From the NCBI GenBank assembly GCA_903884535.1, contig CAISEZ010000120.1, positions 1-64,000 on the forward strand: a stretch of 64,000 bases of DNA, in the 5' to 3' direction. This stretch comes from an uncultured Verrucomicrobia subdivision 3 bacterium (lineage in GTDB: Bacteria; Verrucomicrobiota; Verrucomicrobiia; Limisphaerales; UBA11358). Positions within the stretch are counted from its first letter, which is position 1. The number at the start of each line of letters is the position of its first letter. The notes below the pieces were generated by a model. That model made no database searches. It had not been told where the DNA came from and saw nothing but the letters and a program-made list of their open reading frames with translations. Position numbers and translations under genes: made by a program. Shown in pieces: positions 1 through 64,000 of the stretch.

Positions 1-438
1 CCTCGCATACCATTCTTGATCAGATGCGGACCGATGGAGACAGTTGCCATAAAGGTAGTGAACAAGAAGCCAATCTGGTTTCCAAGATTGAACCGAAATA
101 TTTGCCCGACTTTTTGATGCCGGCGAAGGTAAAATCGAGAAGGGAGGAATGGCTGGCGTGGGCGTATCTACCACTGACCGACTTCAGACACCGTCAACTG
201 CTTTTGCCTTTCACCGTCAACTGCACTCACGCTCACACCAGCCAATTGAACATCGTCCTGTTTAGGCGGATGTCAAGGTGGTCAGATGTGTGTTTTCTCC
301 TAATGTTCAAAATGGGTGGATTGTTGATTTCCTGACAGAATTAAACAGTTTGAAACTAAGGTGTAAAAATTTGCACGCGTTAGCAGTTTGCGTTAGCAGG
401 CGGGCGCTTTATTGACGCTTCTAAATTGTGAACACATT
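1..438. other. Left-edge region without a supportable gene
   Basis: No reading frame here has a recognisable product. A 103-codon frame on the plus strand (24-335) has a composition unlike a folded protein and no ribosome binding site. On the minus strand, two frames stay open from about 150 to the left edge, so the 5' end of a gene lying further left cannot be excluded. Two copies of GCGTTAGCAG lie at about 379-401. The stretch is more AT-rich than the genes to its right. Confidence 0.5.
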
Positions 439-457
439 GATTCTATTGAATAGAATC
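439..457. repeat. AT-rich 9-bp palindrome downstream of tRNA-Gly
   Basis: GATTCTATT and AATAGAATC form a perfect 9-bp inverted repeat around one central base, starting 6 bases beyond the CCA end of the tRNA gene. It could be the tRNA transcript's terminator or processing hairpin, but no T-run follows on the minus strand, so a rho-independent terminator is not clearly supported. Confidence 0.4.
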
Positions 458-462
458 GAAAT

Positions 463-536
463 TGGAGCGGGTGAAGGGAATCGAACCCTCGTCTCAGCCT
501 TGGGAAGGCCACATTCTACCATTGAACCACACCCGC
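463..536 (-). tRNA. glyU: tRNA-Gly (anticodon CCC)
   Basis: The reverse complement starts GCGGGTG and ends with the matching CACCCGC, the discriminator U and an encoded CCA. The D-arm GTTCAATGGTAGAAT and T-loop GGTTCGATTCC are canonical. The anticodon stem TGGCC/GGCTG, which includes G-U pairs, closes the loop TTCCCAA and so places CCC as anticodon. It reads GGG glycine codons. Length is 74 bases including CCA. Confidence 0.96.
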
Positions 537-551
537 CTGCGCTAACAATTG

Positions 552-580
552 TTTCTATCAGACCGGCCGACAGCTGGCAA
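552..580 (-). promoter_or_regulatory. Possible promoter of tRNA-Gly
   Basis: On the minus strand TTGCCA (575-580) and TAGAAA (552-557) are separated by 17 bases, with the tRNA 5' end 16 bases further on. The -10 box matches the consensus at only four of six positions, so this is a plausible but weak sigma-70-type assignment. Confidence 0.35.
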
Positions 581-631
581 CTTAGTTTAAATCGGCTCCA
601 AGTTGAATTTCTTAAGCCCACCAGTCCGCTA

Positions 632-871
632 TTACGCCAGCCGACTGTGGCTACCGTCACAGAACGCGCCGGTCTTGGAATGTTTGCAGCCACACCACGC
701 CACGGTTTTTTCCTCGGCGATGTCCACTTTGGTCGGCGCGAAGCTAGAACCTTTGTGCGAACCATCGCAGAACGGCTGGCCTTTGGACTTGCCGCACGTG
801 CACCAGTAGAAACTGCCGGGTTTCATTTTCAGGACGTAGGGAGATTTTTGGGCGATGATCGGTTCACTCAT
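632..871 (-). CDS. CDGSH-type iron-sulfur protein with two CDGSH motifs
   Basis: A 79-residue protein containing two successive CDGSH zinc-finger/iron-sulfur motifs: CTCGKSKGQPFCDGSH near the middle and CGCKHSKTGAFCDGSH near the C-terminus. In this family three cysteines and one histidine per motif bind a redox-active 2Fe-2S cluster, so two clusters are expected; the exact role in bacteria is mostly unknown. The start ATG at 871 was chosen because AAAGGA lies five bases upstream and the family begins at this point; an upstream ATG at 928 would add 19 non-family residues. It lies just downstream of the uracil-DNA glycosylase on the same strand, so the two may share a transcript. No signal peptide is visible, so it is probably cytoplasmic. 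Confidence 0.9.
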   Translation of the reverse strand: MSEPIIAQKSPYVLKMKPGSFYWCTCGKSKGQPFCDGSHKGSSFAPTKVDIAEEKTVAWCGCKHSKTGAFCDGSHSRLA

Positions 872-911
872 ACGTCCTTTGTAGCCGCGGATTTGGATTT
901 GGCAAACAAAA

Positions 912-1661
912 TCATTCCCAGACGCCATGGGCTTTGAGTTCCTGTGTCGCCGTCTCGCCCCAATCGTGGCGGTTCGCCTTGGGGTTGGCCGGGCTCGGAT
1001 GCAAAATCTGCCCGACGCGAATCGGGCTGCCGGCCGTCACCAGTTCGGCGCGTTCCCGCGCAAACGCGCCAATTCCGACCAGCCATTCGGGCTGAAGAAT
1101 GGCCAGCACCTGGCTCAAATGTTCGTCGCAGGCGGCGGCTAATCGGGCGCGTTCGGCTTTGGAAAGTTTGTCCGGCGTCACATTACTGCCGCTTGCGGAC
1201 AAAAACGCCAGTGGGCAATAGTTCGTCACGAAATGGTCCACAAAAAAAATCTCCGGCGAACCGAATCGCTCGGAAAATAATTTCCACAGCCGCCGGCCGC
1301 TCACTTCCGAGCGCTGACAATCAAAGCCGAGGATTGGCCGCCGCGGATGTTCCACCGCCGGTTTTTGGATTGGCGCGGAAATTTTCAGCCAGTCGCGCAC
1401 GGCCGTGATTTCGCCGAAAGGAATGCCCGTCTGCACCATACCGAAGGGGCCGGGATTCATGCCGAGAAAAACCACCCGCTTCCGGCCCGCCCCAAAGCGG
1501 CTCAGATATTCCTCGTGCGCCGACCGCGCGTAGGCGAGCGGATTATAGACGTGAGTGACGGGGGGCGCGAATTGCAGTCGTCCGACTTGCGCGGAAAGTT
1601 TTCGCGCGGCGGCGATGAGCGGTTGGCTGGATTTTTTCGCAGGCAGTTTCAAAGTGGCCAA
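912..1661 (-). CDS. SMUG1-type single-strand-selective uracil-DNA glycosylase
   Basis: A 249-residue base-excision repair enzyme that removes uracil and related damaged bases from DNA. The two diagnostic motifs are present: GMNPGPFGM (residues 67-75, with the Asn expected to position water) and HPSPANP (221-227, with the His and the helix-wedge loop). Overall length fits the SMUG1 family. The start is uncertain. No in-frame ATG exists before the motifs, an in-frame stop lies just upstream, and the best start is TTG at 1661, or TTG at 1652. A short minus-strand frame with a strong ribosome binding site ends 13 bases inside the gene and could couple its translation. The CDGSH gene follows at 40 bases. 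Confidence 0.88.
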   Translation of the reverse strand: MATLKLPAKKSSQPLIAAARKLSAQVGRLQFAPPVTHVYNPLAYARSAHEEYLSRFGAGRKRVVFLGMNPGPFGMVQTGIPFGEITAVRDWLKISAPIQKPAVEHPRRPILGFDCQRSEVSGRRLWKLFSERFGSPEIFFVDHFVTNYCPLAFLSASGSNVTPDKLSKAERARLAAACDEHLSQVLAILQPEWLVGIGAFARERAELVTAGSPIRVGQILHPSPANPKANRHDWGETATQELKAHGVWE

Positions 1662-1840
1662 GATATTTCAATCCGGCCAAAATGCCAGCCGTTGTTTTGA
1701 GACGTTGGGCAGTTTAGCCGGCGAGCCATTGGCTCGCTGAAAATAAATGGATTGAAGCTGGACGCGGCCGCAACCTTCGGCCAAGTTGAGCGCAAAAATG
1801 GCACCGGTAAAATCATGGATAAAGCAATGATGGACCGCAT
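1649..1840 (-). CDS. Possible 63-residue leader or small protein upstream of the glycosylase
   Basis: This minus-strand frame begins ATG at 1840 with AAAGGAG seven bases upstream, the strongest ribosome binding site in the region. The N-terminus (MRSIIALSMILPVPF) is hydrophobic and signal-like. The rest resembles no family I recognise. Its stop overlaps the TTG start of the uracil-DNA glycosylase by 13 bases, so it may act as a translational-coupling leader, or the ribosome site may be coincidental. Function unknown. Confidence 0.3.
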   Translation of the reverse strand: MRSIIALSMILPVPFLRSTWPKVAAASSFNPFIFSEPMARRLNCPTSQNNGWHFGRIEISWPL

Positions 1841-1951
1841 AAAATTCACTCCTTTCTTTGCCCCGCTCTGCCCGCAAATTATGCCCGAGTCGTGCATCGC
1901 CGGCGGGTTCAAGGGCAAACATTTTTAATTAGCGCAGGAAACCGCAAGCCC

Positions 1952-2905
1952 ATGACCGTTACTGAACTTCTGGAGACCGTCCGCCGTGTGGAGTTGCGCA
2001 CTAATCGCCTCGTCAACGACACGATGGTCGGCGCCTACTTGAGCCATTTCAAGGGCCGCGGCATGGACTTTGAGGAGTTGCGCGAATACATGCCCGGCGA
2101 TGATGTGCGCAACATTGACTGGAATGTCACTAACCGGCTGGGCCGGCCTTTCGTGAAACGCTTTCGCGAGGAACGCGAACTCGCCGCCGTCCTGGCAGTG
2201 GACGTTTCCGGATCGTCGGCCTTCGGCTCCGGCAATCTTTCCAAACGCGAATACGCGGCCGAAGTCGCCGCCACGCTGGCGCTCTCCGCCACGCGCAACG
2301 GCGACAAAGTCGCGCTGCTGCTGTTCACCGAGCAGACCGAACTTTTTATTCCGCCGCGGAAAGGTCGCCGCCATATTCTGCGCATCGTCCGCGAAATGCT
2401 GGCGTTCACCCCAAAAAAGCGGGGCACGGATATTCCCGCTGCGCTCGCATTTTTAAATCACGCCCTGCCGCGCCGCTCGATTGTCTTTTTGCTCACGGAT
2501 TTTTTGGAAAACAATATTGGTGGGACGGCTGTCTCCACGAGGCGGTTCGTCAGCGATTCCGCCATGCCAAACAATACTCGCCGCGATGTGATTCAGGAAC
2601 TCGGCATCACCAACGCACGGCACGATCTCGTCTGCTTGCATCTGCATGATCCGCGCGAAAACCATCTGCCCGATGCCGGTCTGCTCACGATTGAAGACGC
2701 GGAGACAGGTGAGATTCTCGAGCTCGATTCTGGGCGCGGCTATGTGCGGGAACGCTTCGCCACCATCAATGAAGCACGGCTGGAACAACTCGATCAGTCG
2801 CTGAACCGGACGGCGGTGGATACGCTTCGGCTTAACACCGTCGAACCTTTTGCGCAAATCCTGCAGCGCTTTTTTGAAATCCGCCGTGCGCGGCGGCGTC
2901 GCTGA
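1952..2905 (+). CDS. DUF58 (VWA-like) protein, first gene of the Bat operon
   Basis: A 317-residue DUF58 protein. The family signature GRGMDFEELREYMPGDD and the following NIDWNVTNR are near the N-terminus. A degenerate VWA fold follows, with the metal-site strand AVDVSGSSAFG and a later LLTDFLE. DUF58 proteins sit in MoxR-VWA systems, in which a MoxR AAA+ ATPase and VWA proteins act together on envelope or stress-related protein maturation. The ATG at 1952 fits the usual family N-terminus; an upstream in-frame ATG at 1892 adds unrelated residues. The stop overlaps the next start (TGATG). No moxR gene precedes it; the glycosylase lies upstream on the other strand. It opens a run of seven overlapping or nearly touching plus-strand genes. 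Confidence 0.88.
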   Translation: MTVTELLETVRRVELRTNRLVNDTMVGAYLSHFKGRGMDFEELREYMPGDDVRNIDWNVTNRLGRPFVKRFREERELAAVLAVDVSGSSAFGSGNLSKREYAAEVAATLALSATRNGDKVALLLFTEQTELFIPPRKGRRHILRIVREMLAFTPKKRGTDIPAALAFLNHALPRRSIVFLLTDFLENNIGGTAVSTRRFVSDSAMPNNTRRDVIQELGITNARHDLVCLHLHDPRENHLPDAGLLTIEDAETGEILELDSGRGYVRERFATINEARLEQLDQSLNRTAVDTLRLNTVEPFAQILQRFFEIRRARRRR

Positions 2906-3528
2906 TGAAAAATAATTTTTATTCAACCCGGCGAATCGGGGCGGCAACTTTTGCGGCCGCGAGTTTTTGCCGCGTCGCATTGTTTGCCCAGACCAATGCC
3001 ACTGAGGTGCCGCTGAAATTAACCCCGCCGTATGCCGAACTGCCGCCGACATTTTGGGAGCAAGATGCGACGGCCATTTCACTGGTCGGACTGGCCGCAG
3101 TTGTTTTGCTTGGGTTTGCCTGGCGGCAATTATTCCGGCCCAAACCGGAAACAATTATTCCGCCCGAAGTTGCGGCGCGCGAAGCGTTGCAGCCGTTGAG
3201 CTCGCAACCGGAGGACGGCGCGGTGTTGAGCTGCGTTTCACAGGCCCTGCGCCATTATTTCATCGCGGCCTTTCAGTTGGCCGGCGACGAGTTGACCACG
3301 ACGGAATTCAACCGCGAAATGGCGCGTTCCGAAAAGATCAGCCCCGAACTTTCCGCCGCCACCGCTGAATTTTTGCGCGAGTGCGATGCCCGCAAATTTT
3401 CTTCGACGACAGGTTCAGAAAAATTGGCCGCCGCCAAGCGGGCCCTGAATCTCGTTGAGCAAGCGGAACAGCGGCGGGCACAATTGCGCCAACTCGCCGA
3501 AACACCAACTCCAGGGCCGCGCGCATGA
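2905..3528 (+). CDS. DUF4381-like membrane protein of the Bat operon
   Basis: A 207-residue protein with an N-terminal signal-like segment, a transmembrane helix at roughly residues 55-72 (SLVGLAAVVLLGFAW) and a basic/charged cytoplasmic helical domain after it. This size, topology and position, between DUF58 and the first VWA gene, match the DUF4381 proteins of Bat operons, which are thought to assist assembly of the BatA/BatB membrane complex. The sequence itself shows no catalytic motif. ATG overlaps the DUF58 stop and its own stop overlaps the next start (ATGATG), which implies translational coupling. Confidence 0.72.
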   Translation: MKNNFYSTRRIGAATFAAASFCRVALFAQTNATEVPLKLTPPYAELPPTFWEQDATAISLVGLAAVVLLGFAWRQLFRPKPETIIPPEVAAREALQPLSSQPEDGAVLSCVSQALRHYFIAAFQLAGDELTTTEFNREMARSEKISPELSAATAEFLRECDARKFSSTTGSEKLAAAKRALNLVEQAEQRRAQLRQLAETPTPGPRA

Positions 3529-4565
3529 TGGGCAATTTCGAATTTCAATTTCCCTGGCTGCTCGGCCTGCTCGCGCTGCTGCCGGCGTATGCGTTGCTGC
3601 GCGGCAAGGTTGGCAAATTATCGGCACTGAAATTTTCCAGCACGGAAATCGCCCGGGCGGCCGGCGCGAAAGCCCGGGCGGCCGCGGGACGGTTTTTATT
3701 TTTCCTGCGGCTGCTCGTGGTCGCGCTGGGCATCGTTGCGCTCGCCGGTCCGCGTTTGGCGAATTACCACGTTGAAACCGAGACGCCGGGCATTGACATC
3801 ATGCTCGTGCTGGACTTGTCGTGGTCCATGGTCTCGGTGGATATGTCGTTGCCGGGAGAAAAAATCACGCGCTACGACATCGCGTCCGAAGTGCTCGGCG
3901 ATTTCGTCGGCAAGCGTCCGAACGACCGCATCGGGTTGGTCGTTTTTTCCGGCGTGCCCTACCTCGCCAGCCCGCTCACGCTGAACCACGAGTGGCTCGC
4001 GCAAAATCTGCAGCGCATGCACATCGGCACCATCGGCGACCTAGGCACGGCCATCGGCGATGCGATTGTGGTCGCCGCGAAACGCCTCAAGTCGGTGCCC
4101 CATGCGAAAAGCCGCGTCATCATTTTGCTGACCGACGGCGACAATAACAAAGGCGAGATTGAACCGCTGCCCGCCGCGCAGCTGGCGGCGGCCGTCGGCT
4201 GCAAAATTTACACCATCGGCATCGGCATTGAAAAACCGTGTTACATGCCGGCGTTTGATCCGGCCACCGGCAAGCTAAAGCTGGACCTGAACGGCAACGT
4301 GGTGCCGACGCTGCTGCTGCAGCCGGCGAATTATTCCGTCCTGGGAAAAATGGCCGGGCTGTCGCACGGAAAATTTTATCGCGCGACGAACCGGCGCGAG
4401 TTGCTGAACATTTACAACCAGATTGATCAACTGGAAAAAACCGAGGTCAAACTCAAGCGCTATGCGACTTACGAACCGCTGTTCCAATGGCCGCTGCTGG
4501 CGGCGCTCGGCGCGCTGGCGCTGGAATTAATTTTGACAAACACCCGTTATCGCCGCGTGCCATGA
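3525..4565 (+). CDS. batA: BatA-like membrane VWA protein
   Basis: A 346-residue aerotolerance-type protein. Two N-terminal transmembrane segments (about 9-25 and 57-76) precede a von Willebrand factor A domain, and a third helix lies near the C-terminus. This is the BatA/BatB topology. The MIDAS metal site is intact: DLSWS at residues 97-101 (DxSxS), a conserved threonine in GDLGTAIGD, and the Asp in LLTDGDNN. BatA was named for aerotolerance in Bacteroides, where Bat proteins form an inner-membrane complex with periplasmic interactions. The gene starts inside the stop of the DUF4381 gene and ends inside the start of batB, so all are likely co-translated. BatA and BatB labels are given by order; the two are paralogues. 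Confidence 0.85.
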   Translation: MMGNFEFQFPWLLGLLALLPAYALLRGKVGKLSALKFSSTEIARAAGAKARAAAGRFLFFLRLLVVALGIVALAGPRLANYHVETETPGIDIMLVLDLSWSMVSVDMSLPGEKITRYDIASEVLGDFVGKRPNDRIGLVVFSGVPYLASPLTLNHEWLAQNLQRMHIGTIGDLGTAIGDAIVVAAKRLKSVPHAKSRVIILLTDGDNNKGEIEPLPAAQLAAAVGCKIYTIGIGIEKPCYMPAFDPATGKLKLDLNGNVVPTLLLQPANYSVLGKMAGLSHGKFYRATNRRELLNIYNQIDQLEKTEVKLKRYATYEPLFQWPLLAALGALALELILTNTRYRRVP

Positions 4566-5587
4566 TGGATTTTTCACAACCACATTTTGAAGCGCCGGGC
4601 TGGCTGTGGCTCGCGGTGGTCGCGCCGCTGCTACTGGCATGGCTGCAGCGGCGCGCGGCGGCGAAACGCAAAGCGCAACTGGCGCAAATCGCGTCACCGC
4701 GTTTCGTTGACGAATTAACCGCCTCGCACAGCCCGGCGCGGCGCGAGTTCAAAAATATTCTGCTGCTGCTCGCGTTTGTTTTCGCCGGCCTCGCCCTGGC
4801 GCGGCCGCAATGGGGCGAGTTGAAAGCCAGCGGCCAGTTTCTGGGCGAGGACGCCGTGTTTGTCGTGGATTGTTCCTACAGCATGTTGTCCACCGATGTC
4901 CGGCCGAACCGGCTGCAGCGCGCGAAGCTGGCCGTGGCGGATTTTGTCCGGGAGCACGGGCGCGGGCGCGTGGGCCTGGTCGCGTTCGCCGGCAGTGCGT
5001 TTTTGCAATGCCCGCTGACGCTGGATTACGACGCGTTTCAAAATTCGCTCGACGCGCTGGATGAAAAAACCATGCCGGTGGCAGGCACGGACATCGGCGG
5101 CGCGCTGCGGGAAGCGAATCATGCGATGGAAAAGAACAGCCGGCGCAAACTCGTGGTGCTGTTGACCGATGGTGAAGATCTGGAAAAGAGTGGCGTAAAA
5201 ACCGCGAAAATAGTGGCCACGAATGGGGTGGTGGTTTTCACCGTGGGCGTCGGCACGCCGGCCGGCAGCGAAATTCAAATGCTCAATCCAGCGGGACAAC
5301 TGGATTTTGTGCGCAACGCCAAAGGCGAAACCGTGCGCAGCCAGCTCGATGAAAAAACGCTGGCGGCCATCGCGCAGGCGACGGGCGGGAATTATTATCC
5401 GCTCGGCCCGCTGGGCGAAGGGCTGGCCAAAGTGCGCGCGGCGGTGGAGACGCTGGACCGCACGGCAGGATTGCAGCGCGCCCGCAGCCGGGGCATTGAC
5501 CGTTATTATTGGCCGGTGGCCGCCGCGCTGGCGCTGCTGGTGGTTGAAGCTTTGATGGGAACGCGGCGCGAAAAATTCAATTCATAA
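4562..5587 (+). CDS. batB: BatB-like membrane VWA protein
   Basis: A 341-residue paralogue of the preceding protein with the same layout: two N-terminal transmembrane helices, a VWA domain and a C-terminal helix. The MIDAS motif is DCSYS at residues 103-107, with LLTDGED further on. BatB normally pairs with BatA and binds the TPR protein BatC. ATG at 4562 overlaps the upstream stop (ATGA); a second ATG at 4565 is equally possible. The next gene starts eight bases after its stop. Confidence 0.85.
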   Translation: MMDFSQPHFEAPGWLWLAVVAPLLLAWLQRRAAAKRKAQLAQIASPRFVDELTASHSPARREFKNILLLLAFVFAGLALARPQWGELKASGQFLGEDAVFVVDCSYSMLSTDVRPNRLQRAKLAVADFVREHGRGRVGLVAFAGSAFLQCPLTLDYDAFQNSLDALDEKTMPVAGTDIGGALREANHAMEKNSRRKLVVLLTDGEDLEKSGVKTAKIVATNGVVVFTVGVGTPAGSEIQMLNPAGQLDFVRNAKGETVRSQLDEKTLAAIAQATGGNYYPLGPLGEGLAKVRAAVETLDRTAGLQRARSRGIDRYYWPVAAALALLVVEALMGTRREKFNS

Positions 5588-5594
5588 AACGCGC

Positions 5595-6572
5595 ATGAAA
5601 TTTTTTCGCAAATTTTTCACGATGCCGCTGATTTTATCGGCCGGCATTTTTGCTGGCGGCGTCGCACCGGGTGAAACGAACACTGCGGTGACTGCCGACA
5701 ATTTTATTTTACCACCGCCGGTGACGGTCGAAACAGCGCGCGGATTTTACAATGCCGGCACGGACAAGTTGCGCGCCGGGAAATGGGACGATGCCGAGAC
5801 GCTGCTGGAATCGGCGCTCGCCAAACAAGACGAGCGCGTGCAACCGGCGGCGGTGTTCAATCTCGGTCATGTGCGGTTTGCGCAGGGCGTGGACGAATTA
5901 AAAAAATCGCCGCCGGGCGCCGCGCCGCAGAGCCGCGCGGCCACGGCGGACGGCGCGGGTGCCATTCAACAGGCCACGGCGGCGCTGGCGGGCAATGATG
6001 TCCAGCAAATGGTGGACGCTTACCTGGCCGGTCGCGGCGTGCGCAAAGAATTGCGCGCGGCGGCGAAAGCGGTTCGGCGAGCGATGGAGCAACACGGCAA
6101 AACGTTGATCAAATGGCGGCGGTCGCTGGATGATTTCAAAAGTGTGGCGGAGTTGAATCCCGCCGACACCAACGCGGTGCACAACGCGGAAGTGGTCGAG
6201 CAGGCCATCGCGAAACTGGTGGACAGTTTGCGCGAGCTGCAGCAGTCGGCCGCGCCGCTGGGCGGCAAACAGTCGCAATTGAACGAGCTGTTGCAAAAGT
6301 TGAAAGGCAAAATTCCCGCGCCGAACATGCCGCCGGGGGCGTCGGGCGGCAAGGACGACGAAGAAGGCGATGACGGCAAACTGCCGACGCCGGAATCGCT
6401 GACCGGGCAGGAGGAAGCGGATAAAAGCGGCAATGGCCAGGAAATGACTTTGAAAATTTCCGCCGAGCAGGCCGGCCAGTTGATGAACAGCATTCAGCCG
6501 GACGGAAAACAATTGCCGATGGGCCAGGGCGAGCCGGGCCAGCCCAAAAACCGTTCCGGGCGAATCTGGTGA
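5595..6572 (+). CDS. batC: BatC-like TPR protein with acidic C-terminal tail
   Basis: A 325-residue exported protein. After a signal peptide (FTMPLILSAGIFAGGVA) comes a TPR-like helical part starting with FYNAGTDKLRAGKWDDAE, the typical element-consuming tetratricopeptide motif. A second helical region covers about 130-230. An acidic, low-complexity stretch (KDDEEGDDG, about 250-262) precedes a Gly/Gln/Pro-rich tail. In other Bat operons BatC is a periplasmic TPR protein that forms a complex with BatB. Position between the second VWA protein and BatD supports that role. Its stop overlaps a GTG six bases before the chosen batD start. Confidence 0.78.
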   Translation: MKFFRKFFTMPLILSAGIFAGGVAPGETNTAVTADNFILPPPVTVETARGFYNAGTDKLRAGKWDDAETLLESALAKQDERVQPAAVFNLGHVRFAQGVDELKKSPPGAAPQSRAATADGAGAIQQATAALAGNDVQQMVDAYLAGRGVRKELRAAAKAVRRAMEQHGKTLIKWRRSLDDFKSVAELNPADTNAVHNAEVVEQAIAKLVDSLRELQQSAAPLGGKQSQLNELLQKLKGKIPAPNMPPGASGGKDDEEGDDGKLPTPESLTGQEEADKSGNGQEMTLKISAEQAGQLMNSIQPDGKQLPMGQGEPGQPKNRSGRIW

Positions 6573-6574
6573 AC

Positions 6575-8401
6575 ATGCGCTTAAAAATTTTCATTTTGCT
6601 GCTGCTGGCGTCCGCCAGACCCAGCCCGCCCGCGCATGCCCAGATGCTGGTGAATCCGTCGGCGGAGCAACTGATGCAGATCGTGCGTTCGCAGCCGGCG
6701 GTGGATATTGCCGCGCCAGTCACGGCGACGGCGTCCTTCGATCCGCCGCAGGTTCGGCCCGGCGAGAAAGCCGTTTACCGCGTGGTCTTCAATGCGACGG
6801 CGGTCTCGGTGAACCTGCCAAAAATAATTCCCGCGCCGCCGGGATTGCAAATCCGTTTAAATTGCAGCGGCCAGACGATGCAGCCCGTCGGCGGCGAATA
6901 TCAAAACTTTGCGACGTTTGATTACGACGTCCGCGCCGCGGCGCCGGGAGAATTCACGATGCCGGAATTCTCGGCGGAAATTTATGGCAAACCGGTGGCG
7001 ATTCCGGCGGCGCAATTGGTAGTGAAAACGGATTTGCCGGAGCCGCACGAACCGGCGCGGCAACTGCTGGTCGAGCCGTCCGCAACGAACGTTTTTGTCG
7101 GCGAAGTTTTCAACGTCAGCGTGCTGCTGCCCGCGACGGCGGCCGGCGCCGTCGAAGGCGTGTCCGACATTCAGTTGAATGGCGACGGTTTTGTGGTGGA
7201 TAAAAATTCGGTGCGACAATCCATCCGCGCGGTGGTAACGGCGGGCCGGAATAGCACAGCTTATATTTTTGAGGCCAGTCTGACGCCGATCGCCGCCGGC
7301 AAAGTAAATCTGTCGGCGCAAGGTTTCACGGCCGGCATGAATTTTGGCGGGCCGATTTCCATCACCGGCCATCTCACCATACCCGGCGGGCCGCCCAAAA
7401 TGATCCTGCTCGATTCCGAACCGGTCGCGATCAACGTGCGGCCGCTGCCGGGCGAACGCGAATTGCCCGGCTTTTTGGGCGCGGTCGGCAACTATGCCTG
7501 CGACCCGCCCAGCCTTGCGACAAACGTTTTGAAGGTTGGCGAGCCGGTGCAGTTGAGCATCGTCATTCACGGCCCGAACAATTTGAGCCGGGTCAATCCG
7601 CCGCTGCCGCCGCGCGCCGATGGCTGGCAGATTTTTCCAGCGGAACGCGGCGGAATCAGCGGCGGCGCAAAGGGTCCGGGCGCGAGTTTCAAATACACCT
7701 TGATTCCGCTGACGACGGCCGTGAGCACCACGCCCGCGCTGCCGTTCAGTTGTTTTGATCCGGTGGGTGGCAAATATATTGACCTTACGATTCCGTCGTT
7801 GCCGGTCACCGTGCTGGCCGACGCAATGCAAACGAACGTCGACGCGGCGCTGATGCTTGCCGAAAACACCGCCGAGGCGGATCAGAAAACCGGCTTGAGC
7901 CAGCTCGCTTCATCGCCCGGCTGGTCGGCGGGCGGATTGGTGCCGCTGCAATTGCGCGGCTGGTTTCCGCTCATGCAAATTCTGCCGGCGCTCGGTTTTG
8001 GTGGCCTGTGGTGGTGGGACCGCCGCCGGCGTTTTCTCGAAGCACATCCGGAGATTGTCCGCCGGCGCGAGGCGCGGCGCGCGCTTCGGCGCGAACGGCG
8101 TTGGCTTGAACAGGCCGCCGCGAGCGGTGACGCGACCAGGTTTGTCCGGCACGCGATCAGCGCGCTGCAAATCGCCAGCGCGCCGCATTATCCGGCGACT
8201 CCGCGCGCCCTGGTCTGCGGCGATGTTTTGCAAATCCTCACCGCCGCGGAACGCGCCGGAAATTCCAGCGACTTGGTGCGCCGCTTTTTCGCCGCCGCCG
8301 ATGCCGCCGCATTTGCCAATCGGGCGGAATCTCAAACCGCGCTGCTCGCCGAGCAAAATGCGTTGCGGGAAATTCTGCAAAAACTGGAGGCGCGCCTGTG
8401 A
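6575..8401 (+). CDS. batD: BatD-like protein (oxygen-tolerance family)
   Basis: A 608-residue exported protein with an N-terminal signal peptide ending near AHA, several beta-sandwich repeats, and one transmembrane helix at about 462-480 (WFPLMQILPALGFGG). A basic, Arg-rich cytoplasmic helical tail follows. The first domain carries the BatD feature VTATASFDPPQVRPGEKAVY. BatD proteins are inner-membrane anchored with a large periplasmic portion and belong to the Bat complex. ATG at 6575 is preferred; a GTG at 6569 overlaps the batC stop and would add two residues. The stop overlaps the GTG of the next gene (GTGA). Confidence 0.82.
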   Translation: MRLKIFILLLLASARPSPPAHAQMLVNPSAEQLMQIVRSQPAVDIAAPVTATASFDPPQVRPGEKAVYRVVFNATAVSVNLPKIIPAPPGLQIRLNCSGQTMQPVGGEYQNFATFDYDVRAAAPGEFTMPEFSAEIYGKPVAIPAAQLVVKTDLPEPHEPARQLLVEPSATNVFVGEVFNVSVLLPATAAGAVEGVSDIQLNGDGFVVDKNSVRQSIRAVVTAGRNSTAYIFEASLTPIAAGKVNLSAQGFTAGMNFGGPISITGHLTIPGGPPKMILLDSEPVAINVRPLPGERELPGFLGAVGNYACDPPSLATNVLKVGEPVQLSIVIHGPNNLSRVNPPLPPRADGWQIFPAERGGISGGAKGPGASFKYTLIPLTTAVSTTPALPFSCFDPVGGKYIDLTIPSLPVTVLADAMQTNVDAALMLAENTAEADQKTGLSQLASSPGWSAGGLVPLQLRGWFPLMQILPALGFGGLWWWDRRRRFLEAHPEIVRRREARRALRRERRWLEQAAASGDATRFVRHAISALQIASAPHYPATPRALVCGDVLQILTAAERAGNSSDLVRRFFAAADAAAFANRAESQTALLAEQNALREILQKLEARL

Positions 8402-9330
8402 ATTTTAAAATTAAACTCGAAAACCGCCGCTGGCCATCGCCAAAGAATGTTGGGCAGGCTTTCCAGCCTGCCGGTGTGGGCAACTTTCCAGTTGCCCGTT
8501 TCTGCCAACACCGGACTGGAAAGTCCGGTGAACCGGCAGGCTGGAAAGCCTGCCCGACCGGCGTTTGCCTCGGCTTCACACCTTGTAACTTCGGGACTCG
8601 GGTCAAAATTTATTTTATCTGGCTGCTGGCAATGCTGGCGGTCACGCAATATATTTTTGCCGCCGGTGAAACCCGTTTTCAGACCGGCGTCGCCGCTTAC
8701 GCCGCCGGACAATTTGAGCCGGCAGCACAGGCCTTCACCGATGCGCTCGCGGAACAAACTGCGCCGGGAACCCTGGTCAATCTCGGGCTAGCGGACTGGC
8801 GCTGCGGGCGCACCGGCGAGGCGCTGCTCGTTTGGCAACAGGCCGCGTGGCTCGATCCGTTCAACCGCGCCGCGCGGGAGAATCTGGTTTATGCGCGGGA
8901 CGCGGCGGCGGTGAATCTGCCCGAATTGACCTGGTTTGAAGAGGCTTCGACCTGGCTGCCGGCGAATTGGTGGACGTGGCTCGCGGGCGTCAGCTTGTGG
9001 CTGGCGGTGGCGCTAGTGACGGTGCCGGGATTTTTGCGGTGGCGCAAAGCCGGCTGGCATCAAACCGTGGCCGCGCTGGCGCTCGGCGTTTTTCTGGCGA
9101 GCCTCGCGCCGGCCGCCGGAATTTTCACGCGGTCAAAAATCGCCATTGTCACGGATAAAAACGCGGCGCTCCGCCTGACGCCCACGCAGGCGGCGGAAGT
9201 GATCGCGGCGTTGCCGCTAGGCGAACCGTTGCGCGAACTGCGCTCACGCGGCAATTATCTTTTCGTCCGCACGCAAAACGGCAGCGGCTGGGTCGAGCGC
9301 AAGCAGGTCGGATTTTTGTGCCCGAAATGA
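8398..9330 (+). CDS. batE: BatE-like TPR/SH3 protein with a palindromic repeat in its 5' coding region
   Basis: A 310-residue frame. From about residue 70 it has the BatE layout: signal or anchor helix (IYFIWLLAMLAVTQYIFAAG), TPR repeats from FQTGVAAYAAGQFEPAAQ, two transmembrane helices at about 193-240, and a C-terminal SH3-like domain ending GSGWVERKQVGFL. The GTG at 8398 overlaps the batD stop. Between that GTG and the hydrophobic helix, about 45 residues (GQAFQPAG ... AGWKACPT) are encoded by a hairpin repeat. No in-frame ATG lies between repeat and helix except one inside the helix at about 8632. Either the repeat inserted in frame and is translated, or the true start is an unusual downstream codon. 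It closes the Bat operon, converging with the mannonate dehydratase gene 27 bases later. Confidence 0.75.
   Translation: MNFKIKLENRRWPSPKNVGQAFQPAGVGNFPVARFCQHRTGKSGEPAGWKACPTGVCLGFTPCNFGTRVKIYFIWLLAMLAVTQYIFAAGETRFQTGVAAYAAGQFEPAAQAFTDALAEQTAPGTLVNLGLADWRCGRTGEALLVWQQAAWLDPFNRAARENLVYARDAAAVNLPELTWFEEASTWLPANWWTWLAGVSLWLAVALVTVPGFLRWRKAGWHQTVAALALGVFLASLAPAAGIFTRSKIAIVTDKNAALRLTPTQAAEVIAALPLGEPLRELRSRGNYLFVRTQNGSGWVERKQVGFLCPK
8452..8555. repeat. Four-hairpin palindromic element with constant TTCC/GGAA loops
   Basis: The element is bounded by perfect 23-bp inverted arms (8452-8474 and 8533-8555). Each arm is itself a hairpin: GGCAGGCT-TTCC-AGCCTGCC on the left and GGCAGGCT-GGAA-AGCCTGCC on the right. 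Between them lie two further hairpins with different stems but the same loops: GGGCAACT-TTCC-AGTTGCCC (8478-8497) and CACCGGACT-GGAA-AGTCCGGTG (8509-8530). Stems vary with full compensation while loops stay fixed. It lies inside the batE reading frame. No transposase is present; it resembles a REP/BIME-like non-autonomous repeat. Confidence 0.85.
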
Positions 9331-9357
9331 AACCGACGCGGCACCGATTCACAGACT

Positions 9358-10431
9358 TCAACCTTCCTGCTCGATGATTTTCAGCGCGCCGCGCATGAAG
9401 CCGAGCGCGTAGGCCATGCCCGCGTGCCACGGCGCGGCGCAGCTCATCTGCGGCGCATGGTCGGGAATCAGCACGCCGCGATAATTATTTTTCTTCAAAA
9501 TCCGCAGCACGCGCACGATGTCCACGTCGCCGTCGTCAATGAAGGTTTCCTTGTAGGTTGGCACCTTGCCGTGGACGTTGCGCAAATGCACATAGCCGAG
9601 TTTTTGCTGGCGGCTGTAGGTTTCCACGGCGTCATAAATATTTCCGTCCGTCATTTCGGCGAGCGTGCCGACGCAAAACTCCAGCGCGTTGCGCGGACTT
9701 GGTTTCAAATCAATCAGTTTCTGGTAAAGCTGCGGTTGATAAACGAGCCGCGGCTGCGCGCGCACAAACGGCAGCGGCGGATCATCGGGATGCGCGGCGA
9801 GCGTGACGCCGGCGGCCTCGGCCACGGGAACCAATTCATCGAGAAAAAATTTCAGGCGCGACCACAGCTGCTCATGCGTCGCGGAAGGAATGTTGCCAGG
9901 CGCGGCGTTTTTGTCGAAGACCATGTTCCACGCCATGCCGTTGGGCAGCGGTTTGTCGAGCGGGTCGTCCATGCCCACGGCCTCGGCCTCGCCGCGCGCG
10001 AACGGGCCTTTGACGCGGCCCGCGACGCCAGCGATGGAAAAGTTGTAGCCGAAAACTGGAATGCCTGCGCGGCCGACGTTGCGGATGATCGTCTTGAGGT
10101 TTTCGATCTGCTGCAGTTTTTTCGGACCGTCGAGCAGCACATCGTGCCAGTGCGCGGGGTCAAAATTTTCAATCGCCTCGAGTTCGAGGCCGGCGGCGTT
10201 GATGTCCTTTTTGATCGCCGCGAGTTCGTCAAATGTCCAGAGCTTGTCCGGATCGCCGGCCAAGCCCCAGCCGGCATCATCGCCGCAGGGCTGGTCGCCA
10301 GGCTGGTTGCTGCGCGAGGAGCGGAAATAATCCACAAGATGAATGACCAGATGCGTGCAGCCGCACTGCTTGGCAAAGCGATAATGCTCTGAGTTGAGCT
10401 GATGGCGATAGAGTCCGAGACCCAGTTTCAT
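9358..10431 (-). CDS. uxuA: Mannonate dehydratase (UxuA family)
   Basis: A 357-residue TIM-barrel enzyme that dehydrates D-mannonate to 2-keto-3-deoxy-D-gluconate in hexuronate breakdown. The C-terminal stretch with GVLIPDHAPQM and MAYALGFMRG is characteristic of UxuA, as is YVHLRNVHGK with its metal-binding histidines. The start ATG at 10431 begins MKLGLGLYRH; an in-frame ATG at 10473 adds an unrelated basic extension. No uxuB or uronate isomerase lies beside it, so it stands alone in the window, divergent from an alpha-oxoamine synthase. The substrate could come from breakdown of the uronic-acid polysaccharide made further right, but that is speculation. Cytoplasmic. Confidence 0.88.
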   Translation of the reverse strand: MKLGLGLYRHQLNSEHYRFAKQCGCTHLVIHLVDYFRSSRSNQPGDQPCGDDAGWGLAGDPDKLWTFDELAAIKKDINAAGLELEAIENFDPAHWHDVLLDGPKKLQQIENLKTIIRNVGRAGIPVFGYNFSIAGVAGRVKGPFARGEAEAVGMDDPLDKPLPNGMAWNMVFDKNAAPGNIPSATHEQLWSRLKFFLDELVPVAEAAGVTLAAHPDDPPLPFVRAQPRLVYQPQLYQKLIDLKPSPRNALEFCVGTLAEMTDGNIYDAVETYSRQQKLGYVHLRNVHGKVPTYKETFIDDGDVDIVRVLRILKKNNYRGVLIPDHAPQMSCAAPWHAGMAYALGFMRGALKIIEQEG

Positions 10432-10551
10432 CGGCGAATTATTGCGGTTCCAACGCCGGGAGTAAAACGGCATTTTGTCCGGGCCAACCGCGAGCCGTCG
10501 CCACGCATCTTCGCGCGTGCAGTTTTGGCCGGTAAAACCTATCCTGCCGCC
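10432..10551. other. Divergent intergenic region
   Basis: About 120 bases separate uxuA and the oxoamine synthase, which are transcribed away from each other; both promoters must lie here. I see no confident -35/-10 pair or operator. Confidence 0.4.
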
Positions 10552-11667
10552 ATGAGCGAACCGGAACCGTTGCAGTTTATCGGGGCGAATGAAGTGCGCC
10601 TGCGCGGCCGCATGCTTACGTATTTTTCCGGCTGCGATTATTTCCGATTGGCGCGCAATCCCGAGGTCGCGCAGGCCGCCCGGCAGGCGCTAACGCAACA
10701 CGGTTTGAACGTTGCCGCGTCGCGCCGCACCACCGGCAACCATGAAATTTACGCGCGGCTGGAAACGGCGCTCGCCGCTTTTTTCGGCGCGGAAACCGCG
10801 CTGGTTTTGCCGGACGGTTACCTCGCGCCCGGCGCGGCGGCGCAGGCTTTGGCCGGTGAATTCACGCACGCGTTCGTGGACGAGTTTGCGCACGGCGCAC
10901 TCATGGACGCAGCGCGGATGCTTGATTGTCCGGTGGAAAAATTTCCGCATCGCGATGCGGCCGGTCTGGCAAAGCTCCTTTCAAAATACGGGCGGAAGGC
11001 GCGGCCGATAATTTTGACGGACGGAATGTTTTCGCATGACGGTTCGGTGGCGCCGTTGAACGCTTATTTAAAAATTCTACCAGCGCACGGAATGATCCTG
11101 GTGGACGACGCGCACGGAGCGGGCGTTCTGGGCGCGACCGGCCAGGGTTCGCTCGAATGCGAGGGCGTGAACCGAAAACGAATCATCCAGTGCGCGACGT
11201 TGAGCAAGGCGTTGGGCGCTTTCGGCGGCGTGGTGCTGACCACGCGTTTGGTGCGGGAAAAAATCCTGGCTCGCAGCCGGATGTTTGCGGGCACCACGCC
11301 GGTGCCGCCGCCGCTGGCGGGCGCGGCTTTGGCGGCGCTGAAAATTCTGCAACGCGAGCCGGCCCGCCAGAAAAAATTGTTCCGGAATTTATTCCAAGTG
11401 CGGACGCAATTGCGCCGGGCGGGCTGGGAAATCGCCGAAACGCCGGGGCCGATCATTCGGCTACCGGAACTGGCGACGGCGGCGACGGCGGATTTGAAAA
11501 AGCGCCTGCTGGCGGCGGGCATTTACCCGCCGTTTTTGAAATACGGCGGCACGACGGCGCAGGGATTTTTCCGGTTTGTGATTTCCAGTGAGCACACGCC
11601 GGCCCAACTGGAAAAGTTGACCGGCGTGCTGGCGGCGTTCAAGGCGCCCCGACCACCCCGAAAATAG
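10552..11667 (+). CDS. PLP-dependent alpha-oxoamine synthase (BioF/Kbl-like)
   Basis: A 371-residue fold-type I PLP enzyme of the family that condenses an amino acid with an acyl-CoA, releasing CO2. 8-Amino-7-oxononanoate synthase and 2-amino-3-ketobutyrate CoA ligase are the best-known members. Visible signatures are the substrate-side SRRTTGNHEIYARLE, the PLP-binding aspartate segment VDDAHGAGVLG, and the Schiff-base lysine in CATLSKALGAFGG (Lys219). The start MSEPEPLQF at 10552 was chosen; the frame extends further upstream, but that part overlaps the divergent uxuA 5' end. No other biotin genes are nearby, so bioF identity is not established. The next gene starts 58 bases downstream in the same direction. 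Confidence 0.82.
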   Translation: MSEPEPLQFIGANEVRLRGRMLTYFSGCDYFRLARNPEVAQAARQALTQHGLNVAASRRTTGNHEIYARLETALAAFFGAETALVLPDGYLAPGAAAQALAGEFTHAFVDEFAHGALMDAARMLDCPVEKFPHRDAAGLAKLLSKYGRKARPIILTDGMFSHDGSVAPLNAYLKILPAHGMILVDDAHGAGVLGATGQGSLECEGVNRKRIIQCATLSKALGAFGGVVLTTRLVREKILARSRMFAGTTPVPPPLAGAALAALKILQREPARQKKLFRNLFQVRTQLRRAGWEIAETPGPIIRLPELATAATADLKKRLLAAGIYPPFLKYGGTTAQGFFRFVISSEHTPAQLEKLTGVLAAFKAPRPPRK

Positions 11668-11725
11668 GGCGTTGTCTTTCCAACGATTTTGGCGCAAAGC
11701 TGTTCGCCGGAAATAATTTCAAACC

Positions 11726-12685
11726 ATGAAGACTTTGATCAAACCTAAACGACTGGAGTTCGGAGACACCGTCGGAATCATCGCGCCGGCCAGCGCGCCG
11801 CAGGATCCGCAGGCGGTGGAACGCGCGGCGGCTGCCCTGGAAAAATTTGGCTTCAAGCCGAAGCTCGCCAAACATGTCCGGGCGCGGCATGGTTTTCTGG
11901 CGGGCAGCGACGCGGAACGTGCGGCGGATGTGATGCAGATGTTCACCGACAAAAAGGTGAAGGCCATCATCTGCCTGCGCGGCGGCTACGGTTCGGCACG
12001 GATTCTTGACCGGCTGGATTACAACGTCATCCGGCGCAATCCCAAAATCTTTTCCGGTTTCAGCGACATCACGTCGCTGCATTGCGTGCTGATGAAACAC
12101 GTGAACCTGGTTTCGTTTCACGCGCCGATGCTGAACGGCGGATTGCAGGCGAAAGATCTGCCGGAATTCACCCGGCACGCTTTTTTCCGCACCGTCATGG
12201 AACCCAAAGCGGCCGGCGGTATTTGTGCCGGCTACGACAAAAAAACGGTGGCCATTTTGCGCGGCGGCGTGGCGACAGGCCGATTGATCGGCGGGAATTT
12301 ATCTTTGTTGTGCGCGAGCCTCGGCACGCCGTTCGCACCGTCATTCAAGGACAAAATCCTGTTTTTCGAAGACGTCAGCGAGAAGCCGTATCGGCTGGAC
12401 CGGCTGCTGACGCAGTTTCAGAATGCGGGAATTTTTGCGCAGGTCGCGGGCGTGGCCGTGGGCATCAACCGGACAGATGAAGATCCTGACGCGAACAAAA
12501 CCGGCGAATACCGGCAGTCGGGAGCGGACGTGGTGAACGAGCGGTTGTCCGCCTTGCGCGTGCCGGTGGTGACCGGATTGCCGTTCGGTCATATTGATCT
12601 GAACGCGACGATTCCCGTCGGCGCAAAGGCAACTTTGGACGGTGACACGGGCGATTTGATCATCACCGAAGCGGCGGTGAGTTGA
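11726..12685 (+). CDS. ldcA: LD-carboxypeptidase (MEROPS S66), muropeptide recycling
   Basis: A 319-residue member of the S66 family, which removes the terminal D-Ala from murein tetrapeptides or muropeptides in the cytoplasm. The Ser-Glu-His triad is present: Ser113 in SGFSDIT, Glu215 in LFFEDVSEKPYRLD, and His289 in LPFGHID. The family motif CLRGGYGSARILDRLD is also there. No signal peptide is visible, so recycling inside the cell is likely. It ends two bases before the stop of the convergent GH25 lysozyme gene, so 3' transcripts of the two must overlap. It fits the muropeptide-catabolism genes that follow to the right. Confidence 0.9.
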   Translation: MKTLIKPKRLEFGDTVGIIAPASAPQDPQAVERAAAALEKFGFKPKLAKHVRARHGFLAGSDAERAADVMQMFTDKKVKAIICLRGGYGSARILDRLDYNVIRRNPKIFSGFSDITSLHCVLMKHVNLVSFHAPMLNGGLQAKDLPEFTRHAFFRTVMEPKAAGGICAGYDKKTVAILRGGVATGRLIGGNLSLLCASLGTPFAPSFKDKILFFEDVSEKPYRLDRLLTQFQNAGIFAQVAGVAVGINRTDEDPDANKTGEYRQSGADVVNERLSALRVPVVTGLPFGHIDLNATIPVGAKATLDGDTGDLIITEAAVS

Positions 12686-12687
12686 AA

Positions 12688-15078
12688 TCACGGACCGACG
12701 CGGGCGCGGAAGAATTGCTGCGGGCTGTTGGTGATGGCACCGGCGGTGAAATTAAAGTTGCCATTGGCGCTGGTGAGATTGGTCAGCGCACTCCAGTTCA
12801 CGAGATCCGGCGAGGTTTCAATCGTGTAAGTCCAGACCGTGTCGCCGGTGAAACTAATTTGCACGGTGCCGTCAGGTTGCACGCTGATGGTTTGGAATTG
12901 CGCGGCAGCCGGTGGCAAAAGCGCCAGCTGCGCATTGGAACTGGTCACGACGCCGGCGAGGTTCGTGGCGGTGACGGAATAATTTCCCGCATTCGTCGCC
13001 GCGACAAACGCGAGCGCGTAGCTGGAATTCGTCGCGCCGGAAATGTTCGTGCCGTTGAATAGCCATTGGAAATTCGGCACCGGCAAACCCGTGGCGGCGG
13101 CGGTGAAAAGCATGTTCGTTCCCAGCTTCACGGTTTGTGCCAACGGCTGGACGGTGAATACGGGCACGACGGCGGGCACTTGCACGCGCACATTATCCAC
13201 GAGGCCAAAATTAATCACGTTGTTCGACGAGAGCGATGCGAACGGATCCCAAAAACCGACGCAGATATTACTGGCGGTGAAGGTGGCATTGGAAATCGTG
13301 GCGAAGCGGATGCCGTCCACCACCCAGTCCACCGTGCTGCCGCGCTTGGAAACGATGACATCATGCCACGCCAGGCCGAACGTGCCGGCGTTTAAATTAC
13401 CGGACTGCTGCGTATAAGATAACTGCTGAAAAATCGGCGCGGCGGCCCCGTTTGGAAAAGCGGTGGTGTAATAAAAATTCCCATTGCCGCGCGCCGTGGT
13501 ATCGGTGCCGGCCCAAAAATCGCCGGTCGTAGCGAGCTGCACGGTGGCGCCAGCGTAGGCGTTGTAATCTGCCGTGGTCGTGGCGGTGTCGGCTGAACCG
13601 CCGTCGCCGTTCGCGGAAAAATAAATACCGTCGGCGGACGCATTGCCGGTCCATTCTGTGCGCGTGCCGGACGTGCCGAGGCCGGCGGTGAGAAATTCCG
13701 TCGAGCCCGCGCCGCCGCCGGGGAACGGGCCGTTGACATTGATCCAGCCGTCGAAGCGGAGGCGGTAGTCGCCCGCAAAATTTTGGTTGGTCGGCGAGAG
13801 CGAAACCGCGGCGACCACGCCGAGCGAAAGATTCGCCTGCATTTCCAGGCCGCGCGTGGTGCCGTTCGTGGAGTTCGGCGCGGCGGGGATGCCCACGGTC
13901 GAGTAATCAAAATTGAAGGTGACGGCATTATCGCTAGAACTCCGGTTCAGAATCCAATTGGTCGCGGTGTTCACGTCGAAGTTGTCCGCGAATGTTGTGA
14001 CTTGCGGCGGATAGACCAGCAGCGAAACGGGGCTGCTGGTGACGCTGCCGGAAGCATTGGTCACGATGAGCGCATAGAAGCCGGCGTTGGCCGACTGCAC
14101 ATTGGCGAGGCTATAAACATTGGTGTTCGCGCCGGGAATAATCGCCCCGTTCAACGTCCACTGGTATTTGAGCGGCGTCAGGCCGGTGGCGGCGGCGGTA
14201 AAACTCACGCTGCCGCCGGTGTCTACCGCGCGGTGCAAAACCGGTTGCGAGGTCAGCATGGGCGCGCTGATACCGCCGATGACGAGCGCCCCGAGGCCAT
14301 TGGCTGAGCCGTTGAAGACGTCCACGTCGCCGCCAGTCCAGTTGGCCACGGAAGTATTTGTGTCCTTATACTGCCAGATGTTCCAGGTGGACCACGGATA
14401 GGACGAAGACGGTCCACCGGTCTGCGGGTTCTGGCCGTTGTAGGTGGCAATCCATGATGGCCAAGTGGTCACCGTGGAGTTGAGTCCGGGATAAGTGCTG
14501 TTCGGTTGCGAATACCAAACGCCGGTATAGACGATGGGTTTGAGGGTCACGCCGTTCGCGCGGGCGAGATTGGAGACGGTGTTGCACCACTCGTTGACCC
14601 ATTGCGACATTTGCGAAACCGTGAAGCCGGCGGCGACCGTCGCACCGGTGTCTTCCCAGTCCAGCATGGGCACCAGATAAGTCCCGCTGCCCTTGACATA
14701 GTTGCTGGCGACGCTCCAAAAGAAATTCGCCTCGGTGTCCGCGCTGTTGGCACCGGTGATGTTCGGGTGCGAGCTGGGCCGCGCGAAATGATAGGCGCCA
14801 ATGTAGAGGCCGGCGTTTTTCGCGCCGGCTTCCTGGGCGGTGAAATAGGGGTTGACGTAAGTGGTGCTCTCCGTCGCCTTGCTCCAGCAAAACGTCATGC
14901 CGGCATTTTTGACCTGGGTCCAGTTGACGCTGGGTTGGTAGCCCGACACGTCGCAACCGAGCGGCCGCTGCGCGAAAACAGCCATTGCACCCATGACCAG
15001 AAATAGAAAACCGGCGCTCGCGCGTGACCAAACACCGCCAAAAAAACGGGAATGAACTATGGCTGTGGACGCTGGCAT
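12688..15078 (-). CDS. Secreted GH25 lysozyme with Ig-like and jelly-roll modules
   Basis: A 796-residue exported muramidase. After a signal peptide (hydrophobic 22-36, cleavage near VFA-Q) a glycoside hydrolase 25 domain spans about 38-262. It carries the expected acidic residues: Asp43 in CDVSGYQ, Asp140 and Glu142 in MLDWED, and DVDVFNG at 251-257. GH25 enzymes cut the beta-1,4 MurNAc-GlcNAc bond of peptidoglycan. Then follow an Ig-like domain (about 270-357), a lectin/LamG-like beta-sandwich (about 360-640), a second Ig-like domain (about 645-730), and a C-terminal module ending QQFFRARVGP that recurs in other secreted proteins here. It is the last of three minus-strand genes after ald and a paralogous Ig-like protein, which suggests one operon. 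Likely targets are other bacteria's cell walls or the cell's own wall. Confidence 0.9.
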   Translation of the reverse strand: MPASTAIVHSRFFGGVWSRASAGFLFLVMGAMAVFAQRPLGCDVSGYQPSVNWTQVKNAGMTFCWSKATESTTYVNPYFTAQEAGAKNAGLYIGAYHFARPSSHPNITGANSADTEANFFWSVASNYVKGSGTYLVPMLDWEDTGATVAAGFTVSQMSQWVNEWCNTVSNLARANGVTLKPIVYTGVWYSQPNSTYPGLNSTVTTWPSWIATYNGQNPQTGGPSSSYPWSTWNIWQYKDTNTSVANWTGGDVDVFNGSANGLGALVIGGISAPMLTSQPVLHRAVDTGGSVSFTAAATGLTPLKYQWTLNGAIIPGANTNVYSLANVQSANAGFYALIVTNASGSVTSSPVSLLVYPPQVTTFADNFDVNTATNWILNRSSSDNAVTFNFDYSTVGIPAAPNSTNGTTRGLEMQANLSLGVVAAVSLSPTNQNFAGDYRLRFDGWINVNGPFPGGGAGSTEFLTAGLGTSGTRTEWTGNASADGIYFSANGDGGSADTATTTADYNAYAGATVQLATTGDFWAGTDTTARGNGNFYYTTAFPNGAAAPIFQQLSYTQQSGNLNAGTFGLAWHDVIVSKRGSTVDWVVDGIRFATISNATFTASNICVGFWDPFASLSSNNVINFGLVDNVRVQVPAVVPVFTVQPLAQTVKLGTNMLFTAAATGLPVPNFQWLFNGTNISGATNSSYALAFVAATNAGNYSVTATNLAGVVTSSNAQLALLPPAAAQFQTISVQPDGTVQISFTGDTVWTYTIETSPDLVNWSALTNLTSANGNFNFTAGAITNSPQQFFRARVGP

Positions 15079-15092
15079 GGAAGGTTAATGAA

Positions 15093-17117
15093 TCACGGGA
15101 AATGTAACCGATAAAAACGCAGGGGATTGCTTGTGTTAGTTTCAGTAAAACGAATTTGGCCGCTGGCGTCGATGATGTTGGTCGCGATCGGGGTCCAGGG
15201 GAAGGGGTCGACCAGGTTGGTCGCCACCTCGACAATATAGCGGTTGCTGACTGCGCCGCCATCGGCAGCCACGGTCAAGTTATCTGCGGCATAAGTCAAA
15301 GAAACCAGCGGCGGGGAAACGACATTGAACATCGCTGCGCTGCTCGTCACGCTGCCCAAGGAGTTGGTGACCACGACGGAATAATTGCCGGTGAGATCCG
15401 TCGTCGCTGGAAAAATATTCAAGGCATTCGTGTGCGCGCCGGACACGCTGCCGCCGTCGGACAAGGCGACGTTGTTATTCACCCATTGATATCCCAGCGT
15501 TCCGCTGCCGGTCGCCGTCACGCTCAAGCTGGCAGAAAGACCGGCAAAAACATTCGTTGCCGCGGGCGGCACGAGAATGACCGGAGGCGAAGGCAGTCCC
15601 AGAACGCCATCCGCACTCATGGTCACATTGGAACTAGTGACGGTGAAATTTACAAAATCAGTGGTGGATAGCCAGGAGACCGGCTCCACGGCCGCAAAGG
15701 GTGCGGTGTTGGTGGTGGAAAAAATATAGTAAACCGGCGAGGTGGATGGGTTCAAATTGATGCTGTAGCGACTCGCGGATGAACCGACGAATGGTTGTTC
15801 ATTCATCCGGCCCTCTAAGGTCCAATTGAAAACGGCGAGGGAAGGATACGGTGACGACCAGACGTAAAGATTGAGCCCGGCCGTGTTGGTGAGCACCACA
15901 TCCTCACCGCTGAAAAACCCGGTGCCGAGATCGTAAGCTGCCAGAAATTGATTGGTTGTCGGGCCGCTGTTGAGCGGAACTTCAACGCGCAGATTGTCTA
16001 TCAAACCGAAACTCAAATTGGTGTTATCGGTCAAGGAGGCGAACGGATCCCAAAAACCGACGCAGACATTGCTGGCAGTCAACGTGGCATTGGAGATGGT
16101 TGCCAAACGGATGCCGTCCACCACCCAGTCCACCGTGCTGCCCCGGCGGGAGACGATGACATCATGCCAGGCGAAGCCAAACGCGCCGGCATTGATCGCG
16201 CCGGTCTGCTGCGCGTAACTGGATTGTTGGAGCACGGGGGCGGTAATGCCGCTGGAAAAAGCGTTCGTGTAATAACTGTTTAAATTGTCGAGCGAACCGG
16301 CCGCGTAAATGCCGCTGGCGGCGTTCTGCCAAGTTTTGCCGACATATCCGGAATAGTCGCCGGTCGTGGTCGAGGTGGCGCTGACGCCGCCGTCGCCATC
16401 CGTTGAGAAATAATAACCGTCCGCCGTCGAGCCCGAGCCGGTCCATTCGACGCGATTGCCGGCGGTGCCTAGGCCCGCGGTGAGAAATTCCGTAGAACTC
16501 GCGCCGCCGGCGGGAAACGGGCCGTTTGAATTGATCCAGGCATCAAAATGCAGCCGGTAATCACCGCTGAAACTTTGATTGGCCGGCGAAATGGAAATCG
16601 CCGCGACAACGGTTAGTGTTAGGTTCGCCTTGAGTTGCACGCCATGCGTAGTGCCACCACTGGAATGCGGTGCCGACGGAATTCCCAAGGTCGAATAATT
16701 AAAGCTGAAGGCCGCAGCCGAGTCGCCAGAACTTCTGTTGACGATCCAGTTGGCGGCCGAATTGGTCTCGAAGGCATCCGCGAACACGGTGGTCTGAGGC
16801 GGATAAACGAGCACGGAAACAATGCTGCTGGTGATGCTGCCATAAGCATTAAAAACTTGCAGTGCGTAGTTGCCCGCCTGGTTCGTCCGGACGTTGACGA
16901 GGCTAAAAAAATTCGTGGTGGCCCCGGAAATTTTCGCGCCATTGAGGAACCATTGGTAGTTCAAGGGCGGTGTCCCTGAAACCGTTGAAGTGAAATTAAT
17001 GCTGCCGCCGGTGTCCACGGCGCGTTGGAGGAGCGGCAAAATGGTCGCGGTGGGCGGCACTTGGGCGAAAACGGAATAGCCACAAAATGCAATCACGGCG
17101 GCAACGAGCAATTTCAT
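15093..17117 (-). CDS. Secreted Ig-like/LamG-like protein, paralogue of the lysozyme accessory modules
   Basis: A 674-residue exported protein with signal peptide (MKLLVAAVIAFCGYSVFAQ). An Ig-like domain covers about 28-107, with the typical YQWFLNGA and NAGNYAL-type pattern. A beta-sandwich at about 110-390 is closely similar to that of the downstream lysozyme (shared FAWHDVIVS.RGSTVDWVVDG and ICVGFWDPFASL-type blocks). A distinct beta-domain spans 395-510, a further Ig-like domain about 512-600, and the C-terminal module ends RFYRLHFP. There is no catalytic domain. The gene lies 14 bases before the lysozyme start and 36 after ald. It could be a substrate-binding partner of the lysozyme; the true ligand is unknown. 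Confidence 0.78.
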   Translation of the reverse strand: MKLLVAAVIAFCGYSVFAQVPPTATILPLLQRAVDTGGSINFTSTVSGTPPLNYQWFLNGAKISGATTNFFSLVNVRTNQAGNYALQVFNAYGSITSSIVSVLVYPPQTTVFADAFETNSAANWIVNRSSGDSAAAFSFNYSTLGIPSAPHSSGGTTHGVQLKANLTLTVVAAISISPANQSFSGDYRLHFDAWINSNGPFPAGGASSTEFLTAGLGTAGNRVEWTGSGSTADGYYFSTDGDGGVSATSTTTGDYSGYVGKTWQNAASGIYAAGSLDNLNSYYTNAFSSGITAPVLQQSSYAQQTGAINAGAFGFAWHDVIVSRRGSTVDWVVDGIRLATISNATLTASNVCVGFWDPFASLTDNTNLSFGLIDNLRVEVPLNSGPTTNQFLAAYDLGTGFFSGEDVVLTNTAGLNLYVWSSPYPSLAVFNWTLEGRMNEQPFVGSSASRYSINLNPSTSPVYYIFSTTNTAPFAAVEPVSWLSTTDFVNFTVTSSNVTMSADGVLGLPSPPVILVPPAATNVFAGLSASLSVTATGSGTLGYQWVNNNVALSDGGSVSGAHTNALNIFPATTDLTGNYSVVVTNSLGSVTSSAAMFNVVSPPLVSLTYAADNLTVAADGGAVSNRYIVEVATNLVDPFPWTPIATNIIDASGQIRFTETNTSNPLRFYRLHFP

Positions 17118-17153
17118 GATCTTTTTAAGCTGATTAACATTTGTCGCAATGTA

Positions 17154-18239
17154 TCACATCGCCATTCCGTGAGCGTCCGCCACCACCTGGTAAGTGATTT
17201 TGCCGGCGCGGACATTGATGCCGCCGAGGAGCGCGGGAAATTTCTGGCAGGCTTCCTCCACGCCGTAATCCGCCAGCATTTCGAGGTAGCGGTAAGTCAC
17301 ATTCGTCAACGCCTGTGTGGCCGTGCGGGCATACGCGCCGGGCATGTTGGCCACACAATAATGCGTCACGCCTTCCTCGACATACACCGGATCGTGATGC
17401 GTGGTGGCGCGCGACGTTTCCGCGCAGCCGCCCTGGTCAATGGCGATGTCCACCAGCACGCTGCCCGGCCGCATCCGGCGCAGCATGTCGTGGGAAATCA
17501 ATTTCGGCGCTTTCGCACCGGGAACCAGGACCGCGCCGATCAGCAAATCCACCGTTGGCAGCAAATCCAGCAGGTGCGATTCGCTCGAAAACAATGTGTG
17601 CGCCGTATGCAGCGTGATGTCCAAAAAACGCATCCGCTCCAAATCCACTTCAAGGATGGTCACGTCCGCGCCGAGGCCCTGCGCCATGCGCGCGGCGTTG
17701 ACGCCCGCCGCGCCGCCGCCGAGCACCACGACTTTTCCCGGCAAGACGCCCGGCACGCCGCCGAGCAACGTGCCGCTGCCGCCAAAATGTTTCTGCAAAA
17801 AATAGCCGCCGACCAGCACGCTCATGCGCCCGGCGATTTCGCTCATCGGTTCGAGCAGCGGCAGGCGACGATTCACTTCAATCGTTTCGTAGGCGATGCA
17901 CGTCGCGCCAGATTTCATCAGCGCTTCGGTCAGCGGCTTGCTCGCGGCGAGGTGCAGGTAGGTGAAAAGAATTTGTCCGGGCCGCAGCAACGGCAGTTCG
18001 CTCGGCAGCGGCTCTTTGACTTTGATGATCAAATCGGCTTCGGCGAAAATTCCGGCGTGCGAGTCCAAAAGTTTTGCGCCCGCTGCTTCGTATTCCGCGT
18101 CGGGATAACCCGCGCCGATGCCCGCTCCGCGCTCGACGACGACGTGGTGGCCGCGCTTGATGAGTTGATAGGCACCGCTGGGCAGCAGCGCCACGCGATA
18201 TTCCTGCTCCTTGATTTCTTTGGGCACGCCGATGGTCAT
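17154..18239 (-). CDS. ald: Alanine dehydrogenase
   Basis: A 361-residue NAD-dependent enzyme that interconverts L-alanine with pyruvate plus ammonia. The N-terminus [16 protein letters not shown] and the substrate-side lysine and histidine in KVKEP and FTYLHLA are typical. The Rossmann motif [14 protein letters not shown] marks the NAD site. Length matches the family (about 360-375). ATG at 18239 was chosen; the frame runs 18 codons further upstream without family similarity. It heads a minus-strand set followed by two secreted cell-wall-type proteins. In this context it may use alanine freed from peptidoglycan peptides as carbon and nitrogen source, an inference from neighbours. Confidence 0.93.
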
Positions 18240-18410
18240 AACAATTTTAATGAAACCGTTGAGGCAACCTAACAAAGCCATCCAACGTGTCAACGCCCCG
18301 CCTGCCCGCCGAGGGGGGCTAGTTTTGGGGGTGGCAAATTTTGGATTCTGCCACCAGAATCATTCCGCCAGTCGCCCGCGCAGAATTTGACGGAGCGTTT
18401 AAAATTGACC
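18240..18410. other. Divergent intergenic region between ald and the PBP4-type gene
   Basis: These 171 bases separate two divergently transcribed genes that both deal with peptidoglycan products. TGGCA and TGCCA half-sites flank about 18332-18354. I cannot assign promoters with confidence. Confidence 0.35.
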
Positions 18411-20765
18411 ATGAAGAAAAATTATTTCCATTTGGCCCTCCGATTTTTCAGTCTCGCCATCTGCTTCGTGGCCGGTTCTGCGCCCGCCCTCGGCACCAAT
18501 GGTGCGGCCACCGTGGCCGAACTGGCCGGCCAGATTAATGCGCACCTTTCGCAGCCGCGTTTCCACGGCGCGCTGTGGGGCGTCAAAATCGTCTCGCTCG
18601 ATTCCGGGAAAATCATTTTTGAAGACCACGCCGACCGGCTGATGAGTCCGGCGTCCAACAGCAAACTTTACGCGGGCGCGCTCGCGCTCGACCGGCTCGG
18701 CGCGGACTACAAAATCAGCACGCCAATTCTGGCGACGGCCAGGCCAGACGCCGCCGGCGCGGTGCGTGGCGATCTGGTCATCAGCGGGCGCGGCGATCCA
18801 AGCTGGAACGCGCGCCATGCCGGAACGAATTTTTGGAATCTGTTTTCGCCATTCGTCGCCGCGCTGACCAATGCTGGCGTGCGCCACGTCACCGGCGATT
18901 TGATTGGCGACACCACTTTCTTCCGCTCGCCGCCGACGGGTGGAAGCTGGACGGTGGACGATTTGGAAAATTCCGAGGGCGCAGAAATTTCCGCGTTGAC
19001 GCTGGCCGACAATTTCACGCAAATCCGCGTCACGCCGGGAACAAGCGTCGGAGATTCATGTGCGCTAGAAATCGTTGACCCGTTCACGAATCTTCAACTC
19101 GACAACCAAACGACCACCGCGACGAACGGTGCCGCGCGGCAGATCATCGCCCGCCGTTTTCGCGGCCAGAATGTCGTCCATATTTTTGGCGCGCTGCCGG
19201 TCCGTGGCGAACCGGAAATGGTTGAGATGCCGGTGCTGCGCCCGGTGGAATGGTTCACCGCCGCGCTGAAAGAAGCGTTGCGGCAGAATGGAATCATGGT
19301 GGACGGCGCGGCACGCGCGGTTTCATGGCCGTCGCCCGCCCCGGTCGCGAATGAAAAATTTGGCGAAGTCCTATCGCCGCCGCTGCGCGAAATGCTACGG
19401 GATTTTTTGAAGCCGTCGCAAAATCTGGAGACGGATTTGATCTTTGAACACACCGGCGAAATGCGGCGCGATTCGAATTCCCCGCCGTGGGAAACTTCCG
19501 AGCAATGCGCGGTGGACGCGCTGCAATCTTTTTTGGCGACAAACGGCGTCGGGACGAACGACGTGCAGTTTGACGAAGGCTCCGGTTTGTCGCGCAATAA
19601 TTTGACGACCGCGAATGCGACGGTTGCGCTGCTGCAATTCATGGCAAAACAGCGCGCGGCGGAAGATTTTATTTCCGCGCTGCCCATCGCCGGCGTGGAT
19701 GGCACGCTCCACCGCCGCATGAAGAACACGCCCGCCGAAAACAATGTCCACGCCAAGACCGGCACGCTGCGCTGGGTCAATGCGCTGTCCGGTTTTGTCA
19801 CCACGGCGGCGGGCGAACATCTGGTGTTCAGCCTGATGCTGAACCGCTTTGATGAGCCGGCACCCGGTCGCAAACGCACGGACGAACTCGACGACATCGC
19901 GGTGATGCTGGCGCGTTTCAACGGGCGCACGGAGGATTCGCTGGAGAAAGTTTACGCGCCGTTCGGCACGCTGCTCGTCACGCAATTTGTGGCCGCGCCG
20001 TTTCCGCATCCGGCGCGGAGGCAAGGGCATTTTTACCATACCAACTTTTTTTCGGCGGCAGAACATTATTCGGACAGCACGGTAGCTCTGTTTATTCCGA
20101 AAGATTTCCGCGCGACGGACAAGGTTGATTTCATCGTGCATTTTCACGGCTGGAATCACACCGTGGCGGGCACGCTGCCGGAATACCATTTGATCGAACA
20201 ATTCGCCGCCAGCGGCAAAAACGCAATTCTCCTTGTGCCGCAAGGCCCGTATAATGCGCCGGATTCCTTCGGCGGAAAGCTGGAGGACACGAACGGCTTC
20301 AAGGTTTTCATGGCCGAGGTGGTGGACAAATTGCGCACGAGCGGTGCGCTGACGAAAACGGATTTTGAAATCGGCAACGTGATCATCTCCGGCCACAGCG
20401 GCGGCTATCACGTCATGGCGGCGATTTTGGATCACGGCGGGCAAAAGATCCGCGAGGCGTGGCTCTGCGACGCGCTTTACGGCAACACGGAAAATTTCGT
20501 CGCGTGGCAAAAAAATCGAAACGGCCGGCTGCTGAATATTTACACCGACCACGGCGGCACGAAGGCGGAGACGGAAAAGCTGATGGCAAACTATCAGACC
20601 AATGGCGTCAGTTTTTTTGCGAGCGAGGAAACCAATGCGGTTCCCGGAAATTTGCAGACGAACAAAATTGTTTTTCTGCACACCGATCTCGTCCACAACG
20701 ACGTGGTCTCCAAGCGCGGAGAATTTTCCCTGTTTCTTAAAACCAGTTGCCTGCAAGACAAATGA
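18411..20765 (+). CDS. PBP4-type D-Ala-D-Ala carboxypeptidase fused to an alpha/beta hydrolase
   Basis: A 784-residue exported protein. Residues about 30-515 form an S13 (DacB/PBP4) peptidase with all three active-site motifs: SNSK at 82-85 (SxxK), SGLSRNN at 391-397 (SxN), and KTG at 449-451. S13 enzymes trim D-Ala or cut peptide cross-links in peptidoglycan. Residues about 520-784 form a second domain with an alpha/beta-hydrolase look: the strand IVHFHGWNHT, and the nucleophile elbow GHSGG at 661-665 (Ser663). Typical S13 proteins stop near 480-500 residues, so this C-terminal hydrolase is extra. The ATG at 18411 gives a good signal peptide; the frame stays open a little upstream from a TTG. 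The stop overlaps the start of namZ (ATGA). Confidence 0.87.
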   Translation: MKKNYFHLALRFFSLAICFVAGSAPALGTNGAATVAELAGQINAHLSQPRFHGALWGVKIVSLDSGKIIFEDHADRLMSPASNSKLYAGALALDRLGADYKISTPILATARPDAAGAVRGDLVISGRGDPSWNARHAGTNFWNLFSPFVAALTNAGVRHVTGDLIGDTTFFRSPPTGGSWTVDDLENSEGAEISALTLADNFTQIRVTPGTSVGDSCALEIVDPFTNLQLDNQTTTATNGAARQIIARRFRGQNVVHIFGALPVRGEPEMVEMPVLRPVEWFTAALKEALRQNGIMVDGAARAVSWPSPAPVANEKFGEVLSPPLREMLRDFLKPSQNLETDLIFEHTGEMRRDSNSPPWETSEQCAVDALQSFLATNGVGTNDVQFDEGSGLSRNNLTTANATVALLQFMAKQRAAEDFISALPIAGVDGTLHRRMKNTPAENNVHAKTGTLRWVNALSGFVTTAAGEHLVFSLMLNRFDEPAPGRKRTDELDDIAVMLARFNGRTEDSLEKVYAPFGTLLVTQFVAAPFPHPARRQGHFYHTNFFSAAEHYSDSTVALFIPKDFRATDKVDFIVHFHGWNHTVAGTLPEYHLIEQFAASGKNAILLVPQGPYNAPDSFGGKLEDTNGFKVFMAEVVDKLRTSGALTKTDFEIGNVIISGHSGGYHVMAAILDHGGQKIREAWLCDALYGNTENFVAWQKNRNGRLLNIYTDHGGTKAETEKLMANYQTNGVSFFASEETNAVPGNLQTNKIVFLHTDLVHNDVVSKRGEFSLFLKTSCLQDK

Positions 20766-22084
20766 ACCCGTGGCGTCTACCCATTTATTTCGGCCTTGCG
20801 GCGTTGCTCGCGGGCTGCACCACCATGAACAAAAATCATTCCTCTCGTCCGCCCGTGAAACTCGGCGTGGAAGTCCTGTTTGAAAAACGCCTCGCTTTGA
20901 TTCGCGGCAAACACGTCGGCCTCATCACCAATCCCACCGGCCTCGACAGCAAATTGGATTCGATCATCGAAAAATTCCGCGCGTGTCCCGACGCGAAGCT
21001 CGTCGCGCTTTACGGGCCGGAGCACGGCGTGCGCGGCAACGCGCAGGCCGGCGAATACGTCGCCTTTTATTTCGATGAACATTTGAAGCTGCCGGTGTTC
21101 AGCCTCTACGGCCAGACCCACAAGCCGCCGGCGGACATGATGACGAACATTGATGAATATATGCGGACGTTCGACACGCAGCACACGGGCAAACAGGTCG
21201 AGGCCGGCATGATGCAGTCGGTGGACGTGATGGTGTTTGATCTGCAGGATGTCGGCACGCGCGTTTATACTTACATCGCCACGATGGCCTACGCCATGCA
21301 GGCGGCGGCGGACGCGGACATTCCGTTCATCGTGCTCGACCGGCCCAATCCGATTGGTGGCATCGCGATGGAAGGACCGATTTTGGAATTTCCGAAACAC
21401 AGCTCGTTCATCGGGCTGTATCCGATTCCGCTGCGCCACGGCATGACGGCGGGCGAACTAGCGCAATTGTTCAACGAAAAGTTCGTCCTGGCGGACGGCC
21501 ACCATAAAAAATGCAAGCTTACCGTCGTGCCGATGGAAAACTGGGTGCGCGCCGAATGGTTTGACGAAACATCGCTGCCGTGGGTGCTGCCGTCGCCGAA
21601 TTTACCAACGCCCGAAAGCACGACGGTTTATCCCGGCCAGGTGATTTTGGAAGGCACAAATTTGTCGGAAGGCCGCGGCACGACGAAGCCATTTGAATTT
21701 TTTGGTGCGCCGTGGATTGACGGTTTTTTGCTGGCGAAGAAATTAAACGAGCTGAAGTTGCCCGGGGTCAAGTTCCGCGAAGTCTGGTTCACGCCGACGT
21801 TTTCAAAGTTTTCCGGTCAGCAATGCGGCGGCTGCCAGCTCCACGTCACCGACCGCAACGCGTATCAATCGGTCGCCACGACGCTCGCCATTTTGTCGGT
21901 GGTGAAACAGATTTACGGTGACAAGCTGGAACTGCACGCGAGTTATTTTGACCACGTGATGGGCACCTCTTCCGTGCGCGAGGCGCTGGAACGCGGCGAG
22001 CCGGCGGAGAAAATCGTCGCCGGCTTCGCGCCGGGCCTGGCGGCATTCGCCAAACTACGCGAACCGTATTTGCTTTACCGCTGA
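20762..22084 (+). CDS. namZ: NamZ-like exo-beta-N-acetylmuramidase (DUF1343), lipoprotein
   Basis: A 440-residue DUF1343 protein, the family (GH171) founded on Bacillus NamZ, which removes terminal MurNAc from peptidoglycan glycans. Family motifs are GLITNPTGLD, ALYGPEHGVRG, DLQDVGTRVYTYI, VLDRPNPIGG and EGTNLSEGRGTTKPFE. The N-terminus carries a lipobox (LLAGC at about 19-23), so it is probably membrane-anchored and faces the periplasm. It overlaps the PBP4-type gene and is followed six bases later by a serine hydrolase. In Bacillus subtilis namZ neighbours nagZ and amiE in a muropeptide-recovery operon, which this arrangement resembles, although no nagZ is present in the window. Confidence 0.9.
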   Translation: MNPWRLPIYFGLAALLAGCTTMNKNHSSRPPVKLGVEVLFEKRLALIRGKHVGLITNPTGLDSKLDSIIEKFRACPDAKLVALYGPEHGVRGNAQAGEYVAFYFDEHLKLPVFSLYGQTHKPPADMMTNIDEYMRTFDTQHTGKQVEAGMMQSVDVMVFDLQDVGTRVYTYIATMAYAMQAAADADIPFIVLDRPNPIGGIAMEGPILEFPKHSSFIGLYPIPLRHGMTAGELAQLFNEKFVLADGHHKKCKLTVVPMENWVRAEWFDETSLPWVLPSPNLPTPESTTVYPGQVILEGTNLSEGRGTTKPFEFFGAPWIDGFLLAKKLNELKLPGVKFREVWFTPTFSKFSGQQCGGCQLHVTDRNAYQSVATTLAILSVVKQIYGDKLELHASYFDHVMGTSSVREALERGEPAEKIVAGFAPGLAAFAKLREPYLLYR

Positions 22085-22090
22085 ATATTT

Positions 22091-23284
22091 ATGCGCGGTA
22101 AATTTTTCGTTTTCGCGGCTTGGCTGCTCGTTGCCGGCTGCGCCACCCATCCTCCCGTCACCAAGGTTTTTCGCGCCGATAAACTGGCGGCGATGGATGC
22201 CGCCATCACCAACGCCATCGCCGAACACAAATGCCCCGGCGGCGTGCTGTGGCTGGAGCACGACGGCGTGGCGCATCACCAGGCTTATGGCAACCGCGCG
22301 CTGGTGCCCGTGCGCGAGGCGATGACTGAGGACACCATTTTCGATGCGGCGTCGCTGACCAAAGTGGTCGCCACCACGCCGGCGGTGATGTTGCTGGTCG
22401 AGCGCGGGCAAGTGAAGCTGGACGCGCCGGTGCAGAATTACCTTCCGGAATTCACCGGCGACGGTAAAGAGCTGGTCACCGTGCGCGAACTGCTGACACA
22501 CACTTCCGGCCTGCCGCCGGACATCGAAACCAAAAGCGACTGGCACGGCCAGGCGACGGCGATTCAAAAAGCCTGCGCGGAAAAATTACAGAACAAACCC
22601 GGCACGGTTTTCAAATACAGCGACATCAATTTTTTCCTGCTCGGCGAAATCGTTCAGCGGGTGGGCCAATTGCCACTGGAAGTTTTTGTGCAGCGCGAAA
22701 TTTTTCAGCCGTTAAAAATGAGGGACACCGGTTTTTTGCCGGCAAAGGAAAAACGATTTCGCATTGCCCCGACCGAAGTGGTGGCTGGCCAACCGTGGCG
22801 CGGTGTCGTCCATGACCCGACCGCGCGCCACATGGGCGGCGTGGCGGGTCACGCGGGGTTGTTCTTCACGGCCGGCGACCTAGCACGCTATGCGCGGATG
22901 TTGGTCAATCACGGCGAGCTGGACGGCGTGCGGATTTTCCAGCCGGCCACCGTGAAGCTGATGACCAGCGTGCAGACGCCGCCGGCAATTTCCGCGAAGC
23001 GCGGGCTGGGCTGGGACATTGATTCGCCTTACGCCGGGCCGCGCGGTGAAATTTTCCCCGTTGGTTCCTACGGCCACACCGGCTGGACGGGCGGTTCGTT
23101 GTGGATTGATCCCTTTTCCAAGACCTTCGTGATTTTTCTGTCGAACCGGAATCATCCAACGGAATCGGGCGTCGTGATTGCCTTGCGGCACAAGCTGGGC
23201 ACCCTGGCGGCGGAGGCGTTGGAAAATGTTGATTTCCCCAACGCCGCCGGTATTGTCGAGACAAAGAAACCCAATGAAAAATAA
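22091..23284 (+). CDS. AmiE-like serine hydrolase (beta-lactamase fold), lipoprotein
   Basis: A 397-residue class C beta-lactamase/PBP-fold protein. SLTK (SxxK) lies at about residues 91-94, YSDIN (YxN) follows, and GHTGWTGG supplies the third (HTG) motif. A lipobox LLVAGC occurs near residues 11-16. Relatives include the Bacillus YbbE/AmiE protein, a muramyl-L-alanine amidase encoded beside namZ, and various esterases; substrate cannot be told from motifs alone. The context, immediately after namZ and the PBP4-type gene, favours action on muropeptides in the periplasm. It ends an operon-like trio and a strong terminator follows about 220 bases later. Confidence 0.82.
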   Translation: MRGKFFVFAAWLLVAGCATHPPVTKVFRADKLAAMDAAITNAIAEHKCPGGVLWLEHDGVAHHQAYGNRALVPVREAMTEDTIFDAASLTKVVATTPAVMLLVERGQVKLDAPVQNYLPEFTGDGKELVTVRELLTHTSGLPPDIETKSDWHGQATAIQKACAEKLQNKPGTVFKYSDINFFLLGEIVQRVGQLPLEVFVQREIFQPLKMRDTGFLPAKEKRFRIAPTEVVAGQPWRGVVHDPTARHMGGVAGHAGLFFTAGDLARYARMLVNHGELDGVRIFQPATVKLMTSVQTPPAISAKRGLGWDIDSPYAGPRGEIFPVGSYGHTGWTGGSLWIDPFSKTFVIFLSNRNHPTESGVVIALRHKLGTLAAEALENVDFPNAAGIVETKKPNEK

Positions 23285-23346
23285 AGCCCATCTTTTCCCG
23301 GCTTGGACAAAGGGGCGACCGCTGGGGGCCGAACGGCGACCGATTC

Positions 23347-23553
23347 ATGGGGGCTTTGGATTTGACTTGGGACGGTCCGCTGGTGGAGATGGTGTGGTTT
23401 GTGCAGAAAATAAAAATCGTCGAACGCGAAAACCTGGCGCCGCCGGCGTTGCGGAACGGGTTGCTGGAACGGCTGGAACGCTGCCGGCGACTCCTTTGCA
23501 CGCCCCACCCCCAAAACGGGGGGTGGATTTTTCCTTGCATTAAGCGAAGTTAA
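23347..23553 (+). CDS. Doubtful 68-residue ORF
   Basis: ATG at 23347 opens a frame whose first 50 codons use G/C-ending codons like real genes here and read as a mostly helical, charged peptide (ERENLAPPALRNGLLERL). The last 18 codons run through the terminator hairpin. No ribosome binding site stands out and I recognise no family. It could be a remnant or chance. Confidence 0.25.
   Translation: MGALDLTWDGPLVEMVWFVQKIKIVERENLAPPALRNGLLERLERCRRLLCTPHPQNGGWIFPCIKRS
23503..23535 (+). terminator. Rho-independent terminator after the PBP4-NamZ-AmiE genes
   Basis: CCACCCCC (23505-23512) pairs with GGGGGTGG (23519-23526) around a short A-rich loop and is followed by ATTTTTCC. It is well placed to end the plus-strand trio. 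Confidence 0.75.
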
Positions 23554-23673
23554 GAAAATAATCAATCACAGTTACTGGATGATCCAATTCAGTGAATAAA
23601 CCTGAAAGCTACAAACCGATTGAACAGGCGGCCCGGTGAAAACCGGGCTAAAAATCAAAACCAAAGGAATCCG

Positions 23674-26529
23674 ATGAAACTATTGAAACAAACCTCACCC
23701 ATGTCCGCTTGGTTGCGCGCGGCGGCATTGGTGTTCTCCGTCGGCGCGCTGGCCAGCCAGAATGCCGGGGCACAGTTAATTTACTCACAGGATTTTCACA
23801 CCGATGACAGCGCGAACTGGGTGACGAACTACAGCACGGTTAATGGGGCAGGTAACAGCTATGTTAATTTTAACTATGATTATACCACGGCTGGCATCCC
23901 GGCGGCACCGCACAGCACCGGTGGTAACACCAAGGGTTTGAAATTGAGTCCCGACTTTGCTGCCGGTGGGGGGATTACTGTTGGGGCAGTGCCCGGCGTG
24001 AGTGTTTCGCCAGTAAATTTCACCATCACCGCCAATTTTGACATGCATGCTGACATGTGGGTCAATTACAATGGCAGCTTTACCGCGCCGGCGACAACGT
24101 TGGCAACCCCGGGCGGCGGCAGTGGTTCCAGCATTTTTTATGGCTGCGGCTATGGCACTGCCGGTTCCTCGGCGCAAGTTGCCGGCACGGCGGACAGTAT
24201 TTTTGTCGGCACGTGCACGGATAATGGTTCTTCGGCCGCGATGCGCATGTATGGGCCGTCCCAAACTTCCAGTTATCAGGATAACTCTTATCAGAGCACT
24301 GGAACTTCAACCCCGGGCTTCGGAGGTGACCCGCGGGTTTACAACAACCCCAATGGTGTTCGGGCTTTTTACACGCTTTCAACGTGGGCCAGTGTCCCAT
24401 CCCCGAATTGGACCAATTGGTTTCCCAACCGGAAGCCGCCGCAGGCACAGATCAATATTTATCCCCAACAAACCAACATCCAGTGTCTGGCTGGTCTTCT
24501 TGATTTTGCATGGCATGACGTAGAAGTGCAGAAAATCGGCAATGTGATTGTTTATTCCATTGACGGGCACATTGCCGCAACGGGCAATTCGTCCTCGGCG
24601 GGAACCCCGGCTGGCGACAAACTTTTGTTCACTGCGTGGGATATTAATTCCACCCTCTCGGCTGACCCGAACTTCACTAACCTGAACTTTGTGGTGTTCG
24701 CCAACATTGTTGTTTCCAATTACAACAACGTGGTGAACGTGACGGCACCGACGCCGACCTGCACCGAAGGCTCGCCCGGCTCGCCAGCCCAGTTCACCAT
24801 CACGCGCAGTTCGGCCGGTGTGCCATTGACCGTCAATTATACTCTGACAGGCACAGCAACGAACGGCACCCAGTATCAAACCTTGCCGGTGAGCGTAACC
24901 TTCGCCTCCACTGCCACCTCTACGAACATTAACGTGGTGCCCATAGACGATGGCAATCCCAATGTGACAACAACAGTTATTTTGACCCTCCAGCCGGGCA
25001 CCGGATATGCCGGCGCTGGCAGTGCGGTGGTAAGTATTCTTGACGGCGACTCACCGACCATTGACATCACCGGCAGTTCGCAGGCATATGGTCGCTATAC
25101 TAACACCGTCCCGCCCGGAAATAATGACTTTATCAACTACAAACTGACGCGTCGCGGAAGACTGACTACAGGTTCCGATTTGAGCGTGAATCTGGCTTAC
25201 ACCGGCTCAGCCGTGAGTGGCGCGGATTTCACGCCGGTCAGCAGTGTCACCATACCTGACGGATCGCAGACTGCGAGTTTTACGGTGGTGCCGCTGGATA
25301 ATCCCAGTGTGACCACCAATCGGACGGTTACAATTGCGGTGGCCGGAGGCACGGGGTATGCCATCGGCACTGGGCCGGCGACCGGCACGGTGGTGACCGC
25401 CCACTATCCGGCACCGGTTGCGGTGTTACTGTCCGATGACCTGACCAGTTCAGGCGATGCCGCCAATTGGAACATCACCTATGGCTGCGGCGACCCCACG
25501 AATGACCCCACGGATTTCGAGGTGAATTTTGGCATGTCTCTAGCCAGCGCGGCCGGCGGCATCTCTATTCCTACGCCTCCTGGCGGAAACGCGAATGCGC
25601 TCCACCTGACCTGCAACAAGGACGTGAGCCCTGGCTCTGGTGGAGCGGTCAATGTCTATTACACCAACCTCTTCTTGAGCGGCGACTATGCCGTCCGGTT
25701 CAACATGAACGTGATTGAGGCCCAGACGACGGCTAGTGCCACCGAAGGTGTTGTATTCGGCATTAACCACACGGGCACTTGCAGCAACTGGTGGTATGGC
25801 GGCGGGACGCTAGCGCCGCAAACTTGGGCTAGCGACGGCATCTGGTATTATGTCACCGCACAACCCGCTGGTTCAGCCGCTGGAGATTATCAGGAATTCA
25901 CCGGACAGGGCGGCACCAATGGGAATACAGGGTTTCAAAAGATAGCCACGCAGTCCCAATCTTCCTACGCGCAAGTGTTCAAGGATAATCCGGGTGCGTT
26001 CACTTGTCTCGACGGCTTCGGCAACCAGACCGCTGGCGTGCCTGCCAACGGCACTCCGGCCTTGGGGTATGACGCGAGCACTTGGAGCGACGTGGAGATC
26101 AAACAGCTAGACGGCGTGGTCACCATGTCCATCAACCACACAGCCATCTTTGTCTATACCAACACGACGGTCTGGACAAATGGCTACTTGATGCTGGGTT
26201 ACGCGGATCCCTATGGAGCCAGCATAGCCAGTCCTGATGCAGGTGCGTATTTTGCGAACCTGCAGGTGGTGCAACTGCCCACCACCTCGGTTGTCACGAT
26301 TAAAAGGATAGATATTGGTTTCGGCAGTGTTGTGGTTACATTTGCAACATCAAATCCTGCAGACACAGCCTCATCATTCACCCTTCAGAGTTCTAGTGAG
26401 GTGAACGGCACTTATAATGACATCAGTTTCCCTAGTGCTACCATTTCGTCATATATTGGCAACCAGTTTCAGGCCACGACTACTTACACAGGTGGGGCGC
26501 ACCGATATTATCGTATCCGTCATAACTGA
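23674..26529 (+). CDS. Large secreted protein with Calx-beta-like repeats
   Basis: A 951-residue exported protein. The start ATG at 23674 has AAAGGAA about eight bases upstream. A signal peptide ends near AGAQ (about residue 34). A LamG-like beta-sandwich covers about 35-345, sharing blocks with the two proteins at 12.7-17.1 kb (YDYTTAGIPAAPHSTGG, FAWHDVEV). Two Calx-beta-like domains follow, at about 348-455 and 457-585, each with the EGSPGSPAQFTITR or GADFTPVSSVTIPDGSQ type pattern. A second sandwich spans about 590-870, and a C-terminal module ends RYYRIRHN. Calx-beta domains bind calcium and are common in adhesins. Cell-surface location is likely; ligand unknown. Two pseudopilin genes follow. 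Confidence 0.75.
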   Translation: MKLLKQTSPMSAWLRAAALVFSVGALASQNAGAQLIYSQDFHTDDSANWVTNYSTVNGAGNSYVNFNYDYTTAGIPAAPHSTGGNTKGLKLSPDFAAGGGITVGAVPGVSVSPVNFTITANFDMHADMWVNYNGSFTAPATTLATPGGGSGSSIFYGCGYGTAGSSAQVAGTADSIFVGTCTDNGSSAAMRMYGPSQTSSYQDNSYQSTGTSTPGFGGDPRVYNNPNGVRAFYTLSTWASVPSPNWTNWFPNRKPPQAQINIYPQQTNIQCLAGLLDFAWHDVEVQKIGNVIVYSIDGHIAATGNSSSAGTPAGDKLLFTAWDINSTLSADPNFTNLNFVVFANIVVSNYNNVVNVTAPTPTCTEGSPGSPAQFTITRSSAGVPLTVNYTLTGTATNGTQYQTLPVSVTFASTATSTNINVVPIDDGNPNVTTTVILTLQPGTGYAGAGSAVVSILDGDSPTIDITGSSQAYGRYTNTVPPGNNDFINYKLTRRGRLTTGSDLSVNLAYTGSAVSGADFTPVSSVTIPDGSQTASFTVVPLDNPSVTTNRTVTIAVAGGTGYAIGTGPATGTVVTAHYPAPVAVLLSDDLTSSGDAANWNITYGCGDPTNDPTDFEVNFGMSLASAAGGISIPTPPGGNANALHLTCNKDVSPGSGGAVNVYYTNLFLSGDYAVRFNMNVIEAQTTASATEGVVFGINHTGTCSNWWYGGGTLAPQTWASDGIWYYVTAQPAGSAAGDYQEFTGQGGTNGNTGFQKIATQSQSSYAQVFKDNPGAFTCLDGFGNQTAGVPANGTPALGYDASTWSDVEIKQLDGVVTMSINHTAIFVYTNTTVWTNGYLMLGYADPYGASIASPDAGAYFANLQVVQLPTTSVVTIKRIDIGFGSVVVTFATSNPADTASSFTLQSSSEVNGTYNDISFPSATISSYIGNQFQATTTYTGGAHRYYRIRHN

Positions 26530-26551
26530 CCGTAATTGATTCATAATCTAA

Positions 26552-26582
26552 CCGGGGCATCCGCAGCGGGCGGGTGTCCCGG
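26552..26582 (+). repeat. Stem-loop between surface protein and pseudopilin genes
   Basis: CCGGGGCATCCGC pairs with GCGGGTGTCCCGG, including G-U pairs, around a short loop. The bases after it (CTTAATGAAG) are not a T-run, so it may be an RNA processing or stability element rather than a terminator. Confidence 0.45.
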
Positions 26583-26637
26583 CTTAATGAAGCAGAAGCG
26601 GCTCATGGTTTAAGATGTTTGAAAACCAATAACTGAC

Positions 26638-27477
26638 ATGAAACAGAAACAATTGTCTAGTGGAAAGCGGGCGGCCTTCACCTTGATCGAACTCTTGGTG
26701 GTCATTGCCATCATTGCCATCTTGGCGGCGATGCTGCTGCCGGCGCTGGCGGCCGCCAAAAACAAGGCCTATGCCGTTCAATGTGTCAGTAACGTGAAGC
26801 AACTGCAACTGGGTTGGTTGCTTTATGCCAATGACAACAGTGATGCCATGATGCCAAATTCACCCTTGGGCGCTGCTGGCACCAGTTGGTGCGGCGGCTC
26901 CGGTGAGAGTTGGGCGGCAAACCCGGCCAACACCAATGTCCTGTATTATCAGACCAATCTGATGGCTGGCTTCATGACCGGTCAGTTGGGTGTGTATCGC
27001 TGTCCGGCCGACATTGTTCCTTCAGATAATGGGCAACGCATTCGCTCTTACTCCATGCAAGGCCAGGTAGGGACCACTAAGCAATACCAATCCAACGCCA
27101 AGACTTATGCAAAATTGGGAAATATAGCCGGCTTTCCTGGGTCGTCTGATATGATTATTTTTGTGGAGGAAAGCATGAGCAGCCTGAACGACGGCTATTT
27201 GCAGATCAACAATGCCTATGCTGCCACGGCTGGAACCTATAGTGGGCAAGCTACTTTTCCTGATGTGCCGGGTTCCTACCATAAATGGAGTTGCGGTATG
27301 TCTTTTGCCGACGGTCATTCGGAAATCCACAAATGGCAGACTTCCGTCCTTAAGATCCCTACAGTTTATAACAATGTTGGAGTTAACAATGGAGGGAATG
27401 TAATAGCAGGCAACCCAACGGGTCCAACGGCCACGGATTGGCAGTGGTTCACGTCACGTTGTGCGGCTCATGATTAA
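26638..27477 (+). CDS. Pseudopilin with H-X9-DG tail (first copy)
   Basis: A 279-residue type II secretion/type IV pilin-like protein. The prepilin cleavage site lies in [13 protein letters not shown], with the Glu at position +5 and a long hydrophobic helix after it ([16 protein letters not shown]). The C-terminal part has the planctomycete/verrucomicrobial H-X9-DG signature (H, nine residues, then DGH). Such proteins are numerous in these phyla and are processed by a prepilin peptidase; most have no proven role. It follows the Calx-beta surface protein on the same strand and precedes a paralogue 32 bases later. Confidence 0.88.
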
Positions 27478-27509
27478 CCAATCTTTGGCGGTATGAGAAT
27501 TCCAGCCCT

Positions 27510-28352
27510 ATGCCACTGAACAAAAACATTCAAACGCTCTGCCGCAGCAAAGCATTTACCTTGATTGAACTGCTGGTAGTAATCGCCATCATTGCCATTC
27601 TGGCGGCGATGCTGCTGCCCGCATTGGCCAGCGCCAAGGAGCGTGCCAAGCGGATCGCCTGCTTGAGCAATGAAAAACAGATGGGCCTTGGCAGCCAAAT
27701 GTTCGCCGAAGATGACAATAAACATGCCTACACCGGCACGATGAATTATGCTGACGACGATATGAACTGGCTGTATCCAACCTATCTGCCAGCATTGAAA
27801 GCATTCTCCTGTCCATCCACCAAGAATGAGGTTAGGACGAATACCGCCGCGCTAACGGCTTTCACGCCGCAGCCAAAATACACCTTTAACCAGACCGATG
27901 TGACTTCCTGGCAGGAACGCATTCATGGGGGCTCGGTATATGTGACAGATTTGGTGACGAACGCTGGCGGTAAAGAACAACTCTACGGCACGAGCTATGA
28001 GTGTTCGGGCTTCTTGAACAGCGTGTTGGCGGGAGGAGCAACCAGCATGGGGCATCGCAAAACCCAGAACATTTGTGGCCACTACAACACCACAATCACC
28101 GAACTGCCCTATGCCAGCGCCGGTCAGTTCATCAGTTCATCGGACATTTTTATCATTTACGATGCAGACGATCAAGTTGCCGGCGACCCGACCCGTAAGA
28201 ACGACAATTATCCCGACCCCGGCGACAATCATGGAACTGCTGGCGGCAATTTTGTCTTTTGCGACGGCCACGCCCAATGGGTGCCTCAAAAAGTCTATAT
28301 GCGCACCTTCATTCTAGGCACTGACGAGTATCATTATCCGATCGTCCCTTGA
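27510..28352 (+). CDS. Pseudopilin with H-X10-DG tail (second copy)
   Basis: A 280-residue paralogue of the preceding gene. The prepilin motif is [12 protein letters not shown], followed by nearly the same hydrophobic core, and the tail reads [18 protein letters not shown], with ten rather than nine residues between His and DG. The middle regions of the two proteins differ strongly, so they are old duplicates or separate acquisitions. Starts at the ATG after a 32-base gap, so the two are probably co-transcribed. A terminator hairpin lies about 160 bases downstream. Confidence 0.88.
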
Positions 28353-28511
28353 TACCTGCAGTCCGGTTTTAAACGGTCGCTTGCTTTTTTCGCCTCAAAA
28401 ACTCAAACGGTTACCTATGCAATTTTAATCAACATTGGCAAAAAGCTGATGGGGTATGCGGGTCAGGCTACCCGGCGGCGCAGCAACGTCGCCCTACCAC
28501 GCCGGATTGAT

Positions 28512-29564
28512 TTAACGCGGACTCACTTGGAGTCCGCGTTTTTCTTTTGCAGTTGTGAAAGATAAAATCCCATTTTGCGCCGTCACGCCGACGAACGGGT
28601 CGTTCGTGATCAGCAGATTCCCGTCCACATCGAGATAGTCCGCCAGTTCCGCCAGATGCGCGGCGGCGCTGACCAGCACGCTGGTTTCGATCATGCAGCC
28701 GATCATCGTCTGCAAGCCGGCTTGGCGCGCGGCTTGCAACGTGTCGTAGGCCATGCTCACGCCGCCGGTTTTAACCAGCTTCACGTTGACGCCGTGAAAA
28801 CATTCGGCACAACGCGGGATGTCCTTCACTGTGTGGCAGGATTCGTCGGCGAAAATGGGCAGCGGCGAACGCGCCTTGAGCCATTTCAAATCCGCGTCGC
28901 TTGCCGTGCGCGGCATCGGCTGTTCGATGAACTGGATTTTTTTATCCGTCGCCACCAGCCATTCCAACATCCGCAACGCCTCTTCCTTGGTCTTCCAGCC
29001 TTCGTTCGCGTCCACGCGCACCGGTTTGTCCGGCGCAACGGAACGCAGCGCGGCGAAATTCTCGCGGTCGCGCGGGTCGCCCACCTTGAGTTTGATGACG
29101 GGATACGGTGCCGCGTCCAAAACTTTTCTGCGGATGATGTCCGGCGCGTCAATGCCGATGCTGAAGGAAGTGACGTGATGGTTTTCGCGGAAGCCGAGGC
29201 CGAGACAATCATGGAGCGGCTGGCCCGCGCGTTTCGCCGCGCCATCCAGCACGGCGAGATTCAATGCGCAGCGCGCGGCAACGGGAATTCCCGGAAGTGC
29301 TTCCAAATAATTCATGCTGCCCGGCACGTCGGCGAACGACAGCCGCGACGCGTCCAGCGTCTGGAGAAATTTCAGGACCCCGGCGGCGGATTCGCCATAC
29401 AAGGAAGATGGCGCCGCTTCGCCGAGAGCAAGGATGCCGTCGGCATCCGCGAGTTCCACGAGGACGGTGTGGTGGAGGCCCGAGCCGGCGGTGCTGGCGA
29501 TTTTCCAAGGATTGGCGAGCCGCAGCTCACAGGGACGGGCGGTCAATTTCACCACTGAATTCAA
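28512..29564 (-). CDS. L-Ala-D/L-Glu epimerase-type dipeptide epimerase
   Basis: A 350-residue enolase-superfamily enzyme (muconate-lactonizing subgroup). The catalytic lysine motif KLKVG (Lys158 and Lys160), the metal ligands Asp185 (VDANEGW), Glu214 (IEQPMP) and Asp240 (ADESC), and the second lysine set VKLVKTGG (Lys262/Lys265) are all present. GCMIETS near the C-terminus is typical of AE epimerases. These convert L-Ala-D-Glu from murein peptide breakdown to L-Ala-L-Glu for peptidase digestion. That fits the LdcA, PBP4-type, NamZ and AmiE-like genes nearby. It stands alone on the minus strand. Its last codons form a hairpin that is also a plus-strand terminator. Confidence 0.88.
   Translation of the reverse strand: MNSVVKLTARPCELRLANPWKIASTAGSGLHHTVLVELADADGILALGEAAPSSLYGESAAGVLKFLQTLDASRLSFADVPGSMNYLEALPGIPVAARCALNLAVLDGAAKRAGQPLHDCLGLGFRENHHVTSFSIGIDAPDIIRRKVLDAAPYPVIKLKVGDPRDRENFAALRSVAPDKPVRVDANEGWKTKEEALRMLEWLVATDKKIQFIEQPMPRTASDADLKWLKARSPLPIFADESCHTVKDIPRCAECFHGVNVKLVKTGGVSMAYDTLQAARQAGLQTMIGCMIETSVLVSAAAHLAELADYLDVDGNLLITNDPFVGVTAQNGILSFTTAKEKRGLQVSPR
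28515..28548 (+). terminator. Terminator hairpin embedded in the epimerase 3' end
   Basis: ACGCGGACTC (28515-28524) and GAGTCCGCGT (28530-28539) form a perfect 10-bp stem with a five-base loop, followed on the plus strand by TTTTCTTTT. It can end transcripts from the pseudopilin genes, yet lies within the coding region of the minus-strand epimerase, whose stop is at 28512-28514. Confidence 0.8.
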
Positions 29565-29605
29565 ACAGGTTTTCGCGCGTTTGCAACTGGATTGAGTTCG
29601 CGGAG

Positions 29606-29698
29606 ACCCCCTAAAAATAGCTGCGACATTCCGTGCGCTGGATAACCTGGCGTGGTTGGGTCGTCCTGCCGATCCGGATGGAACCCCTAATACAGGGG
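29606..29698. promoter_or_regulatory. Candidate operator pair upstream of nagB
   Basis: Two related boxes lie in the 179-base gap between the divergent epimerase and nagB genes: ACCCCCTAAAAAT (29606-29618) and ACCCCTAATAC (29683-29693). The second forms the inverted repeat CCCCTaatacAGGGG (29684-29698), 46 bases before the nagB start. They could bind a regulator such as the LuxR-type protein downstream. This is inference from symmetry and placement. Confidence 0.35.
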
Positions 29699-29743
29699 GA
29701 TTACTTGCCGCCGCACTTCAAGTAAATTTAAAGGGCAACATTC

Positions 29744-30568
29744 ATGGAAGTCATCATCCAATCCAATGCGGAACTGGCGGCCCGGACGGCGGCCGATGTC
29801 ATCGCGCGGGCGCTGGTGGCCAAGCCCGACTTGGTGCTCGGGCTGGCGACCGGCTGCACCATGGAATCGCTCTATGACCTGCTGGTGCAAAAACATCAGG
29901 ACACCGGGCTGGATTTTTCACGGTGCCGGACGTTCAACCTCGATGAATATGTCGGGCTGGCGGCGAATGATCCGTGTTCCTACCACTATTTCATGCGGCA
30001 GCGTTTTTTTGACAGCGTGAACATCGACTTGCGCAACACGCATCTGCCGGACGGCATGGCCGAAGATCTGGCGGCGGAGTGTGCGCGTTACGAGGCAAGG
30101 ATTGTGGCGTGCGGCGGCATTGATTTACAGGTGCTGGGCATCGGCCTCAACGGACATCTCGGCTTCAACGAGCCGCTCTCGGCTTTCCGGTCGCGCACCC
30201 GGGTGCAGACCCTGTCTCGTGTGACCCGCGCGCAAAATGCACCGCTGTTTCCCAGTCCGGGCCAGGTGCCGCGCCAGGCCATCACCATGGGGGTGGGCAC
30301 CATTTTGGATGCGCGCCAATGTCTGCTGCTGGCCACCGGTTTGGAAAAAGCGGACGTGGTGGCCAAGGCGATCGAGGGGCCGTTGACGGCGATGGTCACC
30401 GCCACCGCGCTGCAACTGCATCCGGCTTGCACCATCGTGCTGGATCAAGACGCCGCCAGCCAGCTCAAGGAAAACGACCATTATCAACGGCCGGTGGCAA
30501 CGCCCAATAAAAATGGCGGCCCGCCGCCGGTCCGACCGCAAAAAATCCTGCTGGCCAGCCCGCCCTGA
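29744..30568 (+). CDS. nagB: Glucosamine-6-phosphate deaminase
   Basis: A 274-residue enzyme that converts glucosamine-6-phosphate to fructose-6-phosphate and ammonia. The signatures are FNLDEYVGL (Asp67/Glu68), the catalytic segment GIGLNGHLGFNEP with His138 and Glu143, and the N-terminal phosphate loop LGLATGCTME. Length matches NagB. It would channel amino sugars from peptidoglycan or other GlcNAc polymers into glycolysis, in keeping with the muropeptide genes to the left. No nagA is visible in the window; the PIG-L and BshB proteins further right act on other GlcNAc derivatives. The regulator gene follows 32 bases after its stop. Confidence 0.93.
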   Translation: MEVIIQSNAELAARTAADVIARALVAKPDLVLGLATGCTMESLYDLLVQKHQDTGLDFSRCRTFNLDEYVGLAANDPCSYHYFMRQRFFDSVNIDLRNTHLPDGMAEDLAAECARYEARIVACGGIDLQVLGIGLNGHLGFNEPLSAFRSRTRVQTLSRVTRAQNAPLFPSPGQVPRQAITMGVGTILDARQCLLLATGLEKADVVAKAIEGPLTAMVTATALQLHPACTIVLDQDAASQLKENDHYQRPVATPNKNGGPPPVRPQKILLASPP

Positions 30569-30600
30569 CGCCGGCCCGGCGACGGAACGCAAATCATTTG

Positions 30601-31920
30601 ATGCGCCCACGGTTGACAGAAACCCGCAAATGGAGTTCCTTAAACGGAATGTCCAAGCAGCGTCCAAGCAAAAGCGTCCGCAAAACGGCGTCCGCCGCGC
30701 CGGCCGGGCCGGAGAATTCGTGGACCCGCCGGCTGTTCAAGAACACCTACACGCGCAGCGGGCGGCGGATGAAAGTGGCCGGCTGGGCGGTCAAGCTCCA
30801 GCATCAGGGACGCCGCCACACGTTCTCCCTGGCGACGCCGAACCGTGCCGCTGCCGCCGTCGAGGCCAAGGCGATTTATGAAACCATCGTGGCCGAGGGC
30901 TGGGACGCGGCGTTGAATCTGGAAAAACAACCGGGCGATTTTCCCAAATCCGATGCGCGTTATTGGCAGGAAGAATTACTCCAGCGCCGCTACACTTTTC
31001 CGGCGGCGGGCGAACCGGAGAAATCATTTGCCGCGCGGATTGGCCACGCGGGCAACAGCTTTTTTTTTCCGCTGGGCACCGCCGACCTCGCGGCCGCCGC
31101 CAAAACGGCCTGCCACATTTACTGCACCATTGTCAAAAAAGGCTGGGAGGCGGCGAGCAAGTTGTATCCCCGCGAATTGATCGTGTCGTTTGAATGGTCC
31201 TCCAATCCCATCCTGTGGACTTACACCACGGTGCACACGCTGGTGGGCCGACTGGCCCGCATTGAAACCGCTCCGTCCCCGACCGGGTTGCACCGCGTGT
31301 TGGTGGTGGAGACCGAATCCGGTTTGCGCCGCGCCTTGACTTGGTGCATCAATCACCAGCCGGGCTTTTGCGCCGTGCCGTGCGACTCGCTGGAAACTTT
31401 TGCGCCGCTGGCCGCCGCGCACAAACCGCTGCTGGTGCTGCTCAACCGCAGTCTGGCCGAGCGGCTGGGGATTGAGCTGTCCGGCGGCTTGACCGCGCTG
31501 CCGTCCGGCGCACTCGCGCTGGCCTATTCTGTTTCGGTGGATGGCGACCATATGTTTGTTTCCACGCCCGGCGGCGCCGAAGGTTACCTGCTCAAGCGCC
31601 TGCCGCCGGCGAACCTGCTCGACCCGCTGTTGGCGGACGGAAATTATTCCGCCACCGCCGCCGACCCGCTTGCACCCGTCAAACATTTTTTCAAGGGCTT
31701 GCTGCGGTCCCGCGCCAATCCGCATACCGATGCGCTGGCCAAACTCACCAAACGCGAAAATGAAGTGTTGCTGCTCTTGAGCAAAGGCGGCGTGGACAAG
31801 GAAATCGCGTCGGCGATGGGCATCAGCCTGTGGACCGTGCATGGCCATATCAAAAAAATCTTCGAGCGCCTCGGCGTGCGCACCCGCACCGAAGCCGTGG
31901 TCCGTTATCTGGAAAAATGA
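30601..31920 (+). CDS. LuxR-type regulator with duplicated N-terminal modules and degenerate receiver
   Basis: A 439-residue predicted transcription factor. Two similar N-terminal modules (about 47-105 and 130-187) share the pattern RxHTFSLATPNRAAAAVEAKAIYETI, ending GW.AA; this resembles AP2-like/integrase arm-type DNA-binding domains. Residues about 232-350 look like a response-regulator receiver (VLVVETES, conserved Lys332), but the phospho-acceptor position is Asn282 (LLVLLNRSL), so phosphorylation is unlikely. The C-terminus is a NarL/LuxR helix-turn-helix (LTKRENEVLLLLSKGG, then IASAMGISLWTVHGHIKKIF). Start is uncertain: ATG 30601, ATG 30649 or TTG 30598. It may regulate nagB directly upstream. 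The domain reading beyond the HTH is from pattern only. Confidence 0.78.
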   Translation: MRPRLTETRKWSSLNGMSKQRPSKSVRKTASAAPAGPENSWTRRLFKNTYTRSGRRMKVAGWAVKLQHQGRRHTFSLATPNRAAAAVEAKAIYETIVAEGWDAALNLEKQPGDFPKSDARYWQEELLQRRYTFPAAGEPEKSFAARIGHAGNSFFFPLGTADLAAAAKTACHIYCTIVKKGWEAASKLYPRELIVSFEWSSNPILWTYTTVHTLVGRLARIETAPSPTGLHRVLVVETESGLRRALTWCINHQPGFCAVPCDSLETFAPLAAAHKPLLVLLNRSLAERLGIELSGGLTALPSGALALAYSVSVDGDHMFVSTPGGAEGYLLKRLPPANLLDPLLADGNYSATAADPLAPVKHFFKGLLRSRANPHTDALAKLTKRENEVLLLLSKGGVDKEIASAMGISLWTVHGHIKKIFERLGVRTRTEAVVRYLEK

Positions 31921-32018
31921 CCGCGTCGCGCCGGTAACTTCGGCCCGGGATAAAACGTCCAGCTAGACAGGCAGGCATTTTCCGGGTGAGAATGCCGCTA
32001 TCGAATCCCACAAAATTT

Positions 32019-32567
32019 ATGAAACAACTAAAAACCTTCCTCCTCCTCGCCGCCATCTGTGTCAGCGCATTGCCGTTGATGGCGCAGCAAAAACGCGTCA
32101 GCCCGCACGAAACCGTCAGCGCGGTCATTGACGGCAACCGCGTGACGGTGGTTTACGGACGCCCTTACACCAAGGATCCCAAGACCGGCGAGGCTCGCGA
32201 AATCTGGGGCGGCCTGGTGCCCTACGGCAAGGTCTGGCGCACGGGCGCGGACGAGGCCACGCTGCTCATCACGCAGAAGCCGCTCGTGTTCGGTGAGGCG
32301 ACGATTCCGGCGGGCGCTTACACGCTTTACACCCTGCCGCTGGACGACGGCACCGCCAAGTTGATCGTCAACAAACAGCTCGGCCAGTGGGGCACACAAT
32401 ATGACGAGAAGCAGGACCTCGCCCGGATCGATTTGAAAAAGGATGTGACGGACAAAACGGCGGATCAACTGACGCTGGCCGTTTCAAAAAATCCGGCCGG
32501 CGGCGGCATCTTGAAAATTACGTGGGCGAACACGCAGTTTTCAGCGGCATTCACCGTGCAGAAATAA
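32019..32567 (+). CDS. DUF2911 protein, exported (first copy)
   Basis: A 182-residue protein with a signal peptide (FLLLAAICVSALPLMAQ) and one DUF2911 domain. The family core motifs are YGRPYTKDP, VPYGKVWRTGADEATL, and IPAGAYTLYTLP, with WGTQYDEKQDL later. DUF2911 proteins are small periplasmic beta-proteins of unknown function, common in Bacteroidota and Verrucomicrobiota. ATG at 32019 was chosen because it starts the signal peptide. A paralogue follows 18 bases later. Confidence 0.85.
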   Translation: MKQLKTFLLLAAICVSALPLMAQQKRVSPHETVSAVIDGNRVTVVYGRPYTKDPKTGEAREIWGGLVPYGKVWRTGADEATLLITQKPLVFGEATIPAGAYTLYTLPLDDGTAKLIVNKQLGQWGTQYDEKQDLARIDLKKDVTDKTADQLTLAVSKNPAGGGILKITWANTQFSAAFTVQK

Positions 32568-32585
32568 TTTCAACCTGACAACCTT

Positions 32586-33443
32586 ATGAAATCAAAAACG
32601 CTCCGTTACTTTTCTCTCATCGCCGGCGGAATGCTGCTGGCTGCCAGTGCGCTGGCTCAGGCGCCCAAGGTAGAGTTTCCCGCGGCCAGCCCCGCCTGCA
32701 CCATCAAACAACACGTCGGCCTCACCGACATTGAAGTGACCTATTCCCGCCCCAGCGCCAAAGGTCGCCAGGTTTTCGGCAACGTCGTCCCCTTCGGCGC
32801 CGTCTGGCGCACGGGCGCGAATAACGCCACCAAAATCACCTTCAGCACTTCCCTGAAGCTGAATGGCACTGACATCGCCGCCGGCTCTTACGCGCTCTAC
32901 ACTATTCCCGGCGAAACGGAATGGACCATCATCCTCAACAAGGGCGTGGGCAAATCCGGCACTCAATACGACGAGAAAGAAGATGTCGTCCGCTTTAAAG
33001 CGACGCCCGTCAGCCTGAGTGACACGTCCATCGAAACGTTCACCATCGAGTTCAACCACCTGCGCGACGAGTCGGCGGTTCTCAATCTCGTGTGGGAAAA
33101 AACCGTCGTCCCGATCAAGGTGGAACTCGATGTGACCAGCAAGCTCCTCCCGCAAATTGACGCGGCGATGGCAGCGGAAGGCGGCAACAAGCCCTACTAT
33201 CAGGCGGCGATGTTTTATTACGACCACGGTCAGGATTTGTCGAAAGCGAAGGACTGGGTCGAAGCCGCCATCAAGCAACGTGAGGCGTATTACATCGTCC
33301 ACTTGAAGGCGAAAATTCTGGCGAAGCTCGGCGACAAGGAGGGTGCCATCGCCGCCGCCAACCGCTCAATTGAACTGGCGAAGGCAGGCAAGGACAGCGC
33401 CTACGTCAAGTTGAATGAGGACCTGATCTCCAGCCTCAAGTGA
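32586..33443 (+). CDS. DUF2911 protein with TPR-like C-terminus (second copy)
   Basis: A 285-residue exported paralogue of the previous protein. The signal peptide ends ASALAQ; the DUF2911 domain (about 35-170) repeats the motifs VTYSRPSAKGR, VPFGAVWRTGANNAT and IAAGSYALYTIPG. A helical tail of about 90 residues (YYQAAMFYYDHGQDLSKAKDW, then AKLGDKEGAIAAANRSIE) looks like TPR repeats. Function unknown; the tail suggests a protein-interaction role. The stop overlaps a GTG that could be an alternative start of the next gene. Confidence 0.85.
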   Translation: MKSKTLRYFSLIAGGMLLAASALAQAPKVEFPAASPACTIKQHVGLTDIEVTYSRPSAKGRQVFGNVVPFGAVWRTGANNATKITFSTSLKLNGTDIAAGSYALYTIPGETEWTIILNKGVGKSGTQYDEKEDVVRFKATPVSLSDTSIETFTIEFNHLRDESAVLNLVWEKTVVPIKVELDVTSKLLPQIDAAMAAEGGNKPYYQAAMFYYDHGQDLSKAKDWVEAAIKQREAYYIVHLKAKILAKLGDKEGAIAAANRSIELAKAGKDSAYVKLNEDLISSLK

Positions 33444-33484
33444 CAACCGGGACTGTTCGTTTGCTTCAGGAAGCTTCTCACTTC

Positions 33485-33517
33485 ACCCTCTCCTCCATTC
33501 GGAATGGGAGAGAGGGT
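33485..33517. repeat. Palindromic repeat at the 5' end of the PIG-L gene
   Basis: ACCCTCTC (33485-33492) pairs with GAGAGGGT (33510-33517); an inner CCATTC/GAATGG stem completes a hairpin. Its right flank contains GAGGTGA (33519-33525), a good ribosome binding site for start codons at 33530-33533. It lies in the short gap between the DUF2911 gene and the PIG-L protein. Confidence 0.7.
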
Positions 33518-33532
33518 CGAGGTGACGTGGTG

Positions 33533-36025
33533 TTGAACTTCTCTGCTAGGATATTCCGCGCAGTTTTTTTCAGCCTGACCTGTGCAGCCTCGGCTCTGCT
33601 TCTGCCCAATCTCGCAAATGCAGAAACCAATTCTCCCGCAGAAATTCTCCAGGACCTTCGCACCTTCCGCGAATTCGGCACCGTGCTTTATGTCGCCGCG
33701 CATCCGGATGATGAGAACACTGCGCTCATTACTTATCTCTCACGTGGTCGCCACTATCGCACTGCTTATCTGTCGCTCACGCGCGGTGACGGCGGCCAGA
33801 ACGTGCTCGGTCCGGAGTTTGGCGAACAGTTGGGCGTGATCCGCACCCAGGAACTGCTGGCCGCGCGGCGGCTGGACGGTGGACGCCAATTTTTCACGCG
33901 CGCAATGGACTTTGGCTTTTCCAAGGATTATCTGGAAACACTCAGAATTTGGAACAAGGACGAAGTCGTGTCCGACATCGTGCGCGTCATCCGCACGTTC
34001 CGGCCGGATGTGATTGTGGCCGGATTTTCCACGCAACCTGGCGGCACACACGGCCATCACACGGCGTCCGCCGTGCTGGCGCTCGAAGCCTTTAAGCTCG
34101 CGGGCGACGCCAAAAATTTCCCGGAGCAACAACTTGCCCCGTGGCAACCGAAACGAATTTTCACCAACCGCCGTTTCGGCAACGGCGGCGGCACGAATGT
34201 TTTGCAAATTGAAGCGGGTGGAAACGATCCGGTATCGAACGAATCTTTCGGCACGATTGCCGGACGCAGTCGCGCGATGCACAAATCGCAGGGCTTTGAT
34301 AATTTTCGCGGCGGCGGCGGCGGACCACGGTCGGAATCATTTGTCCTGCTCGATGGGGAACCCGCGACCAAGGACATTCTCGATGGTGTGGACACCACCT
34401 GGAACCGCGTGCCCGGCGGGGCGGAAATCGGCAAGCTGGCCGATGAAATTATTTCTCAATTTGATCCGGAAAATCCCGTGGCGAGCGTTCCGGCGCTGCT
34501 AAAACTCAAAAGCAATTTGGCTATGGTCAACTCGAAGGACTCTCTCGTCGTGGAAAAGTCAGCGCAGCTTGATCGCATCCTGCAAAATTGCCTCGGCCTT
34601 TCCGTCGTCACCACCGTGCCGAACGCCGAAGTGGTTCCCGGCGAACCGTTGAAATTGCATAGCACCGTCATTGTGAGGTCGTCCACGCCCGTTCGCTGGC
34701 TTGGAACGCGCCATCTGGCCATCAAGGAAGAATTCAACTCCACGGCCGCGAAGGATCTAATTTCCAATCAACCTGCAAGCCGCGATGAAACGATTCCGCT
34801 GCCCGCCAGCACCCCGTTGAGCCATCCCTATTGGTTGCGACTGGACAGCACGGCAGGAATGTTCCGCGTGGCGGACCAGAGCCTGATCGGTCGGCCGGAA
34901 AATCCGCCCGCCTTTCCGCTCGAACAGGTCTTTGAGGTCGGCGGACAGACGCTCGTGGTCCCCGATGAACCGCTGCAAGCCGATACTGCCCCGGCAAAAT
35001 TTGAAGCCCAGCGCCGTCTCGACGTGATTCCGCCGGTGAGTTTGAATTTTGCCTCCGAGGTAAGACTGTTCGCCCCTGGCTCCGCGCATACGGTGGCAGT
35101 CGAACTCACCGCCTATCGCGCTAATTCTTCCGGCACGCTCAAGTTGAATGCGCCCGCTGATTGGAAAATTTCTCCCGTTACGCAAAACTTTCAATTGTCA
35201 GCCATCGGCGAGAAGAAAATATTTTCTTTCATTGTCACTGCGCCAGCGAAAGCCAGTGAGGCAACGATAACTGCCAGTGCGAAGATTGGCGACGCGACCT
35301 TTGGCAATCAACGCATTGAGATCGCATACAAACATATTCCCTTCCAACTGCTCCAGCCGCCTGCGCGAACCAAAGCGGTCAGTCTTGATCTCGCCGTCCA
35401 CGGAAAGAAAGTCGGCTACGTTCCCGGCGCTGGCGATAGCGTGGCTGAGGCCATGACCCAGATGGGTTACGAAGTCACGACGCTTGCCGGCGCAGACTTG
35501 ACCACGAATCGCTTGAAGGATTTTGACGCGGTGGTCATCGGCATTCGCGCCTTCAACGTTCGCACCGATTTGGTTTCACAATTGCCCGCGCTGTTCGCGT
35601 TCGTCGAAGCGGGCGGCAATGTCATCGAGCAATACAATCGGCCCGGCAATGATTTGAAGACCGAGAAACTCGCGCCGTATAGTTTGAAGTTGTCGGGAGA
35701 TCGCGTAACCGACGAGAACGCCACAATGACCTTCCTCGCGACCAATCATCCGGCGTTGAATACGCCGAACAAAATCACGCGCGCAGATTTTGACGGCTGG
35801 GTGCAGGAGCGTGGTGTTTATTTTCCGAATCAGTGGGACGAACACTTCGTCCCGATCCTCGCCTGCAGCGACGCGGGCGAAGCGCCCAAGTCCGGCGCGC
35901 TGCTGGTCGCGCAATACGGCAAAGGCTATTTCGTTTACACCGGCTTGGTGTTTTTCCGGGAACTGCCCGCCGGCGTGCCGGGCGCTTACCGCCTGTTTGC
36001 GAATTTAATTTCACTGGGCAAATGA
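33533..36025 (+). CDS. Large exported PIG-L family deacetylase-like protein
   Basis: An approximately 830-residue protein with a signal peptide (VFFSLTCAASALLLPNLANA). The N-terminal PIG-L/LmbE domain (about 30-290) carries AAHPDDENTA and the metal-binding histidines of GTHGHHTAS. Family members remove N-acetyl groups from GlcNAc-type substrates using zinc. Then follow beta-rich domains (about 370-620) and a glutamine-amidotransferase-like flavodoxin-type domain near the end (about 635-820, with DAVVIGIRAFN and EAGGNVIEQYNRPG). This layout matches large PIG-L proteins of Bacteroidota and Verrucomicrobiota. The start is ambiguous: TTG 33533 or GTG 33530 have GAGGTGA upstream; GTG 33440 overlaps the previous stop but would translate the repeat. 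Confidence 0.84.
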   Translation: MNFSARIFRAVFFSLTCAASALLLPNLANAETNSPAEILQDLRTFREFGTVLYVAAHPDDENTALITYLSRGRHYRTAYLSLTRGDGGQNVLGPEFGEQLGVIRTQELLAARRLDGGRQFFTRAMDFGFSKDYLETLRIWNKDEVVSDIVRVIRTFRPDVIVAGFSTQPGGTHGHHTASAVLALEAFKLAGDAKNFPEQQLAPWQPKRIFTNRRFGNGGGTNVLQIEAGGNDPVSNESFGTIAGRSRAMHKSQGFDNFRGGGGGPRSESFVLLDGEPATKDILDGVDTTWNRVPGGAEIGKLADEIISQFDPENPVASVPALLKLKSNLAMVNSKDSLVVEKSAQLDRILQNCLGLSVVTTVPNAEVVPGEPLKLHSTVIVRSSTPVRWLGTRHLAIKEEFNSTAAKDLISNQPASRDETIPLPASTPLSHPYWLRLDSTAGMFRVADQSLIGRPENPPAFPLEQVFEVGGQTLVVPDEPLQADTAPAKFEAQRRLDVIPPVSLNFASEVRLFAPGSAHTVAVELTAYRANSSGTLKLNAPADWKISPVTQNFQLSAIGEKKIFSFIVTAPAKASEATITASAKIGDATFGNQRIEIAYKHIPFQLLQPPARTKAVSLDLAVHGKKVGYVPGAGDSVAEAMTQMGYEVTTLAGADLTTNRLKDFDAVVIGIRAFNVRTDLVSQLPALFAFVEAGGNVIEQYNRPGNDLKTEKLAPYSLKLSGDRVTDENATMTFLATNHPALNTPNKITRADFDGWVQERGVYFPNQWDEHFVPILACSDAGEAPKSGALLVAQYGKGYFVYTGLVFFRELPAGVPGAYRLFANLISLGK

Positions 36026-36171
36026 AGCCGCCGTCGCCCGATCCAGCCACCGACAACAAATCACCCGGCGTGCCGGGCTTCCGCACTTGGCGTGGAGTTT
36101 ACATTTTTGTTTTCGCGTTTTTTGTGCTGGTCGTGGTGCTGTTAACAATCTTCTCCCGCTGCTTCGCATGA
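36022..36171 (+). CDS. Small single-pass membrane protein preceding the symporter
   Basis: A 49-residue protein whose ATG overlaps the PIG-L stop (ATGA). A Pro-rich N-terminus is followed by one hydrophobic helix (GVYIFVFAFFVLVVVLLTIF) and a short tail SRCFA. Short one-helix proteins often sit beside sodium:solute symporters. Here it lies upstream of one, so a role as small subunit or chaperone is possible. No family signature is visible. Confidence 0.65.
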   Translation: MKPPSPDPATDNKSPGVPGFRTWRGVYIFVFAFFVLVVVLLTIFSRCFA

Positions 36172-36225
36172 GCGATCATCCCACTGCTGAATTAACCGAG
36201 CCGCGGCAAACTTGCCCCAAGCCAA

Positions 36226-36349
36226 CTTGGACTGCGGCGGGAAGCGAAGCGCCATGCCGCTATCGCACGAGCCGGATGGATGGGATATTCAATCCGTCTC
36301 GTCCGCTCGAAAGTGGTGTCGCCGCTGCGCTCTACCACCACACTCCAAG
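36226..36349. repeat. 124-bp element with imperfect terminal inverted repeats ending at the symporter start codon
   Basis: Left end CTTGGACTGCGGCGG (36226-36240) and right end CCACCACACTCCAAG (36335-36349) are inverted copies matching at 12 of 15 positions. The right end abuts the ATG at 36350. No coding capacity or transposase; it looks like a small non-autonomous (MITE/REP-like) repeat. Confidence 0.6.
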
Positions 36350-38077
36350 ATGAACACCTTCGACTGGATCGTGCTGCTAGTGACCATGGTCGGCATCGCC
36401 GCCTATGGGGCGTGGCACACGCGCCACACCGATCACCTCGACACTTATCTCAAAGGCAGCAAGACCACGCGCTGGGGCACCATCGGCATTTCCGTGATGG
36501 CCACGCAGGCGAGCGCGATCACCTTTCTCTCCATCCCCGGCCAGGGTTTTGAAAGCGGGATTGGGTTTGTGCAAAATTATTTCGGATTGCCGCTCGCTCT
36601 CATCATCGTGTGCGTGGTCTTCCTGCCGATCTACCGGAAGCTCGGTGTTTACACCGCCTACGAATTTCTCGGCCAGCGTTTCGACCAAAAAACCCGGCTG
36701 CTCGGCGCGGGACTGTTTCTGCTTCAGCGCGGCCTCGCCGCCGGCGTCACGATCTATGCGCCAGCCATCATTCTCGCGACCGTGCTCGGCTGGCGGCTGG
36801 ATCTGACGATTATCGCCACGGGCCTGCTGGTGATTATTTACACCGTCACCGGCGGCAGTGAAGCGGTGAGCCTCACGCAAAAATGGCAGATGGGAATTAT
36901 TTTTGGCGGCATGGTGACGGCCTTTTTTATTTTGGTCGCTCGTCTGCCCGACGGCCTCGGCTTCAGCGGCGCGGCGCACATTGCTGGAGCGATGGGCAAA
37001 CTTGAGGCCGTAGACTTTTCGTTCAATCCCGACAAACGCTACACGCTTTGGACCGGATTATTTGGCGGACTATTTCTTTCGCTCTCCTACTTCGGCACGG
37101 ATCAATCCCAGGTGCAGCGTTACATTGGTGGTGCCGCGCTGCGCGAAGGCCGGCTGGGCCTGATGTTCAATGCGCTGCTAAAAATTCCGATGCAATTTTC
37201 CATATTGTTGCTCGGGGCATTGCTGTTTGTTTTTTATCAGTTCCAACCCGCACCCGTTTTTTACAACCGCGTTGAATGGCAGCAGCACGCGACAGGATCA
37301 AACGCGGCGACCTTTCGCGCGCTGGAAGAAAAGAACGCCGCGTTGCACGCCGTGAAGCAGGAAAAGATTCGCACCTGGCTGAAGGCCCGCGAGCGTGCCG
37401 ACACCGTCAACGAACCTCCTGCGCGTGCCGCGATGCTGGAAGCTCAAGCGGCCACCGAAGCCGTGCGCGATCAAGCCAAGGCCGCCCTCGCCAAAGCGGA
37501 TCCGCTCGCCAAGACGAAGGATTCAGATTACGTCTTCATCGGTTTCATCCTCGACCAGCTGCCACACGGAGTGATTGGCCTGCTCATTGCCGTGATGATC
37601 GCGGCCGCGCTCGGCTCCAAGTCTGGCGAACTCAATGCGCTCGGCACGACCACGACCATCGATCTCTGGCGACACTTCCGTCCGCTCGCCGCGCACGACG
37701 AGGCGCGCAATGTCCGCGCCGCAAAATGGTTCACCGCGTTCTGGGGATTTGTGGCCATCGCGTTCGCGCTGTTCGCGGGCTTCGCAGAAAATCTCATCGA
37801 GGCCATCAACATCATCGGCTCGATTTTCTATGGCGTGGTGCTGGGAATTTTTCTGGTGGCATTCTTTCTGAAACACATCGGCGGCACGGCAGTTTTCTGG
37901 TCGGCGGTCGTGGCCCAAACGCTCATTTTTGCGCTTTACCTGTTGCGTCACCGTTTCCCGGTGCTCGATTTTTCCTATCTCTGGTATAACCTCATCGGCT
38001 GCGTCGCCTGCGTGATTTTGAGCCTCGCGCTGCAGGCCATCCTGCCGGCCAAACCAACACGCTCCGCTGCGATATGA
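36350..38077 (+). CDS. Sodium:solute symporter (SSS family)
   Basis: A 575-residue integral membrane transporter with about 12-13 hydrophobic helices. The SSS-type opening FDWIVLLVTMVGIAAYGAW, the loop GTIGISVMATQASAITFLSIPG and YFGTDQSQVQRYIG (a strongly conserved SSS signature) identify it. Between helices there is an unusual hydrophilic Ala/Lys/Glu-rich insert (about 305-380), probably a helical or coiled cytoplasmic loop. SSS carriers bring sugars, amino acids or sialic acids in with Na+; the substrate is not readable from sequence. The frame is open further upstream, but that part is encoded by the repeat. The stop overlaps the next start (ATGA). Confidence 0.9.
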   Translation: MNTFDWIVLLVTMVGIAAYGAWHTRHTDHLDTYLKGSKTTRWGTIGISVMATQASAITFLSIPGQGFESGIGFVQNYFGLPLALIIVCVVFLPIYRKLGVYTAYEFLGQRFDQKTRLLGAGLFLLQRGLAAGVTIYAPAIILATVLGWRLDLTIIATGLLVIIYTVTGGSEAVSLTQKWQMGIIFGGMVTAFFILVARLPDGLGFSGAAHIAGAMGKLEAVDFSFNPDKRYTLWTGLFGGLFLSLSYFGTDQSQVQRYIGGAALREGRLGLMFNALLKIPMQFSILLLGALLFVFYQFQPAPVFYNRVEWQQHATGSNAATFRALEEKNAALHAVKQEKIRTWLKARERADTVNEPPARAAMLEAQAATEAVRDQAKAALAKADPLAKTKDSDYVFIGFILDQLPHGVIGLLIAVMIAAALGSKSGELNALGTTTTIDLWRHFRPLAAHDEARNVRAAKWFTAFWGFVAIAFALFAGFAENLIEAINIIGSIFYGVVLGIFLVAFFLKHIGGTAVFWSAVVAQTLIFALYLLRHRFPVLDFSYLWYNLIGCVACVILSLALQAILPAKPTRSAAI

Positions 38078-38847
38078 GCGCATCACCCATGATCTGTTTC
38101 GGCCAGCAGCCCTGCGGGTTTTTCCCGAAGCGCTTTCTGTTTGCAAAAATCCAGACGGCGCATCGGCTGCAAAGCGAGATGGGCGGTGAAATAGTTTTCT
38201 TCTACCACGACAGTGACCACGATCCGCGCGAAACCAGAACCATCCTGCGTCATCGCAAAACAAATGAACCGGCGCAACTGAACTTTACGGTTGAAAATAA
38301 AATCCAGCGAAAATTCTCTCCACTGCATCTCAAGAAAATTTTGTCCAACTGGCAGGGCAAAACGGTTTTACAGCTGCCCAACTATCTCGACCAGCCGCCG
38401 ATAGAAGTTTTCACAAAGATATCCGCCGCCAACGTTGCGGACTTCTGTCTGGAGATGTATCGCCACATGGGGCTGCTTGATGGCATCCGGGTGGTGCGTT
38501 CGAGCGATCCGGAATTTCGTCGCGCGGCCTGTGACATTTCAGAATTTTTTGTGGACGTGGCTCATGAAGGTGAAATTGTCCGCGCTCGCTTGGTGGACGG
38601 AGCTTTGAGGCTGCACGAAGGCGGTGATTCGTTCGTGACGCTGCCACTGACTGCGTTTGGCAAGGAACAAATCAGTCCCGCGCGCGACACGCGGCTGCGC
38701 TGGATGCAGTCCGTGGTGCACTGCACGCATTACGTTGCAGGCGCGGGTGAACAAGCCTATCTTCGCCGCGAAGACGCGCCCGAAATCACTTTTATACAAC
38801 GCGACGCCATTGACCGATCCGATGAAGCCTACACCGAAATTTCTTAA
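38074..38847 (+). CDS. Short BshC-like protein (bacillithiol cysteine-adding enzyme family)
   Basis: A 257-residue protein that appears to be a cut-down BshC. Compared from memory with Bacillus BshC, three blocks correspond: GQQPCGFF ... FYHDSDHDPRET (GGQQAG ... AGEDHDF in Bacillus), GLLDGIRVVRSSDPEFRR (DGLLLVDSADPELRK), and MQSVVHCTHYVAGAGEQAY (FIGGPGEIAYW region). BshC adds cysteine to glucosaminyl-malate in bacillithiol synthesis. Full-length BshC is about 540 residues with a C-terminal coiled coil; here both that part and the N-terminal extension are missing. It starts within the symporter stop and is followed directly by BshB- and BshA-like genes, which strongly supports the assignment. 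Enzyme activity of the short form is not shown. Confidence 0.7.
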   Translation: MSASPMICFGQQPCGFFPKRFLFAKIQTAHRLQSEMGGEIVFFYHDSDHDPRETRTILRHRKTNEPAQLNFTVENKIQRKFSPLHLKKILSNWQGKTVLQLPNYLDQPPIEVFTKISAANVADFCLEMYRHMGLLDGIRVVRSSDPEFRRAACDISEFFVDVAHEGEIVRARLVDGALRLHEGGDSFVTLPLTAFGKEQISPARDTRLRWMQSVVHCTHYVAGAGEQAYLRREDAPEITFIQRDAIDRSDEAYTEIS

Positions 38848-38848
38848 A

Positions 38849-39628
38849 ATGAAGCGCCCCCTCACCCGGCCTCCGGCCACCCTTTCCCCCAGCGGGGGAG
38901 AAGGACGGGGTGAGGGGGCTCTCGCGCCGCTGCTGGCCTTCGGCGCGCATCCCGACGACATCGAATTCGGCTGCGGCGGCATGATTGCCAGCGAGGCATG
39001 CGCCGGTCGCAAAATTTACTTTGTGATCTGCTCACACGGCGAGGCGGGCACACACGGCAAGCCGAAGCAACGGATCGCCGAAGCGAAAAGAGCCGCCGCG
39101 CTGCTTGGTGCAACCATTGAGTTTCTCAAACTCGACGGTGATGCGCATCTGGAAATTCGCGCCGCGCACGCCATCAAGCTGGCAAAAATCATCCGGCGCA
39201 TTCGTCCCGGTGGCGTGCTCGCGCCAAGTCTGGTTGAAAACCAACATCCCGATCACGCACGTCTTGGCAAACTCGTGCGCGATGCCGCCCGCCTCGCCCG
39301 TTACGGCGGCCTGAAAGAGCTGCGCAGCCTGACGCCGCACAAGATTGAGCAATTATTTTTCTACGCGGTCACCGCGGAAGCGGAACCGCGCGACATCACG
39401 CCGGTATTGATCGATGTTTCCGGGCCGGAAATCATTGCGACGTGGACGGCGGCGATGAAGGCGCATGCATCCCAAATGTCCACGCGCAATTATGTGGAGT
39501 TGCAGCTCACTCGCGCGCGGTTGCTCGGCGCCCGCGCCGGAGTTGATTTTGCCATCGCACTTTTCCCCAACGAGCCGCTCGTGTTCGCATCGCTCGCGCA
39601 GGCGGGCAGGGGAGCGCGCCGTTTTTGA
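38849..39628 (+). CDS. bshB: BshB-like PIG-L deacetylase with repeat-encoded N-terminus
   Basis: A 259-residue PIG-L deacetylase resembling BshB1, which removes acetate from GlcNAc-malate. GAHPDDIEFGCGG holds the metal-binding His-Asp pair; ICSHGEAGTHG and NQHPDHARLG supply further conserved positions. The first 25 residues (from KRPLTRPPATLSPSGGEG) are encoded by a palindromic repeat and are not family sequence. No in-frame start codon lies between the repeat and GAHPDD, so the repeat seems to be translated. ATG 38849 is two bases after the BshC-like stop; ATG 38822, overlapping that gene, is the alternative. bshA follows after one base. Confidence 0.85.
   Translation: MKRPLTRPPATLSPSGGEGRGEGALAPLLAFGAHPDDIEFGCGGMIASEACAGRKIYFVICSHGEAGTHGKPKQRIAEAKRAAALLGATIEFLKLDGDAHLEIRAAHAIKLAKIIRRIRPGGVLAPSLVENQHPDHARLGKLVRDAARLARYGGLKELRSLTPHKIEQLFFYAVTAEAEPRDITPVLIDVSGPEIIATWTAAMKAHASQMSTRNYVELQLTRARLLGARAGVDFAIALFPNEPLVFASLAQAGRGARRF
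38857..38918. repeat. Palindromic repeat within the bshB 5' coding region
   Basis: Perfect 11-bp arms CCCCCTCACCC (38857-38867) and GGGTGAGGGGG (38908-38918) enclose an inner hairpin, CCTTTCCCCC-agc-GGGGGAGAAGG. It is 62 bases long and lies in frame inside bshB. Confidence 0.8.
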
Positions 39629-39629
39629 C

Positions 39630-40781
39630 ATGGATTCGAGCCGCCCATTAAAGATTGGCATCACTTGTTATCCCTCCGTTGGCGGGAGCGGCATTCTCGC
39701 ATCGGCACTCGGCGAAGAACTGGCGCGCCGCGGCCATGAAGTGCATTTCATCAGTTACGAACGACCGTTCCGGATGCCGACGAATGCCCCGCGACTTTTT
39801 TTTCATCCGGTGGTGATCAACGATTACGGCTTGTTCAAGTATCCCGATTACACGTTGCCGCTCTCGGTGAAAATGGCAGAAGTAAGCCGTGATCATCAGC
39901 TCGACATCCTTCATGTTCACTACGCGGTGCCGCACGCCACCGCCGCGATTCTGGCGCGCTCCATGTTGCCGCCGGAGCAACAGCCGCGCGTGGTCACCAC
40001 CTTGCACGGCACGGACACCACCTTGCTCGGCGCGGATCCGGGCTACGGTCCAGCCATTCATCACGCTTTGACCCACTCCGACGCCGTCACCACCGTTTCC
40101 AATTTTCTGAAGCAGGAAACGCAGCGCGTGCTCGGCTTCAACGGACCAATGGAAGTCATCCACAATTTTTTCGAGCCCCGTCCGTCGCGTCGATCGCGTG
40201 AAGAGGTGCGGCGCGAGCTCGGTTTGCGCGACGAGGTAATGATTCTTCATTCCTCCAATCTGCGGCCGCTGAAACGCATTGATTTGCTGCTCGAAACAGC
40301 GGCGCGGATCCGCCCGCGTGAATCGTTCAAGCTCGTCATTCTGGCGGGTGGAAATTTTGCGCCGTTTGCCGCCGACGTGCGCCGGCTGGGTCTGGAAGAT
40401 TGCGTCATCGTCCGGGAAAACATCGCGGACATTGAAGATTATCTGCAAGCGGCGGATCTCGGGCTCATCACTTCCGAATCCGAAAGTTTTTGTCTGAGCA
40501 TTCTTGAGGCGATGTGCTTTGGCTGTCCAAGTATTGCGACTCAGGTTGGGGGAATTCCCGAGGTGATTCAGGACCAAATCACCGGCCGGCTCGTGCCCTT
40601 TGGGGAGGTTGGCCAATTGGCGTGCGCCGCCGAAGAACTAATCCAGAATTCCACCTTGCGCGCCGCCTTGGGACGTGCCGCGCGTCAGCGCGCTCGGGAA
40701 ATGTTTTCCGCGCCGGTCGTCGTGCCACGCTACGAAGCGCTTTATCGCCGGGTTTGTAATTTAAGCAGCGGCCCCGATTAA
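39630..40781 (+). CDS. bshA: N-acetyl-alpha-D-glucosaminyl L-malate synthase (BshA-like)
   Basis: A 383-residue GT4 glycosyltransferase that joins GlcNAc from UDP-GlcNAc to L-malate, the first step of bacillithiol synthesis. The N-terminus KIGITCYPSVGGSGI is nearly that of Bacillus BshA; further agreement is seen in GHEVHFIS, HVHYAVPHA, TTLHGTDTTLLGADP and the C-terminal donor-site SESFCLSILEAM and GGIPEVI. ATG at 39630 was chosen because the family begins here, and it starts one base after the bshB stop. With bshB and the BshC-like gene it forms a complete set for a low-molecular-weight thiol. Confidence 0.9.
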   Translation: MDSSRPLKIGITCYPSVGGSGILASALGEELARRGHEVHFISYERPFRMPTNAPRLFFHPVVINDYGLFKYPDYTLPLSVKMAEVSRDHQLDILHVHYAVPHATAAILARSMLPPEQQPRVVTTLHGTDTTLLGADPGYGPAIHHALTHSDAVTTVSNFLKQETQRVLGFNGPMEVIHNFFEPRPSRRSREEVRRELGLRDEVMILHSSNLRPLKRIDLLLETAARIRPRESFKLVILAGGNFAPFAADVRRLGLEDCVIVRENIADIEDYLQAADLGLITSESESFCLSILEAMCFGCPSIATQVGGIPEVIQDQITGRLVPFGEVGQLACAAEELIQNSTLRAALGRAARQRAREMFSAPVVVPRYEALYRRVCNLSSGPD

Positions 40782-40912
40782 CTGTAAGGTGTTTTTCATC
40801 CGCGAAAAAAGAACCGGGGACCGGTGTAATGTTTAACTTGCCAGTCTTTTCCGTTGGCGTAGCATCTTTCCAGATTTTTAGTGTTCAAAAACCCTGTATT
40901 CACCGATTAAAA

Positions 40913-42022
40913 ATGTCTGAACCGATTCCCTACCTCGACTTGCGCGCGCAAATGAAACCGCTGCGCGCGGAACTGGACGCCGTCATCGCCCGCACGCTGG
41001 ACAACTGCTCCTTTTGTCTCGGCCCGGATGTGGTGCAATTTGAACAGGATTTCGCCAAGTTCTGCGGCGCGGAACATTGCGTGGCCTTCAACAGTGGCAC
41101 GTCGGCGCTGCACATCGCGATGTTGCTGCTCGGCGTGGGGCCGGGCGACGAGGTTATCACCACGCCATTCACCTTTGTGGCGACGAGCTGGGCGATTTCC
41201 TATGTCGGCGCGACGCCGGTGTATGTGGACATTGACGACGCGACATTTAATCTCGATCCGAAGTTGATTGAAAAAGCCATCACGCCAAAAACCAAGGTGG
41301 TCATGCCGGTGCATCTTTACGGCCAGCCGTTCAACGTGGAAGCGATTCTGGAAATCTGCCGCAAACACAAGCTGCCGCTGGTGGAAGATTCCGCACAGTC
41401 GCACGGCGCGAAATTCAACGGCAAGGTTGTCGGCACCTTCGGCGAAATTTCCTGCTTCAGTTTTTATCCCGGCAAAAATCTCGGCGCGGCCGGCGAAGGC
41501 GGCGCGCTGGTGACGAACAACGCGGCGTTCGCCAAACGCGCGCGGGCCTTGCGCGAACACGGCTCGACGGTGCGCTATTATCACGACGAGGTCGGCTACA
41601 ATTACCGCATGGAAGGCATTCAGGGCGCCGTGCTCGGCGTGAAGCTGCCGCATTTGCAAAAATGGACGGACGCCCGCCGCCGCGTGGCGCATCGCTACCA
41701 TGAATTGCTGAAAGGCACGCCGCTGCAATTGCCCCTCGAAGCCAGCTTCGCCGAAAGCGCGTATCATTTGTATGTGGTCCGGCATCCGCGCCGCGACGAA
41801 TTGAAGGCGTATCTCGACGCGAACGGCGTAGGCTGTGCGCTGCATTATCCGCTGCCGCTGCATTTGCAAAAATGCTATGCGAACCTGGGCTACAAAAACG
41901 GCGATTTCCCATTCGCCGAAAAGGCTGGCCGCGAATGTCTGAGCCTGCCGATTTATCCCGAGCTGACCGACGCGCAAATCGATCGGGTGGCGGCGGCGGT
42001 CAAAGATTTTTTTGCCAAATAG
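40913..42022 (+). CDS. DegT/DnrJ/EryC1/StrS sugar aminotransferase
   Basis: A 369-residue PLP enzyme that transfers an amino group to a nucleotide-linked keto-sugar. Signatures are GTSALHIAMLLLGVGPGDEVITTPFT (split by several residues), VEDSAQSHGA and the Schiff-base lysine in FYPGKNLGA. ATG at 40913 starts the family N-terminus (IPYLDLRAQMKPLR); the frame is open further upstream without similarity. It resembles WbpE-type enzymes, which work with WbpB-like oxidoreductase and WbpD-like acetyltransferase; both kinds are encoded at 45.8-47.5 kb. It begins the exopolysaccharide section but has its own downstream terminator. Confidence 0.9.
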   Translation: MSEPIPYLDLRAQMKPLRAELDAVIARTLDNCSFCLGPDVVQFEQDFAKFCGAEHCVAFNSGTSALHIAMLLLGVGPGDEVITTPFTFVATSWAISYVGATPVYVDIDDATFNLDPKLIEKAITPKTKVVMPVHLYGQPFNVEAILEICRKHKLPLVEDSAQSHGAKFNGKVVGTFGEISCFSFYPGKNLGAAGEGGALVTNNAAFAKRARALREHGSTVRYYHDEVGYNYRMEGIQGAVLGVKLPHLQKWTDARRRVAHRYHELLKGTPLQLPLEASFAESAYHLYVVRHPRRDELKAYLDANGVGCALHYPLPLHLQKCYANLGYKNGDFPFAEKAGRECLSLPIYPELTDAQIDRVAAAVKDFFAK

Positions 42023-42348
42023 CGACCAGCTTTTGCAGTGAATCCCCATCGACCATAAACGGTCCTATTTTTGCCCGCCCTCGCCGAGCAGATTTTCTGT
42101 TCCCTTTCAAGACAGCGCAAGACACGGCTGTCTTGAACATTTTATTTTGGGGCTGGCGCCGGCTCGTCGCTAAAAAATGTTTCCTTTTTTTTTATTCCGG
42201 ACCCGTTTTTTAAAAACTCGCAAACCGCCCGTTTTCATTGGCTACCTTCCGTGTCTAGCTGACGGCTGGCGGGTGGCTTTAGTAGATTTCAAGCCGGTTG
42301 TCCGGCGGCAAAAAACAAGTTGGCAACCCTTATGCGTAAGCACGGTCA
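42023..42348. other. Intergenic region after the aminotransferase
   Basis: About 326 bases with a terminator hairpin near its start (listed separately), a T-rich stretch and no plausible gene. The right half presumably carries the promoter of the fibronectin-type surface protein. Confidence 0.5.
42106..42150 (+). terminator. Terminator after the DegT aminotransferase
   Basis: TTCAAGACAGC (42106-42116) and GCTGTCTTGAA (42127-42137) form a perfect 11-bp stem with a ten-base loop, followed by CATTTTATTTT. Confidence 0.7.
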
Positions 42349-43539
42349 ATGTCGTGCAGCGCAAACAATTTTCGGGCGAAAGGCTTCGGTTTTCTTTTCG
42401 GGAGCTGGTTGGCTTTGGCCCTGCAACTGCCCGCGCTGGCGACCCAGAGCGTGACGCTGGTCTGGAATCCGAACACGGACACCAACGTGGCCGGCTACCG
42501 GATTTATTATGGCACGGTCAGCCAAAACTACACCAATGTCGTGACGGTGGGCAATGTTACCAATACGGTCATCAGTGGGCTGGCCGATGCGACGACTTTT
42601 TTCTTTGCCGCCACTACAACCGATGCTGCCGGCGACGAAAGCGCTTTTTCTAATGAGGCGTCGTTTTCAACGGCGGCGGCTGTGGTGGTTAACCAACCGC
42701 CCACTTTGAACAGTCTCACCAATGTGATTGTTTATAAAAATGCCGGCCTGCAAACCATCGCGTTGAGCGGAATCACCTCGGGCTCACCCACCGAGAATCA
42801 AGTTCTTAAAGTGACGTCGACCACCAGCAACGCCAGCCTCACCGGCACGCCGACGGTGACTTATACCAGCCCCAACAGCACCGGCACGCTAGTATTCAAA
42901 CCTTCCGCCACGCTGACTGGTTCATGTAAAATCACGGTTACGGTCAATGACGGCGGCACGAGCAACAACATCATCGCCCAGACATTTTCCGTTACGGTGG
43001 TTGCCCCGCCCAATCCGAATACCCCGAAGTTTGCCCAGCCTTTGACCAACAGCGTGGCGACCGTCGGACAAACGACCGCTTTGAGCGCGGTCGTCACTGG
43101 GAAAGCTCCCTTCAGGTATCAATGGAAATTCAATGGCAAAAATCTGGCCACGGCCACGAGCGCCACATTGAAGCTGAAAAATATCAAAACCAGTCAGGCT
43201 GGCAGTTATTCCGTGACCGTTTCCAATGCCTATGGTTCGACTAACAGTGGCAACGTTCTCTTATCGGTTCTGGCAGTGTCTACCCCGCTGAAACAATTGA
43301 CCAGCGCATCGGTTAGTCCAGTCACTGTTGTCGCCGCCACCCTGACCTCGGCCAGGCAGACCAATGGCCAATTCGCCTTCCTCGTGACTGGCACCGTGGG
43401 TTCCAATTATGTGGTGCAGGCGTCGAGCGATATGAAAAACTGGTCTGTGGTGATGACCAATGCCGCTCCCTTCACGTTCACTGAACCAAACGCGAGCAGC
43501 TTCAATCAACGTTTTTACCGCGCCTATTCACAACCGTAA
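42349..43539 (+). CDS. Secreted fibronectin-III/Ig-like protein
   Basis: A 396-residue exported protein. The signal peptide is around LALALQLPALA. A fibronectin type III domain (about 33-110) shows VTLVWNPNTDTNVAGYRIYYG and ends SAFSNE. A cadherin/Ig-like beta-domain spans about 115-220, an Ig-like domain about 224-310 (YQWKFNGKNLATATS, AGSYSVTVSNAYGS). The C-terminal module (NYVVQASSDMKNWS, ending RFYRAYSQP) recurs in three other secreted proteins of this window. No catalytic residues are visible; adhesion or matrix binding is likely. It lies between two polysaccharide genes, possibly helping to hold the polymer at the surface. Confidence 0.72.
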   Translation: MSCSANNFRAKGFGFLFGSWLALALQLPALATQSVTLVWNPNTDTNVAGYRIYYGTVSQNYTNVVTVGNVTNTVISGLADATTFFFAATTTDAAGDESAFSNEASFSTAAAVVVNQPPTLNSLTNVIVYKNAGLQTIALSGITSGSPTENQVLKVTSTTSNASLTGTPTVTYTSPNSTGTLVFKPSATLTGSCKITVTVNDGGTSNNIIAQTFSVTVVAPPNPNTPKFAQPLTNSVATVGQTTALSAVVTGKAPFRYQWKFNGKNLATATSATLKLKNIKTSQAGSYSVTVSNAYGSTNSGNVLLSVLAVSTPLKQLTSASVSPVTVVAATLTSARQTNGQFAFLVTGTVGSNYVVQASSDMKNWSVVMTNAAPFTFTEPNASSFNQRFYRAYSQP

Positions 43540-43584
43540 TAACATTTAAGCTTTGGTTGGCATGGCCGATGCTAAACATAATTT

Positions 43585-43782
43585 ATGACATTCAAATATT
43601 CAGTCGCAATTAACAAATCTTGGATGCACACCGGCAGCACTGGTTTTTCGCTTGCCGGTATGATCGCCAAGCTACGGCGTGCGGTAAGCATCGAAATTCC
43701 AGTTGGTTACCAAGACGAAACTGGTTTTCATACCGGTGTGAAGTCGGCTGCCGAAGAAGCGAAGTGGCCGACCGCTTGGTAA
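43585..43782 (+). CDS. Small hypothetical protein, 65 residues
   Basis: ATG at 43585 opens a 65-codon frame. The middle and end (IEIPVGYQDETGFHTGVKSA, ending KWPTAW) read like genuine protein, mixing charged and aromatic residues with ordinary codon choice. No signal peptide, helix or known motif is visible and no ribosome binding site is obvious. It lies between the surface protein and the antiterminator gene. Function unknown. Confidence 0.45.
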   Translation: MTFKYSVAINKSWMHTGSTGFSLAGMIAKLRRAVSIEIPVGYQDETGFHTGVKSAAEEAKWPTAW

Positions 43783-44230
43783 GATTGGAGCACGGCGTGT
43801 CCAGTTTTTAGTCGGTAGGCTGTTCAATCATTGGACAGTTGTCCGCTTCCGAAAAGCCAAGAACGATTCCAAATCGTTTTTCATCCAGCAGTTTTTTCCT
43901 AGTAGATTTTTTTCTTCCGCCTTTCCGTTCTTCTGCAAAAACACAAATCAAAGTTTAGTTTCAATTAGCATTTCAAAAACGGTGACTGATTGGCTCATAG
44001 TTTTTAATGGACATTCTTGTCACTTTTGTCTAATTTAGGGACATGGAGTCTCGGTTCGTCAAAAAAAAATTGGTTTTGAGGCGCACCAATCATGACAAAA
44101 TTTCAGCGAATCACGTTGCGACTGAATTGAGTTTGGCTGGGTGCGGATCATCCGCCAGTTTTTGGCAATTATACTTTAAATAAGATGTTTTTTTGCGAAT
44201 CCAAAATCAGTCGTGGTGTCGGCTTGAAAG

Positions 44231-44252
44231 CCATGGGTATTTCACCCCATGG
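44231..44252. promoter_or_regulatory. Inverted repeat before the antiterminator gene
   Basis: CCATGGG (44231-44237) and CCCATGG (44246-44252) flank eight bases, 57 bases before the start at 44309. It could be an operator or a hairpin in the leader RNA. Confidence 0.35.
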
Positions 44253-44308
44253 TCTTCCTTGGTTCCGGCCATTACTTTTTGCGGGTTCTTAATTTGGTCG
44301 GCAAAGAA

Positions 44309-44893
44309 ATGACAATGCAAATCAGCCATCCAGCTTGGTATAGTGCCCGGACAAAACTGAAGCACGAACACATTGCCGCAGCAAACCTGCGCAAACATTT
44401 GGGTTTGGAGGTTTTTTTTCCGCGATTACGCCTGGAAAAGATGACTCGGCGCGGCTTGGTGCGCGTGGTCGAACCGCTGTTTCCCTGCTACATTTTTGCC
44501 CGGTGCGTCATGGCCGAATGCATCAATGAAATACAACACACCTCCGGCATCAGCAGCATTGTTCATTTTGGCAGCCGAATCCCCGAGGTTCCGGATGCGA
44601 TCATAGCCGAGCTTCAAGCCTGTTTTGACGCGGATGCCGTCATCACGGTGGAGCACCACCTTTCGCCGGGGGATGCGGTGACGCTGGCCGACGGAGCGTT
44701 CGCTGGAATGCCGGCTTTGGTATTAAAAAGTTTGCCGGCGAAGAAAAGGTTGCAAATCTTGCTGGACATACTTGGCCAGCCAACTTCGGTGGAGGTTGGC
44801 CAAAATTCGGTGATCCAGCAACGGAACACGGTGGCGGACATGGCCCCGATTTTGGCCGCCGCTCCAGCCCATCGGGAAAGGTTGCGGGCTTGA
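44309..44893 (+). CDS. NusG/RfaH-type transcription antitermination factor
   Basis: A 194-residue specialised NusG paralogue. The N-terminal domain opens with PAWYSARTKLKHEHIAAANL, the NusG start (W-Y-x-x-x-T/R), followed by FFPRLRLEKMTRRG and PLFPCYIFARC. The C-terminal part contains a weak KOW-like segment (LSPGDAVTLADGAFAGM) typical of RfaH and UpxY proteins. Such factors ride on RNA polymerase to let it read through long polysaccharide operons. Placement directly before the initiating transferase and after a long leader supports that role. ATG 44309 was chosen; the frame is open further upstream without similarity. Confidence 0.88.
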   Translation: MTMQISHPAWYSARTKLKHEHIAAANLRKHLGLEVFFPRLRLEKMTRRGLVRVVEPLFPCYIFARCVMAECINEIQHTSGISSIVHFGSRIPEVPDAIIAELQACFDADAVITVEHHLSPGDAVTLADGAFAGMPALVLKSLPAKKRLQILLDILGQPTSVEVGQNSVIQQRNTVADMAPILAAAPAHRERLRA

Positions 44894-45002
44894 ATTTTAC
44901 GGTTTGAAAAATATGAAGACACCGCCGCCCATTGCGGGGTTGTTAGTTCGTTCAGGAAATCCATCCAAGCGAACATTTGCGGAGCCTTGCTGAATTACGG
45001 GC

Positions 45003-45710
45003 ATGATGAAAGTTCACGAAAACAACGGGATTCCACGCTGGAAACGCACGCTGGACGTCGCCGCCATTTTACTGGCGATGCCGGTGGTTTTGCTGTTGGC
45101 GGTGGTGATTGCAGTGGCGATTCGCACAACCTCGACCGGTCCATTTTTGTTCCAGCAGGAACGTGTTGGCTATCGCCGGCAACGATTCATGTGTCTCAAA
45201 TTCCGGACAATGTATTGCGGGGCCGAGACCGCCACGCATCAGGGGCACCTGAACAATCTGATGGCATCGGACGCTCCGATGGTGAAAATGGACGCCACCG
45301 GTGATTCCCGAATTATTCCGGTTGGTAAATTACTGCGGTCGTCCGGATTGGATGAATTGCCACAATTGATCAACGTCCTCAAGGGTGAAATGAGTCTGGT
45401 TGGCCCGCGCCCGTGTCTGCCTTACGAAGCGGAAAAATATCTGCCCTGGCAGCAGGAACGCTTTAACGCCGCGCCCGGCCTCACTGGATTATGGCAGGTC
45501 AGTGGCAAAAACCGGACCACGTTCACGCGCATGATGCAATTGGACATTGAATATACGCAAACCAAAAGCCTGTGGCTGGACTTGAAAATCATCTTCAAAA
45601 CCATCCCGGCATTGTTGGTGCAGATGTCCGACATGCGGCAGCGGAAAAAACAGCGCCCAATTTTGGTGGCCCCGGAACCGGTCATGTCCGTGCGGGTCAC
45701 AAATAATTAA
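45003..45710 (+). CDS. Undecaprenyl-phosphate sugar-1-phosphate transferase (polyprenyl glycosylphosphotransferase)
   Basis: A 235-residue membrane enzyme that loads the first sugar-1-phosphate onto the lipid carrier for exopolysaccharide assembly. It has the short form: one N-terminal hydrophobic segment (VAAILLAMPVVLLLAVVIAVAI) and the cytoplasmic catalytic domain with FQQERVGYRRQRFMCLKFRTM, LRSSGLDELPQLINVLKGEMSLVGPRP (spread over several motifs) and PGLTGLWQVSG. It lies 109 bases after the antiterminator gene. Which sugar it transfers cannot be read; the local genes suggest an acetamido sugar. Confidence 0.92.
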   Translation: MMKVHENNGIPRWKRTLDVAAILLAMPVVLLLAVVIAVAIRTTSTGPFLFQQERVGYRRQRFMCLKFRTMYCGAETATHQGHLNNLMASDAPMVKMDATGDSRIIPVGKLLRSSGLDELPQLINVLKGEMSLVGPRPCLPYEAEKYLPWQQERFNAAPGLTGLWQVSGKNRTTFTRMMQLDIEYTQTKSLWLDLKIIFKTIPALLVQMSDMRQRKKQRPILVAPEPVMSVRVTNN

Positions 45711-45788
45711 TTTTTTGCAAGAACGGCATTCGTGTTGCTCATTGGGACAGGGAAACATTAGAGACGCAAAACCTTAACTGAATCGATT

Positions 45789-46967
45789 ATGTCTAAAAAA
45801 ATTCGCCTGGGCGTGGCTGGGTGCGGTTACTGGGGACCGAACTTGATCCGCAATTTCCGTTCGCTGCCGGATTGCCATCTCAAAATGATGTGCGACCTGA
45901 ATACCTCGCGGCTCCGCCATCTCAAATCCCTTTACCCGGAAGTCGAGGGCGAAACGGATTACGCGCAAATGCTCAATGGCGTGAACCTTGACGCCGTCGT
46001 CATCGCCACCAGCGTGGCTCATCATTATCCGATGGCCAAAGCCGCGTTGCTCGCCGGCAAACACACGTTCATCGAAAAACCGATGGCCAGCTCGTCGGAA
46101 CATTGCGAGGAACTGATTGAAATCGCCAAGAAAAACGGCCTAGTGCTGATGACCGGCCACACGTTTCTTTATTCGCCCGTCGTCCGCAAAATTCAGGAGA
46201 TCATTAACAAAGGCGACATTGGCGACATCCGCTACATTTGCGCCCGCCGGCTCAATTTGGGGCTGTTCCAAAAGGACATCAACGTCGCTTGGGATTTGGC
46301 TCCACACGATTTGTCCATCATCATGTCCATCATGGGCGAGCAACCGCTCAGCGTGAATTGCCACGGCAGCGCGCATGTCACGCCGGGCATCGAAGATGTG
46401 ACGGCCATGTGCCTGACTTTTGCCAACCAGCGTTCCGCCATTATTCACAGCAGTTGGCTGGATCCGCGCAAAGTCCGCGAGATGACCATCGTCGGCAGCA
46501 AGCGGATGATTGTTTACGACGATCTGGCGCCGCTCGAAAAAATCCGCGTGTTTGACACTCGCGTGGAGCGTCCGCCGCATTACGACACGTTTGGCGAATT
46601 TCAATACGCCTATCATTACGGCGACATGTATGCGCCCTATATCAAGCAGGAAGAACCGCTGAAGACCGAATGCCAGCACTTTTTGGATTGCATCAAGACC
46701 GGTTCGAAACCCTTGAGTTGCGGCACGCGCGGCTGGGAACTGGTGAAAATTCTGGAAGCCTCGTCCGAGTCCTTGCGGCGAGGTGGTGAGGCGGTGGAAC
46801 TTTCCAAACCCACCAGCGATATTGTTTCCAAACCGGCCACCGCCAGCACGCGGAGCAAGCCTGCCAAATTGATGACAAATGGTTTGGCCCACAAACGCCG
46901 CGCCGCCAAAGCCAAAGCCAATGGCAATGCCCGAATTAAAATCGTGGTGAATGGCAACGGCCATTGA
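45789..46967 (+). CDS. Gfo/Idh/MocA oxidoreductase (WbpB-like)
   Basis: A 392-residue NAD(P)-dependent sugar oxidoreductase. The Rossmann motif GVAGCGYWGPNLIRNF is at the start and EKPMASS gives the catalytic lysine. It resembles WbpB, which oxidises UDP-GlcNAc-uronate at C3 in 2,3-diacetamido-uronic acid synthesis. The last 50 residues (from about SKPATAST) are a Lys/Ala/Asn-rich basic tail ending VNGNGH, which is not part of the family. A hexapeptide acetyltransferase follows nine bases later, as expected for a wbpB-wbpD pair. Confidence 0.85.
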   Translation: MSKKIRLGVAGCGYWGPNLIRNFRSLPDCHLKMMCDLNTSRLRHLKSLYPEVEGETDYAQMLNGVNLDAVVIATSVAHHYPMAKAALLAGKHTFIEKPMASSSEHCEELIEIAKKNGLVLMTGHTFLYSPVVRKIQEIINKGDIGDIRYICARRLNLGLFQKDINVAWDLAPHDLSIIMSIMGEQPLSVNCHGSAHVTPGIEDVTAMCLTFANQRSAIIHSSWLDPRKVREMTIVGSKRMIVYDDLAPLEKIRVFDTRVERPPHYDTFGEFQYAYHYGDMYAPYIKQEEPLKTECQHFLDCIKTGSKPLSCGTRGWELVKILEASSESLRRGGEAVELSKPTSDIVSKPATASTRSKPAKLMTNGLAHKRRAAKAKANGNARIKIVVNGNGH

Positions 46968-46976
46968 TCCGTCTGG

Positions 46977-47471
46977 ATGAATTCAGCTAATCAGCCGCTT
47001 CAGCGGATTGCGCCCGATGTGAAATTGGGGAAGAACGTCCGGATTTTTAGTTTCACGAATCTTTACGGCTGTGAAATCGGCGACGATGTGAAAATCGGCA
47101 CGTTCGTTGAAATCCAGAAAGGTTCCAAAATCGGGAACCGCTGCAAGATTTCCAGCCACACATTTATTTGCGAAGGCGTGACGCTCGAAGACGAGGTGTT
47201 TGTCGGCCACAACGTCGTGTTCACCAATGACCGGTATCCCCGCTCGACTGCCGACGGCAAATTGCAGACCGAAGCCGACTGGGCTTGCATTCCGACGCTC
47301 GTCAAGCATGGTGCGTCCATCGGTTCCGGCGCGGTGCTGCTCTGCGGCATCACCGTCGGCGAAAATGCGATGATCGGTGCCGGCAGCGTGGTCACCAAGG
47401 ACGTGCCCGCCGGCGCGACGGTCGCGGGCAACCCGGCGCGCATCATGAAACCGCGACCGCCCAAAACCTGA
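46977..47471 (+). CDS. Hexapeptide-repeat N-acetyltransferase (WbpD-like)
   Basis: A 164-residue left-handed beta-helix acetyltransferase. Repeated hexapeptides (such as IGDDVKIGTFVEIQ, IGNRCKI, VTLEDEVFVG) build the helix. The block VVFTNDRYPRS and IGAGSVVTKDVPAGA near the end match WbpD, which acetylates the 3-amino group of UDP-GlcNAc(3NH2)A. With the oxidoreductase before it and the aminotransferase at 40.9 kb this suggests production of a diacetamido-uronic acid. The next gene overlaps or follows within 24 bases. Confidence 0.87.
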   Translation: MNSANQPLQRIAPDVKLGKNVRIFSFTNLYGCEIGDDVKIGTFVEIQKGSKIGNRCKISSHTFICEGVTLEDEVFVGHNVVFTNDRYPRSTADGKLQTEADWACIPTLVKHGASIGSGAVLLCGITVGENAMIGAGSVVTKDVPAGATVAGNPARIMKPRPPKT

Positions 47472-47494
47472 TCGGTCGGCGGCGCAAAAAATTT

Positions 47495-48553
47495 GTGGTC
47501 ACGGATCAACTGGCGCTGGACTCGGCGCGGCGAATCAGTCCGCTGGAAATTTCAAATTGGGACGCGCTGGTCACCAGCCGCCCCGATTTTTCATTTTTCC
47601 ACGGCGCGGCTTGGGCCAGGGTGCTGATGGAAACCTACGGTTTCATCCCGTTTTATCTGGCAACGGGACCGGCGGATGCCCCGGAATCCGTGTTGCCGTT
47701 GATGGAAGTGGACAGTTGGCTGACCGGTCGGCGCGGGGTGGCGCTGCCGTTCACCGACGAATGCGCGCCGCTGGCTGTCAGCCAAGTGGACAACGAAAAA
47801 CTGTTTCAGCGCGCGGTGAAAATCGGCCGGGAGCGCGGCTGGAAATATATTGAATGCCGGGGCGGACGGAAGTTATTCGGCGAAGTTCCCGCCGCGCTTT
47901 CATTTTACGGCCACCACTTGGAACTGGCGACGGCCGAGGAAAAAATGTTTGGCCGGCTGGAAAGTTCCGTCCGCCGCGCGATCCGCAAATCGCAAAAAGA
48001 CGGCGTGACCGTGGAGATTTCGCAGGCGCTGGAAGCGGTGCGGATTTTTTACCGGCTGCAGGGCGCCACGCGGAAACGGCACGGGCTGCCGCCGCAGCCG
48101 TTTGAGTTTTTTGTGAACATTCACCGGCATATTCTGTCGCAGAATCAGGGCATGATCGCCGTGGCCCGGCAGGGCGGCCAGGCCGTCGCTGCGTCGGTTT
48201 ATTTTTTCCTGGGCGGCCGGGCGATTTACAAATACGGCGCGTCGGATCTGGCGCGGCAGGAGTTGCGGGCAAACAATTCGGTGATGTGGGAAGCCATCCG
48301 GTGGCTGGCACAACGCGGAGCGACGCAGTTGCATTTTGGCAAAACCGCCCGCGCCAACGTCGGGTTGCGGCGGTTCAAACTCGCGTGGGGCACCACCGAG
48401 GAAACGCTCGAATACGTGAAGTATGATTTGCGGAAAAACAGTTTTGTCACGGACACGGACGCGGTCAGCGGCTGGCACAATGCGGTGTTCCGGGCGTTGC
48501 CCGAAAGTCTGGCGCGGACGGCGGGAAACCTGCTCTACAAACATTGGGCGTGA
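47495..48553 (+). CDS. FemAB-like GNAT protein, polysaccharide-locus type
   Basis: An approximately 352-residue protein with tandem GNAT folds of the FemAB type, as found in exopolysaccharide and PEP-CTERM loci. The N-terminal half holds FFHGAAWARVLMETYGF; the C-terminal half has VYFFLGGRAIYKYGASD and WLAQRGATQLHFGKT, matching the conserved FemAB-like block. Its function is unknown; proposed roles are amino-acid transfer to a sugar polymer. No ATG fits; GTG at 47495 is the best start, and a longer frame to 47285 would overlap the acetyltransferase gene. wzc-like follows 36 bases later. Confidence 0.78.
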   Translation: MVTDQLALDSARRISPLEISNWDALVTSRPDFSFFHGAAWARVLMETYGFIPFYLATGPADAPESVLPLMEVDSWLTGRRGVALPFTDECAPLAVSQVDNEKLFQRAVKIGRERGWKYIECRGGRKLFGEVPAALSFYGHHLELATAEEKMFGRLESSVRRAIRKSQKDGVTVEISQALEAVRIFYRLQGATRKRHGLPPQPFEFFVNIHRHILSQNQGMIAVARQGGQAVAASVYFFLGGRAIYKYGASDLARQELRANNSVMWEAIRWLAQRGATQLHFGKTARANVGLRRFKLAWGTTEETLEYVKYDLRKNSFVTDTDAVSGWHNAVFRALPESLARTAGNLLYKHWA

Positions 48554-48589
48554 TTTTTCGCCGATTAACCAGTTTAATATAGATTATAA

Positions 48590-50839
48590 ATGAATAACAG
48601 CCGACCCATCGAGCCGCCGCCGAGCATCAGCTTGGGCGACATTTATTTTGTGGTGTTCCGCCACAAGTGGAAAATCGTCATCATGGCCCTGCTCGGCGTG
48701 ATGGCGGCAGCGGGGTATTACCTGCTCAAGACCCCGCCTTACCAATCGGAGGCGAAGCTGTTTATCCGCTACATTTCGGACAGCCACTCGGCGAACCCGT
48801 CGGACATCAACACGCGGGTCACTTCCATGACCGAAGGTGAGAGCATCATGAATTCCGAAATGGAAATCCTGACCAGCTTCGACTTGGCGGCGCAGGTGGC
48901 CACCAACATCGGCCCGGAAAAAATTCTGGCGCAACTCGGGGGCGGCAACGATCCGATTGCGGCCGCTTCCGCCATTCACGGCAATTTGAAGGTGGAAGTC
49001 TCCAAAGAAAGCAGCGTGGTCCACGTCACCTTCCACCACCCCGACCCGACGGTGGTGCGGCCGGTGCTGGCGGAAATCATCGCCGAATACCGCGACAAGC
49101 ATCTACAGGTGCATCGGGCCATCGGTCTTTCGGATGACTCGCTTACGGAAGAAACCACCCAACTCCGCATGCAGATCGCGCAGACCGAGGACGAGCTGCG
49201 CATGGCCAAGACCAACGCGGGCATCATCTCCATAGAGGATTCGGAAAAATCGTATTCGGAAGAAATCACGCGGATTCGCCGGGATCTGTTTCAGGCGGAA
49301 ACCGATTTGGCCGAGCATCAGGCCGGCTTGAATGAACTGGCCGGTAGAACAACCGCCAAAGCCGCAACCAACGCCACTTCGTCCGCCGCCAATATCCCCG
49401 CCGATGATTTGGCGAAATATAAAACCGTTTGCACTCAGCTTGCCTATCTTCAAAAGAGCGAAGATAATTATTTGTTTCAACAAGGCTACACCGAGGGAAA
49501 CATACTCGTCAAAGAGACGCGGGAGAAGAAAGCCGAGGCGACAAAAACCAAGTTGCAACTGGAAGAAAAATTTCCGGCCCTGCTGGATTTGGATATTGCC
49601 TTGCCCGGGACAACGGCGGTAGGCACCACGGACGGCACGGATACCCGGCTGTCGGCCTCGCTGCCGGTGCGGATCAAATCCCTGCGCCAGCAGCTCGCGC
49701 AAATCCAAGCGGACGCGGCCAAGCTGGACACCGCCGAGGCCAAGATCGCCGACCTTACTCGCAAGAAACAACTTCAGGAAAGTAATTACAAATACTACGC
49801 CGCCAGCCTGGAGCAGGCGCGCATTGACGAGGCGCTCGGGCCGGGGCGGGTTTCCAACATCAGCGAAATTCAGACGCCGTCACCGGCGTTTAAAGACTTT
49901 GGCAAGTTTTACAAAGCGATTTTCCTGCTGCTGGCGGGCGGGCTGGGCCTCGGCCTCGGCTGGGCGTTTCTGATTGAACTGGTGCTCGACCGCTCTCTCA
50001 AGCGGCCGGTGGATATCCAGACGAAATTGCACATCCCGTTCTTTTTATCCATTCCCGACTTGAACCAAAGCAGCCGCACCCGGCTGGCCGCGCCCAAGCG
50101 CGCGCAGCTCGCCTATAACGGCAAGGCCAAAACTGAGGCCGGTGGTGCGCCGGCACCGGTCAACGGCTCAGTCGAATTGACATCGTCGGAAGTCAACCGG
50201 CGGTTGCAGTCGCACTACGACGCGTTGCGCGACCGGCTGGTGGTTTATTTTGAATCCATCAACCTCACGCGCAAACCCAAGCTCGTGGCGGTGACGAGCA
50301 CTCACGAAGGCGCGGGCGTCAGCACCATTGCTGCCGGTCTGGCCGCCTCGCTTTCTGAAACGGGCGACGGGCGGGTGTTGCTCGTGGACATGAACCTCGA
50401 ACATGGCGCGGCGCAGCAGTTTTTTGACGGCCGGCCCAGCCTGCAAATTGACGATGCGCTGCAAAGCGAAAAACGCGACAGCGCCATGGTTCAGGAAAAT
50501 TTGTATGTCGTCTCAGAGGGATCCAACACCGAACGGCTGCCCCGCGCGCTGCCCAAACGTTTCGCCTCGCTCATCCCGAAACTCAAGGCGAGCGACTACG
50601 ATTACATCATCTTCGACATGCCGCCCGTTACGCCGACCAGTGTGACCACCCGGCTTGCCGGCTACATGGACACCGTGATGCTCGTGGTCGAATCCGAACA
50701 GACCGACCAATCGGTGGCCCTCCAGGCTAATGCTCTGCTCGCGCAGTCCAATGCCAACGTCACCGCCGTGCTGAACAAGACGCGCCAATACATTCCGGCC
50801 CGTCTGCACAAGGATATTCTCGGCGGCGAACAGTTCTAA
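48590..50839 (+). CDS. Wzc-like chain-length protein with degenerate kinase domain
   Basis: A 749-residue membrane protein. It has an N-terminal transmembrane helix (about 31-47), a Wzz domain, a long coiled-coil periplasmic region (about 175-420), a second helix at about 443-465, and a C-terminal domain related to bacterial tyrosine kinases. The ATP-binding motif reads STHEGAGVST: the invariant Walker A lysine is Val577. Walker A' (LLVDMNLE, Asp600) and Walker B (IIFDMPP, Asp676) are partly preserved; the usual C-terminal tyrosine cluster is missing. It is likely a structural chain-length and export organiser without kinase activity. ATG at 48590 lacks an obvious ribosome binding site. Confidence 0.87.
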   Translation: MNNSRPIEPPPSISLGDIYFVVFRHKWKIVIMALLGVMAAAGYYLLKTPPYQSEAKLFIRYISDSHSANPSDINTRVTSMTEGESIMNSEMEILTSFDLAAQVATNIGPEKILAQLGGGNDPIAAASAIHGNLKVEVSKESSVVHVTFHHPDPTVVRPVLAEIIAEYRDKHLQVHRAIGLSDDSLTEETTQLRMQIAQTEDELRMAKTNAGIISIEDSEKSYSEEITRIRRDLFQAETDLAEHQAGLNELAGRTTAKAATNATSSAANIPADDLAKYKTVCTQLAYLQKSEDNYLFQQGYTEGNILVKETREKKAEATKTKLQLEEKFPALLDLDIALPGTTAVGTTDGTDTRLSASLPVRIKSLRQQLAQIQADAAKLDTAEAKIADLTRKKQLQESNYKYYAASLEQARIDEALGPGRVSNISEIQTPSPAFKDFGKFYKAIFLLLAGGLGLGLGWAFLIELVLDRSLKRPVDIQTKLHIPFFLSIPDLNQSSRTRLAAPKRAQLAYNGKAKTEAGGAPAPVNGSVELTSSEVNRRLQSHYDALRDRLVVYFESINLTRKPKLVAVTSTHEGAGVSTIAAGLAASLSETGDGRVLLVDMNLEHGAAQQFFDGRPSLQIDDALQSEKRDSAMVQENLYVVSEGSNTERLPRALPKRFASLIPKLKASDYDYIIFDMPPVTPTSVTTRLAGYMDTVMLVVESEQTDQSVALQANALLAQSNANVTAVLNKTRQYIPARLHKDILGGEQF

Positions 50840-50855
50840 TTTTCCTTTTTTCTGC

Positions 50856-50886
50856 CCGACGCGTGACGGCTTCCGTCACGCGTCGG
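50856..50886. repeat. 14-bp perfect palindrome upstream of the deacetylase-GT gene
   Basis: CCGACGCGTGACGG (50856-50869) and CCGTCACGCGTCGG (50873-50886) form a perfect stem with a three-base loop, 14 bases before the ATG at 50901. A T-rich run lies before rather than after it on the plus strand. It may block ribosome access or mark an RNA processing site. Confidence 0.6.
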
Positions 50887-50900
50887 CATATCCGATTACG

Positions 50901-53075
50901 ATGCTCACCAACCGAATTTATTACCGGATCAAGCCGTATCTGCCGTGGCGATTGCGGATGGGGGTGCGGCGGATGCTGGCGCACCGGCAACGCCGGCAGC
51001 ACGCGCTGACCTGGCCGATCAATCCCGCTGCCGGCAAGCCGCCGGCGGGTTGGCCGGGCTGGCCGGACGGGAAAAAATTCGCACTGGTCCTCACGCATGA
51101 TGTCGAAGGCGCCGTCGGGTTGGCCAAATGCCGCCAACTCATGCAGCTCGAGCAGTCGCTCGGGTTTCGTTCCTCATTCAATTTTATTCCCGAAGGCGAT
51201 TACCAGGTTTCGCCAGAACTGCGCGCGGAATTGCGCCAGAATGGTTTTGAAGTCGGCGTTCACGATCTGCGGCACGACGGCAAACTTTATTGGCGGCGCG
51301 ATGAATTCCCGGAAAATGCCCGCAGCATTAATGGCTATTTGAAAGAGTGGGACGCGCGCGGTTTCCGGTCCGGCTTCATGCTGCACAACCGCGAATGCCT
51401 GCACGAGCTGGACATCGAATATGACGCCTCGACGTTTGACACCGATCCGTTCGAACCGCAGCCGGAAGGCGTCCAGACCATTTTCCCGTTCTGGGTGACG
51501 CGCCCGAACGGCGGCGGCTACGTCGAGCTGCCCTACACGCTGCCGCAGGATTCCACGATGTTTCTGGTGCTCCAGGAAACCTCGTCGGACATCTGGAAGA
51601 AAAAACTGGACTGGATTGTCGAGCGCGGCGGCATGGCGCTGGTGAACATCCATCCGGACTATGTGAATTTTGGCAACACGAAACGGCAGGCCTCGGAATA
51701 TCCATCCGCTTGGTATCAGGAATTTCTCCAGCATGTCGCCAAGCATTACGGCCAGGATTACTGGCAGGCCCTCCCACGCGAAGTGGCCGGTTGGTATCGG
51801 GAAACGTGCCTGACACCCGCGCAAAAAACCTCCCGCCAGCGGGTGGTCACGCCCGTTCTGCCAGCCGCGGCGGCGCCGCTAAAACAGACCAGCGCGGCGG
51901 TGGTTTTGTATTCTTACTACGCCACCGACCCGCGGCCGCGACGCGAGGCCGAAGCCTTGCACCGCGCCGGCATGGCCGTGGACGTGCTGTGTCTCCGGCC
52001 GAATTCCAAAACACCGTGGCATCAAATCATCAATGGTATCAATGTGTTTCACATGCCGCTGCGCCGTCGCCGGGCCGGCAAGCTCGTTTACATGGCGCAG
52101 TATGGATGGTTTTTGACGTGTTCATTTTTGTGCGTGTCCCGGATGAATTTCAAGAAACGTTACGACCTCATCCACGTCCACAACATGCCGGATTTTCTCG
52201 TGTTCAGCGCGCTGCTGCCCAAGCTAGATGGCGCGAAAATCATCCTCGATTTGCACGATCCGATGCCGGAATTGTTTCGCAGCATCTACGGCCTGCCGGA
52301 GGAACATTTCGTCGTCCGCTGGCTGAAAAAAATGGAGAAGCGCAGCATCGCCTTCGCGCATCTGGTGCTGACGCCGAACCGCGCGTTCAAGGAGCTGTTC
52401 ACGTCCCGCAGTTGCGCGGCGGAAAAAATCCAGACGGTGATGAATTCGCCGGATACGGCCATCTTCAATCCCGACTTGAATCCACCTTCGGTCAACGGCA
52501 TCAGCCCAGTCAGGCCGTTCATTCTCATGTATCACGGTCTGCTCGTGGAACGGCACGGTTTGGATCTGGCCATCCGCGCGGTCGCGGAATTGCGCGCGGA
52601 AATTCCCGGCATCCAACTGCACATGTATGGCGAGCCGACCGATTACCTTGCCAAGATCCAAGCACTGGTTGAGGAACTCAACCTGACCGGCATCGTCCAG
52701 TCGCATGGATTCAAACCACTGGCCGAAATCGCCGAAGACATTTCCCAAATTGACCTCGGGGTGATTCCCAACCGTTCCAGTTCGTTCACCCAGATTAATT
52801 TCCCCACCCGCATCTTTGAATATCTTGCGATGCACAAGCCGGTCATCGTGCCGAACACGAAAGGCATTCAGGATTATTTTGAACCGGACGAGATCCTGTT
52901 TTTTGAAGCCGGCAATGCCGCGGATCTGGCCGCCCAAATCCGGTGGGCCTTTCAGCATCCGGCCGAATTGGAGCAACGCCTCGCCAAAGGTCGCGCCGTT
53001 TATGCCGCGCACAACTGGCCGGTGGAAGAAAAACGATTCGTGCAGCTCGTCGCGGATTTGATCGGCAAAAAATAA
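50901..53075 (+). CDS. Fusion of a polysaccharide-deacetylase-like domain and a GT4 glycosyltransferase
   Basis: A 724-residue two-domain protein. Residues about 58-300 resemble carbohydrate esterase 4/NodB-like deacetylases: THDVEG (Asp67 in the catalytic/metal position), HDLRHDG (His121 and His125, metal ligands) and NIHPDY near 250. Residues about 336-724 form a GT-B glycosyltransferase (GT4): LIHVHNMPDFLV, ILDLHDPMPELF, a donor site FPTRIFEYLAMHKPVIVPN. A Pro/Ala-rich linker joins them. Each domain is complete, so one polypeptide may both add and deacetylate a sugar, or modify its own product. Likely cytoplasmic face of the membrane, which is unusual for a deacetylase. Confidence 0.85.
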   Translation: MLTNRIYYRIKPYLPWRLRMGVRRMLAHRQRRQHALTWPINPAAGKPPAGWPGWPDGKKFALVLTHDVEGAVGLAKCRQLMQLEQSLGFRSSFNFIPEGDYQVSPELRAELRQNGFEVGVHDLRHDGKLYWRRDEFPENARSINGYLKEWDARGFRSGFMLHNRECLHELDIEYDASTFDTDPFEPQPEGVQTIFPFWVTRPNGGGYVELPYTLPQDSTMFLVLQETSSDIWKKKLDWIVERGGMALVNIHPDYVNFGNTKRQASEYPSAWYQEFLQHVAKHYGQDYWQALPREVAGWYRETCLTPAQKTSRQRVVTPVLPAAAAPLKQTSAAVVLYSYYATDPRPRREAEALHRAGMAVDVLCLRPNSKTPWHQIINGINVFHMPLRRRRAGKLVYMAQYGWFLTCSFLCVSRMNFKKRYDLIHVHNMPDFLVFSALLPKLDGAKIILDLHDPMPELFRSIYGLPEEHFVVRWLKKMEKRSIAFAHLVLTPNRAFKELFTSRSCAAEKIQTVMNSPDTAIFNPDLNPPSVNGISPVRPFILMYHGLLVERHGLDLAIRAVAELRAEIPGIQLHMYGEPTDYLAKIQALVEELNLTGIVQSHGFKPLAEIAEDISQIDLGVIPNRSSSFTQINFPTRIFEYLAMHKPVIVPNTKGIQDYFEPDEILFFEAGNAADLAAQIRWAFQHPAELEQRLAKGRAVYAAHNWPVEEKRFVQLVADLIGKK

Positions 53076-53120
53076 CCGCGCCATTCCTGATGACATTGAT
53101 CAAGTCACCGCCAGCGTTGT

Positions 53121-54590
53121 ATGCTGTTTAACTCACTGCATTACCTGATTTTTCTGCCCATCGTGGTGGCTTTATACTACGCGCTTCCGCACCGGTGGCG
53201 CTGGCTGCTGCTGTTGGTGGCCAGCTATTATTTTTACATGTGCTGGAAGGCTGAGTATGCCGTGCTGCTGGTCATCTCCACCGCCGCCGCTTATTTTGCC
53301 GGACTAGGCATCAGCCGGACCGAAGACGTTCGCCGAAAAAAAATTCTACTCTGGAGCTGCCTCTGCATCCTGTTGGGAATACTCTTCACTTTCAAGTATT
53401 TCAATTTCGTGAACACCAATCTGGTGAGCGTTCTTGCCGACTTAAAAATTCCCCTGGCGATTCCCCATTTGGACTTGCTGCTGCCCATCGGCATTTCGTT
53501 TTATACCTTTCAAAAAATCAGCTACGTGGTGGATGTCTATTATGGCCGGGTCAAGGCGGAAAAGCACTTTGGTATTTTCGCCGTGTATTCTTGTTTCTTT
53601 CCGCAACTGGTCGCCGGTCCGATTGAACGCGCCCAGCATCTGCTGCATCAATTTTACGAAGAACACGAGTTTTCGTATGAGCGGGCGACTTCGGGTTTGA
53701 TGCTGATTCTCTGGGGGTTTTTCAAGAAAGTCGTCGTCGCCGACCGCGTGGCGATTTTAGTCAAGGCTGTCTATGGCGATCCGCACAGCTATTCCGGTCT
53801 GCCGCTGTTGGTGGCGACCGGATTTTTTGCCTTTCAAATCTACTGCGATTTCTCCGGCTACACCGACATCGCCATCGGCTCGGCCCGGCTGATCGGCTTT
53901 GACCTGATGGCCAACTTCCGCCAACCCTACTTCTCCAAGTCTATTCCTGAATTCTGGCGGCGCTGGCATATCTCGCTTTCCACCTGGTTCAAAGACTATT
54001 TATACATTCCGCTCGGCGGCAACCGCGTGGTGAAGTGGCGCTGGTATTACAACCTGTTCATCACCTTTTTTATCAGCGGCCTGTGGCATGGGGCCAACTG
54101 GACCTTCGCGGCGTGGGGCACGCTCCACGGTTGCTACATGGTGCTGGACTCCATCTTCGGCCCGGGCCGGGACTGGTTCCGGTCAAAGCTGAATAGCAAA
54201 GTTGCTCAAATTACTTTTGACGGGGTAAACATGGCGCTGACCTTCGGGCTGGTGGCCATCGCGTGGATACCTTTCCGGGCGAATAATTTTGGCGATGCCT
54301 GGTATGTTTTCACCCACCTGTTTTCCGGCATGGGCAATTGGCTGAACCTCGGCGCAGTCGCCATTCAGTTCCGGGGCATGGGCTTGAATTCAACCGAATT
54401 AATCTACTGCGCCGCCGGCGTGGCCACGGTGATAGCTTACGATATTATAGATAGCCACCGGAATGTCTGGGAACTACTCAAGTCCGGTCCGCGTCCCGTG
54501 CGCTGGGCGGTGAGTTATGCCCTTTTGATTCTGGTATTGTTCTTTGGTCCCTACAACCAGGCGCAGAACTTCATTTATTTTCAATTTTAG
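53121..54590 (+). CDS. MBOAT-family O-acyltransferase (AlgI-like)
   Basis: A 489-residue membrane-bound O-acyltransferase with about ten helices. Family signatures are LPIGISFYTFQKISYVVDVY, FPQLVAGPIERA, FQIYCDFSGYTDIAIG, and FWRRWHISLSTWFKDYLYIPLGG split over several lines, with the catalytic histidine in GLWHGANWTF. AlgI-type proteins pass acetyl groups across the membrane to exopolysaccharide-modifying partners. The next gene, an SGNH-like protein, starts five bases after its stop and is the likely partner. Confidence 0.94.
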   Translation: MLFNSLHYLIFLPIVVALYYALPHRWRWLLLLVASYYFYMCWKAEYAVLLVISTAAAYFAGLGISRTEDVRRKKILLWSCLCILLGILFTFKYFNFVNTNLVSVLADLKIPLAIPHLDLLLPIGISFYTFQKISYVVDVYYGRVKAEKHFGIFAVYSCFFPQLVAGPIERAQHLLHQFYEEHEFSYERATSGLMLILWGFFKKVVVADRVAILVKAVYGDPHSYSGLPLLVATGFFAFQIYCDFSGYTDIAIGSARLIGFDLMANFRQPYFSKSIPEFWRRWHISLSTWFKDYLYIPLGGNRVVKWRWYYNLFITFFISGLWHGANWTFAAWGTLHGCYMVLDSIFGPGRDWFRSKLNSKVAQITFDGVNMALTFGLVAIAWIPFRANNFGDAWYVFTHLFSGMGNWLNLGAVAIQFRGMGLNSTELIYCAAGVATVIAYDIIDSHRNVWELLKSGPRPVRWAVSYALLILVLFFGPYNQAQNFIYFQF

Positions 54591-54594
54591 TTGC

Positions 54595-55566
54595 ATGGAA
54601 TTTAAACGCTTTTTCAAACGGGGACTGCTGTTCACCGCGCCATTGTGGTTGTGGGTGCTGGCGATTGGCGTGATTGATCCGTTTGATTATTTTGATGTTT
54701 CCCACACGTTCACCGAAACGGCCAAGATTGAAAACGCGGCTTCATTGAACAGTTTGATTTTTAACATGCTCAAGGAAGTTCACCATCCGTGTGAAAATCT
54801 GATCATCGGTGATTCCCGCGCCGAGTCGCTGCCGCTGGAACGAATCGACCAGGACTCTGGTCAACATTACTTCCGGCTGTCGGCCAATGCGCTCAAGCTG
54901 AATGAAAGCATTGATCTCTTCTATTTTGCCAACCGCGAACTGCCGGTGAAGCGCGCCGTGTTCACCCTCAATTTCAACGAATACAACGAGTATGCCTATG
55001 CCGACCGGGTGACCAGTGTGGAATCCATGATCCACAACCCGCTCATCTACCTGTTTGACCGGAGTGTTGCCCAGGCGGCCTACTACGTCGCCAAGTCCTC
55101 ACTGACTCACCAGAAATCTTTTAGTTCCGTGCCGCCCATGGGCCAGGACGATTTTTGGAACTACATCGTGGCGGTGCGCGGCCGGGAACATTATGAACGC
55201 TTCCGGCATCCGGATGGACTGCATCAGCGCCTACAGGAAATGGCCGGGTTCGCCAAAACCAACGGCATCGAAATTACTTTTATCATCGTGCCGCACCACG
55301 AGGAATTTCAGCGGCGCGTCCGGGAGTTCGGATTGAACGATGAATACCTCCGGTTCAAACGGGAAATGAGCCAGCTCGGCGTCCGGGTCATTGACTACGA
55401 TTATGTGAATGACATCACGACCGTGAAAGCCAATTTCCGGGATCCGTTGCACTACAATGAAGCCATCGGCAATTTGATCGCCGACGAGGTCTTTCGCGGT
55501 CCGCTGGTCAAAGGCAAGCTACTCGATGCCACCTGGGCCGACCAATGCGCGCAGTTCCAGTTCTAG
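54595..55566 (+). CDS. SGNH/AlgJ-like partner of the MBOAT acyltransferase
   Basis: A 323-residue protein anchored by one N-terminal transmembrane helix (LFTAPLWLWVLAIGVI); the remainder is predicted periplasmic. IIGDSRAES carries the serine and DPLHYNEAIGNLIA the Asp and His of an SGNH-hydrolase-like triad. Proteins of this layout next to MBOAT genes transfer acetyl groups to the polymer, as AlgJ or AlgX do for alginate. Function is inferred from context and fold. The short gap to both neighbours suggests co-transcription. Confidence 0.75.
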   Translation: MEFKRFFKRGLLFTAPLWLWVLAIGVIDPFDYFDVSHTFTETAKIENAASLNSLIFNMLKEVHHPCENLIIGDSRAESLPLERIDQDSGQHYFRLSANALKLNESIDLFYFANRELPVKRAVFTLNFNEYNEYAYADRVTSVESMIHNPLIYLFDRSVAQAAYYVAKSSLTHQKSFSSVPPMGQDDFWNYIVAVRGREHYERFRHPDGLHQRLQEMAGFAKTNGIEITFIIVPHHEEFQRRVREFGLNDEYLRFKREMSQLGVRVIDYDYVNDITTVKANFRDPLHYNEAIGNLIADEVFRGPLVKGKLLDATWADQCAQFQF

Positions 55567-55581
55567 TCCACGACTAATCAA

Positions 55582-56970
55582 ATGCCTCCGATTGTCGCAA
55601 CTGTAGTCTATTTGACGGGCGTCGCCTGGCTGTTCCGCCGGGATTTTCGCCAGCACGCGAACGTGACCGCCGCCCTGTGGCTCCCGTTTTTCTGGGTGGT
55701 CATCAGCGGCTCGCGGTTTGTTTCCGAATGGCTGGCGATCTTTGGCCTCAACTTCGGCGGCGGGGCAGTCGAAGAAGGCAGTCCGATTGACGCCATCATT
55801 TTTTTCATTCTCATCGGCGTTGGGTTACAGGTGCTTTATAAACGGCGGGTGAGTCTTCAAACCTTCGTGCAGCACAACCGCTGGGTCACGCTCTATCTCT
55901 GTTACTGCCTGCTGGCCATCGTCTGGTCCGACTTCCCGTTTGTCGCCTTCAAACGCTGGATCAAACTTTTTGGCCAGCCGGTCATGGTGTTGATCCTCCT
56001 CACGGAACCCGACCCGCTGGAAGCCCTGGCGCGGCTGATGAAACGGGTCGCCTATGTGATCGCTCCGGTCTCCATTCTGTTCATCAAATACTATCCGGAT
56101 TTGGGCCGCGGATTTGATCCCTGGTCCGGCACGCCGCACAACACCGGCATTACCACGGATAAAAATGCGCTGGGTTACGATTGCCTGGTGCTGGGATTTT
56201 TCTTTTTCTGGTATTTGCTGAAAACCCTGCAATGGGAAAAAAACAAGTCCCGCCGCCAGGAACTGATTTTTTGCGCGGTGTTTCTTTTCTTGATCGGCTG
56301 GCTGATGCGGATGGCGCAAAGCTCCACCTCCCTGGTTTCGCTGCTCATTGCCATCACCACGGTTTTGTTCCTCGGCTTTCGTTTCGTGAATAAAAAATAT
56401 ATCGGTGCCTATCTGGTGGTGGGTGCCGTCATTTTTATTTTTGGCGAAAGCGTGTTCGGTATTTTTAGTTATCTCATCCAGAGCCTGGGCAAAGACCCGA
56501 CGCTGACCGGCCGGACGGAAGTCTGGCAGGCGCTGTTGAAAATGAACGTCAATCCGATCCTCGGCACCGGTTTTGAAAGTTTCTGGCTGGGTGACCGGCG
56601 GGAACAACTGGCGCGAATGTTCTGGTGGCAGCCGAACGAGGCGCACAACGGCTACTTGGAAACGTATTTGAATCTGGGGCTGGTGGGGTTGTTCGTCACC
56701 GGTGGAATGTTGCTGGCCACTTATTTCAAAGCGCGTCGCGAACTGTTTAATAATTTTGACTTTGGCCGGTTCCGGCTGGGCTATCTGGCGGCATTCATAA
56801 TTTACAATTGCACCGAGGCGGCTTTCCGGACGCACATCGTCACGTTCTTCTTGTTTTTCGTCATCGCCATTGATTATCCGCGGGCGGAATCAAATCCCGC
56901 TAAACCATTTTCCAAAACGGCCGATTTCGATGCAGCCGACGATTTGGCTTCGGCCACCGCCAAGCAATGA
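55582..56970 (+). CDS. O-antigen ligase/polymerase-like membrane protein (Wzy/WaaL family)
   Basis: A 462-residue integral membrane protein with about ten helices and one large periplasmic loop between helices in the second half (about 310-360). That loop holds GTGFESFWLG and NEAHNGYLETYLNLGLVGL, the typical Wzy_C/O-antigen-ligase signature with conserved His. In an exopolysaccharide locus it most likely polymerises lipid-linked repeat units. It follows the acetylation pair after 15 bases. Its Asp/Ala-rich last 30 residues are cytoplasmic. Confidence 0.85.
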   Translation: MPPIVATVVYLTGVAWLFRRDFRQHANVTAALWLPFFWVVISGSRFVSEWLAIFGLNFGGGAVEEGSPIDAIIFFILIGVGLQVLYKRRVSLQTFVQHNRWVTLYLCYCLLAIVWSDFPFVAFKRWIKLFGQPVMVLILLTEPDPLEALARLMKRVAYVIAPVSILFIKYYPDLGRGFDPWSGTPHNTGITTDKNALGYDCLVLGFFFFWYLLKTLQWEKNKSRRQELIFCAVFLFLIGWLMRMAQSSTSLVSLLIAITTVLFLGFRFVNKKYIGAYLVVGAVIFIFGESVFGIFSYLIQSLGKDPTLTGRTEVWQALLKMNVNPILGTGFESFWLGDRREQLARMFWWQPNEAHNGYLETYLNLGLVGLFVTGGMLLATYFKARRELFNNFDFGRFRLGYLAAFIIYNCTEAAFRTHIVTFFLFFVIAIDYPRAESNPAKPFSKTADFDAADDLASATAKQ

Positions 56971-57068
56971 CCTCAACCAGCTGGCGGGCATCATTGGGCG
57001 AAAACCGACCATCGTTGTCTCAATTCTGGTTTGGCGCGGGTTGCCTTGGCTGGAGCGGCGGCATCAGC

Positions 57069-57121
57069 GGCCAATAATATGCAGGAAACAATCGAAGCGT
57101 TCTTCGTTTGCATATTTGGCC
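57069..57121. repeat. Long imperfect palindrome between polymerase and beta-helix genes
   Basis: GGCCAA-(TA)-ATATGCA on the left (57069-57083) matches the inverse of TGCATATTTGGCC on the right (57109-57121), with a two-base bulge. Inside lies a second stem, GAAG-CGTT-CTTC. It could form a cruciform or strong RNA hairpin 35 bases before the next start codon. Confidence 0.55.
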
Positions 57122-57155
57122 TGCATGTTGCTTAAAAGGGGACTAGAATTTGAAT

Positions 57156-58754
57156 ATGATTACTGAAAAACCGCTGTTGACTGTGACGCGATCAGCCGCC
57201 CTGCTGATGGTGTCGTTTCTTTTGACCGGTCCAGCCCGGCTCGAAGCCTCTGTGATCAATGCCGCCAGCGGCTCGCTGACGGACATCAGCAACGCGGTTG
57301 CCACCGCCTCGCCGGGTGATACGGTGATGGTTCCCGCAGGCACCAATGTTTGGACCGCAACTTTGAATCTCAGCGGCGTCAACTTGCAAGGGGCCGGCAC
57401 CAACGCCACCGTTTTCATTGATGAAGTGCCCCGTGTCAACAACGGCCAGCCGTTGATTTACATTGCGGCGACGAGCGGCTCGTTCACGGAAATTTCCCAG
57501 TTCAACATCCGGGCCGGGGTTACGAACACGGCCTACAATTATCATGGGACCATCGTGGTGGGTGGCGACGCGCCGGCCTCCTGGCGGATTGACCATCTGC
57601 AATTCGACGCGCCTTACGCCAAAGCCATCATCGTTTATGGGATGCCTTACGCGGTGATTGATCATTGCTTGTTCACCATGCGCGCAGAAGGCGTGATCGG
57701 TTATGGCGACGGCTATGGCGATGCCTCTTACGCCACGCCGCCCAATTATGGTGGAACCAATCAGCTTTACATTGAAGACTGCACCTTCACCAATATTGTC
57801 GGCACGCCGGCGGCGGTCTATGACGGTTATGCCGGGGCGCGGGTCGTGTTCCGTCATAACCTGGTGTTGAACGATGTGTTCGTCAATCACGGCACGGAAA
57901 GTTCGCAGCGGTATCGCAGCACGCGCACCGTCGAGGTTTACGGCAACACGTTTATTGACAATAATAATTACGATTGGCCCACGATGCTGCGCGGCGGCAC
58001 CGGCGTTATTTTCAGCAACACTGCCACCGGCTACCGGAATTTTGGCGGTCTCTACAATTACCGCAGCACCGATTCGTTCTCGCCATGGGGCGGCGTCACC
58101 GGCTTCAACCCGTGGGATCATAATGATGCCACCCAGTGTCTCGCCGGCGTCCACTCCGGCCCGAATAATTCCACCACGCTCGTCGTGAGCAACGCCGGTT
58201 GGACGGCGAATCAGTGGGTCGGCTACACCGTCAACGACACCAACACCGGCCGCTTCTGTCTCATCAGCGGCAACACCAGCGACACCCTGTTCATGGTCGG
58301 ACCGAAAGATCTCGCCCCGATCACTTTTGCCACCGGCGACGGGTTCACGATTTACCACTGTTATCCGGCGTTGGATCAAGTCGGCGTCGGCTCTGGCGAT
58401 TATTTGTATGGCGACGGCCCGCCGTGGGGAACGCTCGTCAATGCCGCCACCGGTGGCAGCACCTGGCCGCATCAAGTTTCTGAACCGGTTTATATTTGGG
58501 GCAACACCTTGAACGGCAATCCGGCCAACGTCGGCAGCACGTATCCCAACATCCAGGAAAACCGCGACTTTTTTAACAACACCAGCAAACCCAATTATAC
58601 GCCGCTATTTTACCCGCATCCGCTGACCCTGGGCGGCACGTTGACGAATGGTGCTCCGGTGACTTTCGCGGCACCAACCAATTCCATACCGCCGGTGATC
58701 ACCCCGCCGCCGCCGCTCGCGCCGCCCTCCGGGTTGAGCGTGTTCAAACAGTAA
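57156..58754 (+). CDS. Exported right-handed beta-helix protein (polysaccharide lyase-like)
   Basis: A 532-residue secreted protein with a signal peptide (ALLMVSFLLTGPARLEA). Repeating short strands (DTVMVPAGTNVW, LYIEDCTFTNIVGTP, VEVYGNTFIDNNNYDW, VIFSNTATGY) are typical of pectate-lyase-like parallel beta-helices. Such enzymes often cut or modify polyuronic acids, and exopolysaccharide clusters commonly carry one to release or trim the polymer. No catalytic residues can be assigned. It ends in a Pro-rich tail. ATG 57156 is used; a TTG at 57150 with AGGGGA upstream is also possible. Confidence 0.72.
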   Translation: MITEKPLLTVTRSAALLMVSFLLTGPARLEASVINAASGSLTDISNAVATASPGDTVMVPAGTNVWTATLNLSGVNLQGAGTNATVFIDEVPRVNNGQPLIYIAATSGSFTEISQFNIRAGVTNTAYNYHGTIVVGGDAPASWRIDHLQFDAPYAKAIIVYGMPYAVIDHCLFTMRAEGVIGYGDGYGDASYATPPNYGGTNQLYIEDCTFTNIVGTPAAVYDGYAGARVVFRHNLVLNDVFVNHGTESSQRYRSTRTVEVYGNTFIDNNNYDWPTMLRGGTGVIFSNTATGYRNFGGLYNYRSTDSFSPWGGVTGFNPWDHNDATQCLAGVHSGPNNSTTLVVSNAGWTANQWVGYTVNDTNTGRFCLISGNTSDTLFMVGPKDLAPITFATGDGFTIYHCYPALDQVGVGSGDYLYGDGPPWGTLVNAATGGSTWPHQVSEPVYIWGNTLNGNPANVGSTYPNIQENRDFFNNTSKPNYTPLFYPHPLTLGGTLTNGAPVTFAAPTNSIPPVITPPPPLAPPSGLSVFKQ

Positions 58755-58792
58755 ATTCCGTCAAGCCGCCGATATTTTCCGCCACCGTCGCG

Positions 58793-59830
58793 ATGCTCAT
58801 GGACTCCATCGTTTCGCCGACCGACCGCATTCTGGTCACCGGTTCCAACGGCTTTATCGGCACGCGCGTGGTCGAAAATCTGTTGGCGCGCGGCTTTCTG
58901 AACTTGCGGCTGTTCGTCCGTCCCTCCAGCAAACTCGACAAACTGAAACAAATTCTCGGCCGATATTCCGCCGGAAAAAATGCGCAGATCGTCGCCGGTG
59001 ATCTGCTCTCTCGCGAAGATTGCCAGGCCGCCGCGCGCGATGTCAGCGTCGTCATTCATCTCGCCGCCGGCTTTGAAAAATCCTTCGCCGGCGCATTCAT
59101 GAATTCCGCGCTGGCCACGCGGAATCTGATCGAGGCGTTTCTTGAACTTGGCCAGCCCAAACGCTTCGTCAATGTCAGTTCCTTCGCCGTCTATTCCAAT
59201 TTGAAAATGGAACGCCACGCGCTGCTCGATGAAACCTGTCCGCTCGAAGATGCGCCGCAGGAACGGCACGACGCCTACGGTTTCGGAAAAGTGCAGCAGG
59301 AAAAAATTGTCCGTGATTACGCGCAAAAACGAAACCTGCCGTTCGTCATTCTCCGGCCCGGCGCGGTTTATGGTCCCGGCAAACCGGATTTGAGCGGCCG
59401 CGTCGGCATCAACACGTTTGGATTTTTCATCCACCTCGGCGGCGGCAACGAACTGCCGCTGACGTTCGTGGACAATTGCGCCGAAGCCATCGCGCTCGCC
59501 GCACTGAAGCCCGGCATGGACGGTGAAATCTTCAACGTCGTGGACGATGAAACCATGACCAGCCGCGAGTTTCTGACCGCGCGCAAGGCCGCCAAACCGT
59601 TTTTTTCAATTTGGATTCCGTATCCGCTCGCTAAACTGGGCAGCGTGCTTTGGGAAAATTATTCCAAGAAATCCGGTGGCCAGTTGCCGCCCGTTTTCAA
59701 TCGTCGTCGCTGCGCCGCCGAATGGCAGGGCAATCGTTATTCGAATCAGAAGCTCCACGACCGGCTCGGGTGGAAACAAAAAGTTCCGCTCGCCGACGCG
59801 ATGAAATTATTTCTAGCGCAATATCAATGA
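58793..59830 (+). CDS. NAD-dependent sugar epimerase/dehydratase (extended SDR)
   Basis: A 345-residue extended short-chain dehydrogenase acting on nucleotide sugars. The NAD motif VTGSNGFIGTRVVENL, the strand VIHLAAGFEK, and the active-site Tyr-Lys as YGFGK (variant of YxxxK) identify it, with RPGAVYGPGKPD later. Precise activity (4-epimerase, reductase or dehydratase) is not readable. The last codons overlap the next gene's start (ATGA), the first of several such overlaps. Confidence 0.88.
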   Translation: MLMDSIVSPTDRILVTGSNGFIGTRVVENLLARGFLNLRLFVRPSSKLDKLKQILGRYSAGKNAQIVAGDLLSREDCQAAARDVSVVIHLAAGFEKSFAGAFMNSALATRNLIEAFLELGQPKRFVNVSSFAVYSNLKMERHALLDETCPLEDAPQERHDAYGFGKVQQEKIVRDYAQKRNLPFVILRPGAVYGPGKPDLSGRVGINTFGFFIHLGGGNELPLTFVDNCAEAIALAALKPGMDGEIFNVVDDETMTSREFLTARKAAKPFFSIWIPYPLAKLGSVLWENYSKKSGGQLPPVFNRRRCAAEWQGNRYSNQKLHDRLGWKQKVPLADAMKLFLAQYQ

Positions 59831-60909
59831 CGCTTCGCCTCGCCATCATCGGCTGCGGCAAAATTGCCGACCAGCATTTGCTCGCGTTCCGGCGCATTGG
59901 CGGCGGCGAAGTTGTCGCGCTGTGCGACCGTGAATTGCTCATGGCCAACCAGCTTGGCGACCGTTTCGGCATCACCGCCTGTTTTGCCGACGCGGCGGAA
60001 ATGTTGCGCACGACCAAGCCGGATGTCGTCCACATCACCACGCCACCGCAGGGCCATTTTACGCTCGCCAAACTTTGCCTTGAAGCCGGCGCGCATGTTT
60101 ATCTGGAAAAGCCGTTCACCGTCACGGCAGCGGAAGCGGAAGAATTAATTTCGCTCGCGGAAAATAAAAAATTGAAAATCACCGCCGGGCACAATTACCA
60201 GTTCACTTTGGAGATGCTCGAAATGCGCCGGCTTGTGGCGCAGGATTTTCTCGGCGGCAAGGCAGTCCACGTCGAAAGCCACTGGCCGTATGATTTGAGC
60301 GATGCGAGCTACGTCGGCCCGATTCTCGGCAGCAAGACGCACTGGGTCCGCCAATTGCCCGGCCAGTTATTTCACAATCTCATCAGCCACGGTATCGCCA
60401 AGCTCGCCGAATTTTTGGGCGACGAGGTGAAAATCACTGCGCACGCCCACCAAAGTCCGCGCCTGCACAGTCTCAACGGCCAGGAAGTGCAGGACGAACT
60501 GCGCGTGCTTTTGCGCGACGAAAACGGCACCACCGCCACGTTTTGTTTTTCCACGCAGATCAAGCCCGGCCAGAATTTCCTGCGCATCTGCGGCCCGAAA
60601 AACTCGCTGTTCGTGGACAATTCCAGCGGCACCTTGCTCCGGCTGGAAAACAAATCGTATAAAAGTTATCTGACTTTTTTCGTCCCGCCGCTGAAACTCG
60701 CCCGGCAACATTTCCATAACGCGCGCATCAATGTTTTCAATTTTCTGAACGGCAAGCTGCATCAGGATTCCGGCATGAAGGAATTGATCGAGCAATTTCA
60801 TCGCAGCATCAAAACCCAAGGGGCGCCGCCGATTCCGTATCGCGAAATCATTTTGACCGCGCGCATCATGGATGAAATTTTTGCGCAGATTAAAAACCCG
60901 GCTAAATGA
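59827..60909 (+). CDS. Gfo/Idh/MocA oxidoreductase (second copy)
   Basis: A 360-residue NAD(P)-dependent oxidoreductase. LAIIGCGKIADQHLLAF is the cofactor loop and YLEKPFTVTAAEAEELI carries the catalytic lysine. It differs clearly from the WbpB-like protein at 45.8 kb, so it probably acts on another sugar. ATG overlaps the SDR stop; its stop overlaps the GT2 start. Order SDR-oxidoreductase-GT2 suggests that these make and transfer one sugar. Confidence 0.88.
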   Translation: MTLRLAIIGCGKIADQHLLAFRRIGGGEVVALCDRELLMANQLGDRFGITACFADAAEMLRTTKPDVVHITTPPQGHFTLAKLCLEAGAHVYLEKPFTVTAAEAEELISLAENKKLKITAGHNYQFTLEMLEMRRLVAQDFLGGKAVHVESHWPYDLSDASYVGPILGSKTHWVRQLPGQLFHNLISHGIAKLAEFLGDEVKITAHAHQSPRLHSLNGQEVQDELRVLLRDENGTTATFCFSTQIKPGQNFLRICGPKNSLFVDNSSGTLLRLENKSYKSYLTFFVPPLKLARQHFHNARINVFNFLNGKLHQDSGMKELIEQFHRSIKTQGAPPIPYREIILTARIMDEIFAQIKNPAK

Positions 60910-61829
60910 AATACGTCCTCATCACTTCCGCGCGCAACGAAGAAGCCTTTGTCGGCTTGACGCTGGCGTCGGTCGCGGCGCAGACGCAGTTGCCGGAACG
61001 CTGGGTCATCACCGACGACGGCTCGTCCGACTGCACGGCGGAAATCGTGGCCGAGTTTGCAAAAAAATGTCCGTGGATCACGCTCATCCGCAATCCCAAG
61101 CGCGAAGGCCGCAATTTCGGCGCAAAGGCCGACGCCGTGAACGCCGCGCTCGCGCTGATGAAAGTTTTGGAATTTGACGTGCTCGGAAATCTCGATGCCG
61201 ACACTTCCTTCGAGCCAGACTACATGGAATTTTTGATGCGGAAATTTGACGCTGATCCGAAGCTCGGTGTCGCCGGCACGCCGTTCACGCAGGCGGGCGG
61301 CTACGATTCGACCAAGGACAGTTTTGAGGGCGAAAATTTTGTCGCCGGCCCGATCCAGCTTTTTCGCCGCGACTGCTTCCGCGAAATCGGCGGCTACACC
61401 GCGAGTCCCGCCGGCGGCGTGGACTGGATCGCCGTGATGACCGCGCGGCTCAAAGGCTGGACGGCGCGCTCGTTTTCCGAAAAACGTTTTCATCATCACC
61501 GCTCGATGGGCACGGCGGAAAAAGGCGCGCTCGCCGCGCTGTTTTCCTACGGCCAGAAAGATTATTACCTCGGCGGATCGCCGGTCTGGCAGTTGTTTCG
61601 CGTGACCTATCGTATCGTCAAAAAACCGTATTTATTCGGCGGCCTAGCCTTGTTGTTCGGCTACATTTGGGCGGCGCTGCGCCGGGTGAAACGGCCCATT
61701 TCAGACGAATTGATGCACTTCAACCGCCGCGAGCAGATGAAAAAACTCAACGCCATCCTGCGTTCCGTCTTCCGCCTGAAAAAGGTGGACAACTTTCGCG
61801 TGGCCAACGCGCCGACCAAAACCAACTGA
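60906..61829 (+). CDS. Family 2 glycosyltransferase
   Basis: A 307-residue GT-A glycosyltransferase. It begins VLITSARNEEAFVGLTLASV, the normal GT2 opening, with ITDDGSSD for UDP binding and the DxD motif in NLDADTSF. A short hydrophobic segment near 230-250 (YLFGGLALLFGYIWAAL) may attach it to the membrane. Donor sugar unknown. It overlaps the gene before and touches the next ATG directly (TGAATG). Confidence 0.9.
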   Translation: MKYVLITSARNEEAFVGLTLASVAAQTQLPERWVITDDGSSDCTAEIVAEFAKKCPWITLIRNPKREGRNFGAKADAVNAALALMKVLEFDVLGNLDADTSFEPDYMEFLMRKFDADPKLGVAGTPFTQAGGYDSTKDSFEGENFVAGPIQLFRRDCFREIGGYTASPAGGVDWIAVMTARLKGWTARSFSEKRFHHHRSMGTAEKGALAALFSYGQKDYYLGGSPVWQLFRVTYRIVKKPYLFGGLALLFGYIWAALRRVKRPISDELMHFNRREQMKKLNAILRSVFRLKKVDNFRVANAPTKTN

Positions 61830-63053
61830 ATGGCCTCCGTAAAAAACATCTCGCCGCTGGCCGAAAAAGTTGCCGTCACGCTGACGAACTTCACCGGCTG
61901 GCTGGAAAAATACGGCGAAGTTTCGTGGGACCACCAATCGTTTTTCGCCGGGCCGGTGGGCCGCCGCGCGAAGGCGCTTTACTATAAAAACAAATTGCTG
62001 GGCACGGCGGCGGTCGCGCCGATGATTTTTTTCGAGGCATTCCTGCCGTCGGCGCGGCGGCTGTTTCATCATCCCATCCGCTTGCCGATTGCCGACGCGC
62101 ATTTTGCGATGGGCTTCACCTTTCTGCACGAGGCGATGGCGAATCCGGCGCACCTGCAAAAAGCCGTGCATTTTTTGGCGGCACTGGAAAAAACGCGCTG
62201 CCCGGATTATTTGGAATTTTGCTGGGGTTATCCGTTCGACTGGGTCACGCGCAACGGCGTCATCAAGGCCGGCACACCGCTCATCACGACGACGCCTTAC
62301 GCCTTCGAGGCTTTTTTACAGGTTTACAAATCGCAGGCGGATGCCGGCCGCAAAAAAATCATTGAATCCATCGTCCGCCACACCGGCACGGACATCAAGG
62401 ATTTCAAAACTTCCGAAACCGCCCGCACCAGTTCCTACACGCCGCACGACCAGGGCGGCGTGGTCAACGCCTCGGCGTATCGCGCCTTTACCCTGATGAG
62501 CGCGGCAAAATTTCTCGGCGACAATGCGCTGCTGAAAATCGCCGAGCCTAATATTAATTTTGTTTTGGAAAGCCAGAACGCCGATGGCTCCTGGCCTTAC
62601 GCCAAGGATGGCGTGCGCGATTTCGTGGATCATTTTCACACCTGCTTTGTGATGAAGGCGCTGGCGAAAATTTACAAGCTCAACGGCGATCCGCGAATCC
62701 TCGCGGCGCTGGCGAAGGGCGTGGATTATTACCTGAAAAATCTTTTCGCCGAGAACGGCATGCCCCGCCCGTTTTCCAAGGCGCCGCGTTTGACGGTTTA
62801 TCAATGCGAGCTTTACGACTGCGCCGAGTGCATCAATTTGTGCCTGCTGCTGCGCCGTGAATTTCCGCAGCTGCAATCCACTCTGGAAACCGTCATCGCT
62901 GGAATTTTGAAAAACTGGGTGAAGCGTGACGGTTCGTTTCGTTCGCGCAAGCTCATGTTCGGCTGGGACAACGTGCCGATGCACCGCTGGGCGCAGTCGC
63001 AAATGTTCCGCTCACTGGCATTTTTCCTGCACGAGGAAACATTGCAGGCCTGA
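61830..63053 (+). CDS. Alpha/alpha-toroid protein of unknown function in the exopolysaccharide locus
   Basis: A 407-residue helical protein. Regular helix pairs with segments such as FVLESQNADGSWPYAKDG and ILKNWVKRDGSFRSR resemble the QW-type repeats of squalene/terpene cyclases and prenyltransferase beta subunits. This implies an alpha/alpha-barrel. HDQGGVVNASAYRAF and HFHTCFVMKALA are other recognisable pieces. No signal peptide. Terpene cyclase activity is not supported, since the DxDD motif is missing; a glycoside-hydrolase or sugar-modifying role is possible. It sits between GT2 and asparagine synthase, which touch it on both sides. Confidence 0.65.
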   Translation: MASVKNISPLAEKVAVTLTNFTGWLEKYGEVSWDHQSFFAGPVGRRAKALYYKNKLLGTAAVAPMIFFEAFLPSARRLFHHPIRLPIADAHFAMGFTFLHEAMANPAHLQKAVHFLAALEKTRCPDYLEFCWGYPFDWVTRNGVIKAGTPLITTTPYAFEAFLQVYKSQADAGRKKIIESIVRHTGTDIKDFKTSETARTSSYTPHDQGGVVNASAYRAFTLMSAAKFLGDNALLKIAEPNINFVLESQNADGSWPYAKDGVRDFVDHFHTCFVMKALAKIYKLNGDPRILAALAKGVDYYLKNLFAENGMPRPFSKAPRLTVYQCELYDCAECINLCLLLRREFPQLQSTLETVIAGILKNWVKRDGSFRSRKLMFGWDNVPMHRWAQSQMFRSLAFFLHEETLQA

Positions 63054-63068
63054 AACCAAACCAAAATC

Positions 63069-64000
63069 ATGTGCGGCATTTGTGGACAGGTAAAAATTGA
63101 CGGCAGCGAGCCGGTGGATCAAAACACGATCCGCCGGATGGCGCAGACGATTTTTCATCGCGGCCCGGACGACGATGGCTATTTCTTCGCCGGCCCGGTC
63201 GGGCTGGGTTTTCGCCGGCTTTCGATCATTGATCTCGCCGGCGGTCACCAGCCAATGGCCGATGCGGACGAAACGGTTTGGATTGTTTTCAACGGCGAGA
63301 TTTACAACTACAAGGAATTGCGCGCCGAACTCGAAGGCCACGGCCATAAATTCCGCACCAGCTCCGACACGGAAGTCATCATCCACGGCTATAAGCAATG
63401 GGACACGGATGTTTTCAACCATCTCAACGGCATGTTCGGCGTGGCGATTTGGGACGTGAAACGCAAACGCCTCGTGGTGTCGCGCGATGCGATGGGCATC
63501 AAATTGATTTATTACAAAATCACCGGTGGCAAATTGAGTTTCGGTTCGGAAATCCGCCCGGTGCTGGCGGCGGAAAATGCCACGCCCGATGTGGACCCGG
63601 CCGCGCTGAATTTGTTTTTGCGGTTCCGTTACACGCCGTCGCCGCTGACCATTTTTCAGGGCGTCCGCAAACTCGCGCCCGGCACGATGCTCGTCGTGGA
63701 AAACGGCAAATGCCGCGAGGAACGCTGGTATAATTTTACGCCGACGCCTTTTACCGACAATCTCAGCGACAAGGACGCGACGGCGCAACTACTCGATTTA
63801 TATCGCGGCGCGGTCAAACGGCATCTGCTGGCCGACGTGCCGGTGGGAATTTTGTTGAGCGGCGGACTTGATTCGGGGCTGCTGCTGGCGCTGATGAACG
63901 AGCACGGCCGCGACTGGCCGGCTTATACGATCGGTTACGGCAAAGATTTTCATGACGACGAATTGGTGGACGCCGCCGAAACCGCGTCGTTGCTTTGCGC
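63069..64000 (+). CDS. asnB: Asparagine synthase (glutamine-hydrolysing), truncated at right edge
   Basis: The first 310 residues of an AsnB-type enzyme; the frame is still open at the window end. ATG at 63069 gives the catalytic Cys2 (MCGICGQV) needed for glutamine hydrolysis after Met removal. HRGPDDDG, FNGEIYNY and the ATP-pyrophosphatase motif LSGGLDSG (Ser264-Ser269) follow. In exopolysaccharide clusters AsnB-like enzymes often amidate sugar carboxyls, for example uronic acids, rather than free aspartate. That would fit the diacetamido-uronic acid suggested here, but it is inference. It starts 15 bases after the toroid gene. Confidence 0.93.
   Translation, partial: MCGICGQVKIDGSEPVDQNTIRRMAQTIFHRGPDDDGYFFAGPVGLGFRRLSIIDLAGGHQPMADADETVWIVFNGEIYNYKELRAELEGHGHKFRTSSDTEVIIHGYKQWDTDVFNHLNGMFGVAIWDVKRKRLVVSRDAMGIKLIYYKITGGKLSFGSEIRPVLAAENATPDVDPAALNLFLRFRYTPSPLTIFQGVRKLAPGTMLVVENGKCREERWYNFTPTPFTDNLSDKDATAQLLDLYRGAVKRHLLADVPVGILLSGGLDSGLLLALMNEHGRDWPAYTIGYGKDFHDDELVDAAETASLLC

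Follow-up and report, generated by a model that had tools for sequence, protein, structure and literature searches.

We begin with the question of what a run of four hairpins is doing close to the start of a protein gene in an uncultured Verrucomicrobia subdivision 3 bacterium. The window analysed here is a stretch of 64,000 nucleotides (assembly GCA_903884535.1, contig CAISEZ010000120.1, positions 1 to 64,000). The hairpins form a near-perfect palindrome of 110 bp (8449-8558) whose loops read TTCC, TTCC, GGAA and GGAA, and all four are fully paired, as the original prediction had called them; it had also placed the element within a coding frame, and the element does lie inside an ORF of 310 aa (8398-9330). 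The inverted arms are real, while their size has to be corrected, from a perfect 23 bp to 27 nt each with one mismatch (8449-8475 and 8532-8558, 56 nt apart), of which the inner 24 nt are perfect. Because each outer hairpin is the reverse complement of the other, the element has three different stems and not four; the claim that stems differ between units therefore holds for three stems, the outer pair sharing one. Likewise the loops, said to be always TTCC or GGAA, are so in this copy, but TTCG and TTCT also occur in the family. Folded as single-stranded DNA, the element reaches -56.9 kcal/mol against -22.5 +/- 3.1 kcal/mol for dinucleotide shuffles (z = -11.3), and the alternative folds are the four hairpins or a single long stem crowned by both inner hairpins. 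The parts are collected in Table 1.

Table 1. Features of the element and its gene (window positions; lower case, stem; upper case, loop)
Feature	Position	Strand	Remark
Four-hairpin element, palindromic, head-to-head dimer of two GTAG-type REP units	8449..8558	.	Arms, hairpins, about 20 dispersed and aligned copies
GTTG, degenerate GTAG tag of left REP unit	8449..8452	+	GTAG in most other copies
Hairpin 1, left unit: ggcaggct-TTCC-agcctgcc	8453..8472	+	
GGT linker, hairpin 1 to hairpin 2	8473..8475	+	Recurrent in aligned copies
Hairpin 2, left unit: gggcaact-TTCC-agttgccc	8478..8497	+	Stem differs among copies, pairing kept
Spacer between the two units	8498..8508	.	Length and sequence differ among copies
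Hairpin 2, right unit: caccggact-GGAA-agtccggtg	8509..8530	-	
Hairpin 1, right unit: ggcaggct-GGAA-agcctgcc	8535..8554	-	
CGAC, reverse complement of GTCG, degenerate GTAG tag of right REP unit	8555..8558	-	CTAC in most other copies
batE-like gene, insert between codon 6 and hydrophobic leader	8398..9330	+	TPR and SH3_3, both under Pfam cut-off
batD-like gene upstream, stop overlapping the batE-like start	6569..8401	+	PF13584 BatD, E 2.2e-13
Whole 189-bp (63-codon) insert in batE-like gene	8416..8604	.	Element plus repeat-like flanks of about 33 bp and about 46 bp

The next question is "does the element exist elsewhere in its own genome?" We search that genome (G000; 3.9 Mb in 165 contigs, 93.6% complete) with patterns and BLAST. 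About 20 full or partial copies are found by BLAST on many contigs, several of them near contig ends, and searching with an 18-mer from the outer hairpin and allowing one mismatch gives 22 matches, while the reversed control gives none. The original prediction was to be given up if the element proved unique in the genome and its loop were not conserved elsewhere; the copies are instead dispersed and have the same loops. The aligned copies keep the order of the four hairpins, and most of them end in GTAG...CTAC where the window copy has GTTG...CGAC. The long palindrome of an inverted REP pair, the layout of the REPIN/BIME kind, is present in the window copy and on contigs C1, C70, C64 and C107, while the loop is TTCG in the copies at C36, C70:1358 and C106. 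The copies are mostly extragenic, 9-105 bp past a gene end, with about 2 of the 19 examined lying inside plausible genes by a rough coding test. Other GTAG-tagged hairpins (GTAGCCGCGGACGTAAGTCCGCTCA; copies around CCAGCGTCACGCTGG) stand beside element copies on C42, C5, C36 and C151, from which it appears that REP families nest in one another.

The hairpin order and the GTAG...CTAC ends define the unit as GTAG, hairpin 1, GGT and hairpin 2. Judged from the aligned copies, the element is a dimer in which two such units stand head to head around a variable spacer. As in GTAG-type REPs, the tag stands 5' of a GC-rich palindrome (in 131 of 144 half-elements), and the copies are dispersed and mainly extragenic. 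A GTAG-type REP has a single stem-loop of 20-40 nt, however, and since the present unit has two hairpins and about 50 nt, we term it a variant. By these features the element is classed as a REP dimer, of the REPIN/BIME kind and of a two-hairpin variety.

We turn our attention to the systems already described. The text of Di Nocera et al. (2013, PMC3733652) describes GTAG-type REPs with this tag and this arrangement in dimers, and the likeness extends to the GTAG foot, the short perfect palindrome, the complementary stem variants, the head-to-head dimers, the location (mostly close past gene ends, with some in frame in genes, including DNA-repair genes) and the occurrence in Verrucomicrobia (Opitutus terrae). 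By that text, the families have one stem-loop, while here each unit has two hairpins with a shared loop sequence and a GGT linker. It is possible that the element is the same as one of the Opitutus REP families of that paper; set apart from them by text descriptions and not by consensus sequences, the two-hairpin variety is apparently new to the literature. A degenerate GTAG-1 unit with a second stem-loop in P. putida and P. fluorescens (PMC3733652, Fig. 8B) also lies beside a tyrosine transposase gene and is repeated in the genome, but the text calls its second stem-loop unrelated to the first, whereas both hairpins here share the TTCC loop. REPINs and BIMEs, and the 'REPtrons' of RAYTs (Bertels and Rainey 2011, PMC3116915; Nunvar et al. 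2010, PMC2817692), are alike in their dispersed, inverted REP pair that forms one long hairpin and in a cognate RAYT gene that has these repeats at its flanks; the present element differs in having four hairpins and not two, a copy number that is low for a REP (about 20 per genome) and a RAYT missing from its own assembly. RAYTs bind and cut GTAG-tagged single-stranded REPs, and those of group 3 depend on loop positions in perfect-stem REPs (PMC8266576). The REPs of the group 3 TnpA-REP of Stenotrophomonas and Marinomonas (Corneloup et al. 2021, PMC8266576) share the perfect stems but have a single hairpin, with a 3-nt loop in Stenotrophomonas and no second hairpin.

Beyond the window's genome, more copies are found in congeners. 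Exact matches to the 22 bases of GTAGNGCAGGCTTTCCAGCCTGC are found, among those listed, in bins assigned to Verrucomicrobia subdivision 3, Limisphaerales, Acidobacteria gp7, Anaerolineae, Planctomycetes, Nitrospinota and Deltaproteobacteria, labels that may mislead because bins can be contaminated. Two contigs classed as viral hold several exact REP copies each (IMG/VR 3300042090_003220, with L303, L306 and L311; 3300005613_000244, with L302, L308 and L310); these contigs may be stretches of host DNA or proviruses and not free viruses.

Which transposase could serve such an element? In the window's own assembly, 93.6% complete, the search for a RAYT of the element-flanked clade described below gives no match. 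The only Y1_Tnp match there, on C130, is a protein of the IS200 type whose gene lies between copies of another GTAG palindrome, and it was therefore not taken as the mobiliser. This gene (L061 3777-4648) is flanked by GTAG-cccacRg hairpins and has on either side a copy of the first ~44 bp of lpxB, as if the start of lpxB had been duplicated by the insertion. A search of 125 element-bearing stretches with 26 IS200-type and related seeds, which are the wrong class for RAYTs, also gave no match. With RAYT-class seeds, three RAYTs are found on element-bearing contigs, two of them beside the element (L236, which is G009:C81, and L225, in a deltaproteobacterial bin); the third (L300), 3.6 kb from the element, is left out of the count. 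Most element loci of other genomes have no RAYT nearby, which is expected for dispersed REPs and is uninformative.

The L236 RAYT reaches 93.1 bits against the NCBIfam model NF047646 for REP-associated tyrosine transposases, above the cut-off of 80, and matches 'TnpArep' (PDB accession code: 4er8) at E 2.1e-6 in an alignment that takes in the HUH and tyrosine regions. Its gene, at L236:6082-6804 on the minus strand, is flanked on both sides by the element. TTCC/GGAA hairpins lie within a few hundred bases of RAYTs in eight congeners (G009, which is JAJXXW01; G061; G060; G031; G008, which is CAIJGS01; G030; G025; and G066), on both sides in most of the eight, and these RAYTs are 62-100% identical to that of L236. 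Hairpin arrays stand on both sides of the RAYT gene in G060 and G030, with complete four-hairpin dimers in G060. Beside other, more distant RAYTs, TTCC hairpins were found at none of the 19 loci examined. The nearest sister RAYTs (G021, G064) have GTAG-cgcaggcg-TCCC/TCTC-cgcctgcg-GGTTGC followed by a second hairpin with a TCT loop, so the layout is kept and the loops are changed. The TTCC-flanked congeners form one clade with a support of 95/95, in a tree that does not include G066 and G064 and in which the long deltaproteobacterial row falls apart from the clade.

Two of these loci have features of their own. At G009:C81, a tandem array of eight four-hairpin dimers with a period of about 138 bp (L236 6860-7875) lies directly upstream of the RAYT gene, its loops being TTCC in some copies and TTCG in others. 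In the deltaproteobacterial bin, the hairpin-flanked RAYT gene is fused in frame to a downstream NF001617 (PRK00407)-like domain (L225 6692-7780).

Copy number follows the same transposase. Five or more hairpin-1 copies are found in 7 of the 10 genomes whose RAYT is 62% identical or more and in 1 of the 39 without such a RAYT, the one being the window's genome; this split is fairer than the 7/8 against 1/41 of a Fisher comparison, whose RAYT-positive set was partly chosen by flanks, and neither is a true probability because the genomes are related. Taken together, the RAYT flanks, the clade and the copy-number pattern make a specific RAYT clade the partner of the element. The congeners hold what is expected of a REPtron, a REP-class HUH one-tyrosine transposase flanked by the same REP, while the cognate RAYT expected in the same genome is missing from that of the window. 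The window's genome is the one copy-rich genome without that RAYT, and either its copies are orphaned or the gene lies in an assembly gap. The original prediction, that a REP-associated transposase-like protein or a nuclease perhaps recognises the element and that a RAYT gene should be sought, is supported by the NF047646-positive RAYT flanked by the element in eight congeneric genomes, though the gene was not found in the window's own assembly, and recognition of the loop by it would be an extrapolation from the sequences.

With a probability of about 0.86, we read the element as a non-autonomous mobile GTAG-REP dimer that is, or formerly was, moved as single-stranded DNA by the HUH one-tyrosine RAYT of the clade that it flanks in sister species. 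Movement as single-stranded DNA is what we infer; dispersal, tag, dimer layout, pairing, the link to a RAYT clade, and filled and empty sites can be read in the genomes directly. According to this model, the palindrome would extrude when single-stranded, for example on the lagging-strand template. The RAYT would then bind the folded hairpins together with the GTAG tag; it would read the TTCC loop, which is fixed, and require the stem merely as a stem, a step suggested by the conservation pattern and by the published group 3 RAYTs. By analogy with other RAYTs, for which cutting and strand transfer are established in vitro, it would cut next to the unit and transfer the strand to a new site. Most copies would come to rest shortly past the ends of genes, and some within genes and in frame, where they are indeed seen; in the window, the insertion would have taken place after codon 6 of the batE-like gene, adding 63 codons.

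The loop-reading step deserves a separate examination. We collect 148 distinct half-elements from all fetched loci, selected by the tag, a paired hairpin 1 and two loop words only. Over seven positions of hairpin 2, the Watson-Crick pairing is 96%, compared with 19-29% when the partner is slid by 1-3 bases and 45-85% by position (pairs 1-7) when the 3' letters are dealt anew; since the half-elements are related, the pairing counts are not independent events. The 7-nt stem of hairpin 2 occurs in 37 versions, whereas 143 of the 148 halves have TTCC as loop 2, a count that is partly set by the search because the anchor admitted only TTCC or TTCG there. Hairpin 1 is less variable, and its loop is TTCC in 116 halves, TTCT in 21 and TTCG in 11. 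The telling contrast is that of many stems with one loop. It fits the finding that certain loop positions tolerate no mutation in group 3 REPs (PMC8266576), to the extent that the analogy holds. We tentatively propose, at less than even odds, a bipartite loop-coded signal, in which the RAYT clade would read the loop and not the stem: the stems of two hairpins in tandem would be free to vary, and both hairpins would have the same fixed loop, which changes with the transposase clade (TTCC here; TCYC in the sister).

Quasi-palindrome correction is a known mutational process, and the stem covariation may have arisen in this way, with template switching or gene conversion in the palindrome mending the hairpins. 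This alternative competes with loop reading and not with mobility, and it draws on the close relationship of the copies, whose pair counts are not independent. We consider it unlikely: mending would not fix the loop, which in hairpin 2 stays the same across the 37 stem variants, the loop differs by RAYT clade, and the dispersal of the copies is left unexplained.

The site in the batE-like gene can be compared with insert-free orthologs. The congeners start with MNFKIKKYLALML (G010) and VNFKIKKYLVLIL (G001), that is MNFKIKKYL... and VNFKIKKYL..., whereas the window gene has MNFKIK, 63 residues and then the leader (K)IYFIWLLAML; the borders of the insert in Table 1 are inferred from this ortholog alignment. 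As its flanks belong to the 189-bp insert, the four-hairpin element is the core of a larger inserted piece in batE, and similar flanks lie beside five other copies (C50, C64, C107, C74 and C130). The second intragenic copy is a bare GTAG...CTAC dimer of 106 bp (C70:42731-42836) in an OGG-type 8-oxoguanine DNA glycosylase gene (L066, C70:42296-43243), where it adds about 36 residues in frame within the HhH-GPD domain. The G021 orthologue has no insert and is 87-88% identical on both sides, while those of G022 and G025 have other palindromic inserts in the same place, as if this were a tolerant landing place. Protein genes of Rickettsia also contain palindromic inserts in frame, the Rickettsia palindromic elements, but only these two in-frame copies are found in the window's genome.

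The length of the batE insert raises another explanation, in which a longer MITE with terminal inverted repeats (AACCCGAACTCCGAAGTGG...) was moved by some other transposase and the REP dimer was its passenger. An insert of 189 bp and not 110, and the same flanks beside the copies on C50, C64 and C107 (on both sides in C107), would agree with this. The glycosylase gene argues the other way, as the complete dimer is present there, bare, and absent from orthologs. Furthermore, only five places in the genome match the flank pattern, and one of these (C102) is outside the listed element copies; most copies (C1, both on C70, C28, C71 and others) have no such flanks; and no transposase with these ends was found. 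A passenger role is thus very improbable, and the batE insert, being longer than the REP dimer, may have travelled with another repeat or have landed in one. Least probable of all is a role in RNA, where the transcribed hairpin array would tune transcription, stability or translation of the bat and other operons: its very stable fold and its usual place shortly past gene ends, where REPs of other bacteria act on mRNA according to the text of PMC3733652, speak for it, but the near symmetry gives the same structure from both strands, no Rfam family is reached at gathering score (the only hits, miRNA hairpin models far below threshold, were rejected), the presence of the element tracks the RAYT clade and not particular genes, and the batE and OGG sites are not conserved between species, so that RNA may at most be a later co-option.

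A mobile-type REP dimer such as this extends REP/RAYT pairs to uncultured Verrucomicrobia, with the same REP word appearing, among the matches listed, in bins of Acidobacteria, Chloroflexi, Planctomycetes and Deltaproteobacteria. The in-frame copies in the batE-like and DNA glycosylase genes are a route to added protein segments and can mislead the annotation of an N-terminus. The main surprise, as far as the repeats themselves tell, is that the loop stays the same over many stems and differs in the repeats of the sister transposase. For the question of how RAYTs distinguish their own REPs from others, the dozens of stems with one loop, together with REPs of sister RAYTs that keep the layout and change the loop, make loop reading directly testable. 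If true, loop-coded bipartite recognition would be a type of signal undescribed for REP elements.
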